Of a stretch of DNA of 58,592 bases, positions 1 to 58,592 are shown in pieces. Made by a program: the position numbers and the translations under genes. The DNA comes from Nitrospirota bacterium. Lineage in GTDB: Bacteria > Nitrospirota > Thermodesulfovibrionia > Thermodesulfovibrionales > JdFR-85. How positions within the stretch are numbered: position 1 is the first letter of the stretch; every line of letters begins with the position of its first letter. The stretch is from NCBI GenBank assembly GCA_013152485.1, contig JAADGG010000081.1, positions 20,621 to 79,212 of the forward strand, read 5' to 3'. The notes under the pieces were generated by a model that ran no database searches, was not told the DNA's origin, and saw nothing but the letters and a program-made list of their open reading frames with translations.

Positions 1-78
1 CGGATGAAAAAAGACCCTTGAAAAGTGTTTCCTTTCCTTCCTGATCCTGTTCCCCTTTCTCCTGGGTTCCCGGCTCAT
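1..78 (-). CDS. ftsQ: Probable FtsQ, N-terminal fragment (cut by window edge)
   Basis: Twenty-six codons without a stop run from an ATG at 78-76 to the window edge. The ATG overlaps the ddl stop codon as ATGA, the coupling used throughout this cluster. The visible peptide begins MSREPRRKGNRIRKER and is strongly basic, as expected for the short cytoplasmic tail before the single membrane helix of FtsQ. In most dcw clusters ftsQ follows ddl. FtsQ links FtsB/FtsL to the early divisome. The POTRA domain and helix lie outside the window, so the assignment rests on position and the basic tail only. Confidence 0.55.
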   Translation of the reverse strand, partial: MSREPRRKGNRIRKERKHFSRVFFHP

Positions 79-1019
79 GCCACCACCCTCCTCTTCTTAT
101 TCAGCGCATCCATGATGATCCTCTCCACAAGCTCGAGGAAGTCATACCCGGCAACCGCCGCTATCTTCGGCAGCAGAGACGTCTCCGTCATGCCCGGAAT
201 GGTGTTGACCTCGAGCAGGCACGGGGTATCCGTTCCATCCACTATGAGGTCCACTCTCGTGGCACCCTCACACCCGAGGGCTCGGTGTGCCCGGAGAGCG
301 ATATCCTCGACCCTTCCGAGGACTTCTCCGTCCACCTCCGGAGGCAGCAGATACTCCGTCATGCCGGGAGTGTATTTCGAGTCGTAATCATAGAACCTGC
401 CGCTCGGCCTTATCTCGACGGCACCGAGCACGCTGTCGCCGAGGATCCCCACCTGGATCTCCCTTCCGTCTATGAAGCTCTCCACGACAACCCTGCCGCC
501 GTAAGCAAGGGCGCTGTTCACCGACTCCACGAGCCCCTCCCTGGTGCTTATGACGTTGACCCCGACACTCGAGCCTTCCCGTGAGGGCTTGACGACCCAT
601 GGAGGAGGGAACGGAGGCTCGATCACGGCCGGGTCCCGTCCGCTTCCCGCCTCCACGACCATATAGCTCGGGATATCGAGACCGTGGTACTGAAATATCT
701 TCTTCGACGCCTCCTTGTCCATTGCAAGTGCAGAGGCAAGTACGCCTGAACCAGTGTACGGTATACCCATGACCTCGAGCATACCCTGAACGGAGCCGTC
801 TTCTCCCCAGCCGCCGTGCAGCGCAATAAAGGCGACCTCGATGCGCTCCATTCTCAACGTCTCGCACATGGAGTCCGTGGCATCTATGAACACAACATCA
901 TAGCCCCTCTCTCTCAAGACACCGAAAACGGCGTTACCGCTCTTGAGCGAGATCTCCCTTTCCGCCGATACACCACCGGCGATAACGCCTACGCGCTTTT
1001 CCGTAACCAGGCCCTTCAT
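75..1019 (-). CDS. ddl: D-alanine--D-alanine ligase
   Basis: This cytosolic ATP-grasp enzyme joins two D-alanines to make the terminal dipeptide that MurF adds to the muropeptide. It has 314 residues, normal for the family. The N-terminal motif VGVIAGGVSAEREISL (about residues 10-25) is the Ddl signature. The central part has the ATP-grasp core (WVVKPSREGSSVGV), and the C-terminal EVNTIPGMTETSLLP carries the metal and D-Ala binding residues. Its ATG overlaps the murB stop by 4 bp and its own stop overlaps the next start, so it is translationally coupled on both sides. Confidence 0.96.
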   Translation of the reverse strand: MKGLVTEKRVGVIAGGVSAEREISLKSGNAVFGVLRERGYDVVFIDATDSMCETLRMERIEVAFIALHGGWGEDGSVQGMLEVMGIPYTGSGVLASALAMDKEASKKIFQYHGLDIPSYMVVEAGSGRDPAVIEPPFPPPWVVKPSREGSSVGVNVISTREGLVESVNSALAYGGRVVVESFIDGREIQVGILGDSVLGAVEIRPSGRFYDYDSKYTPGMTEYLLPPEVDGEVLGRVEDIALRAHRALGCEGATRVDLIVDGTDTPCLLEVNTIPGMTETSLLPKIAAVAGYDFLELVERIIMDALNKKRRVVA

Positions 1020-1966
1020 CTCCCCGACTCTCCACGCTTACCGAAGATCCTAATCTCCGGCTCGAGAACAACTCCGTACGTACGTGCTATCCCTTCAACG
1101 ACCGTATCCATCAGGGCGAGGAAGTCCACCGCCGTGCCCCCTCCCCTGTTAATGAAAAAGTTTGCATGCTTTCTGCTTATCTCTATACCTCCCGACCTCA
1201 TCCCCTTGTAACCCGCCTCGTCAATCAGTCTCGCCGCCGAATCGGCAGGGGGGTTCTTGAATACGCAGCCTGCAGACCGCTCCGAAACTGGTTGCGTCTT
1301 CTTCTTCATTTCCATGAACTCTTTCATCCTCCTGCGAACATCACCACTGTCATCCCTCTTCAGTGATATGTGGACACCGAGGATCACTGTCTCGCGAGGG
1401 ATTCCCCCCGAGCGGTAGGTCGCATCCATATCGTCTCTGTCCAGAGCCCCGAGACGGCCGTCCTTCAAGACGGTAACCCTCTGTACGGCATCCATAATCT
1501 CGTAGCCATAGGCTCCGGCGTTGCCAAAGACCGCCCCGCCGACGGTCCCGGGAACTCCAACCAGACCTTCAAGCCCTGAAAGCCCCTCCTCGCCGCAGAA
1601 CGAGATGAGCCGCTGAAGCGGCAGTCCTGACTGAGCAAAGACCAACACGTCGTCGCCCCTGACCTCGACCGTCTCCAGCCTCCGGAAGGCCCTGAGGCTT
1701 ACGATCACCTCGTCAAGTCCCTCATCCGACACCAGGAGGTTCGTACCGCCGCCTATCAGCAGATACCCCCTGTCCTCTCCCGCGAGCGCCTTCAAAAGGC
1801 TCACGAGGCTCGGCGTGTCATGGGGGATGAAGAGACAGGCGGCCCTGCCACCTATTCCCAGAGACGTATGATCCCTGAGCATCACATCCGTGAGGATATC
1901 CCCCCTGAACTCACCGTACAACCTCTCCCTCAAACCGCAACCGGAAACCATTGCCCCTCCATTCAA
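1016..1966 (-). CDS. murB: UDP-N-acetylenolpyruvoylglucosamine reductase
   Basis: This FAD enzyme uses NADPH to reduce UDP-GlcNAc-enolpyruvate to UDP-MurNAc. It has 316 residues. The FAD-binding segment shows TSLGIGGRAACLF, LIGGGTNLLVSDEG and GVPGTVGGAVFGNAGAYG. The C-terminal lobe has SAGCVFKNP, in which a Cys sits where the E. coli enzyme has its proton-donating Ser; this substitution occurs in other MurB proteins. The closing EPEIRIFG holds the conserved Glu. Start and stop overlap murC and ddl by 4 bp each (ATGA). Confidence 0.96.
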   Translation of the reverse strand: MNGGAMVSGCGLRERLYGEFRGDILTDVMLRDHTSLGIGGRAACLFIPHDTPSLVSLLKALAGEDRGYLLIGGGTNLLVSDEGLDEVIVSLRAFRRLETVEVRGDDVLVFAQSGLPLQRLISFCGEEGLSGLEGLVGVPGTVGGAVFGNAGAYGYEIMDAVQRVTVLKDGRLGALDRDDMDATYRSGGIPRETVILGVHISLKRDDSGDVRRRMKEFMEMKKKTQPVSERSAGCVFKNPPADSAARLIDEAGYKGMRSGGIEISRKHANFFINRGGGTAVDFLALMDTVVEGIARTYGVVLEPEIRIFGKRGESGR

Positions 1967-3336
1967 CCTTCAACTCCGCAGCAGTTCAGTACCTCCTCTC
2001 CCACCCGCCAGACATCCCCTGCACCAAGGGTGAGGAGCAGATCCCCCTCTTTCAGTTCCGCACTGATGTCAGCCACCATCTCCCCCCTGTCCTTCATATA
2101 CCGTACATCCCCCAGCCGGTCTTTCAGCTCCCTGTAAAGGACCTCCGAGCTGACACCGGCTATCGGCTGCTCGCCTGCGGGATAGATGTCCATGAGATAG
2201 AGCACGTCCACACCATCGAACGAATCGATGAACTCCTGCATCAGCTCGCTCGTCCTCGAGTACCTATGCGGCTGAAAGACGACGATGAACCTTCCCCGCA
2301 CAGCCCTGCCGACCGACCCGAGCGTGGCCCTTATCTCTGTGGGATGATGGCCGTAATCATCGTATATCATAGCTCCCGAGAGCTCTCCCTTGAACTCGAA
2401 CCTCCTCTGAATCCCTGAAAAGGAAGCGAGCGCGTCCCTCACTGTTGCGACGTCTATCCTAAGTTCCAAAGCAACACAGATCGCACTGAGGGCGTTGAGC
2501 ACATTGTGATCACCCACAAGGGGAATCCTGAACTCCCCCAGCTCACCCTTGCCGCACGCCACGCCGAAGGCCATCCCAAACCCGTCGGTCCTTACGTCAA
2601 AGGCCCTGATGTCCGCATCGGAGGAAAGACCGAACGTGATGTACTTTCTGGTAAGCTTCTCGGTCATCTTCCTCAGGTAGGGGTTGTCCACGCACAGTAT
2701 CGACACGCCGTAGAAAGGGACCTTGTCGAGGAACTCCCTGAATGCGTTGCACAGTTTCTCCATGTTCTTGAAGTAGTCCATATGTTCCCTGTCTATGTTC
2801 GTGGCGAGGGCTATGGTGGGCGAGAGCTTCAGGAACGAGCCGTCACTCTCGTCCGCCTCTGCAATAAGAAAGTCACCCTGCCCCAGTCTTGCGTTCGAGC
2901 CCGTGGCCTTGAGCCGTCCGCCGATGACGACCGTCGGGTCGAGTCCTGCACGGGAGACAACGGCCGATATCAGAGAGGTGGTGGTGGTCTTCCCGTGCGC
3001 CCCTGCAACGAGGATGCTGTATTTAAGACGCCCCAGCTCCGCGAGCATCTCGGCCCTCGGTATCACGGGTATGGACCTGCGGCGTGCCTCGACGACCTCT
3101 GCATTGTCCTCGCCCACTGCGGAGGACTTGACCACTACGTGCGCACTGTCAACGTTTTCAGGCCTGTGACCTATGTATATCCTTATCCCCATGTCCCGCA
3201 GTCTTCTCGTATTGTCGGACTCTCTCACGTCGGAACCGGTGACTTCGTAGCCGAGGTTCTGAAGCACCTCTGCGATACCGCTCATGCCGATTCCGCCGAT
3301 GCCGACGAAATGTATCACTCTGAACCGTTCAAACAT
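1963..3336 (-). CDS. murC: UDP-N-acetylmuramate--L-alanine ligase
   Basis: MurC adds the first amino acid, L-Ala, to UDP-MurNAc with ATP hydrolysis in the cytosol. The 457 residues show the three Mur ligase domains: an N-terminal UDP-binding Rossmann fold (VHFVGIGGIGMSGIAE), the ATP-binding P-loop GAHGKTTTTSL (about residues 113-123) with ATNIDREHMDYF downstream, and a C-terminal domain with YDDYGHHPTEIRATL, which is typical of MurC. Its ATG lies 22 bp inside the end of murG, so translation is probably coupled. Confidence 0.97.
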   Translation of the reverse strand: MFERFRVIHFVGIGGIGMSGIAEVLQNLGYEVTGSDVRESDNTRRLRDMGIRIYIGHRPENVDSAHVVVKSSAVGEDNAEVVEARRRSIPVIPRAEMLAELGRLKYSILVAGAHGKTTTTSLISAVVSRAGLDPTVVIGGRLKATGSNARLGQGDFLIAEADESDGSFLKLSPTIALATNIDREHMDYFKNMEKLCNAFREFLDKVPFYGVSILCVDNPYLRKMTEKLTRKYITFGLSSDADIRAFDVRTDGFGMAFGVACGKGELGEFRIPLVGDHNVLNALSAICVALELRIDVATVRDALASFSGIQRRFEFKGELSGAMIYDDYGHHPTEIRATLGSVGRAVRGRFIVVFQPHRYSRTSELMQEFIDSFDGVDVLYLMDIYPAGEQPIAGVSSEVLYRELKDRLGDVRYMKDRGEMVADISAELKEGDLLLTLGAGDVWRVGEEVLNCCGVEG

Positions 3337-4445
3337 TCTTCCCTGCTCCTTTCCAATGAGATCAGACTCAACGCAATATCCGCAATCCTCTTCACTGCAT
3401 CAGGCCTTCCAAGCCCCATGGCCTTTGTCTTCATATGTTCCCTCAGCGCAGGATCGTTGTACAGTCTCCTTATCTCGCCGGAGAGCCGCCTGCCGTTGAG
3501 TTCCGCGTTACGGACCATCACCGCCGCGCCCAGCCTCTCGAGTTTTCCGGCGTTGACCTCCTGGTGGTTCGCCGCTGCATAGGGATACGGAACAAGTATC
3601 GAGGGCTTGCCCGTAACGGTTATCTCGGCAAGCGTGGTCGCACCCGCTCTCGATACTACGAGGTCTGCAACGGCATATGCCTCGGGCATCTGATAGATGA
3701 AGGGCGAGACCATCGCCCTGTATCCGTAAGTCCTGTATGCGTCTCTCACCACCTCGAAATCCTTCTCTCCGGTCTGGTGCAGGAACTGTATCTCTTCCTT
3801 GAGGTCAAGAAGATACTGAAGTGCATCCATCACGGCCCTGTTTATGGACTCTGCTCCGGAGCTTCCTCCGAAAACGAATATGGTGAAGGGGCCGTCTGCG
3901 AGCGAGAAGAGTCTGAGGGCAGACGGCCTACTGCCTCTCAGGATCCTTTCCCGCACCGGATTTCCCGTAAGATGAACCTTCTCTCTCGGGAAATAGGCCA
4001 TACTGTCCTGATATGTTATACAGACGGACTTGACGACGTAACCCAACAGCCTGTTTGCCTTTCCTGCAACGGTATTCTGCTCGAGAAGCATTGTGGGTAT
4101 GGAGAGCATCCATGCGGCAGTGAGCGGAGCCAGGGAGGCATAGCCGCCTGAGCCGACCACGATATCAGGGCGGAACTCCCTCATAAACGAGAGGCTCTCC
4201 CTAATCGCGCGGGAAAACCTGTAAAGGGAGCGTACTTTCCTGACAACCGATACTCCCACAAACCCTTCTGCGGGGATGAACCTTATCGTATAGCCCTCCC
4301 GCGGCACGACCCTTGCCTCGATGCCGTGCATCGTGCCCATGAATACTATCTCCGTCCGGGAAGAACGAGCCTTCAGCTCCTCGGCAAGTGCGAGCCCCGG
4401 ATAGAGGTGTCCACCTGTTCCGCCTCCTGCAATGACAACCCTCAC
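3315..4445 (-). CDS. murG: UDP-GlcNAc:undecaprenyl-PP-MurNAc-pentapeptide GlcNAc transferase
   Basis: MurG makes lipid II by adding GlcNAc to lipid I on the inner face of the membrane. I place the start at a GTG (4445-4443) that overlaps the ftsW stop as GTGA. The protein then begins VRVVIAGGGTGGHLYPGLAL, the universal MurG N-terminus, and has 376 residues. A longer frame upstream is only the antisense-like overlap with ftsW. The GT28 C-terminal half shows FVFGGSSGAESINRAV and VVSRAGATTLAEI, the UDP-GlcNAc site. It is part of the overlapping dcw chain. Confidence 0.96.
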   Translation of the reverse strand: MRVVIAGGGTGGHLYPGLALAEELKARSSRTEIVFMGTMHGIEARVVPREGYTIRFIPAEGFVGVSVVRKVRSLYRFSRAIRESLSFMREFRPDIVVGSGGYASLAPLTAAWMLSIPTMLLEQNTVAGKANRLLGYVVKSVCITYQDSMAYFPREKVHLTGNPVRERILRGSRPSALRLFSLADGPFTIFVFGGSSGAESINRAVMDALQYLLDLKEEIQFLHQTGEKDFEVVRDAYRTYGYRAMVSPFIYQMPEAYAVADLVVSRAGATTLAEITVTGKPSILVPYPYAAANHQEVNAGKLERLGAAVMVRNAELNGRRLSGEIRRLYNDPALREHMKTKAMGLGRPDAVKRIADIALSLISLERSREECLNGSE

Positions 4446-5665
4446 AGGGGTCTCCTCCTCAGCCTGCGGGCCCTGAGTCCGGCCCTTCTCCCCGGACGGA
4501 TATCCCGTCCCGGGAGACCGTAGTGTTCGGGGTCGGACCTCGATATCCTCAACAACGTACCCGCGGCCATGAAGTTCACGAGCAGCGAAGAGCCGCCATA
4601 GCTTATGAAAGGCAGGGGAAGTCCCTTTGTGGGGACAAGCCCCGTAACAACCGCAATATTTATAAGTGCCTGCATGGTTATCATGATCGTCAAGCCGAGT
4701 GCGACATAGTAGGAGAACGCACTCTGCGCCCTGCCCGCAATCTTCATCCCGCGAACGAAGAATCCTATGAAGAGGCACAGCACGACGGTTACTCCGGCAA
4801 AGCCGAGTTCCTCTCCTACGAGGGCAAAGATGAAATCCGTGTTGACCTCGGGCAGAAACCTCAGCTTCTGCTTGCTCTCACCGAGCCCAACACCCGTCAG
4901 TCCCCCGGTGCCCAGGGCGATGAAGGACTGCACGAGCTGAAAGCCGCTGCCCCTGGGGTACTTCCAGGGGTCAAGGAATGCAAGCAGCCTCTCCATCCTG
5001 TAGGGTTCCATCAGGAGCTTGACGAGGAAGGGCAGCATTGCAGCGACGGCATACAGGATAAACCTTATCCTGGTGCCTGCCAGAAACAGCATGGTGAACG
5101 TTATGAGTCCAAGGGAGAAGGCACCGCCGAAGTCCGGCTGCATCAGGATCACTCCCTGAAAAGCGATCATGACGAGGAGCGGCTTCATGAAGGCCTTGAA
5201 GCTCTCCCTGTTGTACCGTGGAGTCGAGAGGTAGGCGGCCAGAGAGAGGACCATCGCGAACTTTGCGAGTTCCGCGGGTTGAAAGGTCGACGGCCAGAGC
5301 CTCAACCACCGCCTTGCCCCGTTGATCTTCACTCCAAGGCCTGGAATGAAGACGCAGAGCAACAGAAGCAACGAGAGCGCAAGGAGCGGATATGCGTACC
5401 GCCTCAACGTCGCGGGTTTCATCCTGTAGAAGAACCACATGGAGCCCAGGGCTATAAACAGGGTCATCACGTGCTTCTTCAGGTAGATGAACTGGGCCCC
5501 GGAATCCTCTGCCACGGCGCCTCCAGACTCGGAAACGGGCATAAGCGCGGTTGAACTGTAGACCATCACAACCCCTGCAAAAGAGAGCAGCAGAACTATC
5601 ATGAGCAGCCACCTGTCGGCTGTTCTGCCTTCTTCACCCTGCACTATCGGTCCCCTGCTGTTCAT
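4442..5665 (-). CDS. ftsW: FtsW, SEDS-family peptidoglycan polymerase
   Basis: FtsW is the septal SEDS glycosyltransferase that polymerises lipid II together with the transpeptidase FtsI. The polytopic protein (407 residues from the ATG at 5665) has about ten hydrophobic segments. The family signatures GGTGLTGVGLGESKQKL, NTDFIFALVGEELGF and LPFISYGGSSLLVN are all present. The ATG follows a GGGGGAGG stretch at unusually short spacing; a TTG at 5689 in the same frame is an alternative. The C-terminus ends in an Arg-rich tail. Its stop overlaps murG. Confidence 0.95.
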   Translation of the reverse strand: MNSRGPIVQGEEGRTADRWLLMIVLLLSFAGVVMVYSSTALMPVSESGGAVAEDSGAQFIYLKKHVMTLFIALGSMWFFYRMKPATLRRYAYPLLALSLLLLLCVFIPGLGVKINGARRWLRLWPSTFQPAELAKFAMVLSLAAYLSTPRYNRESFKAFMKPLLVMIAFQGVILMQPDFGGAFSLGLITFTMLFLAGTRIRFILYAVAAMLPFLVKLLMEPYRMERLLAFLDPWKYPRGSGFQLVQSFIALGTGGLTGVGLGESKQKLRFLPEVNTDFIFALVGEELGFAGVTVVLCLFIGFFVRGMKIAGRAQSAFSYYVALGLTIMITMQALINIAVVTGLVPTKGLPLPFISYGGSSLLVNFMAAGTLLRISRSDPEHYGLPGRDIRPGRRAGLRARRLRRRPL

Positions 5666-5784
5666 GACCTCCCCCACGATTCTCGACAAAATCCATCCGT
5701 CTTCACTGCAAACAGTGTTACGGGACCCGGCCGGGTTTCATGCCGTTGATCGCCGAACCCTCTGTTTCGCATCATGATCATCGC

Positions 5785-7167
5785 TTACCTGACAACCAGG
5801 GTGTTCCTGAGCCTCATGACAGACTCCTTGAACATGGCTCCCCTGTGCTCGAAGCTCTCGAACATGTCAAAGCTCGCACATCCCGGCGACAGAAGCACCA
5901 CGTCGCCTGCTTCGGCCATGGAGAACGCCGTGGTGACCGCGTCCTTCATGTCCCCGGCCTCGCACGCCTCCGCGATTCCTCCAAGCTGCCCGAGTATCTT
6001 CTGTCTCGCCTCTCCGATAACCACGAGCCCTTTGACCCTTCCCGTCATGTACTTCCTGAGGGTGGTGAAGTCGCTCCCCTTGTCCCTGCCGCCGAGGATC
6101 AGGATCACACCCTGCCGGAACCCCTCGAGAGACTTCACGACCGAGCCGATGTTGGTCCCCTTCGAGTCATTGTAAAACTCCACCCCTTCTATCTCGGCGA
6201 CAAACTCCATCCTGTGTTCAAGGCCCTTGAACTCTGAGAGCACCTCCCTGATTGCCGCAACATCCACACCGCAAAGGTATGAAACCAGCAAGGCAGCCAG
6301 GGCGTTCTCCGTATTGTGGGCTCCCCTTATCCTCAGGTCGCGCACACCCACGATTCCGATCTCACTGCCGTCAATCCCTATGCAGAGCCTGCCGTCTCTG
6401 ATGTAAGCCCCCCGGGGCCTCTCTTCCGTGGAGAAGTAGAAGAGCTCGGAGCGTGCACGACCGCCCAAGTCCCTGACGACCGGGTCATCCAGGTTCAGCA
6501 CGAGGCTGTCACCGGGGGTCTGATTCCTGAAGATCCGGGTCTTTGCCCGGATATAGTCACCGATGTCATCGTAGCGGTCCAGGTGATCCGGAGAGATGTT
6601 CAGTATGGACGCCACGGACGGTGCAAAGTCGCGTGTGCTCTCCAACTGGAAAGAGGAGACCTCGACGACCACGCGGTCCAGGTCTCCGGCACCGCCGTCC
6701 CTGACAACCCCCAGGACCTCCTCGGTTATAGGTGTTCCGATGTTTCCGCCGGCAATCACCCTCTGCCCGCCCCTTGCGAGGATCATGTGAACGAGGGTGG
6801 TCGTGGTCGACTTGCCGTTTGTTCCTGTAATGGCAACCCAGGGGATACCGTATGGACTCAGAATCCTGAAGGCAAGCTCCAGCTCCCCGATCACCTCGAT
6901 GCCGCGCTTTCCGGCCAGGTCGAAGAAGGGCTGGTCGAGGGGAACGCCCGGGCTCACCACCACCGTATCCGCATCGTCAAGGAGGCGGGCCGGATGCCCC
7001 CCTGTCTCAATCCCTACATCAGCGGGAAGCTCTTTCACGGCGTCTGAAAGCGCATCCCGCTCCCTCGCATCCGTCACCGTCACATCGGCACCGAGGAAAT
7101 GGAGCAGCCTCGCCGCGGCGATCCCGCTTCGACCGAGGCCTACTATCACTACATTCCTGGATCTCAT
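5785..7167 (-). CDS. murD: UDP-N-acetylmuramoylalanine--D-glutamate ligase
   Basis: MurD adds D-Glu to UDP-MurNAc-L-Ala. I chose the ATG at 7167, which gives MRSRNVVIVGLGRSGIAAA, the normal MurD N-terminus (460 residues). An in-frame TTG at 7194 preceded by GAGGTG is a possible alternative adding nine residues. The P-loop is AITGTNGKSTTTTLVH, followed by NISPDHLDRYD and FYNDSKGTNIGSV, which is the MurD-type C-terminal motif. A gap of 102 bp separates it from mraY, one of the few real spaces in the cluster. Confidence 0.95.
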   Translation of the reverse strand: MRSRNVVIVGLGRSGIAAARLLHFLGADVTVTDARERDALSDAVKELPADVGIETGGHPARLLDDADTVVVSPGVPLDQPFFDLAGKRGIEVIGELELAFRILSPYGIPWVAITGTNGKSTTTTLVHMILARGGQRVIAGGNIGTPITEEVLGVVRDGGAGDLDRVVVEVSSFQLESTRDFAPSVASILNISPDHLDRYDDIGDYIRAKTRIFRNQTPGDSLVLNLDDPVVRDLGGRARSELFYFSTEERPRGAYIRDGRLCIGIDGSEIGIVGVRDLRIRGAHNTENALAALLVSYLCGVDVAAIREVLSEFKGLEHRMEFVAEIEGVEFYNDSKGTNIGSVVKSLEGFRQGVILILGGRDKGSDFTTLRKYMTGRVKGLVVIGEARQKILGQLGGIAEACEAGDMKDAVTTAFSMAEAGDVVLLSPGCASFDMFESFEHRGAMFKESVMRLRNTLVVR

Positions 7168-7269
7168 CGAATATCCGGCGTTCTCGTATGACAACTCAAC
7201 ACACCTCGTACAAATCGTCAGCAAGCATGATGACGAAAGGCCCCGAGCCTGTTTCCGCCTTCACTCCGC

Positions 7270-8355
7270 TCACCTCAGCTTCAGTGTCGACAGGCTCAGC
7301 AGGGCCAGAATGATCCCCACAATCCAGAACCTCACAACCGTTTTCGGCTCGGGCCATCCCTTCACCTCGAAGTGGTGGTGAATGGGCGCCATCCTGAAGA
7401 CCCTCCTGCCTGTAAGCTTGAAGGAGAGCACCTGAAGAATGACGGAGACCGTCTCCACCACGAATATACCGCCGACAAGGGCGAGCACGATCTCGTGCTT
7501 GGTGATTACGGCAAGCGTGCCGAGTGCGCCGCCGAGTCCCAGAGAGCCCACGTCCCCCATGAATATTTCAGCAGGATAGGCGTTGTACCAGAGGAACCCC
7601 AAAGCAGCGCCGAACATCGCTCCGCAGAAAACCGTGAGTTCTCCTGTTCCGGGCAGGTAGAGAACCTGCAGGTACTGGGCAAGCCTGGCATGACCGCTTA
7701 TGTAGACAAAGACCCCGCTTGCAAGGGCTGCAACGGCTACGAGCCCGATGGCAAGACCGTCTATGCCGTCGGTAAGGTTGACGGCGTTCGATGATCCCAC
7801 GACAACAAAGACAGAAAAGGGGATATAAAACAGCCCGAGGTCGAGGAGCCATCTCTTGAAGAACGGCACGCTCAGCTTCGTGCTGTACGGATCCAGGGGA
7901 TTATGGTACAGAAACAGGCTGATCCCGGTTGCCAGGGCTATCTGGAGGGCAAACTTGTGACATGCCCGCAGGCCCTTGTGATTCCTCCTCACCACCTTCA
8001 GATAGTCGTCACTCAGGCCTATCAGTCCGAAGCCTGCCGTGGCCGTGATCAAGACCCAGGTATAGGGGTTTCTCAGGTCCATCCACAACAGGGCCGTCGT
8101 CAGGATGCTGGCAAGTATGAGGATCCCCCCCATGGTCGGCGTGCCCGCCTTTGATATATGCGTCCTGGGGCCGTCCTCCCTTATCTGCTGCGTGAGGCTG
8201 AAGCTCCTGAGCCTCTCTATCACGAAGGGGGCGAGCATGAACGTCAGCAGCGAGGCCGTTATAGCCGCGAGCACGGTCCTGAACGTGATGTACCTGAACA
8301 CGTTGAACGGAAAATAGTATTCATTCAGGCTGTATAGAAGTTCGTAAAGCATCAA
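7270..8355 (-). CDS. mraY: Phospho-MurNAc-pentapeptide translocase
   Basis: MraY transfers phospho-MurNAc-pentapeptide onto undecaprenyl phosphate to form lipid I in the inner membrane. It has 361 residues, the usual length, and about ten transmembrane segments. Signature motifs include [30 protein letters not shown] with catalytic Asp residues, and [13 protein letters not shown] near the C-terminus. The ATG overlaps the murF stop by 4 bp. Confidence 0.97.
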
Positions 8356-9692
8356 TCCTCCAAGACCCTCTCGAGTCTCATTCCCCTCGACCCCTTTATG
8401 AGGATGGTATCATCTTCGCCCACAATCCCCAGCAACATATCCCGCGCCTCCTGCGGATCCTTGACGTGCACGGCCTTTGCATCGCCGTTTCCTCCGGAAA
8501 ACTCCTCGTATGTATACGACATAAGCTCGCCCACTGCTATCAGCACATCAATATCCAGTGTGGCAAGCCACCTGCCGAGCTTTCGGTGGGCCTGTTCTCC
8601 GTAGGGACCGAGCTCGAGCATGTCACCGAGGACAGCCACTGCACGGCCCCTTCTGAGCCTGACCAGCTCCTTGACCGCCTCCTCCATCGACGCGGGATTG
8701 GCATTGTACAGGTCGCTTATGACGAGTGCTCCCTTGAGCTCCTTCAGCTCGAGCCTCATCGGCACCCCCCTGAACTCACCCAGGGACGCACTGATCTCTT
8801 CGATCGGGACATCCAGCAGCCTGCAGGCGGCTACCGCGGCAAGGGCGTTATAAACATTGAACAGCCCGAAGACCCTGAGCCTTACATCTGCAGCACGGCC
8901 TCCCTCTTTCAGGTACACCCTGAACCTCACACCTCCCTCGTCATAAACGATCTCATCCGCCCGGACATCGACCCCTTGCCTCAGACCAAAGGTTACGACA
9001 CTGCACCGTCGCGGCACATCCCTGATGTTGGGATCGTCACCGTTCAGTACCGCGGTAGAGACAAAGTCGAGCAACTCGTACTTCGTGGCCCGCACCATCT
9101 CCAGGGAACCGAACCCCTCGAGATGAGCAGGTCCTATGTTGGTTATCACACCCAGATCCGGCCTGGCGATCTCCGACAGTTCACGAATGTCGCCAGCCCT
9201 GCTTGCACCCATCTCGAGAACCGCCATATCATGGTCGTCGAGCTCGGTGAGACAGAGCGGAAGCCCGATCTGGTTGTTGAGGTTTCCCGTACTGCTGAGG
9301 ACCTTGTGCCGCCCTTCGAGGACCACTGCTATCATTTCCTTCGTCGTCGTCTTGCCGTTGGTTCCCGTTACGCCGACGACCCTCGCCCTCCTGCTCAGCC
9401 GCCTGTGACGGGCTATCCCCTGAAGGGCCCTCAAGGTATTGCCGACATAGATTATGCTCCTGCCCCTCGGCACGACGGGCGGACAGCTCACAATGGCTCC
9501 AAGCCCCTTCTTGAGGGCCTCGTCAACAAAGAGGTGACCGTCGAAGCGCTCTCCCTTCAACGCAACGAAGAGCTCTCCGTCCCTTATAGTCCTGGAGTCT
9601 ATGGAGATGCCGCTGAAGGAGTCGGCCCCCCTGAGTATGAGCCTGCCCGATGTCGCCTCCAGGACTTCTGTCAAGGTATACCTGCTCATCAC
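8352..9692 (-). CDS. murF: UDP-MurNAc-tripeptide--D-alanyl-D-alanine ligase
   Basis: MurF attaches the D-Ala-D-Ala made by Ddl to complete the UDP-MurNAc pentapeptide. The 446-residue protein has the N-terminal substrate domain with [18 protein letters not shown], the ATP-binding [15 protein letters not shown] (about residues 108-122), [12 protein letters not shown], and a C-terminal domain with [14 protein letters not shown] and [10 protein letters not shown]. These are the classic MurF motifs. It starts ATGATG with a 4-bp overlap to murE and ends overlapping mraY. Confidence 0.96.
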
Positions 9693-11182
9693 GCTCCCTT
9701 CCCGACAACCGGCAGTCCCCTGACCGCCTCCTTCAGTACCTCCATGTCGCTGAAGGGGTGTCTCACTCCGTCTATCTCCTGGTAGTCCTCATGCCCCTTG
9801 CCCGCGATCAGCACGACGTCGTCAGGACGTGCAGCACGGACAGCCGCCTCAATGGCACTCTTTCTGTCGGGCTCTACAATGAATTCCGCGTTTCCCATGC
9901 CCTCCACTATTTCCTCTATGATATCGAGCGGATTCTCCGACCTCGGATTGTCCGATGTGACGACAGCCGTGTCAGAGAGTTCGGCAACTATCCTGCCCAT
10001 CTCCGGCCTCTTCCCCCTGTCCCTGTCACCTCCGCATCCGAAGACCGTGATAATACGGCCGCTGGTCAGCCTCCTGAGAGTCTTCAAGACCCTCTGCAGG
10101 GCGTCGGGGGTATGGGCATAGTCGACAATCGCAAGGAAGCCGCGCTCAGACCTTACCGGCTCCATCCTGCCCTCCACCCCGCGGCACAGTCTTACACCTT
10201 CAACTATCCGATCCCTTCCGATCCCCAGCGCAACAGAGGCACCGACGGCCGACAGTATGTTGTATACATTCGTCACACCTATAAGCGGTGATCTGATGCG
10301 GAACTCCTCCGAGCCGTATTTGACGGTGAAGTCGAGCCCCTCGAATCCCTCGTCTATATCAGCGGCACGGAGCTCGGCGTCCTCACTCTCGATGCCACAG
10401 GTTATTATGCGGAGTTCCGTCCCCTTACCGCCGGCCCTCCTTATCTCTTCAACCAACCTCCTGCCGTAGGCATCGTCTATGTTGACCACGGCTGCCCGCC
10501 TCGTCAGGTCCAGGAAGAGCCGCTGCTTCGCCCTGAAGTATGCCTCCATGTCTCCGTGGAAATCGAGGTGGTCCCTCGTGAGGTTCGTGAAAACGGAAAC
10601 GTCGAAGTCCGTACAGCTGACCCTCTTCAGCGACAGCGAATGAGATGAGACCTCGGCCACCGCATCCGTCACGCCCCTGTCGCACATCTCCGCAAGGAAC
10701 CTCTGAAAGTCGAGTGCTTCCGGTGTGGTGAACCTCCCCTTCACATGCTCGGCCCCGAGTATGTACCTTATCGTGCCGATAAGCCCCGCTCTCCGACCGT
10801 CGGCCCTGAGAATACTGAAGAGTATGTAGGATGTGGTCGTCTTGCCGTTGGTCCCCGTAACACCGGTAAGAGAGAGCCGACCGGAGGGATGGCCGTAAAA
10901 CCTGTCGGCGATGACCGCCATGGCAGTGTATATGTCCCGAACCTGCACGTACGGTATCTCCAACGACCGGGGTCTTGGCCTTTCCGAGACCACTGCCCCG
11001 GCTCTCCTCACAACGGCATCACTGATAAACTCATTGCCGTCAAAGCGGCCTCCCTTGACCGCAAAAAATATGTCTCCCTCCTTCACGCCTCTCGAGTCAG
11101 CGGAAAGGCCCCTTACCGTACAGTCACCCGTAACGGCAACAGGCATCACTCCATCCAAAAGCTCGCCGAGTCTCACAGGCAT
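9689..11182 (-). CDS. murE: UDP-MurNAc-L-Ala-D-Glu--meso-diaminopimelate ligase
   Basis: MurE adds the third stem residue. The 497-residue protein shows the P-loop [15 protein letters not shown] and VFTNLTRDHLDFHGDMEAY. The C-terminal DNPRSENP is the DNPR motif that marks meso-diaminopimelate-specific MurE enzymes. This predicts A1-gamma-type murein, in line with dapB at 46 kb. KGHEDYQ near the C-terminus is also a MurE signature. It lies 3 bp downstream of ftsI without a strong ribosome binding site, so coupling is likely. Confidence 0.96.
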   Translation of the reverse strand: MPVRLGELLDGVMPVAVTGDCTVRGLSADSRGVKEGDIFFAVKGGRFDGNEFISDAVVRRAGAVVSERPRPRSLEIPYVQVRDIYTAMAVIADRFYGHPSGRLSLTGVTGTNGKTTTSYILFSILRADGRRAGLIGTIRYILGAEHVKGRFTTPEALDFQRFLAEMCDRGVTDAVAEVSSHSLSLKRVSCTDFDVSVFTNLTRDHLDFHGDMEAYFRAKQRLFLDLTRRAAVVNIDDAYGRRLVEEIRRAGGKGTELRIITCGIESEDAELRAADIDEGFEGLDFTVKYGSEEFRIRSPLIGVTNVYNILSAVGASVALGIGRDRIVEGVRLCRGVEGRMEPVRSERGFLAIVDYAHTPDALQRVLKTLRRLTSGRIITVFGCGGDRDRGKRPEMGRIVAELSDTAVVTSDNPRSENPLDIIEEIVEGMGNAEFIVEPDRKSAIEAAVRAARPDDVVLIAGKGHEDYQEIDGVRHPFSDMEVLKEAVRGLPVVGKGA

Positions 11183-11185
11183 AGG

Positions 11186-12916
11186 TCAGAACCCCCGGAT
11201 CCGCCGCTCCCCTCTCAGAAGCGGCCTCATGACGAGTATATTGTTGTCTCCCCTGTCCTCCATGGGGATGGACTTGTACGCAAGGGCCTTCTCGGCTATG
11301 GCCTTGAACACCGGCGCCGCCACTTCACCGCCGTAGTATCCGCCTTTCGGCTTCCACACAACCACTATTATGGCAAACAACGGATCGGTGGCCGGAACGA
11401 ACCCTACAAAGGAGCTGACGAAATCCCGGCGCGAATACCTGCCCGTACGCGGATCGATCATACGTGATGTCCCGGTCTTCCCTGCAACGGTATTGCCGTA
11501 GACGGAAGCAGCCGGTGCAGTGCCTCCTTCCTCGGTGACCGTCTCGAGGGCTTCCCGCAGGCGCTGTACCGTCTCCATCGAGAGGATCCTCTCCGGCTCC
11601 GGGCCTTCCGCCTCCATCAGCACACTGCCGTCAGGAGCGAGGACCTTCGAGACCACATGGGGCTTCACGAGGTAACCACCGTTGGCGATAGCGGAGTAAG
11701 CCCTGAGGACCTGCAGCGGAGTCACCAGGACCTCGTAACCGATCGCCATGGCGCCTATGGTCGTCCCTGACCACCTGTGGGGCGGTTTCACGACCCCTGA
11801 GACCTCTCCGGTCAGATCGACTCCTGTCTTGTCTCCGAAGCCGAACAGCTTGGCATAGTCATAGAACCGCTCGGGCCCGAGCCTGAGGGTCATCTTCACG
11901 GCACCCACGTTCGACGACTTCTGGATTATCTCCCTCAGGGTAAGGACACCGTGCTTGTGGGTGTCCCTTATACGCTTACCCCCCACCTCTATCTCTCCTT
12001 CCGAGCAGTCAACCCTTGTATTCAGTGTTGCTATCTTTTCTTCAAGCACGGCAGCGGCCATGACGATCTTGAAGGTCGAGCCGGGCTCGTAAAGGTCCGT
12101 AACCGCCCTGTTCCGCCTGTCGGCTGCCCTGTACGCACCTGGTCTGTTCGGATCAAAGGTCGGCCTGTTTGCAAGGGCGAGTATCTCACCGGTATGAGGG
12201 TCCATCATTATTGCAGTGGCTGCCCTGGACTTCCACTTCCTGGTTGCACTCTCGAGCTCTGACTCGACAATATATTGTAACCCTTCGTCAATGGTGAGCA
12301 CAATACTGTTGCCCGTTGACTCGTAATCGACGTCCCTGTAGAGTATGTTGCCGCGTGCATCCCTGTAGAGATACACCTTGCCTCCATCGGCTGCAAGGGC
12401 ATCGTCATACCTCTTCTCCACGCCCTCGCGGCCACGGTTGTCGACATCCGTGAAGCCCAGCACGTGAGAGGCAAGGAACCCCTTGGGATAGAACCTCTCC
12501 GTGTCCGGCTCTATACCTATGCCCTTCAGTTTGAGCCTCATTGCGGCCATGGCCTGCTCTGGAGAGACGCGTCTTGCAAGCAGTGCGTAACGTCTTCCTT
12601 CCCTCTTCATCTTTCTGATCGTGGATGTGTTTATGTTTACAATCCGCCCGAGCCTGCGGGCAACCTGCTCAGGGGACTCGATGGCGGAAGGGTCGCCGTA
12701 GATGGAAGGACGGTCGAGGCTTACAGCCAGTTCCCTGCCGTTGCGGTCGTATATCCCCCCCCGCCTCACGAGAATCTTGATACCCATGGTGTGTTGTATG
12801 GCGGCAAGCCGCTCGAGCCTTTCATGGTCGAACAGCATGAGGTAAGCGAGCCGGCCGAATATGATCATGAAACCGGCTGCAATCACCGTAGCTATGATAA
12901 GTGGACGTCCTTTCAT
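11186..12916 (-). CDS. ftsI: FtsI/PBP3-type septal peptidoglycan transpeptidase
   Basis: This class B penicillin-binding protein cross-links septal murein as partner of FtsW. The 576-residue protein has one N-terminal membrane helix (about residues 6-28), a PBP dimerisation domain with RGGIYDRNGRELAVS, and the transpeptidase domain. Active-site motifs are STFK (in LYEPGSTFKIV), SSN (in IIQKSSNVGAV) and KTGT (in VAGKTGTSRM). No PASTA domains follow. The next gene upstream is ftsL, after a 154-bp spacer containing short direct repeats. Confidence 0.96.
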   Translation of the reverse strand: MKGRPLIIATVIAAGFMIIFGRLAYLMLFDHERLERLAAIQHTMGIKILVRRGGIYDRNGRELAVSLDRPSIYGDPSAIESPEQVARRLGRIVNINTSTIRKMKREGRRYALLARRVSPEQAMAAMRLKLKGIGIEPDTERFYPKGFLASHVLGFTDVDNRGREGVEKRYDDALAADGGKVYLYRDARGNILYRDVDYESTGNSIVLTIDEGLQYIVESELESATRKWKSRAATAIMMDPHTGEILALANRPTFDPNRPGAYRAADRRNRAVTDLYEPGSTFKIVMAAAVLEEKIATLNTRVDCSEGEIEVGGKRIRDTHKHGVLTLREIIQKSSNVGAVKMTLRLGPERFYDYAKLFGFGDKTGVDLTGEVSGVVKPPHRWSGTTIGAMAIGYEVLVTPLQVLRAYSAIANGGYLVKPHVVSKVLAPDGSVLMEAEGPEPERILSMETVQRLREALETVTEEGGTAPAASVYGNTVAGKTGTSRMIDPRTGRYSRRDFVSSFVGFVPATDPLFAIIVVVWKPKGGYYGGEVAAPVFKAIAEKALAYKSIPMEDRGDNNILVMRPLLRGERRIRGF

Positions 12917-13070
12917 CCCCCGACACCCCTTAATAGCTGACAGGTAGTTTGCAAGCCTGCAAGCTTGTAGTTTTTACCGCCTGTTTCTTACCACTCCCCT
13001 CGACGGGGCACCCTGAACACCGGCTGATTACTGATTAGGGCATTACGGCCCTGGCGGCCTGAGCAGGAAA

Positions 13071-13403
13071 CTACCGCTCCATCAGCCCGGCCGTGTATGG
13101 TGTTGGACCACGATCGCTCTTAACGAAGAAGACCCTCTTCCTGTCGGGATAGACAAGCCCCATCCTGTTGGCGGCTATGTACTGGACCTTCTTCAGAGAG
13201 ACCATCTGGGCCCTTTTCGCAACAAGTTCCCTTCTCTCTTTTATCAGAGCGACCCTCTGTTTCTGCAGCTGTCCCAGCTCGTACTCAAAGGCTGTAACTC
13301 TGGAGTGGAGCCATATTGTGGAGAAAATGAGGAAAACGATCGCGAGGACGAGGAACGGTTTGATGATCCTGCCAAGGAAACCTCTTCTCTGTCTGTAGGT
13401 CAT
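13071..13403 (-). CDS. ftsL: FtsL-like division protein
   Basis: A 110-residue bitopic protein with a basic N-terminus (MTYRQRRGFLGRIIK), one membrane helix (about residues 16-33) and a periplasmic coiled coil (about residues 36-75) rich in Gln, Lys, Arg and Glu. This is the FtsL/septum formation initiator architecture. Sequence identity in FtsL is always low, so the name rests on topology, size and position between rsmH and ftsI. FtsL forms the FtsQLB complex that activates FtsWI. Its ATG overlaps the rsmH stop by 4 bp. Confidence 0.85.
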   Translation of the reverse strand: MTYRQRRGFLGRIIKPFLVLAIVFLIFSTIWLHSRVTAFEYELGQLQKQRVALIKERRELVAKRAQMVSLKKVQYIAANRMGLVYPDRKRVFFVKSDRGPTPYTAGLMER

Positions 13404-14281
13404 AGCTTCTCTACCCCCCTTAGTTTCGCACTCCTTGAAGAGGGATTCCTCCTCTGCTCATCCCAGAGGGGGGTGATCGGCTTCTTGTTCAGCCTTACAA
13501 GGGACCCCTCCTGCCTCTCGGAAGCGAGAATAAACCTCTTCACAATCCTGTCTTCAAGAGAGTGATAGGTTATAACACAGAGACGTCCGCCCTTCTTCAG
13601 TATGCTCACGGCATTGGACAGACCCTCGGACAGCTGGGTCAACTCGTCGTTCACGGCGATCCTCAAGGCCTGAAACGTCTTCGTGGCCGGATGAATCCGT
13701 CCGCGCCTTCTGTAGACTCGCTCGACAATGGCGGACAACTGAACACAGGTCTCGATCCGTTCCCTCTTCCTCTGTTTCACTATCTCTCTCGCTATCTGCA
13801 GCGCCTTCTTTTCTTCGCCGAACTCCTTAAGTATCCTCGCTATCTCGCGTTCGCTCCATCCGTTCACGATATCCGCCGCCGTCAACGGAAGACTTCTGTC
13901 CATCCTCATATCAAGGGGGGCGGTCGAGCGAAAACTGAATCCCCTGCTCTCGTCTTTCATCTGCATCATGGATATCCCGAGGTCCATGATGACCCCGTCC
14001 AGTTCCTCAAAACCCAGGGCCCTCACCTTCTCAGCCATCTCGGAAAAGCTTCCATGGACGTACCGCACCCTCGGATCGTCCATCCCGAGCGCAGCCCTCT
14101 CGAGGGCCTCCCTGTCTCTGTCCATCACGACGACAATCCCATCCGGTCCGAGCCTCCTGAGCAGCTCCCTGGTATGACCCCCTCCTCCGAACGTTGCATC
14201 AAGGTATACACCGTCCGGTACCGGATTCAGCAGGTCCACCAGTTCCTGTGACAGAACCGGAATATGCACAACGGTTGTCAT
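13400..14281 (-). CDS. rsmH: 16S rRNA (cytosine1402-N4)-methyltransferase
   Basis: RsmH (MraW) methylates C1402 of 16S rRNA in the decoding centre using S-adenosylmethionine. The 293-residue protein has HIPVLSQELVDLL at the N-terminus, the SAM motif YLDATFGGGGHTRELL, VIMDLGISMMQM, and the C-terminal CVITYHSLEDRIVKRF, all diagnostic. It lies 25 bp after mraZ, the usual second position of the cluster. Confidence 0.97.
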   Translation of the reverse strand: MTTVVHIPVLSQELVDLLNPVPDGVYLDATFGGGGHTRELLRRLGPDGIVVVMDRDREALERAALGMDDPRVRYVHGSFSEMAEKVRALGFEELDGVIMDLGISMMQMKDESRGFSFRSTAPLDMRMDRSLPLTAADIVNGWSEREIARILKEFGEEKKALQIAREIVKQRKRERIETCVQLSAIVERVYRRRGRIHPATKTFQALRIAVNDELTQLSEGLSNAVSILKKGGRLCVITYHSLEDRIVKRFILASERQEGSLVRLNKKPITPLWDEQRRNPSSRSAKLRGVEKL

Positions 14282-14306
14282 GGCTCATCCGGCCTCTTGT
14301 TGATCC

Positions 14307-14759
14307 TCATATTCCAAGGGATGCGAGCTCTTCCTCGAGAGCCTTTCTGTCGATCGTCAAAGGATCCACGACCTTGTCCCATTCATCCTTGTTCCACAGC
14401 TCCATCTTGTCGACCTGGCCCACAACCGCGACCTCGCCGTTTATGTCAGTGTCCGCCCGCAGGGATGCAGGTATCAGGATCCGCCCCTGCTTGTCCATCT
14501 CGCACTCATGGGCGGATGCCACGACCCGTCTCATCAGCCACCTGACGGATTCCTTCATCTGCGGCAGCGACCTTATCTTCTCTTCAAACCTCTGCCACTC
14601 CTCAAACGGATATATGAGCAGGCACTTGTCAAAAGCTGCAGTGGTGATATAAAGTTTGGAGCTGTAATTACTGAGCAGTATGGACCTGTAAGGTGCAGGA
14701 ATCATCACCCGACCCTTCGGATCCACACTGTAGTAGTATTTACCAGAAAATCCTGGCAT
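14307..14759 (-). CDS. mraZ: Transcriptional regulator MraZ
   Basis: MraZ is a ring-forming DNA-binding protein that represses its own dcw promoter by binding GTGGN repeats. The 150-residue protein has two AbrB-like halves. The first has the segment around SVDPKGRVMIPAPYRSIL, and the second has CEMDKQGRILIPASLR; the DxKGR/DKQGR and IP motifs are the family signature. Three matching operator boxes lie directly upstream and the last reaches the start codon, so autoregulation is well supported. Confidence 0.97.
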   Translation of the reverse strand: MPGFSGKYYYSVDPKGRVMIPAPYRSILLSNYSSKLYITTAAFDKCLLIYPFEEWQRFEEKIRSLPQMKESVRWLMRRVVASAHECEMDKQGRILIPASLRADTDINGEVAVVGQVDKMELWNKDEWDKVVDPLTIDRKALEEELASLGI

Positions 14760-14789
14760 AGCTCACCACCTTTTACCACATTCTCCCAC
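14760..14789 (-). promoter_or_regulatory. MraZ operator: three GTGGN boxes at 10-bp spacing
   Basis: Read on the minus strand, three consecutive decamers are GTGGGAGAAT (14789-14780), GTGGTAAAAG (14779-14770) and GTGGTGAGCT (14769-14760). The 10-bp period and GTGG core match the known MraZ-binding repeats. The third box contains the ribosome binding site of mraZ, so MraZ binding would cover the region just downstream of the -10 element and the start of the gene. Confidence 0.9.
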
Positions 14790-14795
14790 CTCTTA

Positions 14796-14824
14796 ATAAT
14801 ATTAAAGATCCGGCCGAATGTCAA
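14796..14824 (-). promoter_or_regulatory. Sigma-70 type promoter of the dcw cluster (PmraZ)
   Basis: A perfect -35 TTGACA (14824-14819) and a -10 TATTAT (14801-14796) are separated by 17 bp on the minus strand. The expected start site falls at the first MraZ box, which explains repression by MraZ. Confidence 0.85.
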
Positions 14825-14898
14825 GTAAAAAATGGAGGCATGTATCCAAGCGGAACAGGAGAGGCGATGTCGGACCGTTCAATGCACAGCGTAATGGT

Positions 14899-15687
14899 TC
14901 AGAGCATCTCCCTCACCTTGCCCTTGAGGGGTATGACATAGTAGTTCCGGGAGCGTCGAAACGGTTTCAGCAAGGCGAGCGTACCGTCGGGAAGGCCCGG
15001 CCCTGTCACGATCTCGAGGCTTCCCTCGAAGAAACCGTTCGAGAAGACGAGGTTCCTTATCCTGCCGGACATGTGCTCCCCCTCCAGGCTCACCGACTCG
15101 ACCTTCAGCCCGTCCTTCCGGAATGATCCGGCCCCCTTGATAACACTGAAAGACTTCATCGGTATGTAAAGCCCTCCCGAGCGTATATCGTCCAGTACGA
15201 GATCCCTGACCTCGAAGTACAGTTCACCCGCCCCATTATCGACCATTCCTGTCAGGTCCAGAATCCCGCTGCCCCTGAATGCCGAAGCAGCCAGCAGGTC
15301 CAAATCCTCCAGTCTGGCCGAGCGGATATCCACCGCAGCCCTGACCGAGCCCTTTCCGACAAACGCCTCGGCAGAGATCTCACCGCCCGAGAGGTACCCG
15401 GCAAACGATACCTTCAGCCCGCCAAGGAAAAGGCTCAAGGGGTGGATCCTTCCCGAGAGCCTTTCCATGCTGACGAGACCCTTCCTGCTGTGCACCACCC
15501 TGACGCCGTCCATCTCGAAGTCGAAGAAGGGATTCTTCCTGAACCCGTAGACCTCCGTTCTTATCCGCTCCCCGCTGAGCACTCCCTGGAGCCATTCGGC
15601 AGCCCATCTGTCGGGAATGCCGGCATACCAGAGACCTACGGAAACGGAAGAGACCAAGGCAATGACGACAAACAGCCTTCTCAACAT
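14899..15687 (-). CDS. GspN/AsmA-like membrane-anchored protein
   Basis: A 262-residue protein with one N-terminal membrane helix (about residues 3-21) and a repetitive beta-strand rich periplasmic part with alternating hydrophobic residues (VRVVHSRKGLVSMERLSGRI, LYIPMKSFSVIKGAGSF). This resembles the type II secretion protein GspN and the AsmA-like fold, which are elongated periplasmic proteins linked to secretion or lipid transport. No other secretion genes are next to it, so a role in type II secretion is not shown. It is transcribed toward mraZ, with about 75 bp to the mraZ promoter. No clear ribosome binding site is close to the ATG. Confidence 0.5.
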   Translation of the reverse strand: MLRRLFVVIALVSSVSVGLWYAGIPDRWAAEWLQGVLSGERIRTEVYGFRKNPFFDFEMDGVRVVHSRKGLVSMERLSGRIHPLSLFLGGLKVSFAGYLSGGEISAEAFVGKGSVRAAVDIRSARLEDLDLLAASAFRGSGILDLTGMVDNGAGELYFEVRDLVLDDIRSGGLYIPMKSFSVIKGAGSFRKDGLKVESVSLEGEHMSGRIRNLVFSNGFFEGSLEIVTGPGLPDGTLALLKPFRRSRNYYVIPLKGKVREML

Positions 15688-15743
15688 GGGGTATAGACCA
15701 TCCTCTTCCTCAGGCGCTTTAACCCGAGGCGTGTTTCATGCGA

Positions 15744-15772
15744 TTGCCAGTATCATCGAAATATTGTATAAT
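15744..15772 (+). promoter_or_regulatory. Promoter of the DUF2914 gene
   Basis: A -35 TTGCCA (15744-15749), 17-bp spacer and perfect -10 TATAAT (15767-15772) point toward the DUF2914 gene. The transcript would carry a leader of roughly 110 nt with two perfect hairpins. Confidence 0.7.
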
Positions 15773-15788
15773 TTTGACTGTATTTTTA

Positions 15789-15829
15789 TCAGGCAGCAGC
15801 TCCGCCTGACCCACGGGACTCAGCCCGTG
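15789..15829 (+). other. Twin hairpins in the DUF2914 leader
   Basis: Two adjacent perfect stems are visible: TCAGGC/GCCTGA (15789-15794 with 15804-15809) and CACGGG/CCCGTG (15812-15817 with 15824-15829), with loops of 9 and 6 nt. No U-run follows, so they are not a simple intrinsic terminator. They may stabilise the mRNA or have a regulatory role; neither is demonstrated. Confidence 0.5.
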
Positions 15830-15889
15830 AAAACGGAACAGCCGATTGACTAAGAACCACAAAAGCAGTTCACGAAAGGAGATGAAACG

Positions 15890-16294
15890 ATGTCATTCAA
15901 AGGAATCCTTACGACCTTGGTCATCCTGTCAGCCCTCCTGCTTCCCCTCGCCGTTACGGCACAGGAGGAGCCGGTACTGAAGGTGACCGAGGCAGCAATC
16001 GCCACCTCGGTGGAAAATCTCGTACCCAAGGGGGTCTCTGACAGGTTTCCAGGCTCCGTGGGCAAGCTATACGCCTTCACGAGGATTGCAGGGGCAACGA
16101 AAGAGACCCTCGTTTGGCACCTCTGGTTCTATGGGGACAAGCTCATGGCAGAGGTGAGCCTTCCGGTCAAGTCCGTAAACTGGAGGACTTACAGCAGCAA
16201 GAGAATAGTGCCGGGCTGGACGGGAGAGTGGAGGGTCGATGTCACGAATGAAGACGGCTTGCTGCTCGAGACCCTGTATTTCACAATAGAGTGA
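15890..16294 (+). CDS. DUF2914 domain protein, exported
   Basis: A 134-residue protein with a clear signal peptide (residues 1-24, cleavage after AVTA) and a single DUF2914-like domain. The visible family features are FTRIAGATKETLVWHLWFY, the Ser/Lys stretch near TYSSKRIVPGWTGEWRVDV, and a final LLETLYFTIE. DUF2914 is a periplasmic beta-sandwich of unknown function found in many diderms. The ribosome binding site AAAGGAGATGAA precedes the ATG. It faces nhaA convergently across a structured 181-bp spacer. Confidence 0.8.
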   Translation: MSFKGILTTLVILSALLLPLAVTAQEEPVLKVTEAAIATSVENLVPKGVSDRFPGSVGKLYAFTRIAGATKETLVWHLWFYGDKLMAEVSLPVKSVNWRTYSSKRIVPGWTGEWRVDVTNEDGLLLETLYFTIE

Positions 16295-16304
16295 CTCTCC
16301 AGGG

Positions 16305-16465
16305 TGAACGCTCCGGAAAGCAAAAGTCGCAAGACCGGGGTGTCGGAGCTGCATCTGAAGCAATACGAGGGATGCCTGTGCCGGCAGGCGTCTGTTCTCC
16401 AAGACCTCGTCACATAACCTGCAGGCCGGCCGGTTGCGCGGATGAGGGATCGATCCCCGGAGAAA
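16305..16465. other. Intergenic spacer rich in nested inverted repeats
   Basis: Between the convergent DUF2914 and nhaA genes there are several stems. GCTCCG pairs with CGGAGC and encloses a small GTC-GCAA-GAC hairpin with a GNRA loop. ACGAGG pairs with CCTCGT and encloses GATGCCTG/CAGGCGTC with loop tgccgg. Further on come CCTGCAGG, GGCCGGCC and the 12-nt palindrome GGGATCGATCCC. There is no U-run typical of terminators. It could be a structured RNA or an unusual bidirectional transcription end. Confidence 0.4.
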
Positions 16466-16475
16466 CCGCGTGGAT

Positions 16476-17642
16476 TCACCTGCTCCTCGAAAGCCTGAGG
16501 ATCAAGTAACCTGCAACTCCGGACATGAAAGACCCGGCAAGTATTGCAAGCTTATCAGTGTATTGAAATACGCGGGCGTCTTCAAACGCGAGGGATCCGA
16601 TAAAGAGGCTCATCGTGAATCCGATACCGGTCAATATCGAGACCCCGTAGAACTGCACCCAGTTGCTGTCTTTCGGAAGCCCTGCAATCCCGAGCCTTAT
16701 AGCCGCCCAGCTGAAACAGAACACCCCGAGCTGCTTGCCGAGAAACAGCCCGAGTATTATTCCCAGCGGCACCGGGCCGGACATCTGGCTGAGTGAGATC
16801 TGCGTGACGTTCACCCCTGCATTGACGAAGGCAAACAGCGGCAGGATGAGAAACGCCACCCAGAAATGCAGGTCGTGCTCTATTTCCTTGGAGGGAGACA
16901 CCGGCCTGCCGTCCTCACCTCTTGCCTTCAACGGAATGGTAAATGCCAGAATCACGCCTGCAAGCGTTGCATGAACGCCCGACTTGAGGACGCTGACCCA
17001 CAATATGGATCCAACGATGAAGTATGCCGCCTTTTTCGTCACGCCCAGCCGGTTGATGAGTATCAGGACCGACAACGCTGCCGCGGCAACCGCTATGGAG
17101 AGGGTGGAGAGTTCGGCCGTATAGAAGATGGCGATGATCACGATCGCCCCCAAATCATCGATTATCGCCAGCGCCATCAAAAAGAGCTTGAGGGAGACGG
17201 GAACCCGCTTGCCCAGCAATGACAGGACGCCGAGGGCGAACGCTATGTCGGTGGCCGTCGGGATCGCCCATCCGTTGACTGCGACCGGATTGTCATGGTT
17301 GAAGACCAGATAAATTACCGCAGGAACGGCCATGCCACCTACGGCGGCGATTCCGGGCAAGGCAACCTGGCCCAGGGACGACAGATGGCCCTCTAGAATT
17401 TCCCTCTTTACTTCAAGGCCTATCAACAAGAAGAAGACGGCCATCAGCCCGTCGTTCACCCAGTGGTAAAGGGACTTGTCAAGCCGTAATGTGCCGATAT
17501 GGATGCCGACCGGGAGATGCAGCAGGGACTCGTACCATCCCGACCATGAAGTGTTGCTCAGGATCAACGCAAAGACGGTCACCAGGATCAACAGGATACC
17601 GCCCGTGGACTCCCTCTCTATGAACTCTTCGATTATGTTCAT
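16476..17642 (-). CDS. nhaA: Na+/H+ antiporter NhaA
   Basis: NhaA exchanges protons for Na+ or Li+ across the inner membrane for pH and salt homeostasis. I use the ATG at 17642, which gives MNIIEEFIERESTGGILLI and 388 residues, the same as the E. coli protein length; an in-frame ATG at 17675 is possible. The motif ALAIIDDLGAIVIIA carries the paired ion-binding Asp residues, and GWAIPTATDIAFALGVLSLL is the conserved discontinuous-helix region. About twelve hydrophobic segments are visible. The neighbours give no functional link. Confidence 0.95.
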   Translation of the reverse strand: MNIIEEFIERESTGGILLILVTVFALILSNTSWSGWYESLLHLPVGIHIGTLRLDKSLYHWVNDGLMAVFFLLIGLEVKREILEGHLSSLGQVALPGIAAVGGMAVPAVIYLVFNHDNPVAVNGWAIPTATDIAFALGVLSLLGKRVPVSLKLFLMALAIIDDLGAIVIIAIFYTAELSTLSIAVAAAALSVLILINRLGVTKKAAYFIVGSILWVSVLKSGVHATLAGVILAFTIPLKARGEDGRPVSPSKEIEHDLHFWVAFLILPLFAFVNAGVNVTQISLSQMSGPVPLGIILGLFLGKQLGVFCFSWAAIRLGIAGLPKDSNWVQFYGVSILTGIGFTMSLFIGSLAFEDARVFQYTDKLAILAGSFMSGVAGYLILRLSRSR

Positions 17643-18310
17643 CCCGTTCCTGAGTCTCAAGACACCAACCGCCATGCACAAAGACTTTTTCAAGGATAAT
17701 AACACGTAACAGGCTGAAAAGAGAACAGGGGAGCAGACCGGACATAAGCGGGACAGGCTGAGTCGATCATGGAGGAGAGGACGCCCTGACCCTTTTGAGA
17801 CGATTACTACTTCGGCAATAAAATACCGTATCCCTTTCATATCGCCGGATAAAGCCCTGCAGGACAAAACTGTTACCCTGATACAAGGATAAAGAGGCTC
17901 ACTTATGGGAAGGAGCGGTATGACAGACTCTGAACGGTTTCAAGTATCACAAGGGCTTCACCTGGATGGTGAAGCGTGATTCTTACCTCGGAGTCCCGGC
18001 CGGACGCCGGGAGGATGAGATGAAAAATCGATATCCCCTCTCCTGCCATGACGTACACTGTTTACCGGACAGTATCGATATTTGATTATTATTGATCCAT
18101 AAGATATTATAATAGGTATACGGATACAACCCATGTACAATTCCGGGATCTCACTCCTCACAGCTCGAGTCCGGCCGGATGATTGAATCCCTCAGGTGGA
18201 GATCCTCCGGGTCCGGCAGACGGCATGGAAAACAAATCATGAAACAAACGGTTTTCTTCAAGCAATGTCAGGTCGTCAAGTCGACGAAACCAATCAAAGG
18301 AGGCATGGTT
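17643..18310. other. 668-bp gene-free spacer between nhaA and the outer-membrane protein gene
   Basis: No credible coding frame was found on either strand. Two strong hairpins lie near its middle: CTTCACC-tggat-GGTGAAG and TCCCGGC-cggac-GCCGGGA (both within about 17950-18015). Further right is an AT-rich island with a perfect TATAAT at 18108-18113 and a poorly spaced TTGATT, a weak promoter candidate for the downstream gene. The leader of nhaA (17643-17760) shows no recognised riboswitch. Confidence 0.5.
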
Positions 18311-19513
18311 ATGACAGGTTTTTGCAGGATGATGCTGGTTGTGTTGTCTTTACTTCTGCTGACAACGGAGGCCTATGCAGCCGAGTTCGTGACGCTGGGA
18401 CCGAGGGCGATGGGCATGGGAGGAGCCCATGTCGCCGTTTCATCGGATGCCACGGCGATCCACTGGAATCCCGCGGGGCTGAGTGCGCAGCAGAGGACGA
18501 CCGATCTCAGGGCACACCTGGGTGTTGTCGCCAAGGACCGCAGCAAGTTTGCCGACCTATGGAACGACATCGATGAAATCCTCGCCGGAAGGGCGATAAA
18601 CGACCCGAGCTTCTATGCCGACTCGGCAGACGTCGAACGACTGGTGGATATCCTCCGCCGGCTGGATGAGCGCAATGTCAGCATGGATCTCAACGGCGAG
18701 GCCGGGGCCGTTGCCAGCGCCAACATAAGGGGTTTTGCCATAGCGGCCGGCGTAACAGGCATAGGCTACGCAAACGCCGTACCGAGACTCGACCTTGTGA
18801 ACGTCAAGGCGCTTCCTCCGTTCTTCGACTCACAGTCCATCGCAAACAACAAGTCGGAAATCGACCTTACGGCCCTGCAGACCATGGAATACAGTCTGAG
18901 CGTGGCGCACGGCTTCATCGGAGACACCCTTCATGTGGGGGGGACACTGAAACTCGTGGATGCCGCAACATACTTCTATACCATCTCTGCATTCAACACC
19001 AGCGATACCGACATAGTGGACGAGGTGCAAAGGAACAAGAGGACGGGCCAGGAGATAACCGGCGACATAGGCATAATCTGGATGCCCCTTGAGAAGCTGC
19101 GGGTTGGAGCCGTTGGGAAATACCTGACGGGACCCTCCTTTTCCTCTGCAAGAGGGGCACCCATAGAGATAGCTCCTCAGTTCAGGGCCGGAGCGGCCTT
19201 CCTGCCCTGGCGCGGCGCGACCGTTGCACTCGATATAGACCTCACTGAAAACGAGACCCTCACGCCGGGATACAGGGAACGGCAGGTCGCAGCAGGATTC
19301 GAGCAGGCATTCGGCACGCGTGGTAAGGTGTTGAGCGACCTCTTCACCGTGAGGGCCGGCGTATACAAGAACATTGCCGAAAGCGGGTCCAACTATGTAG
19401 GCACTGCAGGCATCGGGGTGGGACTCCTCGGGGCAAGGCTCGATATAGCCGGCGCATACGACTTTCAGAAGGAAGAGGTCGGCGCGAGTGCAAACATAGG
19501 GTTCCAGTGGTAG
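18311..19513 (+). CDS. TraF/PorV-like outer-membrane beta-barrel protein
   Basis: The start is the ATG at 18311, because AAAGGAGG ends 7 nt before it; an ATG at 18305 lies too close to that site. The 400-residue product has a signal peptide (residues 1-23, cleavage after TEAYA) followed by FVTLGPRAMGMGGAHVAVSSD and AIHWNPAGLS. This N-terminal pattern is typical of FadL-fold barrels of the TraF_2/PorV group, and the rest is amphipathic beta strand ending in W. The family sits in the outer membrane; cargo is unknown. The TraF name does not imply conjugation, since no transfer genes are nearby. Confidence 0.75.
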   Translation: MTGFCRMMLVVLSLLLLTTEAYAAEFVTLGPRAMGMGGAHVAVSSDATAIHWNPAGLSAQQRTTDLRAHLGVVAKDRSKFADLWNDIDEILAGRAINDPSFYADSADVERLVDILRRLDERNVSMDLNGEAGAVASANIRGFAIAAGVTGIGYANAVPRLDLVNVKALPPFFDSQSIANNKSEIDLTALQTMEYSLSVAHGFIGDTLHVGGTLKLVDAATYFYTISAFNTSDTDIVDEVQRNKRTGQEITGDIGIIWMPLEKLRVGAVGKYLTGPSFSSARGAPIEIAPQFRAGAAFLPWRGATVALDIDLTENETLTPGYRERQVAAGFEQAFGTRGKVLSDLFTVRAGVYKNIAESGSNYVGTAGIGVGLLGARLDIAGAYDFQKEEVGASANIGFQW

Positions 19514-19551
19514 GCCAGACTCGGCACTCTCCTGCCGCAGAGCGGATGCGG

Positions 19552-21066
19552 TCAGTCCACCCTCATCTCTCCGAGGAGATACCAGCCCGTGCCGGTCCTT
19601 TCACCCAGGACGGCAAGATTCAGAGCCGGTACGTTATTCAGTGTGGAGTCAATGATTGCGCATCCGAGCCTGTAGGTTCCGGCCGGCACCGATTCATCGA
19701 TGACGGCCTCCAGCGTGTACGTGTAGCGTCCACCCTCCACCCAGTCGGAGGGCTCGGCGAGTCCGTCTACGGCCATGAATGCAACGCGGTCTGTTCCAGG
19801 CTCGATCAGGGCGAAGGCGACCTTGTACTTGTAGTTCCACTGCGGCTTGTTGTTCGGCAGCACCCCGACACCGGAGTTCTTCCACACGTGTGATATGGTG
19901 ATCCTGCCGCCCCGTACGGCCGTGTCGGGATATGTAACCTCCACGGGAACCAAACGGTATCCTCCCCTGACGATAAATTCCCTCACCAGGTCGGGTGCCT
20001 CGGAAAACCATGCCTCGGCGTCTTCAGGTATGCGGAGGTCGAGGGTGTTTGCGTGTAGAGACAATGCATCATTGAGGACGGCCTCGAGCGCATCTCTGAG
20101 CGTGTCATAGTCATCCGCCCACCTCCGCCGGGATTGCAGGTACTGATAAACGTTCTCCCCGTAGAAGGGGACATCCGGAAAGTGGCTGCGGATCCTCTCC
20201 TTGTCGGCCTCTGTAAACCAGTACGGCAGCCCGAGGGTGTCCTTACGTATTACGTAGCCGTATTCTTCTATGGCTACTGCATCTATGGCGTCGAGTCCGA
20301 ATCCCGTAGAGCTCTTGTTGTACTGCACCCCCAGAAGGACCCGGTCGAAGTTTTTCGAATACGCTCCTGAGATCCATCGAAGCACGCCGTAGACGTCATC
20401 TCCCAGGAGCTTGAGACGGTTGCCCTCACCCCAACGTCCAAGTCCGTTGCCGTCAATGAAATCGACCGTCAGGGGATCATTGTATCTCCTGCCGAAGGCG
20501 TCAAGGAACCGGGAGAACTTCTCCTGGAAGACAGGGTCGTCGACATAAGGGTCCCACCGACCACTGTCTGCGTTCACGACCCCTTGAGCCCCTGCCTCTC
20601 TCACAAACCCCGGCGTTGCCTGACGGTAAGAGCCTTCGCTGTCGACATAGACGCGGAATGCAAGCCTCAGCCCCCGGGAAAGCGCCCCCTGCACGAGATC
20701 CTTGAAGTTCTGGTCGGTTTCCCATGCATAAACACCCTCCTCCGGTTCGAGCTGTGACCAGGGAAGCCTTACATAAAATATGCTCGCACTCCGCGCATAT
20801 CTGTCCTGACTCGTCCAGTACGCGTCGGCCTGCGGGAAGCCGGCAAAGGCATCGGCGTACAGCACCCACCCCATAGCCGGATTCCTGACCAGGCCCGTCA
20901 GGTCCTCCTCCGGCTGAACCGTTACATACCGAACCTCGACCGCCTCCTGCGTCCCGGCTGCATCCTGAGAGTCGATATCAGGGCTGCAGCCGGGCAGCAC
21001 CATGAGCGCCGACAGTAACAGCGAGACCACCCCTGCTCCTGCGGCGAACCACGTCCTCCCACCCAT
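19552..21066 (-). CDS. Lipoprotein with glycoside-hydrolase-like domain and DUF4832-like C-terminus
   Basis: A 504-residue protein with a lipoprotein signal (LMVLPGC, Cys27). Residues about 55-350 look like a TIM-barrel glycoside hydrolase: NPAMGWVLY, FYVRLPWSQLEPEEGVYAW (as in GH42/GH-A enzymes) and VDFIDGNGLGRWGEGNRL. The last 130 residues (GGYRLVPVEVTYPDTAVRGG to the end) resemble a DUF4832-type beta-sandwich with NSGVGVLPNN and GTYRLGCAIID. Substrate and activity are unknown, and I cannot identify a definite pair of catalytic Glu residues. It is convergent with the outer-membrane protein gene, 38 bp apart. Confidence 0.65.
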   Translation of the reverse strand: MGGRTWFAAGAGVVSLLLSALMVLPGCSPDIDSQDAAGTQEAVEVRYVTVQPEEDLTGLVRNPAMGWVLYADAFAGFPQADAYWTSQDRYARSASIFYVRLPWSQLEPEEGVYAWETDQNFKDLVQGALSRGLRLAFRVYVDSEGSYRQATPGFVREAGAQGVVNADSGRWDPYVDDPVFQEKFSRFLDAFGRRYNDPLTVDFIDGNGLGRWGEGNRLKLLGDDVYGVLRWISGAYSKNFDRVLLGVQYNKSSTGFGLDAIDAVAIEEYGYVIRKDTLGLPYWFTEADKERIRSHFPDVPFYGENVYQYLQSRRRWADDYDTLRDALEAVLNDALSLHANTLDLRIPEDAEAWFSEAPDLVREFIVRGGYRLVPVEVTYPDTAVRGGRITISHVWKNSGVGVLPNNKPQWNYKYKVAFALIEPGTDRVAFMAVDGLAEPSDWVEGGRYTYTLEAVIDESVPAGTYRLGCAIIDSTLNNVPALNLAVLGERTGTGWYLLGEMRVD

Positions 21067-21095
21067 GACCAGTCACCTCCGGAATTCCACTATAG

Positions 21096-21123
21096 ACTAT
21101 AATGTATCACCTCAGGTTGTCAA
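21096..21123 (-). promoter_or_regulatory. Promoter of the GH-like lipoprotein gene
   Basis: On the minus strand TTGACA (21123-21118) is followed after 16 bp by TATAGT (21101-21096). A strong ribosome binding site, GGAGGTGA, lies just before the ATG at 21066. Confidence 0.75.
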
Positions 21124-21172
21124 ACAGCAGGCATGGATGGCCGGGCACTCCGTGATTACGCATCCGGACTTG

Positions 21173-21202
21173 TTGACAGTACGGATTTTTTCTTGATATA
21201 CT
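21173..21202 (+). promoter_or_regulatory. Putative promoter of the chemosensory operon
   Basis: TTGACA (21173-21178), 18-bp spacer and TATACT (21197-21202) point at the cheY-cheA operon, which starts about 400 nt downstream. It is the best candidate in the spacer. A second TTGACA near 21390 lacks a convincing -10 element. Confidence 0.6.
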
Positions 21203-21605
21203 TTGACTGTGAAGCTATCTGAGCAAAGTTCAAGCTTTCCTGAAGAAACCGGATACTGCACAAACCACGGGATGGCAGACGCTTCACGGTTGTGAGGCAG
21301 ATTATGACTGATACAACGTCCTGCACACAGAGAGAAGGTCCCTTTCCTTCTGTTCGCCCTGAACTCCTTGCATTCAAACAAGAACATGCTTGACAGGAAC
21401 GTTTGCCGAAGATAACCGTTACCGGTTCATGTCTCAAGCCGGACCAACAGACAGGATTGAGGAGTCATTCATTACAGACGCACAGCATCCGTCAGGTTTC
21501 GAAGAGTCTGGTCGAGCACAGCAGATCGATCACGGAAGGCTCGCGGTTGAACAGCCTGCACCAAGGCAGCGGTCCATGAGAAAGACGGAAACCCGGAGGT
21601 GATCA
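21203..21605 (+). other. Long untranslated leader of the chemosensory operon
   Basis: About 400 nt without a credible gene lie between the promoter candidate and the first cheY. I see a small stem AGAAGG/CCTTCT near 21332-21350 and an imperfect AACCG/CGGTT repeat near 21415-21427, but no known riboswitch consensus. A 70-codon frame at 21390-21602 has no recognisable features and no ribosome binding site, so I do not call it a gene. Confidence 0.45.
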
Positions 21606-21977
21606 GTGAAGAACATACTCGTGGTAGAGGACTCCGAGTCTACACGTTCCATGATGAAGACCATTATAGAGGACCTTGGCGAGGATTACCATGTCTTTGA
21701 GGCCGGCACCGGTTTTGAAGCACTGAAGCTCCTTCCCGCAGAAGGGTTCAGCCTGATAATAACCGATATAAACATGCCCGACATAAACGGGATAGAGCTT
21801 ATCAACTTCGTAAAAAGTACGCCCCAGTATAAAGACATTCCCGTCATCATCGTCAGCACCGAAGGCTCGGAGGAAGACAAGGACAGGGGGCTGGCTCTCG
21901 GTGCGGAGGCCTACATCACGAAGCCTTTCAAGCCTGAAGAATTTCAGGAGAAGATCAGGGTGGTCTTGAATCCATGA
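21606..21977 (+). CDS. CheY-like single-domain response regulator
   Basis: A 123-residue receiver domain without an output domain. Visible motifs are the acidic pocket VVEDSEST, the phospho-acceptor Asp in LIITDINMPDINGIEL, the Ser/Thr in VIIVSTEGSEE and Lys in AYITKPFKPEEF. It probably accepts phosphate from CheA. The start is GTG, preceded by GGAGGTGATCA at good spacing. Its stop overlaps the cheA start by 4 bp. It is the first gene of the operon. Confidence 0.92.
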   Translation: MKNILVVEDSESTRSMMKTIIEDLGEDYHVFEAGTGFEALKLLPAEGFSLIITDINMPDINGIELINFVKSTPQYKDIPVIIVSTEGSEEDKDRGLALGAEAYITKPFKPEEFQEKIRVVLNP

Positions 21978-23938
21978 GTTCATCCAAAAAGGAGTTTGTC
22001 TCCGAGGCTGAAGAACTGCTCGAAGAGGCAGAGGAACACCTGATAGAGCTCCAGGAGTCTTCCGAGACAGGTGTTGATCCTGACACCGTCAACGCACTCT
22101 TCCGCTCCATCCACACACTCAAGGGGATCTCCGGACTCTTCGGGCAGGAAGGGCTCAAAGACCTAAGCCACGCCCTCGAGGAGATACTCGACGGTCTCAG
22201 ACGCGGCGATATAGAGCTCACCGACGAGATTATCGCGTTCCTGTTCAAAAACATCGATATCCTGAAGGGTCTGCTCAAAGACGCCGATGAGGGAAGACCT
22301 TCCGACACGGTCCGGTATCTTGAAGACATAAAAGAGTTCCGCAAGGGCATCACGAACCGCGCAGGAAAGGAGCCTCTCAGGGGTGTCATCGACGAGGCGA
22401 TACTGAATGTACTCTCCAGCTACGAAGAGCAGCGTTTGCGGGCCTGCATAGGGCAGAACAGGGGGATATTCATCGCAAGCGTCGTCTTCTCACTTGAAGA
22501 CTTCGACAAGAGACTATCCGAGCTCACGGACAAGATCAAGAAGGAAGGTGAACTGATATCGACGCTGCCTACATCGGAAGACATACCGCAGGACTCCATA
22601 GGCTTCAAGATCCTGTTCGCCTCCGACAGAAACTCCGACTCCCTCAAAACCGCCCTCGGTGTAGAGCCCGTACGGATCGCCGGAAAAAAGACGGCGGAAG
22701 AAAAGAGAGACACGCGCGCACCAGCCCCTTCACTCAGGAGCATCTCCACCACTGTAAGGGTGGACATAGAGAAACTCGACAGGATCCTCAACACGATAGG
22801 GGAGCTGTCGCTTACCAGAGGGGCCTTAAAGAGGATAGAACAGGAGCTTGCAGAGACCTACGGTCACTCGGAACTCGTCTTCGACATTCACCGGGCGACA
22901 CAGAGCCTTGAGAGGAGGCTCCACGAATTGCAGCAGCAGGTGCTGGAGGTCCGGATGGTGCCCATAGGACAGATATTCTCCCGGCTTGCCCAGATAGTGA
23001 GACGGTATTCCAGAGAGATAGGAAAGCCGGTCGACCTCGAGGTCTTCGGCGAGGAGACGGAACTGGACAAGTTCATAGCAGAAGAGATCGTAGATCCATT
23101 GATGCATATCGTAAGAAACGCCATGGACCATGGGATAGAGGGTCCAGAGGAACGGAAGGCCAAGGGAAAACCGGAAAAGGGAACCATGATCGTCAGGGCC
23201 TTCCAACGCGGCAACAGCGTGATAGTGGAGATAGAGGACGACGGCAGGGGGATAGACACGAAAGAGATACGGAGGAAGGCACTGGAGAAAGGAATCATCA
23301 CGGAGGAAACGGACTTGGACGACACGGAGCTGATAGGCTTCATATTCAGGGCCGGGTTCAGTACAAAAGAGACGGTGACGGAGGTATCGGGAAGGGGGGT
23401 CGGAATGGATGTGGTTAAGGAGAGGATTTCCTCCATCGGGGGTTTCGTGGACGTGAAGACCGAGAAAGACACATACACGCGGTTCTCTCTCACGATCCCC
23501 ATCACCCTCGCAATCATAAAGTCGCTCATGGTGAAGGTGGGTACCTACACGTTCGCCCTGCCCTTGTCTTCGATCGTGGAGACACTGACGGTCAACGGCG
23601 ATGCCCTGCAGATGATCGAGGGCAAGATGGTATACAACCTCAGGGGAGAGCTGTTGCCGGTCATGCCGGTGGCGGACCTCTTCGGCACGGGTCCGTACCG
23701 GGTGGAAGACGGATACATAGTGGTTTCCGGATACGGGGAACGGAGGGTCGGTCTCCTCGTGGACGAACTCATAGGCGGACAGGAAATAGTCATAAAGTCC
23801 CTCGGCGCATATTTCGAAGGACTGAAGGGCTTTGCAGGGGTCACAGAGGTCGGCAGGCACAACGCAATACTGGTATTGGACGTCGAGACACTGACAGAGG
23901 AGATCCTGCTGAGGCACAAGGGGTTGATCCATGTATAG
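21974..23938 (+). CDS. cheA: CheA chemosensory histidine kinase
   Basis: The 654-residue kinase begins with an HPt domain whose phosphorylated His is His47 (RSIHTLKGISGLFG). A divergent P2-like segment follows (about residues 130-240), then the dimerisation helices (VDIEKLDRILNTIGELSLTR), the HATPase domain with N box HIVRNAMDHGIE, G1 DDGRGID and G2 GRGVGMDVV, and a C-terminal CheW-like domain. There is no fused receiver. The middle segment (IASVVFSLEDFDKRLSELTD) resembles CheA proteins of pathways controlling other cellular functions rather than the E. coli flagellar CheA; this is inference. Confidence 0.95.
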   Translation: MSSSKKEFVSEAEELLEEAEEHLIELQESSETGVDPDTVNALFRSIHTLKGISGLFGQEGLKDLSHALEEILDGLRRGDIELTDEIIAFLFKNIDILKGLLKDADEGRPSDTVRYLEDIKEFRKGITNRAGKEPLRGVIDEAILNVLSSYEEQRLRACIGQNRGIFIASVVFSLEDFDKRLSELTDKIKKEGELISTLPTSEDIPQDSIGFKILFASDRNSDSLKTALGVEPVRIAGKKTAEEKRDTRAPAPSLRSISTTVRVDIEKLDRILNTIGELSLTRGALKRIEQELAETYGHSELVFDIHRATQSLERRLHELQQQVLEVRMVPIGQIFSRLAQIVRRYSREIGKPVDLEVFGEETELDKFIAEEIVDPLMHIVRNAMDHGIEGPEERKAKGKPEKGTMIVRAFQRGNSVIVEIEDDGRGIDTKEIRRKALEKGIITEETDLDDTELIGFIFRAGFSTKETVTEVSGRGVGMDVVKERISSIGGFVDVKTEKDTYTRFSLTIPITLAIIKSLMVKVGTYTFALPLSSIVETLTVNGDALQMIEGKMVYNLRGELLPVMPVADLFGTGPYRVEDGYIVVSGYGERRVGLLVDELIGGQEIVIKSLGAYFEGLKGFAGVTEVGRHNAILVLDVETLTEEILLRHKGLIHV

Positions 23939-24731
23939 GGAGTTCTACGGCCTGCGGGAGCACCCTTTCAGCAAGACTCCGGACCCTCGCTTTCTCTATC
24001 CGAGCAGGGCACACGAGGAAGCACTCGCAAGACTTCAGCACGTTGCGGAAGAAAGGGAGATAATGATGTTCACAGGCGACATAGGGTGCGGAAAGACCAT
24101 GCTCACAAGGGCGTTGATGGACTCTCTCGACGACAGCTATCGGATAGTCCTCATTCTCAACCCAAGACTGACGGCGAACCAGTTCTTGAGAACGGTTGCC
24201 CGCCGCATGGATGCAGCCCCTGCTTCAAACCACAAGGACGAACTCCTCGAGGCCGTTCACAGAAGGGTCTACGAGTATCACGAAAGCGGCATCACCCCGG
24301 TGATAATCATCGATGAGGCCCAGCTCATACCGAGAAGGGATACGTTTGAGGAAATCAGGCTCCTTACCAATTTCCAGCTCGACGAAACCAACCTCGTAAG
24401 CCTGATCTTCGTGGCACAACCGGACATTCTCAGGAGGATGCGACACAGGGCATATGCGCCTCTCAGACAGAGGATCGGGTTCTTTTATCATCTGCAGCCG
24501 CTGTCCGAGGGCGAAGTCTCTGAATACATCGATCACAGACTGCGTGTGTCTGGCAGGAAGACGAGGCTGTTTACCGATGAAGCGGTCAGCCTCATTCACA
24601 GGTACTCCGGCGGGATACCCAGGCTCATAAACAGCATTGCGGCCTCGGCACTGCTCGATGCATTCGCCGGGGAATCCCGACTGGTCGACAAAGACAACGT
24701 GATGGACGCAGTGGAGGAGCTCGGACTCTGA
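23931..24731 (+). CDS. ExeA/GspA-like AAA+ ATPase
   Basis: A 266-residue ATPase beginning MYREFYGLREHPFSKTPDP, the standard N-terminus of the ExeA/GspA family. Walker A is GDIGCGKT, Walker B is VIIIDEAQL, and YSGGIPRLINSIA is the sensor-2-like region. Relatives assist assembly of type II secretion secretins or act in DNA transposition regulation (TniB-like). It overlaps cheA by 8 bp and the next cheW by 1 bp, so it belongs to the chemosensory operon. Its role there is unknown; it lacks the C-terminal peptidoglycan-binding domain of full ExeA. Confidence 0.85.
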   Translation: MYREFYGLREHPFSKTPDPRFLYPSRAHEEALARLQHVAEEREIMMFTGDIGCGKTMLTRALMDSLDDSYRIVLILNPRLTANQFLRTVARRMDAAPASNHKDELLEAVHRRVYEYHESGITPVIIIDEAQLIPRRDTFEEIRLLTNFQLDETNLVSLIFVAQPDILRRMRHRAYAPLRQRIGFFYHLQPLSEGEVSEYIDHRLRVSGRKTRLFTDEAVSLIHRYSGGIPRLINSIAASALLDAFAGESRLVDKDNVMDAVEELGL

Positions 24732-25423
24732 TGGACATGGCGAAGATCAGGAAGAAGGCCGCACAGGCCGGATCCGGCGCTGAACCGCGGATCAAAGCGG
24801 AACCGAAGAAACCTCCGGCCGACGATGCTGCAGAGACCGGAGCCGCTGTCGGGGAAGACCCCGCGGCAGGACAAGGCAGCGCCGTCGGGCGCGGCGAGAC
24901 AGACAGCCAGGCTACACCGGAGGACTCCCCGGCCGAAGTCCGCGAACCCGAGATCGTACTGCTGTGTTTCAGGCTCGGCTCCGAGACACACGCCTTCCGT
25001 TTGCGGGACGTACAGGAGATCGCCCATCCGCCTGCGGTAACGCCGGTGCCGGGGACTCCGCCCTATGTAAGGGGGCTGAGCTCCCTACGCGGCAAGATGC
25101 TTCCGATCATCGATCTCAAGGCGCGTCTCAACATCACACCTGACGATGAGAGGCCCCCCGCAGCGGAGAGGGCCGCCCAACGGGCAAAGGTGATCATAGT
25201 CAGGGGACCAAAAGGGCCGATCGGTGTCCATGCAGACGGAATCATAGGGGTCAGACGGATGCCCGAAGCCGACCTCTCCCCTGCCCCCGCACACATCGAT
25301 GAAGAGGAGGCGAGGTTCATTGAGGGAGTCGTCATCTCCGAGGGAACGTTCGTGACCGTTCTTAGGGCTGAAGAAGCGCTCACGTTCAAGATAACCGGAA
25401 GGGTGCTTCCAGAAGTCCGCTGA
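24731..25423 (+). CDS. cheW: CheW-like adaptor with long charged N-terminal extension
   Basis: A 230-residue protein. Residues 1 to about 72 are low complexity, rich in Ala, Pro, Glu and Lys, and probably disordered. The CheW domain follows, with LLCFRLGSETHAFRLRDVQEI, PPYVRGLSSLRGKMLPIIDL and IGVHADGIIGVRRM. CheW domains bridge MCPs and CheA. The ATG overlaps the stop of the ExeA-like gene. The extension may hold another partner; that is inference. Confidence 0.9.
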   Translation: MDMAKIRKKAAQAGSGAEPRIKAEPKKPPADDAAETGAAVGEDPAAGQGSAVGRGETDSQATPEDSPAEVREPEIVLLCFRLGSETHAFRLRDVQEIAHPPAVTPVPGTPPYVRGLSSLRGKMLPIIDLKARLNITPDDERPPAAERAAQRAKVIIVRGPKGPIGVHADGIIGVRRMPEADLSPAPAHIDEEEARFIEGVVISEGTFVTVLRAEEALTFKITGRVLPEVR

Positions 25424-25481
25424 GTAGGTTATTATAGATAGATAATGCGCAGTCAGAGTCAAGCCCTTAAAGGAGAAGAGA

Positions 25482-28334
25482 ATGGGAAAGCTTGAAAAGA
25501 AGGTCCTTGGAGTCGTCATGTCGGTCATTATCCTGGGCACCATATTCGCCGTGACCATCGTAATCTATCTTCAACGTAAAAACATCTACGAGACAGCCCA
25601 GGAGAAGATGTTCGAGACCGCGACCGTAATCAGCACGAGCATCGAAAGGACCATGCTGGAGGGGCGTTCCGAGATCACCAAGGCCATGGCCGGAGACCTC
25701 AAGGCTTTAGAAGGGGTTGAAACCATCACCATCCTGAACCACGAAGGCCGCGTGGCCTTCGACAGGAAGGCCCCTGCAACGGAGAAGGACTATGTCGAAA
25801 GATTCAGGACGAACCTCTCCCCCTACTCCCTGATCGAGAACGGAAGGATGATCATATACAAGCCACTGGTAAAGAGGTCGGCCTGCCAGAAGTGCCACAA
25901 GCTCGACAGCCCCTTCATAGGCGTAGTCAAGGTCTCGATGTCTCTCGACAGCGAGAAGCGGAAGATATCACAGATGGCTACGATCAACATCACCGCATCC
26001 CTGTTCGCCATCAGCATCCTCTCCTTCATAATGTGGCTGCTCCTCAGAAAGATAGTGATCAACCCTATAAAGAAGATCGAACTGGCCGCAAGGCACCTGT
26101 CGGACGGGGACCTGACTTTCAACGTCGACATAGACACTTCCGACGAGATCGGACAGGCGAGCGTTGCGCTTCAGGATGCCCTCCAATCGATATCATCGAT
26201 CCTCCAGAGGGTAAAGGACGTCACGAAAAGGATATCGAAGATCTCTTCGGAGGTAGAAGCCGACTCCAGGGACATCCTCGAGGGCACACAGCTTGAGGCC
26301 GAGGCGATCGAGAACATATCCGCCTCGATAGAGGAGCTGAACGCCGCAATCACCGAGATAGCCGCAAACACCGAAGACCTTGCAGCGTCTTCCGAGCAGA
26401 CGAGGTCAGCGGTCGAAGAGATGGCCGCCAGCACCTCTCAGATCGCAAACAACAGCAACGAGCTCTTCGAGTCTACAGAATCCACCTCGGCATCCATCGA
26501 GGAGCTCTCCTCTTCCATAAAAGAGGTTGCACAGAACGCCGACGAACTCTTCAGGTCGGCCGAGGACACCCTCTCTGCAATCGAAGAGATTACCGCCTCG
26601 ATCAGGGAAGTCGAGGGCAACACCAAGGAGTCGGCCAGGCTGAGCGAGCGGGTCATGAACGAGGCATCCACCTATGGCATGACATCCATCGAGAAGACCA
26701 TCAAGGGGATGGAGCGGATAAAGACATCCGTCGAGAAGACTGCGGAATACATAAAGAAGCTGGGCGGGCGGTCTGAAGAGATAGGCAAGATACTCACCGT
26801 GATCGACGACGTAACGGACCAGACCACCCTTCTTGCGCTCAATGCCGCCATACTGGCGGCACAGGCCGGTGAACACGGGAAAGGATTCTCCGTGGTCGCC
26901 GACGAGATAAAAGACCTTGCAGAGAGGACCTCTTTCTCGACACAGGAGATATCGTCCCTCATACAGACGGTGCAGCAGGAGGTCATGGATGCAGTGGATG
27001 CAATGAAACACGGCCTCGAGGCCGTCAACGAAGGTCTCGGTCTCTCAAAGGAGGCCTCAGAGGCTCTCAGAAAGATCGTCGAGAGCGCACAGCTGTCTTC
27101 AGAGATGTCGACGGCAATAGAACACTCGACCTCCGAGCAGGCAGAGGCCGCAAGGTTCGTCTCGAGATCCATGGAGAACGTGCGCAACATGGCCAGTCAG
27201 ATAGCAAAGGCGACCTCGGAGCAATCAAGGGGTATGAACCTGATAACAAATGCAGCCGAAAAGGTCAAGGATATAGCCATACAGGTGAAGACCGCCACCG
27301 AGGAGCAGTCGACGCAGAGCAGGCAGATAAGGAAGAGCACCGACGTGGTCTCTGAAAAGAGCCAGCAGATAGCCAACGCCATCAATGAGCAGAAGACCGA
27401 GTCCGAACAGATAAAGAGGTCGGCAGAAAACATCTCAGACCTGCCCATGAAGAACAGAAACCTCTCGTTCAAGGTCAACAACTCCCTGAGGTCACTCGTA
27501 AAGGACTCCGAGCTGATCGTTACGGAGATGGAAAGGTTCCGCTTCTCCATATCCGCACGGACCGAAAAGACCATCAGGTTCGGGGTCATCCCCCTCGAGT
27601 CTCCCGCGGACATGCACAGAAAGTTCACGCCTCTTGCAGAGTACCTGAGCAGAAGGCTGGGCAAGAGGGTTGAACTAAAGGTCGGCGTCGATTTCGACAG
27701 CGCCATAAAGGAGATAGGCAGCGGAACCACACAGTTGTGTTACATGACCCCATCCACATACATAAAGGCCAACCGCGACTACGACGTCAGGGTTATCGCC
27801 AAGGCCCTGAGGAACGGCAAGCCCTTCCACCACTCGGTCATAATAGCCAGGAACGACAGCCCGGTATCGAGTATCGAAGACCTCAGGGGAAGGTCCTTCG
27901 CCTTCGGAGACAAGGAGTCCACGTCTTCGCACATAGTGCCGCGCTACATGCTGCTTGAAGCCGGCATAGACCTCAACGACCTGCTGTTCTATAATTATCT
28001 CGGACACCACGACGATGTTGCGAGGGCGGTGCTCTCCGGAGAGTACGACGCCGGAGGAGTCATGGAATCAACTGCAGACAAATACAAGGAGAGGGGCTTG
28101 AAATTCATAAAGTTCTCCGATGAAATCCCCGAGTTCAACATATGTATCACCAGCGAGATGCCCCAGGAGTCCGCAGAGGAGATAAAGTCGGCCATTCTCG
28201 CCCTCAAGGATACCGGAGCGGAGGGGATAGCGGTCCTGAAGTCCATCGATGAGCACTACACGGGGTTTGTAGAGGCCAGTGACGATGACTACACCTGGAT
28301 AAGGAACATCATGTCGAGACTGAAGATGATATGA
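25482..28334 (+). CDS. Methyl-accepting protein with periplasmic c-heme motif and C-terminal PhnD-like domain
   Basis: A 950-residue receptor with an unusual layout. TM1 is about residues 9-30. A periplasmic sensor follows, carrying CQKCH (residues 135-139), a CxxCH covalent heme site, as in the heme-containing PAS-like sensors of Geobacter MCPs GSU0582 and GSU0935. TM2 is about 167-188, then a HAMP domain to about 240 and the signalling coiled coil to about 690 with tip [20 protein letters not shown]. From about residue 695 a PhnD-type substrate-binding domain starts ([58 protein letters not shown]). It is predicted to be cytoplasmic. The reading frame is continuous and the ribosome binding site AAAGGAGAAGAG precedes the ATG. 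Confidence 0.9.
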
Positions 28335-28401
28335 GCAGCCTGTCGAAACCAAACAACCCTGTCAGGCTGGATGCCGCAAAATCCATCGGAAGGAAGGGCT
28401 C

Positions 28402-30390
28402 ATGAATACTAAAAAGAGACTATCCACGACATTCATACGCAAGGTCCTCGTGGTACTGCTTATCGGACAGTCCTTCATCTGGTACTGGTCCTTCTCCAGA
28501 CACAATATCACCATTGACACCGATCTGGAGAAGAGGATGCAGACGGCGTCGGCCATCATCGGAAGCGTTGCAGCCGCCGTGGATACCGCACAGGGACACA
28601 GATACCTCGAACGAGTGATGGACGGGGCCCTGAGTGATGAAAACATCGTATACATAGAGGTCAGCAGGGAGAGCGACGTCGTGATCAGGAGGTCTACGTC
28701 TCAGGACGACCCGGCGCTGCGCATCGTCAAGACCCCCATAGTAAAAGGGGATTCCGAGATCGGCACTGTGCTGCTGAAATACAAATCCGGGAAGACCGAT
28801 ACGGCCTTCATACTCACAAACCTGACGCTCCAGGGCATCGTCTTCACCGTGCTGACGCTGCTGATATACCTCTTCTTCCAGGGGCACATCGGGACTCAGA
28901 TAGCGAAGTTGAGCACGAATATCGAGAAGGTCACCCTCGGTGACCTGACCCAGAAGGTCGAGATCTCCGAGGACAACGAGATAGGAGTCATCGCAAAGGG
29001 TCTCAACTTCCTGATCGAGCGGCTCCTGATCACCGTGAAGAAACTGAAAAGCGTGGCTGGAAACGTCTCTGCAGCGATAAGCCAGCTCAACCTGACTTTC
29101 AAGAACGTAATCAACGGCATAAGTCACCAGCAGCGGTCCATCGAGGAGATATCGAGGGCAGTGAAGACCGCCTCGGGCGCACAGCTCCAGACGATTACGA
29201 ATACCGAGAAGCTCCTCTCACTGTCGAACGACAATGTATCCGCCCTCCTTGAGATGAGGGCGGCCTCTGAGGAGATAGCGGCCAACATAAGCAGTCTCAA
29301 CAGGAACATCAGCGCTTCATACTCCACGCTGGCGGGCCTTACACGGTCGGCTCAGGAAGTGGCCTCCATGGCGGACAATGCCACGTCGGCGGTCCAGCAG
29401 GCCTCGACCTCCATTGAAGAGATCAACGCCTCGGTCAAGGAAGTGGAAAAGACCATAAAAGAGTCCGCGGAACTGAGCCATCAGACTACGAACATCATTG
29501 CGGAGAAAGGAATGCTCTCGGTTGTGGATGCCATCGAGGGGATGGAGAGGATCGAAGACTCCGTGAACTCTCTCTCCGAGGCGATCAAGAGACTCGGCAG
29601 GAGATCGAGGGACATAGAGAAGATCCTATCCGTCATCAAGGATGTTACGGAGCAGACGGGCATGCTCAGCCTGAACGCACAGATACTCGCTGTACAGGCG
29701 GGAGAGCACGGAAAGAGTTTCTCCGTGGTGGCGGATGAAATGCGGAGCCTGTCGGAGAAGACCGCGGTGTCCACGCACGACATCGCAATCATAGTCTCCA
29801 CCCTCCAGAAGGAGATACGAGAGGCCATGGAGAGTACGATGGAGACCGTCAGGATGGTTGAAGAGGGGAATCATATAGTCCTCAAGACCGGCGATACCCT
29901 GAGGGAGATACTGCACGCCTCCCAGAAGTCCACAAGCATGGCTGAAAGCATCGAACGGGCGGTCGTGCAGCAGGCAAAGGGCCTGGAACTCATAGTCAAC
30001 GCCATAGAGCACATAAAGGGCATGATCATCGATGTAAACAGGACGACCGAGGAACAGGAGCAGGGCACGGCGTCACTGCTTGAGAGCATAAGCTCGATCA
30101 AGGAATCCATGGAGGCCGCAAGGAACGCCACGGACGAGCAGGCGGAGAGCACGAGGTTCATTACGGATAACATCGAGCTCGCAAACGAGAAGACGGCCGA
30201 GATAGCAAGGGCCTCGGCCGAGCAGCAGGAGGTCAACAAGAGGATAATAGAGGCGATGGAAGAGGTCATGGTTATAGGGAAGGAGACGGCGAGAAACGTC
30301 AAGGAGGTCTCCCTCTTCATCTCGTCGCTGCACAACGAAGTTGAAGTATTGAGAAAGGAAGTCGAGCTCTTCAGGACGAGCACTGCATGA
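28402..30390 (+). CDS. Methyl-accepting chemotaxis protein
   Basis: A 662-residue transmembrane receptor. TM1 is about residues 14-32, a periplasmic segment of about 100 residues has no heme motif, TM2 is about 140-160, followed by HAMP and a long coiled coil to the C-terminus. The hairpin tip reads TGMLSLNAQILAVQAGEHGK, further from the consensus than the tip of the preceding MCP. There is no C-terminal pentapeptide tether. It lies 67 bp after the heme MCP and its stop overlaps the next cheW by 4 bp, so the two receptors may work in one array. Confidence 0.93.
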   Translation: MNTKKRLSTTFIRKVLVVLLIGQSFIWYWSFSRHNITIDTDLEKRMQTASAIIGSVAAAVDTAQGHRYLERVMDGALSDENIVYIEVSRESDVVIRRSTSQDDPALRIVKTPIVKGDSEIGTVLLKYKSGKTDTAFILTNLTLQGIVFTVLTLLIYLFFQGHIGTQIAKLSTNIEKVTLGDLTQKVEISEDNEIGVIAKGLNFLIERLLITVKKLKSVAGNVSAAISQLNLTFKNVINGISHQQRSIEEISRAVKTASGAQLQTITNTEKLLSLSNDNVSALLEMRAASEEIAANISSLNRNISASYSTLAGLTRSAQEVASMADNATSAVQQASTSIEEINASVKEVEKTIKESAELSHQTTNIIAEKGMLSVVDAIEGMERIEDSVNSLSEAIKRLGRRSRDIEKILSVIKDVTEQTGMLSLNAQILAVQAGEHGKSFSVVADEMRSLSEKTAVSTHDIAIIVSTLQKEIREAMESTMETVRMVEEGNHIVLKTGDTLREILHASQKSTSMAESIERAVVQQAKGLELIVNAIEHIKGMIIDVNRTTEEQEQGTASLLESISSIKESMEAARNATDEQAESTRFITDNIELANEKTAEIARASAEQQEVNKRIIEAMEEVMVIGKETARNVKEVSLFISSLHNEVEVLRKEVELFRTSTA

Positions 30391-30914
30391 AATACGCCAT
30401 CTTCGAGATCGCCGGCGAGAGTTTCGGCATAGGAATCGACCGGGTCGTCGAAATACTGAAGTATCAGGACCTTCACAGGATTCCGGAACTCCCGGATTTC
30501 GTCTCCGGCGTGATAAACGTAAGGGGGGAAGTCGTTCCCGTCATAGACATGAGGTTGAGGTTCGGAATAGCCGAAGAAGCCCGGCGGCACAGGATCATTC
30601 TCGTCAGGATGGAAGGCGACAAGGTCGGTCTGGTTGTGGATGACGTGACGGACATAGTGGAGATACCGGAGGACGGCATATCGAGTCCCCCGAAGCTGTT
30701 CAAAGGATTCAGGGCGGAGTTCATGAAAGGACTGTGTCAAGGGCGCTCCGACAGCGGTACAGGGCCTGCCGGCAACGGCAAGGTGATAATAATACTGGAT
30801 ATGGAACGGATCCTGACAAGCAGCGAAAAGATCATGTTGAGCACTTCGAGGAAGAAACTGATTACTCACGGGAGGAGACGTGTCAGCAGAAGAGTCCAGG
30901 AAGGCCAGGAATAA
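30387..30914 (+). CDS. cheW: CheW-like adaptor protein
   Basis: A compact 175-residue CheW: MKYAIFEIAGESFGIGIDRV, IPELPDFVSGVINVRGEVVP and VIDMRLRFGI are the standard strands, and VGLVVDDVTDIVEI is the second half. It is the second CheW in the operon and lacks the N-terminal extension of the first. The start overlaps the MCP stop as ATGA. Its last 35 bp overlap the HEAT-repeat gene in another frame. The tail beyond residue 145 is Lys/Arg/Ser rich. Confidence 0.93.
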   Translation: MKYAIFEIAGESFGIGIDRVVEILKYQDLHRIPELPDFVSGVINVRGEVVPVIDMRLRFGIAEEARRHRIILVRMEGDKVGLVVDDVTDIVEIPEDGISSPPKLFKGFRAEFMKGLCQGRSDSGTGPAGNGKVIIILDMERILTSSEKIMLSTSRKKLITHGRRRVSRRVQEGQE

Positions 30915-32856
30915 AGACATCGAGCTGAAGCGGCGGAAGATACTCGCTTCAAAGGGCGTACCCGAAGCCCTGGGCTACGTCATGGATTCCTTCAAAGACG
31001 ACAGCTGGCGTGTGAGAAAGACCGCCCTCGATGTCCTGATCGAGGGGTTCAGTCCGGACGCCTACGTCAAAGACCTGATCGGACTGCTCCATGTCGAGGA
31101 CAATGCGGGTGCACGCAATACCGCCATAGAGGCCCTCGTCAGACTCGGGAAAAAAGCGGTTCCCGATCTCACCGCCGCCTTTGAGACCGACAATCCAGGC
31201 GTGAGAAAATTCATAATCGATGTCCTGGGTGTCATAGGCGGGAAAGAGGTCGTCCCATTGTTCCTGAAGGCCATAAGGGATGAGGACGACAACGTCAGGG
31301 CCTCGGCCGTAGAGTATCTCGGAAGGCTCAAGGAGCCGTCAGTGATAGACTCTCTGGTGGAGATCATCGAGACCGGAAAGCTCTGGACGGCCTATCCCGC
31401 GGTGAACGCCCTGGGAAAGATCGGCGACACAAGGGCCTTGCCCCACCTGTTGAAGGCACTCCGGAACAGTCTTCTTACAGAGCCGGCCCTCAAGGCACTG
31501 TCAGAGTTTTCAGTCCCGGAGACGCTGAAGGAGATAATACCCCTGCTCCGAAGCCGGAGACGATCCACCGTAGAGGAGACGATCAAGACCATCGAGAGGT
31601 TCTATCAGGCCGGTGTGCCCGAGGAATTCATATCCAAACAACTGCACGAGATACTCGGAGACGATGCCTGTGAAATATTCGAGAGGCACATAAGCCACAA
31701 AAACAAGGAAGTGAAGGGCTCTGCAATCCTCCTTCTCGGTCTCCTGTGCGATCACCGGGCATTGGGACCGCTTCTCGAGCTCTCCGAAGACGAATCCTCC
31801 ATGGATGCGGTCAAGCGTTCGATGGTCTTCATAGGCCGGCGGAACCCCCACTACCTCATTCCGCTGACAAGGACGGGGGCCCCCGAAAGGCGGAGGCTGA
31901 TAGTCGAGGTCATGTCCGAGCTCGAAGACCCTCTCTTCCGTGACACACTCATGGTCTTGCTCAAGGACGACGACGGGCATGTGAAAGCGCATGCTGCAAG
32001 GGGACTGGGCAGGATAGGGGACAGGAGGGCCGCAGAAGAGATATTTCATCTCCTTTCACATCCATATCCCGACGTACAGGACGCTGCCGTAGCGGCACTG
32101 ACCGAGTTGAGCGCATTCCTCGACGTCTCCGAACTGATCGACAAGCTCAAGTCTCCCGATGTGCTCTTGAGGAAAAACACAGCCCTGATTCTGGGTAATA
32201 TCAGGGCCGTCGAGTCTCTCGAAAAACTCGGTTTTGCACTCAAGGATGAAGCAGAAGAGGTACGGAAGGCCGCGGTTGTCTCGATATCCATGATCGGAAC
32301 CGAAAATGCCGCCAGGTACCTCCATACGGCTCTCACTGATGAATCCGCCGAGATACGTGCCATAGCCACGGAAAGCCTCTCGCTCTGTGACGACGGTCCC
32401 GAGGTCCTGAGCTCCGTCATAATAATGACGAGAGATCCCGACGAGGGGGTCAGGGCATCGGCAGCCAAGGCACTTTCCAGATACCATAACGAGTCGTCTC
32501 TCAGAACACTGCTGGGATTGTTGAGAGACGGCAACGGCTTTGTCGTGACTCAGGCCATGGAGTCGCTGAGCCTCTTCAGCCACAGCACGGAGGCCCGGGA
32601 GGCACTGGTCAGGTTGAGCCTTTCGGATGACAGCGAGATCCGCAGGACGGCAATCCTGTCACTGTCATCGTTTCATGACGTGGAAGACCTGCTGGAAACC
32701 CATCTCTCCAGCAGCGACTGGGCAACGAGGCTTGCCGCCGTGCAGGCACTGTCACGGATAGGTTCCCGAAAATCGCGGGCAGGGCTGGAGGGGATCTACG
32801 ACGTCGAGACCGACCCTACTGTCAGGAGGGCCATCGAGGTGGCTTTAGGTGTTTGA
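30880..32856 (+). CDS. HEAT-repeat protein of the chemosensory operon
   Basis: A 658-residue, all-helical repeat protein. From about residue 20 to the end it consists of HEAT/PBS-lyase-like repeats of about 31 residues, for example VRASAVEYLGRLKEPSVID and VKAHAARGLGRIGDRRAAEE. There is no signal peptide or membrane segment and no catalytic motif, so it is a cytoplasmic scaffold candidate. The start is GTG at 30880 with GGAGG just upstream, inside the end of cheW; the stop overlaps the GTG of cheR. HEAT proteins are known in some other non-flagellar chemosensory clusters. The partner is unknown. Confidence 0.85.
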   Translation: MSAEESRKARNKDIELKRRKILASKGVPEALGYVMDSFKDDSWRVRKTALDVLIEGFSPDAYVKDLIGLLHVEDNAGARNTAIEALVRLGKKAVPDLTAAFETDNPGVRKFIIDVLGVIGGKEVVPLFLKAIRDEDDNVRASAVEYLGRLKEPSVIDSLVEIIETGKLWTAYPAVNALGKIGDTRALPHLLKALRNSLLTEPALKALSEFSVPETLKEIIPLLRSRRRSTVEETIKTIERFYQAGVPEEFISKQLHEILGDDACEIFERHISHKNKEVKGSAILLLGLLCDHRALGPLLELSEDESSMDAVKRSMVFIGRRNPHYLIPLTRTGAPERRRLIVEVMSELEDPLFRDTLMVLLKDDDGHVKAHAARGLGRIGDRRAAEEIFHLLSHPYPDVQDAAVAALTELSAFLDVSELIDKLKSPDVLLRKNTALILGNIRAVESLEKLGFALKDEAEEVRKAAVVSISMIGTENAARYLHTALTDESAEIRAIATESLSLCDDGPEVLSSVIIMTRDPDEGVRASAAKALSRYHNESSLRTLLGLLRDGNGFVVTQAMESLSLFSHSTEAREALVRLSLSDDSEIRRTAILSLSSFHDVEDLLETHLSSSDWATRLAAVQALSRIGSRKSRAGLEGIYDVETDPTVRRAIEVALGV

Positions 32857-33733
32857 CAGGAGAGAGAACACCGTCCTCTCCGAGGATGTATTCAGGCTCC
32901 TCAGGGAGCTGATACGGGACTACTGCGGCATATACTTCGATGACAACTCGAGGTACCTTCTCGAAAAACGCCTGTCGGCGAGACTCAGGGCGAACAACAT
33001 AAGCAACTTCCGTGACTACTACAGGTACCTCCTCTATGACGGAAACCGCGAAAACGAACTCGCCGAGATAATGGACGTGCTCACGGTGAACGAGACCTAC
33101 TTCTTCAGGGAGAAGAACCAGCTCCTCTCTTTCAGCGAGGAGATACTTCCCGAACTGAGGAGGAAAAACAGGCATACGGGAAAGCTGAGGATATGGTCGG
33201 CAGGTTGTTCAACAGGTGAAGAGCCGTATACCATAGGCATACTGATACTCGAAAGCAACCTGTTCAACGGATGGGACGTCGAGATCATAGGAAGCGACAT
33301 CAACAGAAGGGTGCTACAGACCGCAAGAAGGGGGGTTTACAGGCAGAACTCCTTCAGGTGCATTGACAGTTACTACCTGGACAAGTACTTCGAACCCCTT
33401 GAGGACGGCTCCTTCAGAATAACGGACAAGGTGAAAAGACTCCTCAGTTTCGGATATCTCAACCTGCTCGACCCTGTAAAGATGCGTTTCATGGGAAAGA
33501 CCGACGTGGTCTTCTGCAGAAACGCACTGATATATTTCGACATGCAATCACGAAGGAAGGTGGTTGACGGTTTTTACAACGTATTGGCCGAAGGGGGATA
33601 CCTGCTCCTGGGACACGCGGAGTCGCTGATAAACATGTCGACCGCCTTTGCACTCAAGCACCTAAAGCGAGACCTCGTATACCAGAAACCCGAAACGTCG
33701 TCACAGGGGGCCGTACAATGCCGGAAAGGATAA
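32849..33733 (+). CDS. cheR: CheR chemoreceptor methyltransferase
   Basis: CheR methylates glutamates of MCPs using S-adenosylmethionine. The 294-residue protein has the N-terminal helical domain with VLTVNETYFFREKNQLLSF and the SAM domain with RIWSAGCSTGEEPYTIGIL, IIGSDINRRVLQTARRGVY and VVFCRNALIYFD. The start is GTG, overlapping the HEAT gene stop by 8 bp. It overlaps cheB by 16 bp. It has no TPR or other extension. Confidence 0.96.
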   Translation: MFDRRENTVLSEDVFRLLRELIRDYCGIYFDDNSRYLLEKRLSARLRANNISNFRDYYRYLLYDGNRENELAEIMDVLTVNETYFFREKNQLLSFSEEILPELRRKNRHTGKLRIWSAGCSTGEEPYTIGILILESNLFNGWDVEIIGSDINRRVLQTARRGVYRQNSFRCIDSYYLDKYFEPLEDGSFRITDKVKRLLSFGYLNLLDPVKMRFMGKTDVVFCRNALIYFDMQSRRKVVDGFYNVLAEGGYLLLGHAESLINMSTAFALKHLKRDLVYQKPETSSQGAVQCRKG

Positions 33734-34776
33734 AGGTCCTGGTTGTCGATGACTCCGCCTTCAGCAGGCAGACGATCAAGAACATGCTGCTGAAGGCTCC
33801 GGTGGTCGATGTGGTGGGGGTCGCCGTGGACGGGATCGACGCAATAAGAAAGACCCTCCGTTACAGGCCGGACATAATAACTCTCGACGTCGAGATGCCG
33901 AAGATGGACGGGTTCAGCTTCCTGCGGTGGCTTATGAGGGAACGTCCAACGCCCGTAATAATGGTCAGCTCACACTCGGACAGCAAGACCGTGTTCAAGG
34001 CACTGGAGCTGGGAGCCGTCGATTTCATCGCCAAGCCGACCAAACGGGCTTCCTTCGAGCTTCAGAAGATCGAGAACGACCTGCTGTCAAAGGTCCGCAA
34101 CATAGATGCCTCCTCTCTGCACAGGCTCAGCAGGAACCTCAGATCCGTATCCGCGATGAGAGAGGCGGAGAGGCTTCCGGCGCCGCCAGGAAAACATCCG
34201 GACGGGATTGTGGCCATAGGCGCCTCCACGGGCGGTCCCCAGGCGCTTCAGCTGATTCTGACGGCGATACCCGGAAACTTTCCCGTGCCGATCGTGATAA
34301 GCCAGCACATGCCGAGGGGGTTCACGGCCTCGTTCTCGGAGAGGCTTAACAGGCTTGCTGAAATACGGGTCAAGGAGGCCGAAGACGATGAGCCTATCGA
34401 GCCCGGAGAGGCGCTGATATGTCCGGGCGGTCACCATCTGCAGTTCAGAAAGAGGGGGGAGCGGGTCTTTACCAGGATCAGGGACGCAGATGAAAACGAC
34501 CGCTACGTGCCCTCTATAGACCTCATGATGGAATCCGCAGCTGAAATATTCAACGGGATGACCCTCGGCATCGTACTGACCGGAATGGGGAATGACGGGG
34601 CAAAGGGGATGCTGGAAATTTTCAGGCAAGGCGGTTATACTATTACCGAGTCTGAAGAAACGGCCGTTGTTTTCGGCATGCCCCACGAGGTCATTAAAGC
34701 AGGAGCAGCACGAAAGGTCCTGCCGCTCAAGGCGGTTCCCTCTGAACTTATACACGTAGTGATGCGGGAACAGTAG
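33718..34776 (+). CDS. cheB: CheB protein-glutamate methylesterase
   Basis: CheB removes methyl groups from MCPs and is switched on by phosphorylation from CheA. The 352-residue protein has a receiver domain (VVDDSAFSRQ, DIITLDVEMPKMDGF with the acceptor Asp, VSSHSDSKTV) and a C-terminal methylesterase domain with the catalytic Ser in VAIGASTGGPQALQ, the His in VISQHMPRGFTASF and the Asp in TGMGNDGAKGM. CheR and CheB together mean this pathway has a full adaptation system. Confidence 0.97.
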   Translation: MPERIKVLVVDDSAFSRQTIKNMLLKAPVVDVVGVAVDGIDAIRKTLRYRPDIITLDVEMPKMDGFSFLRWLMRERPTPVIMVSSHSDSKTVFKALELGAVDFIAKPTKRASFELQKIENDLLSKVRNIDASSLHRLSRNLRSVSAMREAERLPAPPGKHPDGIVAIGASTGGPQALQLILTAIPGNFPVPIVISQHMPRGFTASFSERLNRLAEIRVKEAEDDEPIEPGEALICPGGHHLQFRKRGERVFTRIRDADENDRYVPSIDLMMESAAEIFNGMTLGIVLTGMGNDGAKGMLEIFRQGGYTITESEETAVVFGMPHEVIKAGAARKVLPLKAVPSELIHVVMREQ

Positions 34777-34819
34777 CACCGCCGTTCGAGGCACGAGACG
34801 AAAACCGAGCCGGAGACAA

Positions 34820-35641
34820 ATGGACAAGAAACGCGGGATACTGAAAAAAGCCGATGAGTTCCTGCAGATTTTCAAGCAGGGAGAGGAGTTCACCAGGAAC
34901 CTCCTGAGCGAGAACGAACGTCTCCGGTTCCGGATCGCGGAGCTGGAGGAAGCCCGTACGCAGGACCTGAATGCGGCAAAGATACGCCATTATGAAGAAC
35001 ACATACGCATGCTGAAAGACGAGCTGGAGTCCCTGAAGGAACGATTCAAGAGGGTCGAGACCGAGAACAGGAACTTCGAGCAGAAGTACCTGCTCGTCGC
35101 CGAGGAAAACAACAACCTCGCAAACCTATATGTCGCAAGCTACCAGCTGCACTCCACACTCGATTACGAAGAGGTCATAAAGATAGTCGTGGAGATCATC
35201 ATCAACCTTATAGGGGCGGAAAGGTTCGCCGTCATGCTGATGGATGAAAGGCTCGAAAAGCTGGTACCGATAGCCTCAGAGGGCATAAGCACAGCCGCGA
35301 TAGCAGGGGTGTTCCCTGAAGACGGTATCATAGGGACGGTACTGAAGGAGGGTGAGAGTTATTTTTCGGAAGAACCTCTACAGGAAGGCTCGGATGATCC
35401 CGCAAGTCCTTCGGTATGCATACCCCTGAAGATCAAGGAGCATGTGATCGGTGTGATTGCAATCTACTCGTTTCTCGTCCAGAAGAGGAGCTTTTCCAAT
35501 GTCGATTACGAGCTCTTCAATCTCCTGGCAGGCCATGCAGCCACCGCCATATTTTCATCAAGGCTCTACACACGCTCTGAGAGGGAGTTCAGAACCATCC
35601 AGAACTTCCTGGAACTTCTGAAGGGAAAATCCAAGCAATGA
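34820..35641 (+). CDS. Coiled-coil protein with C-terminal GAF domain
   Basis: A 273-residue soluble protein. Residues about 10-100 form a charged coiled coil (LLSENERLRFRIAELEEA, LKDELESLKERFKRVETE). A GAF domain occupies about 105-250 (LDYEEVIKIVVEIIINLIGA, ERFAVMLMDERLEKLVPIAS, IPLKIKEHVIGVIAIYSF). GAF domains bind small molecules or mediate dimers; there is no kinase or cyclase output. It lies between cheB and the last cheY with a short gap on each side, so it is probably co-transcribed. It may be an extra sensor or scaffold; the ligand is unknown. Confidence 0.8.
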   Translation: MDKKRGILKKADEFLQIFKQGEEFTRNLLSENERLRFRIAELEEARTQDLNAAKIRHYEEHIRMLKDELESLKERFKRVETENRNFEQKYLLVAEENNNLANLYVASYQLHSTLDYEEVIKIVVEIIINLIGAERFAVMLMDERLEKLVPIASEGISTAAIAGVFPEDGIIGTVLKEGESYFSEEPLQEGSDDPASPSVCIPLKIKEHVIGVIAIYSFLVQKRSFSNVDYELFNLLAGHAATAIFSSRLYTRSEREFRTIQNFLELLKGKSKQ

Positions 35642-35651
35642 AGGAGGGATC

Positions 35652-36023
35652 ATGCCAACCATCCTGGTAGTCGAGGATTCACCCACGATGAGACAGCTCA
35701 TAAGCTTCGCAATGCGCCGGATCCCTGGATCGAGGGTTATCGAGGCCACCGACGGTGTCGATGCCCTGAAGAAGCTCTCATCGGAGAAGGCTGACATCAT
35801 CCTTGCCGATATAAACATGCCCGTAATGGACGGGCTGAAGCTGGTGAGTCTGGTAAGGGGCAATTCGGCATACAAGGACATCCCCATAATCATAATCACC
35901 ACGGAAGGAGCTGAGGAAGACAGAAAAAAGGCGATGGCCATGGGAGCCGACGCCTACCTGCCGAAACCGATACAGACCCAGGAGCTCATCAGGCTCGTAA
36001 CACAGCAGCTCAGCAAGCGGTAG
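35652..36023 (+). CDS. CheY-like response regulator, last gene of the chemosensory operon
   Basis: A 123-residue receiver-only protein with VVEDSPTMRQLI, the acceptor Asp in IILADINMPVMDGLKL, IIITTEGAEEDRK and AYLPKPIQTQEL. It closely resembles the first CheY of the operon, so one may be the output and the other a phosphate sink. The ribosome binding site GAAGGAGGGATC precedes the ATG. Its 3' end overlaps the 3' end of rlmN on the other strand by 14 bp. Confidence 0.92.
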   Translation: MPTILVVEDSPTMRQLISFAMRRIPGSRVIEATDGVDALKKLSSEKADIILADINMPVMDGLKLVSLVRGNSAYKDIPIIIITTEGAEEDRKKAMAMGADAYLPKPIQTQELIRLVTQQLSKR

Positions 36024-37050
36024 TCTCGACCGTATCGGCGTAACGTCCCCTCAACTGACCGCATGCAGCCAGTATATCCCTCCCCTTGCTCTTTCTGACA
36101 ACGGCTGTAATGCCGCGTGCCTGCAGCAGATCCCTGAAGGCCGCAACAACCCTCTCGGGGGGTCTTCCGAGTTCGATTTCCTTGATGGGATTGAACGGAA
36201 TCAGGTTGACCTTAGAGGGGATCCCCCTCAGGAGGCCCGCCAACCTATCGGCATCGTCGGCTGAGTCGTTGAGTCCATCAAACAGGACATACTCGAAGGT
36301 TATTCTCCTGCGAGGCTCAAGCGGATAGCGCCTGCATGCATCGAGGAGCCTCCCGATGGGATAACGCCTGTTGACCGGCATCAGAGAGGTTCTCAGGTCA
36401 TCCGTTGTGGCATTCAGCGAGACGGCGAGGTTCACGGCCGGGCTCGAGGCCGACAGTCTCTCGATTCCCGGCACCACACCGGACGTGGAGACCGTGATAC
36501 GCCTCTTGGATATCTTCAACAGGGAGTTCATCCTCCTGAGCGCTTCGGTGACACTGTCGAGATTGTTCAAGGGCTCGCCCATTCCCATGAAGACGACATT
36601 CGTCACGACGCGCGGTTCGATCAGTCGCTGTACCGCTATCACCTGGTCCACTATCTCATAGGCGCTCAGGTCCCTGACGAAGCCGGTCCTGCCAGTGAGA
36701 CAGAACCTGCAGCTCATCGTGCAGCCGACCTGTGAAGAGACACAGATGGTCGTCCTGCCACCGTCGGGTATCAACACTGTCTCTATGGTCTCGCCGTCGT
36801 CGAGACCGAAGAGGTATTTCTCCGTACCATCAACAGAGATGCTGCGGTCGAGGAGCTTCAGGTTGCCTATGTAGGCCGTCTTGGAGAGCATCTCCCTGAG
36901 GGGCTTCGACAGGACCGTAATGTCATGTATACGGATGGCCCTCTTTTCGTATATCCAGTGAAGGAGTTGTTTCGTCCTGAACGGCGGAAGACCGAAGGAG
37001 AGCAGAAACGCGTTGAGTTCATCCTCTGAAAGCGCCTTGAGATTCACCAT
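36010..37050 (-). CDS. rlmN: Dual-specificity RNA methyltransferase RlmN
   Basis: RlmN is a radical-SAM enzyme that methylates C2 of A2503 in 23S rRNA and A37 of some tRNAs. The 346-residue protein has the cluster motif CTMSCRFC (CxxxCxxC), QVGCTMSCRFCLTGRTGF around it, VFMGMGEPLNNLDSV, and the C-terminal VRKSKGRDILAACGQL with the methyl-carrying Cys. An N-terminal RNA-binding segment (LLSFGLPPFRTKQLLHWIYE) is present. Its end overlaps the convergent cheY. Confidence 0.96.
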   Translation of the reverse strand: MVNLKALSEDELNAFLLSFGLPPFRTKQLLHWIYEKRAIRIHDITVLSKPLREMLSKTAYIGNLKLLDRSISVDGTEKYLFGLDDGETIETVLIPDGGRTTICVSSQVGCTMSCRFCLTGRTGFVRDLSAYEIVDQVIAVQRLIEPRVVTNVVFMGMGEPLNNLDSVTEALRRMNSLLKISKRRITVSTSGVVPGIERLSASSPAVNLAVSLNATTDDLRTSLMPVNRRYPIGRLLDACRRYPLEPRRRITFEYVLFDGLNDSADDADRLAGLLRGIPSKVNLIPFNPIKEIELGRPPERVVAAFRDLLQARGITAVVRKSKGRDILAACGQLRGRYADTVETTAC

Positions 37051-37077
37051 GGTCGCCGCTCAACCGTCACTCGACTC

Positions 37078-38337
37078 CTACGTCCCCATCTCCCAGCTGT
37101 GGAGGTAACGGTTCTGTTCCCGGGTAAGCTTATCTATAACCACACCCATCGACTTCAGTTTCAGCGATGCAATCTTCCTGTCTATCTCCTCGGGGACGCC
37201 GTAGACCCGGTTCTGAAGCTTCCCGCGGTTTTTCACCACGTACTGCGCGCACAGGGCTTGATTGGCAAAACTCATGTCCATCACGGCAGAGGGGTGACCT
37301 TCGGCGGCGGCAAGGTTGATGAGCCTTCCCTCCCCAAGGACGTATATGCGCCTGCCGTTCTTCAGGGTGAACTCCTGGACGAACTCCCTCGTCGTCCGTG
37401 ACGACACTGCAAGGGACTTCAACCCCTCGATGTCTATCTCGACATTGAAGTGCCCCGAGTTGCACACGATCGCACCGTCCTTCATAACCTTGAAGCAGTC
37501 CTTTGATATCACGTTTATGTCCCCGGTAACCGTGACGAATATGTCACCTATGCGTGAGGCCTCCTTTATGGTCATCACCTCGTAGCCGTCCATGATGGCC
37601 TCGAGCGCCTTGAGCGGGTCAACCTCGGTCACTACGACCCTTGCGCCCATCCCCCTGGCCCTCATCGCAACACCCCTTCCGCACCAGCCGTATCCGCTGA
37701 CAACGAATATCGATCCTGATATCAGCCTGTTGGTGGAGCGAAGGATTCCGTCTATAGTGCTCTGTCCCGTACCATAGCGGTTGTCGAACAGGTATTTCGT
37801 ATAGGCGTCGTTGACCGCAATGATGGGATACTTAAGGACGCCCTTTTCAGCCATCGCCCTCAGCCTGATGACACCCGTGGTCGTCTCTTCCGTTCCCCCG
37901 ATGAGGTTGGCCGTCTTGTCTTTCTCTGACGTATGCAGCGTGGATACGAGGTCGGCCCCGTCGTCCATGGTTATATGGGGCTTGATCGACAATACGGAGC
38001 GTATATGGCTGTAATACCTGCGGTTGTCTTCACCCTTCACTGCAAAGACCGGGATCTTGGAATACTTCACGAGTGCTGCGGCGACGTCGTCCTGGGTACT
38101 GAGCGGGTTCGATGCACACAGGACGACCTTGGCACCGCCGGCCTTGAGTGTATCCATCAGGGTTGCCGTCTCCGTCGTAACATGAAGGCATGCGGCTATC
38201 GATATGCCCTTGAGCGGTTTCTCGTCGTTGAACTGCTCCCTGATCTTCCTGAGCACGGGCATCTCCATCTCCGCCCATTCGATTCTCAATCTGCCCTGCT
38301 TTGCAAGCTTCAAGTCCTTCACATCGTGCTTAAGCAT
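37078..38337 (-). CDS. ahcY: Adenosylhomocysteinase (SAH hydrolase)
   Basis: AhcY splits S-adenosylhomocysteine to adenosine and homocysteine, clearing the product of SAM-dependent methylation. The 419-residue protein shows [19 protein letters not shown], the NAD motif [31 protein letters not shown] and the C-terminal [13 protein letters not shown]. It is the short form without the roughly 40-residue insertion seen in some bacteria. It lies 50 bp downstream of metK on the same strand, so the two genes form a SAM-cycle unit next to rlmN and one operon away from cheR. Confidence 0.96.
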
Positions 38338-38387
38338 CTCTCTCTCCCTTCTTAAACACAGTTTACTGCCAGTGCCGCCGTTGCGTC

Positions 38388-39539
38388 CTAAAGCCCCGCA
38401 TCCCTCCTCAGGGTCTCGGCACGATCGGTCCTCTCCCAGGTGAAGTCTTCGTCGTTGCGTCCGAAATGACCGTAGACAGCGGTCTTCTTGTAGATGGGCC
38501 GCCTGAGGTCGAGGGTCTCCATGATGCCCTTGGGGGTCAGGTCGAAGTTCTTCCTCACGAGTTTGACGATCTCCTGGTAGGGAATCTTCTCCGTACCGAA
38601 GGAATCGACGAGTATCGACACGGGCTCGGGAATACCGATGGCGTAGGCGATCTGAACCTCCGCCCTGTCGGCAAGACCCGCAGCCACTATGTTCTTTGCA
38701 ATATAGCGCGCCATGTAAGCCCCTGAACGGTCAACCTTTGTGGGGTCCTTGCCCGAGAAGCATCCGCCCCCGTGCCTGGAGACTCCTCCGTAGGTGTCAA
38801 CGATTATCTTTCTGCCGGTCAGTCCCGTATCGCCCATCGGACCGCCGACAACAAACCTGCCGGTTGGATTTATATGATATTTCACGTTCTCCTCGTCGAG
38901 GAGTTCGTTCGGGACGACAGGTTTTATCACTTTCTCGATCACGTCTTCCCTTATCTCCTTGAGCGTCACGTCAGGGTTGTGTTGCGCTGATACCACTATG
39001 GAATCGATCCTGTAAGGCTTGCCGTCCCTGTATTCAACGGTAACCTGGGTCTTGCCGTCGGGTCTGAGGTAGCCGAGGATGTCCTTCCTCCTGACCTCCG
39101 AGAGCCTTATTGCGAACTTGTGGGCCAGAATGATGGGAAGCGGCATCAGCTCAGGCGTTTCATTGCACGCAAAGCCAAACATGAGGCCCTGATCTCCAGC
39201 GCCTCCGGTATCAACTCCCATGGCTATGTCACCCGACTGACGGTCGATCGCTGTCACCACGGCACAGGTCTCGTAATCAAAACCGTACTTCGCCCTCGTA
39301 TATCCGATATCCCTTATGGTCTCCCTGACAAGCTCGGGAATGTGCACATAGCAGCTCGTGGTTATCTCCCCGGAGACGAATACGAGACCGGTGGTCGTAA
39401 GCGTCTCGCAGGCAACCCTTCCGTAGGGGTCCTCTGCGAGTATGGCGTCCAAGATCGCATCCGATATCTGGTCGGCAATCTTGTCGGGATGACCCTCGGT
39501 TACTGATTCCGAAGTAAAAAAGTAGTTCTTTCTCGGCAT
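38388..39539 (-). CDS. metK: S-adenosylmethionine synthetase
   Basis: MetK makes SAM from methionine and ATP. The 383-residue protein has [60 protein letters not shown] and [20 protein letters not shown], all invariant family motifs. The ribosome binding site AGGGAGGTGAGGCT precedes the ATG. The upstream leader holds a terminator-like hairpin and a TTGACA promoter, which suggests control by attenuation. Confidence 0.97.
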
Positions 39540-39593
39540 AGCCTCACCTCCCTGATGAAAATATTGGTCTAAATATATTAAACGTTTAAGCTT

Positions 39594-39635
39594 AAAAATT
39601 AAAAGGGAACCCGTGTTTCTGCATCACGGCATCCC
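39594..39635 (-). terminator. Terminator-like hairpin in the metK leader (possible attenuator)
   Basis: Reading toward metK, GGGA-tg-CCGTG pairs with CACGG-gt-TCCC across a 9-nt loop (39635-39605), directly followed by TTTTAATTTTT (39604-39594). This is an intrinsic terminator shape placed between the promoter candidate and metK, about 55 nt before its start codon. No gene that it could end lies upstream on this strand. Confidence 0.6.
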
Positions 39636-39662
39636 GGGGCCGCAACATATTCAAATATTATT

Positions 39663-39690
39663 ATATTATTATATAAGCACGGTTTGTCAA
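39663..39690 (-). promoter_or_regulatory. Promoter candidate of metK-ahcY
   Basis: A perfect TTGACA (39690-39685) precedes a run of overlapping -10-like hexamers. TAATAT (39668-39663) has a 16-bp spacer, and TATAAT at 39665-39660 has 19 bp. The exact -10 element cannot be fixed by eye. The start site would be roughly 15-20 nt before the leader hairpin. Confidence 0.6.
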
Positions 39691-39932
39691 GAACAAAATC
39701 ACAGCCCCTCCAGGCGCGCCGACCCGGGAAAACCGGCTACCTGAAGCAGCCGGAGCCCTGCATAACCGACGGTCAAGAACGGATCGGAGGAAAGGGGTCA
39801 AGTATATCATGCAATTTATGTTATCATTAAAATATATATGCCGGCGCCGACTCGCAGTTGCTCCGGGTCCGGGGCGATGAGCCAGCAAACATCGGTTATT
39901 AAAAGTGATCATGAAACCAGGAGGGACGGTCA

Positions 39933-40364
39933 ATGAAGAATTCCATAAAAAAGATCCTCATGGCGCACGACGGCTCCAAAGACTCGAACAAGGCCCTCAA
40001 GATAGCCGTTGAGATAGCATTGAGGTTCGACTCAGCGCTCTATGTCCTCTCGGTTGTTCCGGAGCTGTATCTTACGGAACTGACGGACTTCGACAGACAG
40101 AGGATAACAGAGGCCCTGACCGAGGAAACCAACAAGACGATGGAGAAGGTAAGGACCTCCCTCGCATCTCATCCCATAGAACACAAGACCCTTGTCAGGC
40201 AGGGTGACCCTGCCGAGACGATACTCGACACTGCCAGAAAAATGAAGGTCAGTCTCATTGTAACAGGCTCCCATGGACGTCACGGAGCCACGAAATTCCT
40301 CCTCGGCAGTGTATCCTCGAAAGTCCTCGACCACGCACATTGCCCTGTGCTCGTGGTGAAATAG
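39933..40364 (+). CDS. Universal stress protein, UspA family
   Basis: A single-domain 143-residue Usp. The N-terminus KKILMAHDGSKDSNKALKIA holds the Asp that contacts nucleotide, and the C-terminal GSHGRHGATKFLLGSVSSKV matches the ATP-binding G-2x-G-9x-G-S/T motif, so it is probably an ATP-binding type. A ribosome binding site AGGAGGGAC precedes the ATG. A two-component system follows 27 bp downstream on the same strand and may be co-transcribed. Confidence 0.92.
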   Translation: MKNSIKKILMAHDGSKDSNKALKIAVEIALRFDSALYVLSVVPELYLTELTDFDRQRITEALTEETNKTMEKVRTSLASHPIEHKTLVRQGDPAETILDTARKMKVSLIVTGSHGRHGATKFLLGSVSSKVLDHAHCPVLVVK

Positions 40365-40391
40365 AAACAATGTATACGGAGGAAGCCACCG

Positions 40392-41078
40392 ATGAACATT
40401 CTTGTAGTCGAAGACGAGGAAAACGTAGCTTCTTTCATAAAGACAGGGCTGGAAGAAGAGTCTCATAGCGTCGACATCGCGGCCAACGGAAAAGACGGTT
40501 TCCTGCTGGCATCCGCAAAGGACTACAACCTCATCATACTCGATGTAATGCTGCCCGAGATCGACGGGCTCGACCTCTGCAGGCTGCTCAGGATGAAGGG
40601 GATCCATACGCCCGTTCTCATGCTGACGGCCAAGGACACCGTTGAAGACAAGGTGAAGGGACTCGACAGCGGAGCAGACGACTACCTCACGAAGCCCTTC
40701 TCCTTTGAAGAGCTTCTGGCCCGATTGAGGGCCCTCTCGAGGAGGAGACAGTTCCCCGTCGAGCCGCTCCGTTGTGCTGACCTCAAGATCGACCCCATAA
40801 CCCGAAAGGTCACGAGGTCGGACAGGGAGATCTACCTGAGACCGAAGGAGTTCGCACTGCTGGAGTACCTGTTGAAGAACAAGAACAAGGCTCTTACACG
40901 GACCCAGATACTCCAGAATGTCTGGGGATACAACTTCGACCCCAACACAAACGTCGTCGACGTCCACATAAACTTCCTCAGGGACAAGATAGACCGTGAC
41001 TTTTCAAAGAAACTCATTCACACCGTGCGCGGCATAGGCTATGTTATCAGGGAAGATGACAATAACATTCAGGCATAA
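40392..41078 (+). CDS. OmpR/PhoB-family response regulator
   Basis: A 228-residue regulator with an N-terminal receiver (VVEDEENVASF, LIILDVMLPEIDGLDL with the acceptor Asp, MLTAKDTVEDK, DYLTKPFSFEELLARL) and a C-terminal winged-helix DNA-binding domain (LRPKEFALLEYLLKNKNK, VVDVHINFLRDKID, IHTVRGIGYVI). It overlaps the histidine kinase gene by 23 bp, so they form a cognate pair. The target genes are unknown. Confidence 0.95.
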   Translation: MNILVVEDEENVASFIKTGLEEESHSVDIAANGKDGFLLASAKDYNLIILDVMLPEIDGLDLCRLLRMKGIHTPVLMLTAKDTVEDKVKGLDSGADDYLTKPFSFEELLARLRALSRRRQFPVEPLRCADLKIDPITRKVTRSDREIYLRPKEFALLEYLLKNKNKALTRTQILQNVWGYNFDPNTNVVDVHINFLRDKIDRDFSKKLIHTVRGIGYVIREDDNNIQA

Positions 41079-42426
41079 ACTCACCTTCATCTATTCCTTC
41101 GTAACCCTCTCTCTCTTGCTCGTATTCGCATCCGCCGTTTATTTCTCTTTCAGGAACAGCCTCGTCAGCGACATAGACGGCCTCCTACTGGCCGAGGCCC
41201 GTATCGCCGCCGCGGAGGGGATAGCCGACGGCTCCAGTGGAGAGATCGAGAAGGTGATGATAAAGAAGACGGGAAACGAGTATGTCCAGGTCTCGAACAT
41301 CCGCGGCGACATATCGATCACATCGCTGAGGTCCGGAACCCTCAGCTGGCCCATAAAGCTCCCCCTTATAGAGAAGGCCTTCAACGGGGTGTATTCCTTC
41401 GACACCGTCTCTTTCAGGGGGGAACCCTACAGAATCCTGCACTTTCCGGTCGACAAGAGCAGGATTCTCAGGCTCGGGTATTCTCTGCAGAAAGTGGACG
41501 CCGAACTGAGAGAGCTCAGGAAACTCTTCTTCTCCCTCCTTCCGTTCATACTGATAACCGTGGTCGTCTTCGGGTACAACATTGCCGGCAGGACCATTCT
41601 TCCCGTGGTCAGGCTGACGGAGACGGCGGACAAGATAAAGAAGGGCGACCTCAAGGAGAGGATACAGCTGGACTATCCGGGCCTCGAGATAAGGAACCTC
41701 GTACGCGTCTTCAATGACATGCTCGACAGTATCCAGAGGCACGTCGAGGGACACAAACGGTTCACATCCGACGTCTCTCACGAAATCCGCTCTCCCCTGA
41801 CCGCACTGAAGGGCAGCATAGAAGTGACGCTCAGACGGAGACGCAAACCCGAAGAGTACGAGGAGGTACTGAAGAAGAACCTTTTTGAAGTGAACAGGCT
41901 TCACAAGATCAGCGACAACCTCCTACTCCTTGCGAGGGCGGACCACGACATCATCGAGCTGAGAAACTCTTGGGTCGACATAAATGAACTGCTCGGTCTC
42001 ATTGTGGAGAGGCACAGGAACAAGATCCTCGAAAAATCACTGAGCGTGATGGAAGAATATCAGGAACCCCTCGAGTTCCTGTGCGACAGGGACCTCCTTG
42101 ACGAGGCACTGTCGAACCTGTTCGACAATGCCCTGAAGTACACACCTGACAACGGCACCATAACCGTAAAGACCGAACAGTCTTTCAACGGGATAACCGT
42201 CTCCTTCCACGACACGGGCCCGGGAATTCCCGAGAGGGACCGGGAGAGGGTCTTCGAGAGGTTCTACCGCGTGGACAAGACGAGGTCCCGCCTGTCCGGC
42301 GGCTCGGGGCTCGGACTTGCCATAACGAAGTGGATCATAGAAACCCACGGGGGAAGCATTTCCGTGAAGAATCACGACGACGGGGGAGCAATCTTCACGA
42401 TAACACTGCCGGTTGACGATGCATGA
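41056..42426 (+). CDS. Membrane sensor histidine kinase
   Basis: Partner of the adjacent OmpR-type regulator. I prefer the ATG at 41056 (MTITFRHKLTFIYS, 456 residues) over an in-frame ATG at 41041. TM1 is about residues 8-30, a periplasmic domain of about 130 residues follows, TM2 is about 155-180, then HAMP. The phosphorylated His lies in RFTSDVSHEIRSPLTALKG (about residue 243). ATP-binding motifs are LFDNALKYTPDNG, DTGPGIPERDRERVFERFYR and GGSGLGLAITKWI. The periplasmic domain shows no recognised ligand motif. Confidence 0.94.
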   Translation: MTITFRHKLTFIYSFVTLSLLLVFASAVYFSFRNSLVSDIDGLLLAEARIAAAEGIADGSSGEIEKVMIKKTGNEYVQVSNIRGDISITSLRSGTLSWPIKLPLIEKAFNGVYSFDTVSFRGEPYRILHFPVDKSRILRLGYSLQKVDAELRELRKLFFSLLPFILITVVVFGYNIAGRTILPVVRLTETADKIKKGDLKERIQLDYPGLEIRNLVRVFNDMLDSIQRHVEGHKRFTSDVSHEIRSPLTALKGSIEVTLRRRRKPEEYEEVLKKNLFEVNRLHKISDNLLLLARADHDIIELRNSWVDINELLGLIVERHRNKILEKSLSVMEEYQEPLEFLCDRDLLDEALSNLFDNALKYTPDNGTITVKTEQSFNGITVSFHDTGPGIPERDRERVFERFYRVDKTRSRLSGGSGLGLAITKWIIETHGGSISVKNHDDGGAIFTITLPVDDA

Positions 42427-42447
42427 CGAAACCCGCGCCCGGCCTCT

Positions 42448-42939
42448 ATGCCGGAACAACGAGACGGGGTTTCAGCCGTGACCAAGGTCCTCATCAGGGA
42501 TATGACGGTCTCCGACCTCGCTGAGGTGACCGCAATAGAAAACGAGTCCTTCTCGACCCCGTGGTCAGAGGCTTCCTTCCTTTCGGAACTCGACAACCCG
42601 GGCTCTGTCTGTCTGGTAGCCCTGGCAAACGGTTCACTGATAGGCTACGTATGTGCATCGTGCATATTCGACGAAGGACACATCCTGAACCTTGCCGTCC
42701 GGCCCGACTGCAGGAGGAGGGGCGTGGGAAGGATGCTGGTCCTCACCGTCTTGAGAAGGCTGCGGGAGATCGGCTGCAAAAAGGTGTTTCTTGAAGTCAG
42801 GACGTCCAACACCGCTGCAATTGGACTGTATGAGTCCATAGGCTTCAGGATGCTGGGTCTGAGACGGGGCTACTACCACTTTCCGAAAGAAGACGCAGTG
42901 GTAATGGTACTGAACCTGCAACAAACTACACTCTCTTGA
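42448..42939 (+). CDS. rimI: RimI-like N-acetyltransferase
   Basis: A 163-residue GNAT protein with IRDMTVSDLAEVTAIENESF, FSTPWSEASFLSEL, the acetyl-CoA motif RRRGVGRMLVLTVLRRL and LEVRTSNTAAIGLYESIGFR. This matches RimI, which acetylates the N-terminus of ribosomal protein S18. The usual neighbours tsaB/tsaD are absent. The start is uncertain: ATG at 42448 has no good ribosome binding site and GTG at 42478 (VTKVLIRDM) would also fit the family N-terminus. Its last 14 bp overlap the convergent isomerase gene. Confidence 0.85.
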   Translation: MPEQRDGVSAVTKVLIRDMTVSDLAEVTAIENESFSTPWSEASFLSELDNPGSVCLVALANGSLIGYVCASCIFDEGHILNLAVRPDCRRRGVGRMLVLTVLRRLREIGCKKVFLEVRTSNTAAIGLYESIGFRMLGLRRGYYHFPKEDAVVMVLNLQQTTLS

Positions 42940-43705
42940 GAAACCCCATGCTCCGCAGCACGTCATCGATGGTGTGGGTCTCCACCGTAGTGACGAACCC
43001 GTCTGCACCAATGGCCTCCAATCCGTCAAAGAGCGCCCTGAAGTCGAAGACACCGTCGTCCGGGGGCATGTGAGAATCCCTGGTGCCGTTGTTGTCATGT
43101 ATGTGAAGTTCCAGAAGGTAGGGACCGATGATTCCCAGCCACTCACCAAGCGGTATGACAGAGAAGAGATTGAAGTGACCCGAGTCAAAACACAAACCGA
43201 AGTGCCCGGAGCTTACGGCCTCTGCCAGCATCCTGAGATTGCCGGGCTCTTCCTCGAAGATGTTCTCGATGGCTATGTTTATGCCCAGAGACTCGGCCTG
43301 TGTCACGACCGGCTCCCAGGTCCTCAGGCTGTTATCCAGCCACACACGGGGATTATGCTCGTACTTCCACTTCTCGTACCCTGAATGAAACACCACGGTT
43401 CCGGCCTTGAGCAGCCCGGCTATGTCGAGAGTCCGGGAAAACCTCTCCGTCGTAACCCTTCGTATCAGGGGATCGACCGCGCCGGGGGAAAGGTCCATGA
43501 AGGGGCCGTGGACCGTCAAGGACGGCTCATGGTCGAGAGAGCTCAGCAGGGCGTCTATGGAGGATTCGGTTATCTCCTCGAGGCCTTCAGAGCTGAGATA
43601 GACCTCGAGGTTCAGCCGCTGCTCGTTTATAAAGGGCAGATATTCCCTTATCCTGGCGTAAGGGACGTGGAAGTGAACGGTGGAATTAAACCTTTGTAGC
43701 CTCAG
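42926..43705 (-). CDS. Sugar phosphate isomerase/epimerase-like TIM-barrel protein, probable CTG start
   Basis: The xylose-isomerase-like (AP endonuclease 2 superfamily) barrel shows [45 protein letters not shown] and [17 protein letters not shown], with the His, Glu and Asp of the metal site. The first ATG/GTG/TTG codon in frame is a TTG at 43519, but that would cut off the first barrel strand. Translating further upstream gives [19 protein letters not shown], a typical family N-terminus, back to a CTG at 43705 preceded by AAGGA at 8 nt. No ATG, GTG or TTG exists in that stretch. The CTG start gives 259 residues and overlaps the FmdB gene by 20 bp. Confidence 0.75.
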
Positions 43706-43961
43706 TTTTGCTGTCCTTCTTCTTTTCCTGTCCCTTGTCCGATGACCCCTTCTTCTCTTCCGCCATGGCCTTCTTCCTCTCAGGAGAGGGATAATCAGTC
43801 ACATACCATCCCGTGCCCTTGAGAACAAAGGACGTGGACGAGATCAGCTTCTTGAGTTCCCCACCGCACTCAGGGCATGTGCTGAGGGGTGCATCGCTGA
43901 ACTTCTGGACCGCCTCGAGCTGCTTCTCACATTTCAGACAGAGATACTCATAGATGGGCAT
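43686..43961 (-). CDS. FmdB-family zinc-ribbon protein
   Basis: A 91-residue protein starting [20 protein letters not shown], the standard FmdB N-terminus. Two Cys pairs, CLKC and CPEC, form a zinc ribbon. [16 protein letters not shown] follows, then a Lys/Glu-rich tail. The ATG at 43961 is chosen because GGAGGT lies 7 nt before it. The family is often called regulatory, but its function is unknown. It is co-oriented with the isomerase-like gene and overlaps it. Confidence 0.9.
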
Positions 43962-43992
43962 GACTGTCACCTCCTGCTGAAGTATCCTGTAT

Positions 43993-44022
43993 AATATAAT
44001 AAATCGTCGGTTTTTCTGTCAA
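43993..44022 (-). promoter_or_regulatory. Promoter of fmdB-isomerase pair
   Basis: TTGACA (44022-44017) and TATATT (43998-43993) with an 18-bp spacer on the minus strand; overlapping -10-like hexamers allow a 17-bp spacer as well. It lies back to back with the promoter of the GpgS-like gene. Confidence 0.75.
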
Positions 44023-44029
44023 TTCCAGC

Positions 44030-44058
44030 TTGACCAATTCCGCGCCTGATTGTATACT
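44030..44058 (+). promoter_or_regulatory. Promoter of the GpgS-like gene
   Basis: TTGACC (44030-44035), a 17-bp spacer and TATACT (44053-44058). The leader is about 85 nt and ends in the ribosome binding site GGGAGG before the ATG at 44151. Confidence 0.75.
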
Positions 44059-44150
44059 TAATAGACGACGGGAGCCCGCAACAAGAGACCCAGAGGGACC
44101 GAGGCACCTGAAACACCCAAGAACAACAGCACAGGACAGGGAGGATTCCG

Positions 44151-45362
44151 ATGTCAGACTTTTACCAGACCGGGCTGATCGCCACCTTCCACAAGCTCGG
44201 GCCATTGAACCTTGAGAAACTGGAGGCCGAGCTGCTGTGGCACAGCCAGGACAGGCCCATAGCACTTGTACTTCCGTCCCTCTTCTCCGAGATCGAGGGC
44301 GAAGCCCTCAACTCCATAATAAGGGAGCTGAAAGAGGTAAGATATATAGCTGAAGTCGTCGTCACGCTCGGCCCGTGCACCAAGGAGGAGTTTCAACAGG
44401 CGAAGGAGTTCTTCTCCGTCCTGCCTCAGAAGACGACCCTCATCTGGAACAACGGCGAAAGGGTGTCCGACGTCTACAGGGATATCGAGGAGGCGAGGCT
44501 GCCGCTCGGTGAGCCCGGCAAAGGCAAGTCGGCCTGGATGGCCTACGGTTATGTGCTCGCCAGAAGGGAACCGAGGGTGATCGTCCTGCACGACTGTGAC
44601 ATAGTCACCTACAGGAGGGACCTCCTCGCAAGACTCTGCTATCCTGTCGTGAATCCGAACCTCGACTACGAATTCTGCAAGGGCTACTACAGCCGCGTGA
44701 CTGACAGGCTGCATGGAAGGGTCACGAGGCTTCTCGTATTTCCGCTGATAAGGGCGCTCCAGAAGATCATCGGGTTCACCCCCCTGCTCGTGTACTTCGA
44801 CAGCTTCAGGTATCCTCTTGCAGGAGAGTTTTCCATGAACGTCGAACTTGCAAGGGTGATCAGGATTCCCGCCGACTGGGGACTCGAGGTCGGCGTGCTG
44901 GCGGAAGTGCACCGGAACTCTGCAACCAGAAGGATCTGCCAGGTCGACATCGCTGAAAACTATGAACACAAGCATCAGGAGCTCTCTCCCGACGATGCCT
45001 CGAAGGGACTGATGAAGATGTGCATCGATATCTGCAAGTCCCTCTTCAGGACCTTGGCTTCCGAGGGTGTCGTATTCTCGGAGGGGTTCTTCAAGGCGCT
45101 GATAGCCACATACGTCCGTACGGCACAGGACATGCTGAAGAGGTTCGAGGACGATGCTGCGATAAACGGCCTGTTCTTCGACCGTCACGCCGAGAGCCTC
45201 GCCGTGGAGACGTTCACAAACGGCATAAAGATCGCCGCAGAAATCATCATGAAGGATCCCCTCGGTGTTCCGTTGATACCGAGCTGGGACAGGGTTACAT
45301 CCGCTATTCCGGACATACTGAACAAGCTGAAGGAGGCGGTGGAGGAAGACAATAAACTTTGA
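44151..45362 (+). CDS. gpgS: Glucosyl-3-phosphoglycerate synthase-like glycosyltransferase
   Basis: A 403-residue GT-A fold enzyme resembling GT81 GpgS, which transfers glucose from NDP-glucose to 3-phosphoglycerate, the first step to the compatible solute glucosylglycerate. Visible motifs are the N-terminal PIALVLPSLFSEIEGEAL, GKGKSAWMAYGYVLA, the metal-binding VIVLHDCDIVTY (DxD) and RYPLAGEFSMNV, the PLAGE acceptor loop typical of the family. A related mannosyl enzyme cannot be excluded. A MpgP-type phosphatase and glycerate kinase lie about 8-10 kb away. A rubrerythrin-like gene follows 36 bp downstream. Confidence 0.75.
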   Translation: MSDFYQTGLIATFHKLGPLNLEKLEAELLWHSQDRPIALVLPSLFSEIEGEALNSIIRELKEVRYIAEVVVTLGPCTKEEFQQAKEFFSVLPQKTTLIWNNGERVSDVYRDIEEARLPLGEPGKGKSAWMAYGYVLARREPRVIVLHDCDIVTYRRDLLARLCYPVVNPNLDYEFCKGYYSRVTDRLHGRVTRLLVFPLIRALQKIIGFTPLLVYFDSFRYPLAGEFSMNVELARVIRIPADWGLEVGVLAEVHRNSATRRICQVDIAENYEHKHQELSPDDASKGLMKMCIDICKSLFRTLASEGVVFSEGFFKALIATYVRTAQDMLKRFEDDAAINGLFFDRHAESLAVETFTNGIKIAAEIIMKDPLGVPLIPSWDRVTSAIPDILNKLKEAVEEDNKL

Positions 45363-45398
45363 ACCCGGAGAGAGATCCGGAACCGGAAGGGAGGGACC

Positions 45399-45899
45399 AT
45401 GAATGCAGTACAGACCGCGATCAAGATGGAGGAGGACGCCATAAGGTTCTATTCGGAGGCGTCCGAAAGGACAAAGCATCCGTTCGGGAAGAAGATGTTT
45501 CAGTCGTTTTCCCTGGACGAAAAGAGACACCTCGAAATGCTCACGGACATCCTCAAGGGACTCGACATCGAGATCAGGGAGGGGCGACCTGAAGAGACCG
45601 TGAAGTCGATATTCGAAACCCTCAAGTCAGAGATGATGGAAAGGGTCGAAGCCACGACCGATGAGATAAACGCGCTGAAGGTGGCACTCGACATGGAAAG
45701 AAACGGGTACGAATACTATAAGGAGACGGCTGCGGGCACGTCCGACGAAAGAGAGAAGGCACTGTTTCTGCGGCTGGCAAAAGAGGAGGAGAAACACTAC
45801 AACATACTCCAGAACACCTATGCCTTTCTCACTGACACCGGCAACTGGTTCATGTGGGAAGAACACGCCATCGTCGACGGCGGCACCCCGTGGGCGTGA
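45399..45899 (+). CDS. Rubrerythrin-like ferritin-fold diiron protein
   Basis: A 166-residue four-helix protein with the ExxH diiron ligands: MEEDAIRFYSEAS and SLDEKRHLEML in the first half, DMERNGYEYYKETA and AKEEEKHYNILQN in the second. It lacks the rubredoxin domain of classical rubrerythrin. Such proteins reduce peroxide or store iron in anaerobes and microaerophiles. It probably shares the promoter of the GpgS-like gene, which would link it to stress responses; that is inference. Confidence 0.88.
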   Translation: MNAVQTAIKMEEDAIRFYSEASERTKHPFGKKMFQSFSLDEKRHLEMLTDILKGLDIEIREGRPEETVKSIFETLKSEMMERVEATTDEINALKVALDMERNGYEYYKETAAGTSDEREKALFLRLAKEEEKHYNILQNTYAFLTDTGNWFMWEEHAIVDGGTPWA

Positions 45900-45947
45900 G
45901 CAGCTCTGAACGGAGGAGATTTCGGTCACTTGATGACTACGCCCGCC

Positions 45948-46013
45948 TGACCAGGTCCGGGAGCGCTCACTTCCAAGCGAGGGGCTGAAGGTGAGCCTGC
46001 CGCCCCCTGGTCA
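45948..46013. repeat. Nested inverted repeats between rubrerythrin and dapB
   Basis: TGACCAGG (45948-45955) pairs with CCTGGTCA (46006-46013), and inside it GCTCAC (45965-45970) pairs with GTGAGC (45991-45996). All four arms are perfect. The element sits between convergent gene ends and could end transcription in both directions, but there is no U-run. Confidence 0.5.
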
Positions 46014-46027
46014 TGTACGGGGCGGAC

Positions 46028-46831
46028 CTATTTCAGCCCGAGCACATCGAGCATGTCGTAGAGACCGGCACCGCGGCCGTAGACCCACAGGGCGGCCCTG
46101 ACCGCACCTGCCGCAAAGGTATCCCTGCTCGATGCCCTGTGGACGACCTCGATCCTCTCACCCGTGCCGGCAAACATGACGGTATGCTCTCCCACGATGT
46201 CACCGCCACGGATGGTCTGAATGCCTATCTCCTTTCTGCCCCTCTCGCCTATCAATCCCTTTCTCGCATATATGGCGACCTCGTCGAGGTTTCTGCCGAG
46301 GGCCTCGGCCACGACCTGGGCCAGCTTGATGGCGGTACCGCTCGGGGCATCCTTCTTCATCCTGTGATGCGCCTCTATTATCTCTATGTCATAGTCATCC
46401 CCGAGAACCTTGGCGATGTCCCCGAGGACCTTGAAGAGCAGGTTCACCCCGACAGACATGTTGGGGGCCATGACACAGGGGATGTTACGCGTAAGCGCAC
46501 TGATCTCCTGGAGATCCTCCTTGCTGAACCCCGTCGTCCCTATGACGATGGCCTTTCCCTTCTCCGACACGACCCTCAGGTTATGAATCGTTGACCCGAC
46601 CGATGTGAAGTCGATCACCACATCGGTACCGTCTATAACCTCCTCGATCCTGTCACCGATCAGGATACCGGTCTCCCCCCTGCCGATGATCGGACCGATA
46701 TCCTGACCGACCTTCTCATGCCCCTTGCTTTCAAGCACACCCGAGAGGTTTATCTCCGGATGCTCGATGCAAAGGGCCGTAATCCTGCTCCCCATTCTTC
46801 CGGCAGCCCCGGCAACCGTTACATTTATCAT
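46028..46831 (-). CDS. dapB: 4-hydroxy-tetrahydrodipicolinate reductase
   Basis: DapB reduces the dihydrodipicolinate precursor with NAD(P)H in the diaminopimelate and lysine pathway. The 267-residue protein has the dinucleotide motif VAGAAGRMGSRITAL, VVIDFTSVGST, VIGTTGFSKEDL, and the substrate motif IIEAHHRMKKDAPSGTAIKL. It supplies meso-diaminopimelate for MurE. The ribosome binding site AAGGAGGAATGCC precedes the ATG. Confidence 0.96.
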   Translation of the reverse strand: MINVTVAGAAGRMGSRITALCIEHPEINLSGVLESKGHEKVGQDIGPIIGRGETGILIGDRIEEVIDGTDVVIDFTSVGSTIHNLRVVSEKGKAIVIGTTGFSKEDLQEISALTRNIPCVMAPNMSVGVNLLFKVLGDIAKVLGDDYDIEIIEAHHRMKKDAPSGTAIKLAQVVAEALGRNLDEVAIYARKGLIGERGRKEIGIQTIRGGDIVGEHTVMFAGTGERIEVVHRASSRDTFAAGAVRAALWVYGRGAGLYDMLDVLGLK

Positions 46832-46944
46832 GGCATTCCTCCTTCGTCGAAATCAGGTCAACTATCATAACAAATATCCATTTATCATGAAAAGCTCTGC
46901 ACGGAGGCATAAAACTTCGCGACGGTTAATGTTAAAATACCGGA

Positions 46945-48159
46945 ATGACCGAGAAGAAAAGACCCTTTCCAGCCCTGTACGTAAAGGACTTCAGGCTCTT
47001 CTGGACCGCTCAGGTGATATCCCTTTCCGGGTCCTGGATGCACCAGATGGCACAGGGATGGCTGATATACCAGCTGACGCGGTCCCCGCTCTATCTCGGA
47101 ATAGCCGGGGCGGCACTGTCGCTGCCCGTGCTCGTCTTCACGCTGTTTGGAGGGATACTGGCCGACAGGTACTCCAAGAGGAATATCCTGATCGTTACAC
47201 AGACCCTCAGCATACTTCCTCCCCTGATACTCGGGACCCTGACCTATACGGGAGCGGTGAACGTCTGGCACGCAATCATCACAGCCTTTGTCCTGGGCAC
47301 CATCAACGCCTTCGACATCCCTGCCAGACAGTCCTTTCTGATAGAGATGGTCGGCAGGGGAAACCTCCTCAACGCCATAGCCCTCAGCTCTGCGGCATTC
47401 AACGGCGCACGGGCGCTCGGCCCCCTAGCCGCGGGCCTCATAATCTCATGGGCCGGTCTCCCCGCATGTTTCTTTATAAACGCCCTCAGCTTCATACCCG
47501 TAATCCTCGTGCTGAACATGATGTCGATAAAGGGGACCGTCCGCACAGGCAGCTCGAAAGGCTTCTTCAGTGAATTCAAGGAAGGAATACACTTCATTCT
47601 GAAACAGAAGGATATCCTGACCCTGATCGCGACCATAACGGTCTTCAGCCTCTTCGGCATACCATTCAGCCAGTTCTTTCCCGTCTTTGCAGAAGACATA
47701 CTGGGTGTAGGGGCGAGAGGGCTCGGCTACCTGATGGGAGCTGCAGGCGCGGGGGCGTTCTCTGCAGCCATGATGATAGCCTTCAGGGGCAAGCTCAGAA
47801 ATCCCCGCATGTACATGTCCGTTGCCGCCGTCGTATTCCCCTCTGCTCTCATCGCATTCTCCTTGAGCAGGTCGTTCCCGCTCTCGGTCGTAATCCTCGT
47901 CACCTCTGGCTGGGCGGCGGTCAGCTTTCTCGCCACGGCAAACAGTACCATACAGCTGACTGTAAGCGACAGCCTGCGGGGAAGGGTCATGAGCGTCTAT
48001 TCCCTCGTCTTCCTGGGGATGGCCCCTGCCGGCAGTACCATGATAGGCTATATCGCCGACAGGATCGGTACCCCCCGGGCCCTGACCGCTGCCGGCACCG
48101 TCTGCCTCGTTGCCGGCGGCCTCTTCTTCCTGAGGACAAGGGGAAGGATCGGCGGCTGA
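46945..48159 (+). CDS. MFS transporter, EntS/MFS_3-like exporter
   Basis: A 404-residue protein with about twelve membrane segments. LYVKDFRLFWTAQVISLSGSW at the N-terminus, GGILADRYSKRNILI (the MFS loop 2-3 motif) and INAFDIPARQSFLIEMVGRG are typical of the EntS-like exporter group. The substrate is unknown. There is no Shine-Dalgarno-like sequence before the ATG; a TAAAAT at 46933-46938 ends 6 nt upstream, so the mRNA could be nearly leaderless. Confidence 0.9.
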   Translation: MTEKKRPFPALYVKDFRLFWTAQVISLSGSWMHQMAQGWLIYQLTRSPLYLGIAGAALSLPVLVFTLFGGILADRYSKRNILIVTQTLSILPPLILGTLTYTGAVNVWHAIITAFVLGTINAFDIPARQSFLIEMVGRGNLLNAIALSSAAFNGARALGPLAAGLIISWAGLPACFFINALSFIPVILVLNMMSIKGTVRTGSSKGFFSEFKEGIHFILKQKDILTLIATITVFSLFGIPFSQFFPVFAEDILGVGARGLGYLMGAAGAGAFSAAMMIAFRGKLRNPRMYMSVAAVVFPSALIAFSLSRSFPLSVVILVTSGWAAVSFLATANSTIQLTVSDSLRGRVMSVYSLVFLGMAPAGSTMIGYIADRIGTPRALTAAGTVCLVAGGLFFLRTRGRIGG

Positions 48160-48308
48160 CGGTATCCAGGAACAGGACCACCGCACCCCTTGACCTTGTG
48201 TGTCCATGGGAATCGCTTACAGGGAGAGATCGACCCGAGCCGGGCACGGGGGGATACCCGGAGACGAAGTCGACGCCAGACACGGAGAACTACACCACGT
48301 TCAGACCG

Positions 48309-49019
48309 TCAGCCCTCAACCGTCAACCTCTCGAGGGCCTCATTGGCTGCCCTCATCTGCGCCTCCTTCTTGCTCCTGCCCTTTCCGCTGCCCATGCACT
48401 CACCACCGATCAGCACCTCCACGGTGAAAGTCTTGTTGTGTTCCTCACCCTCCTCCTTCACGACACGGTACTCCGGCAGGACTCCATAGATATCCTGGGT
48501 GAGTTCCTGAAGCTCCGTCTTGTAGTCATGCGACTTACGAGTCCGTATGGTGTTTTCGATCGTATCACCGAGCACATGCAGTATCACCTTCCTGGCTACG
48601 TAATAGTCACTGTCGATGAAAACGGCTCCCACGACCGCCTCGAGGGCGTCGGCGAGGATGTTCTCCTTGTCACGTCCGCCGGAGGCCTCTTCACCCTTTC
48701 CGAGCCTCAGCACCCTGCCGAGCTCCAACATGCGCGCCGCCTCGGACAGGACAGGACGCGAGACGAGGAAGGACTTGAGCTTGGCCATATCCGACTCCGA
48801 GAGCGTATCCTCCACTCTGAACAGCTCCTCGACCACGGCGAGCCCGAGGACAGCGTCCCCGAGGAACTCGAGCCTCTCGTTGTAGGTCGGGGCCTCATCC
48901 GGATGCTCATTCGAGAAGGAGCTGTGCGTCACAGCCTCGATGAGCAGGGATGGGTCTTGAAATGTGTAATCAAGTGCGGACTCAAGCTTCTTCAAACTTC
49001 TTGAAAAGGAGGCAGGCAT
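48309..49019 (-). CDS. rnc: Ribonuclease III
   Basis: RNase III cuts double-stranded RNA in rRNA maturation and mRNA decay. I choose the ATG at 49019 ([20 protein letters not shown], 236 residues), which aligns with the usual N-terminus and lies 38 bp inside the end of fabF; a longer frame reaches further into fabF. The catalytic signature is [14 protein letters not shown], followed by [17 protein letters not shown]. The C-terminal dsRNA-binding domain has DYKTELQEL and [18 protein letters not shown]. fabF-rnc is a common gene order. Confidence 0.95.
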
Positions 49020-50229
49020 TTGTTCCACCGAATCCAAAAGAATTTGAGAGTGCATAGTTGACGGTTCTTTCACGGTAACTGTCCGTGACATAATCGAGAT
49101 CGCATTGCGGGTCGGGATTCTCGAGGTTTATCGTCGGGGGGACTATGTCATTGAAGACGCTCAGAACGCTGATGGCCGCTTCCACACCTCCGGCAGCACC
49201 GAGCAGGTGGCCGGTCATGGACTTGGTGGAGCTCACAACCATCCTGTACGCATGTTCGCCAAAGACCGTCTTGATGGCCTCGGTCTCGACCTCGTCGTTG
49301 AACTTCGTAGAGGTTCCGTGGGCATTTATATAGTCCACCGCGTCGGGAGGAATCCCTGCATCGTCAAGGGTCGCCCTCATGCATCTGACGGCCCCTTCAC
49401 CGCCAGGGGCAGGCGACGTAATATGATAGGCATCACCGGTCATGCCGTATCCCGCCACCTCTGCGTATATCTTGGCCCCCCGCCTGAGTGCGTTATCGAG
49501 GCTCTCCAGTATCACTATGCCGGCTCCCTCGCCCATGACGAAACCATCCCTGTCGCGGTCAAACGGCCTGCTCGCCTTTTCAGGCTCGTCATTCCTCCGA
49601 GACAGCGCCTTCATGACGGCAAACCCTACCATTCCAAGCGGTGCGATCACCGCCTCCGTGCCGCCGGCGATCATGACATCCGCTTCTCCCCGCTGGACGA
49701 TCCTGAAGGCATCACCTATTGCGTGTGTTCCCGTGGCACATGCCGTACAGACAGCCGAGTTGGGCCCCTTTGCGCCGAACCGCATGGAGACCCTGCCGGC
49801 GGCAAGGTTTATGATCAGCATGGGGATGAAGAAGGGTGTCACACGCTTGTAGCCCTTCTCCAGCAAGGCCTGGTGGTAGTGCTCTATTGCAGGGAGCCCT
49901 CCGATGCCGGAGCCGATGACGACGCCGACTCGCTCGGCATTGGCCTCCGAGATCTTCAGTCCGGAATCATCCACGGCCATCTGCGAGGCCGCAATTGCAA
50001 AGTGGATGAAACGGTCCATCTTCTTGATCTCCTTCTGCTCGATATAGTCGGCGGGATCAAAGCCCTTCACCTCTCCGGCGATGTGAACGGGCAGAGAAGA
50101 AGAATCAAAGGATGTAATGGTTCCTATACCCGACCTGCCCTCGAGGAGGGCGGACCAGTTCTCTTCCACCCCTATGCCGAGGGGGGTTATGAGACCGAGG
50201 CCTGTTATGACAACCCTGCGAGGTTTCAT
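48982..50229 (-). CDS. fabF: 3-oxoacyl-ACP synthase II
   Basis: FabF elongates acyl-ACP by condensation with malonyl-ACP. The 415-residue thiolase-fold enzyme has [20 protein letters not shown], the active Cys in [14 protein letters not shown], and the two His in [15 protein letters not shown] and [16 protein letters not shown], followed by [15 protein letters not shown]. Its ATG directly follows the acpP stop (TAGATG), so translation is coupled. Confidence 0.97.
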
Positions 50230-50463
50230 CTATGCCTGGCTCTTGTTCTTTATATAATCTATGGCATCCTGTACTTTCAGTATCTTCTCGGCGTCTTCAT
50301 CCGGGATCTCGATCCCGAAGGTCTCCTCGAATGCCATAACGAGTTCAACGGTATCGAGGGAGTCGGCACCGAGGTCTTCCACGAATGATGCCGCCGGTGT
50401 TACCTGAGCGATGTCAACCCCAAGCTGGTTTGCTATAAGTTCCTTCACTTTCTCCTCTACCAT
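50230..50463 (-). CDS. acpP: Acyl carrier protein
   Basis: A 77-residue acidic protein carrying fatty acyl chains on phosphopantetheine at the Ser in [19 protein letters not shown]. The strong ribosome binding site GGAGGTTGTGAG precedes the ATG. It lies between fabG and fabF, the usual fatty acid synthesis order. Confidence 0.97.
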
Positions 50464-50578
50464 CTCACAACCTCCAAAAGTATAAGATTAAGAACCGAAT
50501 CGTGCCTCTTCGGCCCACTGCTTGTCCAGGCACAAAGCACCTGACATATAAAAAACGGCATTACCCGGCTGCCTGCCC

Positions 50579-51319
50579 TCACATATACATGCCGCCGTTT
50601 ACATGGACGACCTGCCCGGTAACATAGCCGGCTTCGGGAGAAGCCAGGAAGACCACGGCAGCGGCGACATCCTGCACGGTGCCAAGCTTTCCCATCGGGA
50701 TCGACTTCAGCATCTCATCCCTTACATTGTCAGGGAGCTTCTCTGTCATGGCAGTCATGATAAAGCCCGGGGCCACTGCATTCGAAGTTATCCCCCTGCT
50801 GGCATACTCCCTTGCAATGGTCTTGGTCAACCCGACGATGCCGGCCTTTGAGGCGGAGTAGTTGGCCTGACCGGGATTTCCCATGAAGGCGACGACAGAT
50901 GCAATATTGACGATCCTCCCGTAACGCTGCTTCGCCATTATCTTTACCGCCTCCTTCGAACAGAGGAAGACGCTCTTGAGGTTGACGTCCATCACGCTGT
51001 CCCAGTCCTCCTCCTTCATTCTCAGCAGCAGGGCGTCACGGGTTATGCCTGCATTGTTCACAAGGATGTCCAGCCTCCCGAACTCCTTCACCACGGTACC
51101 GAACATCTCCTTGACACTGTCGGCGTCAGAGACATCGGCAACCACGGGGACCGCCTTCACTCCCTTGTCGGACAGCGCCCGAGCAACCGTCCCCGCATCG
51201 TCAGCACTGAGGTCGACGACCGCGATATCGACACCGAGACCTGCAAGGCTCTCTGCTATGGCCTGCCCGATACCTCTGCCGGCGCCGGTAACAACCGCCA
51301 CCTGTCCCTTGAAATCCAT
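50579..51319 (-). CDS. fabG: 3-oxoacyl-ACP reductase
   Basis: FabG reduces 3-oxoacyl-ACP with NADPH. I start at the ATG at 51319 (MDFKGQVAVVTGAGRGIGQA, 246 residues), preceded by AAGGGGGATGTG; the frame extends upstream without homology. Short-chain dehydrogenase motifs are TGAGRGIG, LVNNAGITRD, the Ser in IVNIASVVAFMGNPGQANYS and the catalytic YSASKAG. It is the first gene of the fabG-acpP-fabF-rnc set. fabD and fabH are not in the window. Confidence 0.95.
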   Translation of the reverse strand: MDFKGQVAVVTGAGRGIGQAIAESLAGLGVDIAVVDLSADDAGTVARALSDKGVKAVPVVADVSDADSVKEMFGTVVKEFGRLDILVNNAGITRDALLLRMKEEDWDSVMDVNLKSVFLCSKEAVKIMAKQRYGRIVNIASVVAFMGNPGQANYSASKAGIVGLTKTIAREYASRGITSNAVAPGFIMTAMTEKLPDNVRDEMLKSIPMGKLGTVQDVAAAVVFLASPEAGYVTGQVVHVNGGMYM

Positions 51320-51528
51320 CACATCCCCCTTCCCAGTTGATGACGAACGGACATCAGGGGCGCGGGTATTCCCAACACCCCCTGTTTTGCATCTTCGTCC
51401 GGCATCCATTTTAACAGACTCAAGTTATCTTTTCCAAGCCCTGCCCTGAAAGGGACTCGACTCTGCGACAAACGCCTCGTGGAGAGGAACCGGCATGAAC
51501 AATCACGGATTTGTTTTTCGTGACGTGT

Positions 51529-51558
51529 ATTATACTCCAAACACCCGTAAAATAACAA
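51529..51558 (-). promoter_or_regulatory. Promoter candidate of fabG-acpP-fabF-rnc
   Basis: TTGTTA (51558-51553), 18-bp spacer and a perfect TATAAT (51534-51529) on the minus strand. The leader before fabG would be about 200 nt long; I recognise no known regulatory motif in it. Confidence 0.6.
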
Positions 51559-51575
51559 AAACCGTCTCCGCCTCC

Positions 51576-51606
51576 TTGACAGGACGTCGGCATTAAATCT
51601 TAATAT
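51576..51606 (+). promoter_or_regulatory. Promoter candidate immediately upstream of the HD-domain gene
   Basis: TTGACA (51576-51581) with TAATAT (51601-51606) at a long 19-bp spacer. The expected start site coincides with the ATG at 51612, and no ribosome binding site precedes that ATG, so the mRNA may be leaderless. Confidence 0.5.
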
Positions 51607-51611
51607 ATATA

Positions 51612-52364
51612 ATGACAGGAGATGTCTACACCCCTTTGAGAGCAAAGGCTTCCGAGATAGCAGCCTCACAGGGAGCACCTTCCTTCTACAGGATCTTCAA
51701 GCGGGAGATAAGCGAGTCACTGCAGCTGCTCCGGGAGAACGTGATACTGAGGCAATGCATACGGCACATAGATCTCGTCCAGGAAGGAATGGGACACGGC
51801 TACGAACACTCGAAGGCCGTTGCCGTGGATGCGGGGGCGCTGGTGAGGATAGAGGCCAAGCGCATGGTGATCCCTGAGGAGATAACCGAAAAACTGATCG
51901 TAACAGCCCATATCTCGGGACTTCTACACGACATAAAGAGGGGCTCCGAAGACCACGCCGTAGCCGGCAGCGAGGAGGCCAAGAAGATACTGGTCTGTTC
52001 TGGTATCGACAGCAGGTTCAAGAGGTATATCGCGGTCGCCATCAGAAACCACGAGGCTTTCAAGACGGTCGTCCCCCCCGAGGACGAATATGGAGGACTG
52101 GTGAGCAATGCGCTCTACGACGCTGACAAGTTCAGGTGGGGACAGGAAAACTTTACCAGGACGGTCTGGGACATGCTCGAGTTCGGCAACGTCCCCCCCG
52201 AGGACTTTCTCGAAAACTACAACAAGGGAATCGATTACATAAAACGCATAAAAGAGACCTTCAGGACACCGACAGGCAAGAGATACGGCCCGGAGATAAT
52301 CGACATGGGGCTCCAGATCGGAGAGGTGATATATTCCGAGCTGAAGGAGAGCCTCGGGAGGTAA
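51612..52364 (+). CDS. HD-domain protein, putative phosphohydrolase
   Basis: A 250-residue soluble protein with an HD metal-binding domain in the middle: HGYEHSKAVAVDAGALV, the core HD in AHISGLLHDIKRGSEDHA and YIAVAIRNHEAF. HD domains hydrolyse nucleotides or other phosphate esters; the substrate is unknown here. The C-terminal half is helical (FRWGQENFTRTVWDMLEF). The stop is 1 bp from the stop of the convergent next gene. Confidence 0.78.
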   Translation: MTGDVYTPLRAKASEIAASQGAPSFYRIFKREISESLQLLRENVILRQCIRHIDLVQEGMGHGYEHSKAVAVDAGALVRIEAKRMVIPEEITEKLIVTAHISGLLHDIKRGSEDHAVAGSEEAKKILVCSGIDSRFKRYIAVAIRNHEAFKTVVPPEDEYGGLVSNALYDADKFRWGQENFTRTVWDMLEFGNVPPEDFLENYNKGIDYIKRIKETFRTPTGKRYGPEIIDMGLQIGEVIYSELKESLGR

Positions 52365-52365
52365 C

Positions 52366-53139
52366 TCAGGCCACCTTCCTCGGATACGTGTACTCACCGA
52401 AAAGGACGCCCTTCAGCCACTTGTGGGCGAACCTCAGCATCTCTACGTCGTCTTCCCTGATCATGCCTATCGTCGCATCATCCACGTCATACAGCTCGAG
52501 GAACCTGCTCTCGAAGACGAAGCTCCTGAAGCTGTCGACGTCGAAACTGCCGAGCATGTAGAGCCTCTGGCTCTTCTCGTCCGGGTCCACGTCTGCAGCG
52601 CGCAGTTTCTTGTTCAGAACGATGTCGAACCAGTCCTTGTTTATGAAATCGTACCGGTCTATCTCCTGGGCTTCCCTCCACTGATGAACCGTCCATTCCC
52701 TCTCCTCGTCGAACCCCTTGCAGAAAGGCTCCTTGATCGGGAAGTAGAAGTCTCCGCCCTCCACCTCGCTGCCCTTGAGCACACCGAGTCCTATGGGATA
52801 GTACCTGCACACGAGCGGCCTGTCGGCATAGATGCTGCAGCCCTCCTCGCCGATAAAGGGACACTTGCCGTCCTCGGTCATGTTGAGCAGGAAAAAGGGC
52901 AGCTTCGTCTTCTTCAGATCAACGATTCTCGTATAGAGCGCCAGGAATTCCGCCGAAGAGATGCCGAGCCTCGTCTTGATCCTCAGCACGTCATAAGGCG
53001 TGAGGAATACCGTAATCTTTCCGCAGCAGGACTTGAAGCACTCAAGTCCCTTGTTACAGGAGAACCTGAACTTGCTCTCCAGCGTCATCTTGACAGGTTC
53101 TATGGGGTTTCTACCCGCTTGACCGCCTGTTTCTTCCAT
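52366..53139 (-). CDS. YkgJ-type Cys-cluster (CxxxCC) metal-chelating protein
   Basis: A 257-residue protein with CNKGLECFKSCC near residue 28-39 and a second group in KCPFIGEEGCSIYADRPLVC. This Cys pattern defines the putative zinc or iron chelatase family (YkgJ/UPF0153), which also includes the flagellin N-methylase FliB. No flagellar genes are present, so a methylase role is not supported. The C-terminal 100 residues are acidic and unlike known domains. The function is unknown. Confidence 0.75.
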   Translation of the reverse strand: MEETGGQAGRNPIEPVKMTLESKFRFSCNKGLECFKSCCGKITVFLTPYDVLRIKTRLGISSAEFLALYTRIVDLKKTKLPFFLLNMTEDGKCPFIGEEGCSIYADRPLVCRYYPIGLGVLKGSEVEGGDFYFPIKEPFCKGFDEEREWTVHQWREAQEIDRYDFINKDWFDIVLNKKLRAADVDPDEKSQRLYMLGSFDVDSFRSFVFESRFLELYDVDDATIGMIREDDVEMLRFAHKWLKGVLFGEYTYPRKVA

Positions 53140-53221
53140 GGTCAGGCCCTCCCTTCCAGACAGACTCTAACGGCGCTGCCCTGAAAACATCCAGCGTCAG
53201 CTCCGGCATCGATATAATAGC

Positions 53222-54040
53222 CTATTCAGGCCGGAATTTTCCAACCAGCTCCTTTACCACCCGGTTCCAGCCCTCGGGCCCCACCCCTTTGGCCCTTAGA
53301 ACACCGGGGACATTGATCCTGCCGTCGTGGAAACCGCCGGGCTTCTGGACTATCACGGCGACGTCAACCGCCTCGAGCATCGGGATATCGTTCGGGCTGT
53401 CGCCGAGCGCAATGGTCCGGATGTCTCCAAACTCCCTTCTGTACAGTTCGGTCAGTATCCTGACCGCCTTGCCCTTGTCGTTGTCTCCCAACAGGTGGTA
53501 GTATTTCCCCACGGTATAGTTGAGGCCGAGCGATAATATGGCATCTCTGAGCCGGTCTTCGTCGGTGCCGTCTTCTATCACGAACGGCTCGTCGAAATCC
53601 CTCTCCTTCGACAGTCTCGCCTCCTCCGGGCTCAGGCCGGTAAGGGATACGATCTCCTCGACGGTCATGTCCCCGAACCCCTTGACCTTGAACCCCATCT
53701 GCCTGAGTCTCAGAAGTCCGGCCCTGAGCTCACTGTAGCTCTTGCCTATCGTTATGACGCGGTACTTGTCGTCGTGCCTGAAACCGACATCCGGCGACTT
53801 CGCAAAGTATCCCTCGGGGATGAAGATCCCTCCCCCGTTCTCTGAAACAAACGGATCCCTGTTTGAGAGGCGCTCCCTGTAAAGCTCTATCTCCCGCCTC
53901 GTCTTGCTCGAACAGAGGACGAGAGGGATCCCTTTCCGCCTTATAACCTCCAGGGCGTCTGCAGCCTCCTCGAAAGAGTAATTGTCATATCTGAGGAGGG
54001 TGCCGTCGAGGTCCGTAAATATGACGATCATGTTGGACAT
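53222..54040 (-). CDS. Mannosyl/glucosyl-3-phosphoglycerate phosphatase (MpgP-type HAD)
   Basis: A 272-residue HAD-IIB phosphatase. Motif I is FTDLDGTLL with the nucleophile Asp, motif II is LVLCSSKTRREIE, and motif IV is ALGDSPNDIPML. VSENGGGIFIPEGYF and LLGDNDKGKAVRIL are typical of the MpgP/YedP group, which dephosphorylates mannosyl- or glucosyl-3-phosphoglycerate. With the GpgS-like transferase at 44 kb it would complete glucosylglycerate synthesis. Sugar specificity cannot be read from the sequence. The ribosome binding site GGAGG precedes the ATG. Confidence 0.8.
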   Translation of the reverse strand: MSNMIVIFTDLDGTLLRYDNYSFEEAADALEVIRRKGIPLVLCSSKTRREIELYRERLSNRDPFVSENGGGIFIPEGYFAKSPDVGFRHDDKYRVITIGKSYSELRAGLLRLRQMGFKVKGFGDMTVEEIVSLTGLSPEEARLSKERDFDEPFVIEDGTDEDRLRDAILSLGLNYTVGKYYHLLGDNDKGKAVRILTELYRREFGDIRTIALGDSPNDIPMLEAVDVAVIVQKPGGFHDGRINVPGVLRAKGVGPEGWNRVVKELVGKFRPE

Positions 54041-54135
54041 AGAACCTCCGGTTGAATCACTTCAGTCGCTGTATGCCAGCAGTCCTGCAGGCGCAAAGGA
54101 CCGCCGGTTGCAGAGAGAGAAGGCCCAGGATCGTG

Positions 54136-55422
54136 TCACCATCTGAGGACTATCTGCAAGTCCATCACGTTGGTTCCCGTGGGGCCGGTCACGAGAAGCC
54201 CTCCTGCCTGCTTGAAAAAATTGTACGAGTCATTCTCTTCAAGGTATCTCTCGGGAGAAAGCCCCAAGGTCCTCGCCCTCGGAACCGTTTCTCCGTCCAC
54301 CACGGCTCCGGCAGCGTCTGTAGGGCCGTCGGTACCGTCGGTCCCGGCAGACAGCAGGGCAACTCCATCGACCCCTTCTATCTCCATTGCAAAGGCGAGG
54401 GCGAACTCAAGGTTCCTGCCGCCGAGTCCGCCGCCCCTGACGGTCACCGTCGTCTCTCCGCCCGAGACGTAACACGCCTTCTTTCCTCCGGCCCTCGCCA
54501 AGACCTCCCTGCAAAGCCACCTTGCAGCCTCACGCGCTTCGCCCGAGAGTGACTCGGTGAGGATCTCCGCGCTGTAGCCGAGCGCAGAGGCCTCTTGCCT
54601 GGCGGCCCCAAGGGCGATCCTGTTGCTCCCTATTATGATGTTGTCAACCCTGGTGAAGACCTCGCTGTCAGACGAAGGGGTATCCGGCACCCTTCCCTCA
54701 ACGCCATCCTCGATTATCCTGAGAACCCCTCGAGGCGCCTTGTCAGTCAGGCCGTACCTCTTGAGGACGTTCAGGGCATCGAGGTAGGTGGTCTCATCCG
54801 GAGCCGTCGGGCCTGAGGCTATCACATCGAGCCGGTCTCCTATGACGTCGGACAGGATGAGAGAGACCGTCTTCGACGGGTATAGGGCCTCGGCCAGCCT
54901 TCCGCCCTTCACCGCCGAGATATGTTTCCGCACCGTGTTGAGCTCGAATATATCCGCTCCCGCACTGAGCAGGAGCCCCGTGACCTCCTGTTTCTCCTCG
55001 AGACTGATCCCATCCAACGGGCTTACGAGCAGGGCGGATCCGCCGCCTGATATAAGGCATATATTCATGTCATCGGCGGACGAGTCGAGGGCGATCTCCC
55101 TTATGCGCTCCGTCGCCTTGAGCCCGTTCAGGTCGGGGATCGGGTGTCCGGCCTCTATTATCTCGGTCTCCTTCAGCGGTATCGAATGGCCGTACTTGGT
55201 TATCACGATGGATGTCGATACAAGGCCCTGAAGGGACTCCTCGGCTGCCTGAGCCATACGTGCCGAGGCCTTGCCGAAGCCGAGAATGTTCAGCCGGCCG
55301 GCCGGCCGGCCAGCCGTGCCCACCAGCTCAGAAAGCCGTCTCGACGTTGCAAGGTAGGGGTCAACGGCCCTGAGTGCTCCGAAGAAGATCTTCTCCATGT
55401 CGTCTCTGCAGCCCTGAAACAT
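54136..55422 (-). CDS. Glycerate 2-kinase (DUF4147/MOFRL family)
   Basis: A 428-residue protein of the glycerate 2-kinase group that phosphorylates D-glycerate to 2-phosphoglycerate. Motifs include LNILGFGKASARMAQAAE, EAGHPIPDLNGLKATERI, CLISGGGSALLVSPLDGISL, TVRKHISAVKGGRLAEAL, and the C-terminal MOFRL domain with SGGETTVTVRGGGLGGRNLE and LSAGTDGTDGPTDAAGAVVD. It lies 95 bp upstream of the MpgP-type gene and could return glycerate from glucosylglycerate breakdown to glycolysis. A (CCGG)4 run lies early in the gene. Confidence 0.9.
   Translation of the reverse strand: MFQGCRDDMEKIFFGALRAVDPYLATSRRLSELVGTAGRPAGRLNILGFGKASARMAQAAEESLQGLVSTSIVITKYGHSIPLKETEIIEAGHPIPDLNGLKATERIREIALDSSADDMNICLISGGGSALLVSPLDGISLEEKQEVTGLLLSAGADIFELNTVRKHISAVKGGRLAEALYPSKTVSLILSDVIGDRLDVIASGPTAPDETTYLDALNVLKRYGLTDKAPRGVLRIIEDGVEGRVPDTPSSDSEVFTRVDNIIIGSNRIALGAARQEASALGYSAEILTESLSGEAREAARWLCREVLARAGGKKACYVSGGETTVTVRGGGLGGRNLEFALAFAMEIEGVDGVALLSAGTDGTDGPTDAAGAVVDGETVPRARTLGLSPERYLEENDSYNFFKQAGGLLVTGPTGTNVMDLQIVLRW
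55294..55311 (-). repeat. Tetranucleotide (CCGG)n run inside the glycerate kinase gene
   Basis: Four and a half CCGG units occupy 18 bp at about codons 38-43 of the gene, encoding Ala-Gly-Arg-Pro-Ala-Gly-Arg. A gain or loss of one unit would shift the frame near the N-terminus. Confidence 0.7.
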
Positions 55423-55535
55423 GGCTCTATTTTATACAGCCGCGCTCAAAATACTCAAACACTCCACGGAAGGCGCCTCGTGCCGGCAGCTCTGACAACC
55501 CCCTGCAGGATTTCAAATTCCCGTGACATAACTGC

Positions 55536-55541
55536 TATAAT
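55536..55541 (+). promoter_or_regulatory. -10 element directly upstream of uppP
   Basis: A perfect TATAAT lies 6 nt before the uppP ATG. The -35 region is weak (TTCAAA at 55512-55517, 18-bp spacer). A start site 7 nt after the -10 would coincide with the ATG, giving a leaderless mRNA. Confidence 0.5.
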
Positions 55542-55547
55542 CTTAGG

Positions 55548-56309
55548 ATGATCGAAGCGATAATACTAGGTATAGTACAGGGACTCACCGAGTTCCTTCC
55601 GGTAAGCAGCACGGCCCACCTGATTCTGATCCCGGAATTCTTCGGCTGGCACGGAGACCTGAACACACTCACCTACGACATCGCACTCCATGGAGGAACA
55701 CTGCTGGCCCTGCTGGTATACTTCAGGAAACAGTGGCTGGACCTTCTGACCGTGGAAAGGCCCCTGCTTCTGAAGATAGCGATAGCCACCATCCCTGCCG
55801 GAGTTGCCGGGGTCCTGTTCAAGGATGCGGTTTCGACCACGCTGAGGAACTCCTATGTAATAGCCGCATCTCTCGTTGTTGTCGGTTTGGTCATGCTGCT
55901 GTCCGAGAAGACAAAGGCGAGGAGGGGATTCTCCTCCATACGCACAGTGGACGCCCTGGCGATCGGCCTTGCACAGGCGGTAGCGCTGATTCCGGGGGTA
56001 TCGAGATCGGGCATAACCATTTCCGCCGGACTGTTCGGAGGCATAGAGAGGGAAGCGTCGGCGAGATTTTCCTTCCTGCTCTCAATGCCCGTTATTGCAG
56101 GGGCAACCTTGCTTGAGGGGGTCCATGTGCTGAAGAACCAGGCCAACTACGACATGGGCCTCTTCGCTGCAGGCTTTGCGGCATCGGCAGTCACAGGATT
56201 CGTCACCATAAAGTTCCTGCTATGGTTCTTCAGAAGGTTCAGCCTCCGCACCTTTGTTTACTACAGGTTCGCCCTTGCTGGTATAATAGTTGTCAGTTAC
56301 TTATCGTGA
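55548..56309 (+). CDS. uppP: Undecaprenyl-diphosphatase
   Basis: UppP (BacA) recycles undecaprenyl diphosphate to the monophosphate used by MraY, and its activity affects bacitracin resistance. The 253-residue polytopic protein has the signatures GLTEFLPVSSTAHLILIPEF and LIPGVSRSGITISAGLFGG, which contain the catalytic Glu, Ser and Arg. No ribosome binding site stands before the ATG. ftsK follows 43 bp downstream. Confidence 0.95.
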   Translation: MIEAIILGIVQGLTEFLPVSSTAHLILIPEFFGWHGDLNTLTYDIALHGGTLLALLVYFRKQWLDLLTVERPLLLKIAIATIPAGVAGVLFKDAVSTTLRNSYVIAASLVVVGLVMLLSEKTKARRGFSSIRTVDALAIGLAQAVALIPGVSRSGITISAGLFGGIEREASARFSFLLSMPVIAGATLLEGVHVLKNQANYDMGLFAAGFAASAVTGFVTIKFLLWFFRRFSLRTFVYYRFALAGIIVVSYLS

Positions 56310-56352
56310 GAATCATCCTCTTTAGAGAGGTTCGGATCACCGATCTCCGACC

Positions 56353-58389
56353 ATGGCTGAGGGAGCAAGAAGAATAAAGGAAGAAGTGCTCGGGGTCGTT
56401 GTCACCCTGCTCAGCGTATACATCACCCTGAGCCTCTTCAGCTACTCGAAATGGGATCCATCCCTCTTCACTCACAGCAGGGGGCCTGTAAAGAACTACG
56501 GGGGGATAATCGGTTCCTACATGTCTGACGCGATGATCAGTCTCCTGGGGTACACGTCTTACGCAGTCCCGTTCTTCCTCGTCCTCTACGGTGTGAAGAG
56601 GCTGCTCGGCAAGAAGAAGAGGAAGGAGCTGTTGGTAGGGCTCCCGATGTTTCTGGTATCCGCTCCGGTCCTCCTGTCGCTCGTGTCAGAAACGTTCGGC
56701 CTGGCAGGCCAAGGCTATGGAGGCCTGCTGGGAGAGGAAGCGTCGGTGTTGCTCCAGATGCTGTTCTCGCTGCCCGGCGCCTACATATTCACTCTTTCGG
56801 TCTTCTTCTCCTCGATCATAATACTGAGCCCTGTCTCTGCACCTGATGCCTTCAAGAAGCTATTCGAGACCCGGAAGGCCCCTGCCGAGCAGGTCAGGAG
56901 GATAAAGGTGGTGGAAGAGCCGTCTCAACCGGAGATGAAGCAGGAAAGGGCACGGGGCAGGAAGGCACCGCCCAGGGTCGAGGCGCCGCCACGGAGGGAC
57001 GGCTCATACACCCTGCCGCCTGTCAAGCTCCTGAGCACTTACGACTCTGCAGCGAAGCCGGGGAAAGAAGAGCTCTTCGAGAGGGCACGTCTGCTCGAGG
57101 AGAAGCTCTCTGATTTCAAGATAACCGGAAAGATCACCCGCGTCCATCCAGGTCCCGTTGTGACCATGTACGAGTTCGAGCCTTCACCGGGGATAAAGAT
57201 AAGCAAGATCGTCTCGCTCTCGGACGACCTCGGAAGGGCTCTGGGCGGGCTCAGCATAAGGATTGCACCCATACCGGGAAAGACACCGCTCGGCATAGAG
57301 GTCCCGAACAGACAGATGGGCATTGTATCCCTGAAGGAGATAATCGGATCGGAAAACTTCCTCAAGAGCCTCTCACGGCTGACCCTGGCGCTCGGGAAGG
57401 ATATCTATGGAAGGCCGATAGTCTCCGATCTCGCTCGCATGCCTCACCTCCTTGTGGCGGGCACCACCGGTTCCGGCAAGAGCGTATCCATCAACTCCAT
57501 GATCATGAGTATACTCTTCAAGTCCACCCCGAAAGAGGTGAAGATGCTGATGATAGACCCGAAGCTCCTCGAGCTCTCGACCTACGACGGAATACCGCAC
57601 CTCGTCACCCCGGTGGTCACGAACCCGAAAGAGGCAACCCTGGCACTGAAGAAGATGGTCCTCGAGATGGAGCGCAGATACCGGCTCATTGCCGAGCAGG
57701 GGGCCAGGAACATCGACAACTTCAACCGCCAGGTGACCGAGGAGGAGAAGCTGCCCTACATCGTCGTCATAATAGACGAGCTTGCCGACCTGATGTTCAC
57801 CGCATCAAAGGAGGTCGAAGACTCGATCGTACGCCTTGCGCAGATGGCAAGGGCTTCGGGCATCCACCTGATACTGGCGACCCAAAGGCCCTCCGTGGAT
57901 GTCATCACAGGGATAATAAAGGCAAACTTTCCGACGAGGATAGCCTTTCAGGTAACAACCAAGGTGGACTCGCGCACCATACTGGACACTCAGGGGGCAG
58001 AGCAGCTCATCGGCAAGGGCGACATGCTCTTCATGTCCACGGGAGCGAGGCTCACCAGGCTGCACGGCGCATACGTCTCCGAGGACGAGGTAAGAGCCGT
58101 CACTTCGTTCATAAAGGCTCAGGCAGAGCCTGACTTCTCGATGTTCGACTCGATCCAGCTCGAGGCACCAGAGAGGGCCGATGAAGGCGCCGTAGACGGA
58201 GACGATCTGTACCAGAAGGTGATAGAGCATGCCGAGACAATGGGCGAGATATCCATATCCTCCATTCAGCGCAGGTTCAAGATAGGGTACAACAGGGCCG
58301 CACGGATAATGGAGCTGCTCGAAGAGGAGGGTTTCGTAGGCCCGCCAAAAGGGGCAGGCAAGCCGAGGGACTTCATCAGGAGGGTGTAG
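56353..58389 (+). CDS. ftsK: DNA translocase FtsK
   Basis: FtsK couples division to chromosome segregation by pumping DNA at the septum. The 678-residue protein has four N-terminal membrane helices (to about residue 170), a short basic linker (about 175-220), the alpha/beta motor with Walker A GTTGSGKSVSIN (about 371-382) and Walker B YIVVIIDELADLM, and the C-terminal gamma winged helix (SISSIQRRFKIGYNRAARIM). The linker is much shorter than in E. coli. A TATAAT at 56282-56287 inside the end of uppP may start its own transcript. Confidence 0.96.
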   Translation: MAEGARRIKEEVLGVVVTLLSVYITLSLFSYSKWDPSLFTHSRGPVKNYGGIIGSYMSDAMISLLGYTSYAVPFFLVLYGVKRLLGKKKRKELLVGLPMFLVSAPVLLSLVSETFGLAGQGYGGLLGEEASVLLQMLFSLPGAYIFTLSVFFSSIIILSPVSAPDAFKKLFETRKAPAEQVRRIKVVEEPSQPEMKQERARGRKAPPRVEAPPRRDGSYTLPPVKLLSTYDSAAKPGKEELFERARLLEEKLSDFKITGKITRVHPGPVVTMYEFEPSPGIKISKIVSLSDDLGRALGGLSIRIAPIPGKTPLGIEVPNRQMGIVSLKEIIGSENFLKSLSRLTLALGKDIYGRPIVSDLARMPHLLVAGTTGSGKSVSINSMIMSILFKSTPKEVKMLMIDPKLLELSTYDGIPHLVTPVVTNPKEATLALKKMVLEMERRYRLIAEQGARNIDNFNRQVTEEEKLPYIVVIIDELADLMFTASKEVEDSIVRLAQMARASGIHLILATQRPSVDVITGIIKANFPTRIAFQVTTKVDSRTILDTQGAEQLIGKGDMLFMSTGARLTRLHGAYVSEDEVRAVTSFIKAQAEPDFSMFDSIQLEAPERADEGAVDGDDLYQKVIEHAETMGEISISSIQRRFKIGYNRAARIMELLEEEGFVGPPKGAGKPRDFIRRV

Positions 58390-58461
58390 TCCGGGGTCCA
58401 TGACTCCACGACGACGGGGGAAGAGGCCCGGCCCCCGAGGGCACCCGTTAGATCAAAATAG

Positions 58462-58502
58462 AGTGTCCGTGAAATGAGCTGTTGTTTGTACAATAGTGTC
58501 CG
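58462..58502. repeat. Two direct copies of AGTGTCCG near the window end
   Basis: AGTGTCCG occurs at 58462-58469 and 58495-58502, 33 bp apart, in the AT-richer stretch after ftsK. Direct repeats of this kind appear at the ends of some insertion sequences, but no transposase is visible within the window, so this is only a possible element boundary. Confidence 0.25.
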
Positions 58503-58592
58503 GCAAAAACACGGGAACCTAATTATTGCCCCGGCAATCAGATGTAACCCTTTCATAACGCAGGATCAAGTCCGGCATGACAGACTAATGCC

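Follow-up and report, generated by a model that had tools for sequence, protein, structure and literature searches.

The stretch of DNA analysed here (the window, 58,592 nucleotides) carries a chemosensory operon in which a gene for a soluble AAA+ ATPase lies between cheA and cheW. The gene was found to be inherited with cheA and to co-occur with a conserved peptide at the N-terminus of the neighbouring CheW. The ATPase is proposed, with a probability of about 0.5, to belong specifically to a single ancient chemosensory pathway, in which it would dock on the CheW tail and assemble, position or tune the array.

The ATPase gene and its operon

The chemosensory core genes (CheA, CheW, MCP, CheR, CheB and CheY) are all present in one operon of the window. 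The ORF coordinates confirmed the overlaps given by the first-pass annotation: cheA ends at 23938, 8 bp inside the exeA-like ORF, and the cheW1 ATG at 24731 shares 1 bp with its end. The features are as follows.

21606..21977, + strand: cheY1, single-domain response regulator immediately 5' of cheA (Pfam Response_reg, 1.2e-27)
21974..23938, + strand: cheA, histidine kinase with Hpt, dimerisation, HATPase and CheW domains (Pfam; orthologs)
23931..24731, + strand: exeA-like AAA+ ATPase, the main finding; ATG start, 266 aa, soluble (sequence, Pfam, hydropathy, predicted structure)
24075..24098, + strand: GDIGCGKT, residues 49-56, which we take to be Walker A; G49, G52, G54, K55 and T56 invariant in 25 sequences
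24303..24323, + strand: IIIDEAQ, residues 125-131, presumably Walker B with D128 and E129; D128, E129, A130 and Q131 invariant in 25 sequences
24471..24473, + strand: R181, assumed here to be a candidate arginine finger; Q180 and R181 invariant in 25 sequences
24612..24632, + strand: GIPRLIN, residues 228-234, presumably a sensor-2-like motif; G228, P230, R231, I233 and N234 invariant in 25 sequences
24731..25423, + strand: cheW1, adaptor made up of an N-terminal peptide, a tether and a CheW domain (Pfam CheW, 4e-31, residues 77-217)
24731..24760, + strand: conserved CheW peptide MDMAKIRKKA, on which the ATPase is proposed to dock (conservation; predicted helix 3-14)
24761..24946, + strand: variable tether of cheW1, predicted disordered (pLDDT <50 for residues 16-60; without conservation)
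25482..28334, + strand: MCP with C-terminal PhnD-like domain (Pfam and NCBIfam profiles)
28402..30390, + strand: second MCP (Pfam)
30387..30914, + strand: cheW2, without the N-terminal peptide (ORF and Pfam)
30880..32856, + strand: HEAT-repeat protein of the operon (HEAT_2, 1.8e-79)
32849..33733, + strand: cheR-like methyltransferase (sequence and position; order conserved)
33718..34776, + strand: cheB-like methylesterase (sequence and position; order conserved)
34820..35641, + strand: coiled-coil protein, GAF-like by eye (order conserved)
35652..36023, + strand: cheY2, single-domain response regulator (sequence; order conserved)

The product matched Pfam AAA_22 above the cut-off (E 5.8e-24), and one AAA+ domain covers the whole 266-aa chain in both Pfam and the predicted structure. 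The best NCBIfam model was TIGR03015, the XrtA/PEP-CTERM-associated ATPase, which was matched over its full length at 223.1 bits; the window protein, however, falls below the 324.5-bit cut-off and sits in a chemosensory operon. The predicted fold was nearest to TnsC, MuB and ORC/Cdc6 (Z 19.4-20.3 with 228-250 residues aligned, best eight matches listed) at a sequence identity of 12-20%. A sequence search of the PDB was uninformative, giving two ABC-transporter matches (E about 0.009) and no others. With dN/dS of 0.083-0.161 over 10 within-genus pairs, the gene is, on sequence evidence, under purifying selection.

The ExeA-type assignment of the first-pass annotation held for the AAA+ superfamily, the AAA_22-type domain being common to ExeA/GspA and the window ATPase, and failed for the parts of ExeA that face the envelope. 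The 92 distinct che-linked ATPases are all short (261-320 aa) and none has a membrane-like segment; their maximum 19-residue hydropathy is 1.64, reached within the AAA core near residue 72, compared with 2.1-2.7 near residue 280 in paralogs with C-terminal extensions. Pfam revealed no peptidoglycan-binding domain in the 266-aa chain. A secretin search of the window gave none (best E 0.32), and none was found in the fetched che-exeA loci. One membrane-bound paralog (L167) was observed near a secretin-like stretch.

These data bear on the earlier suggestion that the pathway acts on a secretin machine such as type II secretion or the type IV pilus. The superfamily is shared, and a P. aeruginosa ExeA-like protein, encoded beside pilMNOP, influences piliation; but ExeA itself requires its peptidoglycan-binding domain to assemble secretin, and the window ATPase has no membrane segment, no periplasmic domain and no secretin nearby. 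A role in assembling the secretin of a type II system or a pilus is thus very improbable. Secretins and PilT are each present in 81/81 genomes of the order, and their presence is therefore uninformative as a test.

Inheritance and loss with cheA

An ortholog was found in 45 of the 81 genomes of the window's order (identity 52-100%), clearly separate from paralogs, which score at most 186 bits. All 45 sit directly 3' of the same cheA, which is present in 49 genomes of the order, so that the ATPase follows it in 45/49. Among Geobacterales, 122 of 125 orthologs adjoin cheA on the same contig and strand; two of the three exceptions are at contig ends, next to a partial cheA, and the third has a cheA match on another contig. 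The ATPase also adjoined cheA in all 20 loci sampled elsewhere in the window's phylum, in further orders and classes, and a CheW lay downstream of it in 20/20 Geobacterales loci checked. The che-linked ATPases, the window protein included, form one clade (support 98/96). Where the operon is split, in families f4 and f8, the remaining unit is cheY1-cheA-exeA. Given the 45/49 and 122/125 counts, the placement beside cheA is not a chance insertion, and by these gene orders the ATPase has stayed next to the kinase gene in bacteria of two phyla. Of the cheA-exeA-cheW order, which the first-pass annotation had proposed to seek in other genomes, the cheA-exeA pair occurs in the order, the phylum and Geobacterales, and that annotation's view of the gene as an integral operon member was upheld.

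That annotation had also held that absence from close relatives would mark a chance insertion. The ATPase is indeed absent from G002, which belongs to the window's genus, and from G010, a member of its family. In G002, however, a deletion scar joins the exeA start codons in frame to the cheW linker, exeA and the CheW peptide having been removed together by one deletion; because of this scar the absence is read from the sequence as secondary loss of an old gene and not recent insertion in the window. Four losses were found in the order (G002, G010, G021 and G062), and cheY1 and cheA are kept in all four; by this gene content, the ATPase is dispensable to these four pathways.

The losses are also what favours a passenger gene, held in place by operon structure with no role in the pathway, since G002, G010 and G021 keep their visible neighbouring operon genes. 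Against it stand the low dN/dS, conservation from Geobacterales to the window's phylum, retention with cheY-cheA upon operon split and co-occurrence with the CheW tail, which make it the most improbable of the explanations considered. Passenger gene and recent insertion were both rejected on purifying selection, wide conservation and the G002 deletion scar.

The N-terminal peptide of CheW

The CheW encoded 3' of the ATPase opens with M-[DN]-[IL]-A-x-I-R-K-K (consensus MDIAKIRKKA), a pattern derived from the same data and widened once. By the strict pattern, 21 CheW ORFs near exeA lacked the peptide; a few were broken or N-containing reads, and most were second CheWs or the variants MDVAKIRKK and MDILAARKK, and therefore the first CheW after the ATPase was re-examined with the wider pattern, the degenerate locus L145 not being counted as having the peptide. 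The peptide was then present on the first CheW in all 86 ATPase loci that could be assessed (84 called by script and 2 read by eye), which are related by descent and are not 86 independent events. The random background was 10 in 20,000 windows, and in 2.6 Mb of sequence 79 distinct proteins open at a start codon with the strict peptide, all of them CheWs.

In the ATPase-less loci the peptide was found within 1 kb of cheA in 0/10; one of the ten, G102 (L145), retains a degenerate form, MNLAETRKKAQ. Perhaps five of the losses leave a CheW that can be tested, G062 having no CheW beside cheA and being uninformative on the peptide. Of the CheW proteins away from the ATPase, 50/51 are without the peptide. 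The exception is G031, whose trio is without a CheW and whose MDIAKIRKK-bearing CheW was found on contig C9, as predicted beforehand; for the like prediction in G023, no peptide-bearing CheW was found in the approximately 792 kb scanned of 2.1 Mb. At many loci the first cheW codons overlap the exeA end (negative gaps), which could account for some of the conservation at those loci; the loci with gaps, and G031, speak against it as the sole cause.

The peptide of the window CheW1 carries a net charge of +3 over residues 1-12 and is probably helical according to the structure prediction, and the tether is very variable in length among loci (about 60 residues in the window). The finding of the tail only where the ATPase is present suggests that the two work together.

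Proposed role and related systems

In the proposed mechanism the soluble ATPase would find its partner within the array in the CheW encoded next door. The positively charged peptide on its disordered tether would dock onto the ATPase, which, driven by ATP, would assemble on the tethered CheW and in this form may assemble, position or tune the array of CheA, CheW and receptors. Physical docking of the peptide is judged from the sequence pattern to be rather probable, and an effect on the array, as opposed to a role as pathway output, falls a little short of an even chance. Control of array assembly, an option already raised in the first-pass annotation, has become the leading reading by way of the CheW tail, as a role that we infer.

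The competing view is that CheY1 or CheA switches the ATPase as the output of the pathway, driving a type IV pilus, polarity (MglA) or matrix-export machine. It accords with the survival of cheY1-cheA-exeA in f4 and f8 and with six ATPase-less Geobacterales loci that are also without cheY1. A convergent MglA-like GTPase adjoins exeA in six genomes and cheA in G062, and the long MglA form occurs in 46/49 genomes with the same cheA versus 9/32 without, but this co-occurrence runs along family lines and the counts ignore shared descent. A flagellin match is lacking in 25/45 ATPase genomes, yet PilT is universal in the order, and in the Geobacter Tn-Seq data the scores of pilQ, pilP, pilO, pilM and pilC resemble those of GSU2220-2222. 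The four genomes that lost the ATPase nevertheless retain cheY1, the trait that tracks the ATPase, a tail on CheW, directs attention to the array itself, and the output that has been proposed in print for Geobacter is a separate diguanylate cyclase, GSU3376. The output view is accordingly considered unlikely.

A nucleoid tether was weighed as well, in which the array is placed through DNA binding by the ATPase, as in MuB/TnsC, or through attachment of the basic CheW tail itself to DNA or membrane. The predicted fold is nearest to DNA-bound TnsC, MuB and ORC, and FrzCD binds the nucleoid through a basic N-terminal tail. However, the CheW tail is a fixed sequence, more than basic, and occurs only with the ATPase; no DNA-binding residues were identified, and the operon MCPs have HAMP domains, usual in membrane receptors. 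This explanation is improbable.

Among known systems, TnsC/MuB with ORC/Cdc6 are the closest solved folds (Z about 20, among the matches listed, which include a TnsC-TnsAB hook complex), although the window ATPase has no DNA or transposase context. Partners of TnsC/MuB-type ATPases dock through terminal peptides. PpfA/TlpT and other ParA/MinD ATPases (activating partners ParB, MinE, PomX) have, as proposed for the window ATPase, a partner in a large assembly with a short basic N-terminal peptide, whereas the window ATPase is AAA+ by AAA_22 and structural relatives and the peptide is on the CheW adaptor. To our knowledge, the ATP-using array helpers described so far (such as PpfA and ParC/ParP) are of the ParA/MinD kind.

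The order CheA-ATPase-CheW recurs in the beta-group/cluster 5 pathway of Geobacter, Esn (electrode sensing network, GSU2220-GSU2222). Geobacterales relatives also share cheY, the second CheW, HEAT, cheR and cheB with the window, and Esn proteins are annotated as going with MCP class 40H, for which a sensor model matches the window's first MCP weakly. The published members of Esn are GSU1704, 2220, 2222 and 3376, whereas the ATPase appears in the screen, neither deleted nor named. The Tn-Seq scores are -2.1 for GSU2221 ('ATPase'), -2.4 for CheW and -2.8 for CheA; the GSU2221 phenotype, published without explanation, could be polar. GSU2221 was matched to the window ATPase by gene position, the 141 genomes compared being without G. 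sulfurreducens (best PpcA match 86%, G083).

A literature search for GSU2221 with Geobacter and CheA found only the Tn-Seq paper, and the available portions of the Esn and Tn-Seq literature gave no mention of a CheW N-terminal tail. No paper was found that joins ExeA to chemosensory CheA and CheW. For CheW with AAA+ ATPases, a CheR-TPR cluster paper names AAA+ ATPase among response-regulator domains; no report of the ATPase-CheW tail link was found within one library of open-access full texts.

It is tentatively put forward that the array has its own AAA+ machine, loaded via the CheW N-terminal hook, that actively assembles, positions or remodels it. By analogy, and just as tentatively, such a machine may be the AAA+ counterpart of ParA/TlpT and ParC/ParP, in two phyla and as part of the Geobacter electrode-colonising pathway. 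If the ATPase works via the CheW tail, chemosensory arrays would gain a further ATP-driven layer of control, and pathways not tied to flagella, including that of Geobacter electrode colonisation, would gain a missing component.

The ATPase gene and its operon

The position of the ExeA-like ATPase gene in the window was analysed and is given below.

23931-24731, + strand: ATPase gene (exeA-like), 266 aa, AAA_22 domain 5.8e-24

The first-pass annotation had described a gene lying between cheA and cheW and overlapping both, and this proved real, with overlaps of 8 bp and 1 bp respectively. The top NCBIfam model was the XrtA-associated ATPase TIGR03015, with a score under the cut-off. The operon order is cheY1, cheA, ATPase, cheW1, an MCP with a PhnD-like domain, another MCP, cheW2, HEAT, cheR, cheB, a GAF-like gene and cheY2, the last four being assigned by sequence and position. 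The PhnD-like phosphonate-binding domain of the first MCP (25482-28334) occupies residues 700-937, C-terminal to the signalling domain, where a cytoplasmic location is expected, and this full-length arrangement is common to many relatives. The HEAT-repeat protein (30880-32856) is a standing operon member across two phyla; no such gene was found in the sequence covered at the ATPase-less Geobacterales loci L143-L145 and L147-L149. A promoter-like match of 11/12 at 21173-21202, ~400 bp ahead of cheY1, is a candidate operon promoter. A PATAN-like (DUF4388) gene was observed upstream of cheY1 in many loci (L069:4234-5367 and 12 others), and none was found there in two loci of the window's genus (L065, L066).

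Linkage to cheA and losses of the ATPase

The ATPase search of 81 genomes of the order (the window's own and 80 relatives) split into orthologs of 52-100% identity in 45 genomes and paralogs of at most 186 bits. A cheA ortholog (at least 49% identity) was present in 49 of the 81, and all 45 ATPase orthologs were directly 3' of it with a gap of -5 to 52 bp; five more genomes had a distant CheA (36-39%) and lacked the ATPase ortholog. One ortholog each was found in 125/141 Geobacterales genomes, adjoining cheA on the same contig and strand in 122 (within 350 bp in 121 of these); in G148 and G177 its neighbour is a partial cheA where the contig stops, and in G170 the cheA match is on a different contig. 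Among 395 genomes sampled from the window's phylum the ATPase occurred in 93 (62 of the order, 11 of the rest of the class, 20 of other classes), and in 20/20 loci examined of the 31 outside the order it was 3' of cheA. The recurrence of this gene order in the order, Geobacterales and other classes of the phylum bears out the proposal of an integral operon member. Chance insertion is ruled out by this linkage (45/45, 122/125 and 20/20) and by the dN/dS of 0.083-0.161 in ten within-genus pairs.

Absence from close relatives had been named as the sign of a chance insertion. Such absence was indeed seen, as four members of the order, G002 (of the same genus), G010 (of the same family), G021 and G062, retain the cheA ortholog but not the ATPase. 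The chance insertion did not follow, as in G002 (L084:3381-3500) the exeA start codons run in frame into the cheW linker; this junction is a deletion scar, one event having taken out the ATPase and the CheW tail together. In Geobacterales, cheA without the ATPase was found in G102, G204 and G205 (CheA 53-60%) and in G085-G087 (44-45%), while G194, scored as missing, has an ATPase cut by a contig end. The cheA linkage and the losses indicate that the gene is old, usually retained and occasionally lost. The ATPase-less G021 (L082) has a long lysine-rich N-terminal stretch in place of the CheW tail.

The N-terminal tail of CheW

Reading across loci revealed that the CheW 3' of the ATPase nearly always starts with the same peptide, M-[DN]-[IL]-A-x-I-R-K-K, followed by divergent sequence. 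It was present in 86/86 distinct ATPase loci whose CheW lies no more than 1.2 kb away (84 by script, 2 by eye), ten loci being excluded (7 without CheW in that distance, 3 at contig ends), against a background of 10/20,000 random 305-bp windows. In ATPase-less loci, searched to 1 kb after cheA, it was found in 0/10; L145, scored as without it, retains a degenerate MNLAETRKKAQ, and L083 has no CheW in that stretch to assess. With a stricter pattern, 79 distinct proteins in 2.6 Mb start with the peptide and 79/79 are CheWs; among CheWs distant from the ATPase it was present in 1 and absent from 50. The pattern itself partly dictates which residues are counted at the fixed positions, so these frequencies are not independent evidence. 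In the CheW1 model residues 3-14 form a short helix (pLDDT about 65), residues 16-60 are disordered, and the CheW domain is well formed. No description of a CheW tail accompanying the ATPase was found in the literature searched, and the link is apparently new as far as these searches show.

In two families of the order (f4, f8) the operons seen consist of cheY1-cheA-ATPase alone with no adjoining CheW, and it was set beforehand that such genomes were expected to carry a peptide-bearing CheW elsewhere. In 356 kb scanned of G031 exactly one peptide-bearing protein was found, a CheW starting MDIAKIRKKLKG, followed by MCPs, cheW2 and HEAT; this stretch is the other half of a split operon. In G023 neither a peptide-bearing CheW nor a CheW1 ortholog was found in ~792 kb scanned of 2.1 Mb.

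The ATPase protein, the pathway and the proposed role

The ATPase residues expected from AAA+ motifs (Walker A, Walker B, Q180-R181 and GxPRxIN) were all invariant in 25 diverse sequences. The predicted structure was confident (pLDDT 93.4), its nearest folds being ORC/Cdc6, TnsC and MuB (Z 19-20). In a tree built from 27 che-linked and 16 paralogous proteins, one branch sets the che-linked proteins apart (support 98/96). Their sister group is a further soluble paralog, whose copy in the window's genome (L156:8362-9180, 272 aa) adjoins, by eye, a large TPR-like protein. Several paralogs are of 387-598 aa with a membrane-like segment near residue 280. ExeA crosses the membrane once and depends on a periplasmic peptidoglycan-binding domain (PMC4098917), whereas the 92 distinct che-linked proteins are short (261-320 aa) and without a membrane-like segment, so the likeness to ExeA is confined to the ATPase domain. 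The suggested action on a secretin-based machine was therefore not upheld, secretins (and PilT) being present in 81/81 genomes in any case; the ATPase finding itself holds.

A flagellin match was absent from 25/45 ATPase genomes, so the pathway has no fixed link with flagella. A long MglA-like GTPase occurred in 46/49 genomes with the cheA ortholog and 9/32 without. In six genomes its gene neighbours exeA in convergent orientation, and in G062 it neighbours cheA. This association follows families and is uncorrected for descent. In L073, L080 and L083 the GTPase has a long C-terminal extension and its gene faces the cheY-cheA-(exeA) unit convergently; on its far side in L073 and L080 a GAF-GGDEF protein and SecA were seen by eye.

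GSU2221 is taken as the G. sulfurreducens ortholog on the basis of its position and the prevalence of the ATPase in Geobacterales. In an electrode Tn-Seq study of G. sulfurreducens, the values were -2.4 for GSU2220 (CheW), -2.1 for GSU2221 ('ATPase') and -2.8 for GSU2222 (CheA), and -2.2 to -3.3 for pilC, Q, P, O and M; the clean deletions described there are of CheW, CheA, a receptor and a diguanylate cyclase, the ATPase not being among them (PMC5585712). An effect of the Geobacter beta-group cluster on extracellular matrix is given as an unpublished observation in another source (PMC2577667). The main rivals to the reading set out below are that the ATPase is an output of the pathway toward pili, polarity or matrix, and that it serves as a nucleoid tether, for which the basic tail of FrzCD is the precedent (PMC5716589).

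The reading proposed here is that the CheW tail docks on the ATPase, since known ParA/MinD positioning ATPases are switched on by partner proteins through short basic N-terminal peptides, TlpT-PpfA of a cytoplasmic chemoreceptor cluster being a suggested case (PMC7993993). In contrast to those systems, the peptide is borne here by CheW and the ATPase is AAA+. By this analogy, docking of the tail would let the ATPase use ATP to assemble, place or tune the chemoreceptor array.

Follow-up and report, generated by a model that had tools for sequence, protein, structure and literature searches.

What signal might reach a chemoreceptor through a binding domain that is attached behind its signalling hairpin, and on which side of the membrane would that domain operate? 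The question is raised by a gene within a 58,592-nucleotide stretch of DNA from a Nitrospirota bacterium (hereafter the window). Periplasmic-type binding domains are nearly always studied outside the membrane. The gene begins with an ATG codon at position 25482, immediately preceded by AAAGGAG, and its coordinates, frame and length are those given in the original prediction (Table 1). The encoded protein consists, in order, of a first membrane helix, a periplasmic c-heme sensor, a second membrane helix, a HAMP domain, a very long MCP hairpin and a C-terminal domain of the PhnD/PtxB type (hereafter the PBP domain).

Table 1. Features of the receptor and of the surrounding chemosensory operon, in window coordinates
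Feature	Position	Strand	Basis or remark
CheA	21974..23938	+	Hpt, H-kinase_dim, HATPase_c and CheW domains
AAA_22 ATPase	23931..24731	+	PF13401, E=6e-24
CheW, directly upstream of receptor	24731..25423	+	PF01584
Whole receptor gene	25482..28334	+	950 aa plus stop; orthologues known
TM1, residues 10-28	25509..25565	+	hydropathy 2.67; shared by all orthologues
c-heme sensor, residues 29-169 (sCache_heme / Mcp40H-20_sensor relative)	25566..25988	+	PF21563, 3b47, 3b42
M58, aligned with distal axial ligand Met60 of GSU0935	25653..25655	+	kept in 41/42
CQKCH, residues 135-139, heme c attachment motif	25884..25898	+	29/29 orthologues, 42/42 sensors
TM2, residues 170-188	25989..26045	+	hydropathy
HAMP, residues 187-237	26040..26192	+	Pfam PF00672, E=2e-9
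MCP coiled-coil hairpin, residues about 238-690, tip E464	26193..27551	+	64H-like; Pfam MCPsignal 419-569
PhnD/PtxB-type type-II PBP, residues 700-937	27579..28292	+	PF12974, 5o2j, Foldseek
L705, replaces phosphite-cap D22 of Te_PtxB	27594..27596	+	Leu in 59/67
S813-T814-S815, oxyanion-binding STS motif	27918..27926	+	aligned with PtxB S124/T125/S126
H843, oxyanion-binding histidine	28008..28010	+	aligned with PtxB H155/H160
F885, replaces phosphite-cap Y208 of Te_PtxB	28134..28136	+	Phe in 64/67
Second MCP, no PBP	28402..30390	+	arms 227/227, hairpin length same as receptor
Second CheW	30387..30914	+	domain search
HEAT-repeat protein	30880..32856	+	PF13646, E=2e-79
CheR (32849-33733) and CheB (33718-34776)	32849..34776	+	operon annotation
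GAF-domain protein, end of cluster	34820..35641	+	operon annotation

The HAMP and MCP modules that had been proposed are both recognised by Pfam, with the MCPsignal match reaching E=3e-42. Beyond residue 200, the highest hydropathy of any 19-residue segment is 1.0, which leaves no third membrane helix. Orthologues carry two membrane helices at matching places and nothing comparable further on, and neither a membrane helix nor a signal peptide precedes the PBP domain in 29 orthologues. Thus, a third membrane helix or an inverted topology is ruled out by hydropathy. Because there is no membrane helix beyond residue 188, the C-terminal domain is predicted to be cytoplasmic, as had been claimed from the topology. 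Its placement after the HAMP and MCP modules is not that of the exported PhnD/PtxB family.

The CxxCH motif does lie between the two membrane helices, and it is unchanged in all 42 aligned sensors although identity drops to 23%. The sole invariant residues among these sensors are G89, P128, C135, C138, H139 and G147. A profile built from the 42 sensors finds GSU0582 (3b47, E=2e-15) and GSU0935 (3b42, E=4e-13) in the PDB, which supports homology with the heme-containing MCPs of Geobacter. The CxxCH of the receptor aligns with that of both structures and lies between strands, towards the C-terminus of the sensor domain. Against PF21563, the receptor's sensor scores 24.5 bits where the curated cut-off is 27, and this family is hit by every one of the 42 relatives at E<=0.01 (best E=5e-16). 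The same genome encodes the cytochrome c maturation protein ResB, and a heme on this sensor would be attached covalently. The residue that corresponds to M58 in GSU0935, Met60, is the distal heme ligand, and work on the Geobacter proteins has argued for redox sensing in which this methionine ligand is lost upon oxidation (PMC8396549). The fold has been assigned to sCache_heme, and Nitrospirota are one of the groups in which it is reported to be enriched; a member with HAMP and membrane helices that was tested in that study behaves as a nitric oxide (NO) sensor (PMC12889525).

The hairpin is unusually long and, judged by its arms, 64H-like, 64H being a recognised MCP class (PMC6943060). Its N-terminal arm spans about 226-227 residues from HAMP to tip and its C-terminal arm about 226-234 from tip to PBP domain, which is close to 32 heptads per arm. 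Homologues with other sensors have N-terminal arms of 225-233 and C-terminal arms of 234-238 residues, and two receptors (L080 and L081) are shorter, with arms of 141 and 143 residues (about 40H). In every homologue compared, the PBP domain starts at the level of HAMP, whatever the length of the hairpin. Since the arms are equal in length, the PBP domain should hang beside HAMP, where the hairpin is closest to the membrane, on the cytoplasmic side.

The receptor gene sits within a full chemosensory operon, and a CheW gene lies directly 5' of it in 39 of 46 homologous loci. The equal hairpin lengths of the receptor and the second MCP suggest that the two can join one array. These two proteins also share an unusual tip, in which hydrophobic or Gln residues replace the conserved Glu and Arg of E. 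coli-type receptors (whose tip reads QILAVQAGEHGKS). Both the AAA_22 ATPase and the large HEAT-repeat protein are retained in the corresponding operon of a relative (L086). The receptor's own genome contains both flagellin and PilT-family genes.

The proposal that residues 690-950 form a PBP fold is confirmed by PF12974 (Phosphonate-bd), which is matched over model positions 1-242 of 242 with E=2.2e-67 and a score of 227 bits (cut-off 27). The domain also exceeds the cut-off of NCBIfam TIGR01098 (159 bits versus 112) and falls below that of the PhnD equivalog TIGR03431 (146 bits versus 261 required). Among solved structures, it is closest to those of the phosphite-binding protein PtxB (5o2j, E=1e-32). 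AlphaFold prediction from six close sequences gave a modest model (pLDDT 58.6 for the PBP domain and 50.1 for the full length), and Foldseek again placed PtxB among the top matches (E=1e-16, prob 1.0), in agreement with the sequence result; the TM-scores are about 0.5 because the model is poor. Pocket geometry was taken from the sequence alignment to PtxB, and the AlphaFold models were used for no residue-level claim.

Conservation of the pocket was counted over 67 fused PBP domains. S813 is present in all 67, T814 in 50, S815 in 52 and H843 in 63, with a minority of domains varying at the second and third STS positions and at the histidine. Residues Y55 and Y100 of PtxB correspond to F738 and H783 in the receptor. 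Variability at the six oxyanion and cap positions is low, as 54 of 20,000 sets of PBP positions drawn at random reached an equally low value. In addition, the PBP part exhibits a dN/dS of about 0.05 relative to three relatives of about 90-94% identity, which indicates purifying selection. With the STS...H site largely kept and its variability low, the ligand pocket looks functional and seems to be under selection, and it presumably binds a ligand.

The domain combinations found in relatives suggest that the PBP domain is a modular C-terminal add-on. There are six homologues (L051, L053, L070, L071, L075 and L076) that keep the PBP domain and lack the periplasmic sensor, their two membrane helices being so closely spaced that no room is left for one. 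Thus, the PBP domain is the only recognisable input domain in these proteins. Further homologues carry sCache (Cache) or 4HB sensors joined to the same PBP domain. At L086 (genome G017) the same operon and heme sensor are found, and the protein ends at the hairpin. Three more genomes (G055, G204 and G275) also lack the PBP domain, as judged by match range. Because it is missing in relatives from the same operon, the PBP domain is not essential to the receptor. In a tree of PBP domains, all fused domains form one group (support 0.89) in which 40H-type receptors are nested, with low support values inside the group. This nesting suggests that there was one recruitment, after which the PBP domain seems to have moved between hairpin lengths.

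One possibility is that the PBP fold has lost small-ligand binding and now has a structural role or provides a docking site, be it for an adaptor, for CheR/CheB or for a transporter. Such a role would suit a modular addition that can be absent, as at L086, while the operon is kept, and SBP folds are known to act via protein contacts. However, conservation at the oxyanion and cap positions exceeds that of PBP positions chosen at random, and S813 is invariant, which pure docking would not predict. We consequently regard this explanation as unlikely, while according it some weight.

If the pocket instead binds a small anion, as we prefer to think, the nature of that anion must be weighed. The original prediction had named a phosphorus oxyanion or another small ligand. 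The close relationship to PtxB and the retained STS-H site would favour a receptor that senses reduced phosphorus inside the cell by binding phosphite or a phosphonate. However, the specificity of Te_PtxB (from Trichodesmium) for phosphite is conferred by D22 and Y208, and the Y208F substitution alone costs about three orders of magnitude in affinity (PMC5700983). Both cap residues are replaced in the receptor, by L705 and F885, as they are in nearly all fused homologues (Table 1). This change weakens the phosphite reading, and the domain was rejected as a phosphite-specific PtxB orthologue. A link to phosphonate catabolism was likewise set aside, as the C-P lyase gene phnJ was not found in the receptor's own genome, and no ABC transporter gene occurs among the operon neighbours examined. 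Thus, it is doubtful that the receptor is a sensor of phosphite or phosphonate.

A sulfur oxyanion, or an organic phosphate or phosphonate-like anion, is at least as likely as phosphite, and phosphate esters and phosphonates are possible candidate ligands. PhnD-like domains are known to sense tetrathionate and thiosulfate in the TtrS/ThsS kinases (PMC5408782). This precedent, the presence of dsrA in the receptor's own genome and the absence of phnJ modestly favour a sulfur oxyanion. Perhaps the receptor integrates redox or NO sensing by the periplasmic c-heme with a cytoplasmic PhnD-type sensor of an intracellular sulfur oxyanion such as sulfite or thiosulfate, a reading that we offer tentatively. 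If it is true, sulfur-metabolising Nitrospirota would steer by the outside redox state versus the load of their own respiratory intermediates.

Full-length orthologues with 43-94% identity are found in many independent genomes, including many among the nearest 60 genomes. The original prediction had called for a search for the same architecture elsewhere, and in a sample of 396 genomes, all from Nitrospirota and thus speaking for Nitrospirota, there are matches at E<=1e-100 in 113. A count of the match table gives 92 proteins from 86 of these genomes that read through from the MCP into the PBP domain. Thus, the architecture is widespread in Nitrospirota and not a rarity of one genome. Relatives that bear a name comprise Nitrospirae/Nitrospirota MAGs and bacterium BMS3Bbin07, and a scan of genome contigs gave close relatives only. 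None of 72,556 plasmid records holds a fusion that spans 80% or more of the query, and the best matches, from Pseudomonas, are separate neighbouring genes. A search of phages with the PBP domain returned a single match of 22% identity, and no relative was found in viral contigs.

That the C-terminal domain is periplasmic, or that an MCP gene and a separate PBP gene have been joined by artefact, would accord with the usual periplasmic role of PhnD-family proteins and with the separate neighbouring genes on Pseudomonas plasmids, but both ideas are very improbable given the topology of the 29 orthologues and the number of sampled genomes in which the fusion is read, and the identical fusion in many genomes rules out a frameshift or misassembly.

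Several other loci carry PF12974 proteins in different arrangements. In the receptor's own genome, three adjacent genes (L088:6496-10296) encode an ABC_sub_bind protein, a PF12974 protein without further domains and a histidine kinase with HAMP and GAF domains. A multiheme cytochrome gene lies just upstream (3502-4512), and the trio is possibly a separate binding-protein/kinase sensor. Related genomes (L082, L083, L084 and L085) encode proteins of 570-631 amino acids with two tandem Phosphonate-bd domains, in which R and G occupy the cap positions. In one relative (L067:256-10496), two MCP-PBP paralogues lie on either side of a gene (5930-6808) for a stand-alone PF12974 protein. A plasmid of Pseudomonas veronii (L101:767-5867, NZ_CP142043.1) carries separate, consecutive genes for an EAL protein, a PhnD-like binding protein and an MCP.

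The conserved pocket, the topology and the operon point to a dual-input chemoreceptor, a reading that we hold to be rather likely and in which an external redox or nitric oxide signal is probably combined with the level of an intracellular anion. Outside the membrane, a c-heme sensor of the swapped-dimer type, with predicted His139/Met58 ligation, would respond to redox state or NO binding by a change in heme ligation, and the signal would be passed on via TM2 and HAMP. Inside, the C-terminal arm leads into the PhnD-type clamshell, which would bind a small anion that is held by the S-T-S...H site and by the hydrophobic Leu/Phe cap. At the base of the hairpin, opening and closing of the clamshell might then bias the four-helix bundle that also receives the heme signal, and in this way the PBP domain would be coupled to CheA. 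The summed signal would travel to the hairpin tip and from there to the CheW/CheA pair encoded in the operon, whose CheR/CheB would provide adaptation.

Each domain of the receptor is already known, and it is their combination that constitutes a new domain architecture. In the literature, mostly in non-subscription journals, we found no description of an MCP that ends in a cytoplasmic domain of the PhnD type (PF12974), nor of a c-heme sensor combined with a PhnD-type domain on an MCP. In many Nitrospirota, a binding domain thus appears to have been relocated to the cytoplasm and fixed in a membrane-proximal position on a chemoreceptor hairpin, beside a heme sensor. If the PBP domain binds a ligand, one receptor would report from both sides of the membrane, and cells might steer directly by the balance of external electron acceptors versus an internal metabolite. 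The receptor also offers a testable case of a C-terminal input domain that controls an MCP, for which natural variants lacking either domain exist.

The PBP domain resembles PtxB (5o2j, 5jvb) and the other PF12974 proteins in its type II PBP fold and STS-H oxyanion site, with 27-30% identity in Foldseek alignments. Unlike PtxB and PhnD, it is predicted to be cytoplasmic, is fused to an MCP, has the L705/F885 cap and lacks adjoining ABC transporter genes. In sequence and fold it also matches the arsenite- and arsenate-linked PhnD-like proteins AioX and ArrX, which are PF12974-type relatives with roles in signalling. However, AioX and ArrX are separate periplasmic proteins that partner with kinases and are not fused to a chemoreceptor.

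TtrS and ThsS share with the receptor a fused PF12974 sensor domain and show that sulfur oxyanions can be sensed by members of this family (PMC5408782); the likeness is one of domain family, and their domain is periplasmic and N-terminal on a histidine kinase. The closest parallel for the remainder of the protein is provided by GSU0582 and GSU0935 of Geobacter sulfurreducens, with which it has in common the two membrane helices, the periplasmic CxxCH c-heme sensor, a methionine at the Met60 position, HAMP and the MCP domain. The Pfam family of the sensor is named after 40H receptors, whereas the hairpin is here about 64H long. GSU0582 and GSU0935 as described end at the MCP domain, with no PBP reported (PMC3460858, PMC8396549), and to this plan the Nitrospirota receptor adds the PBP domain.
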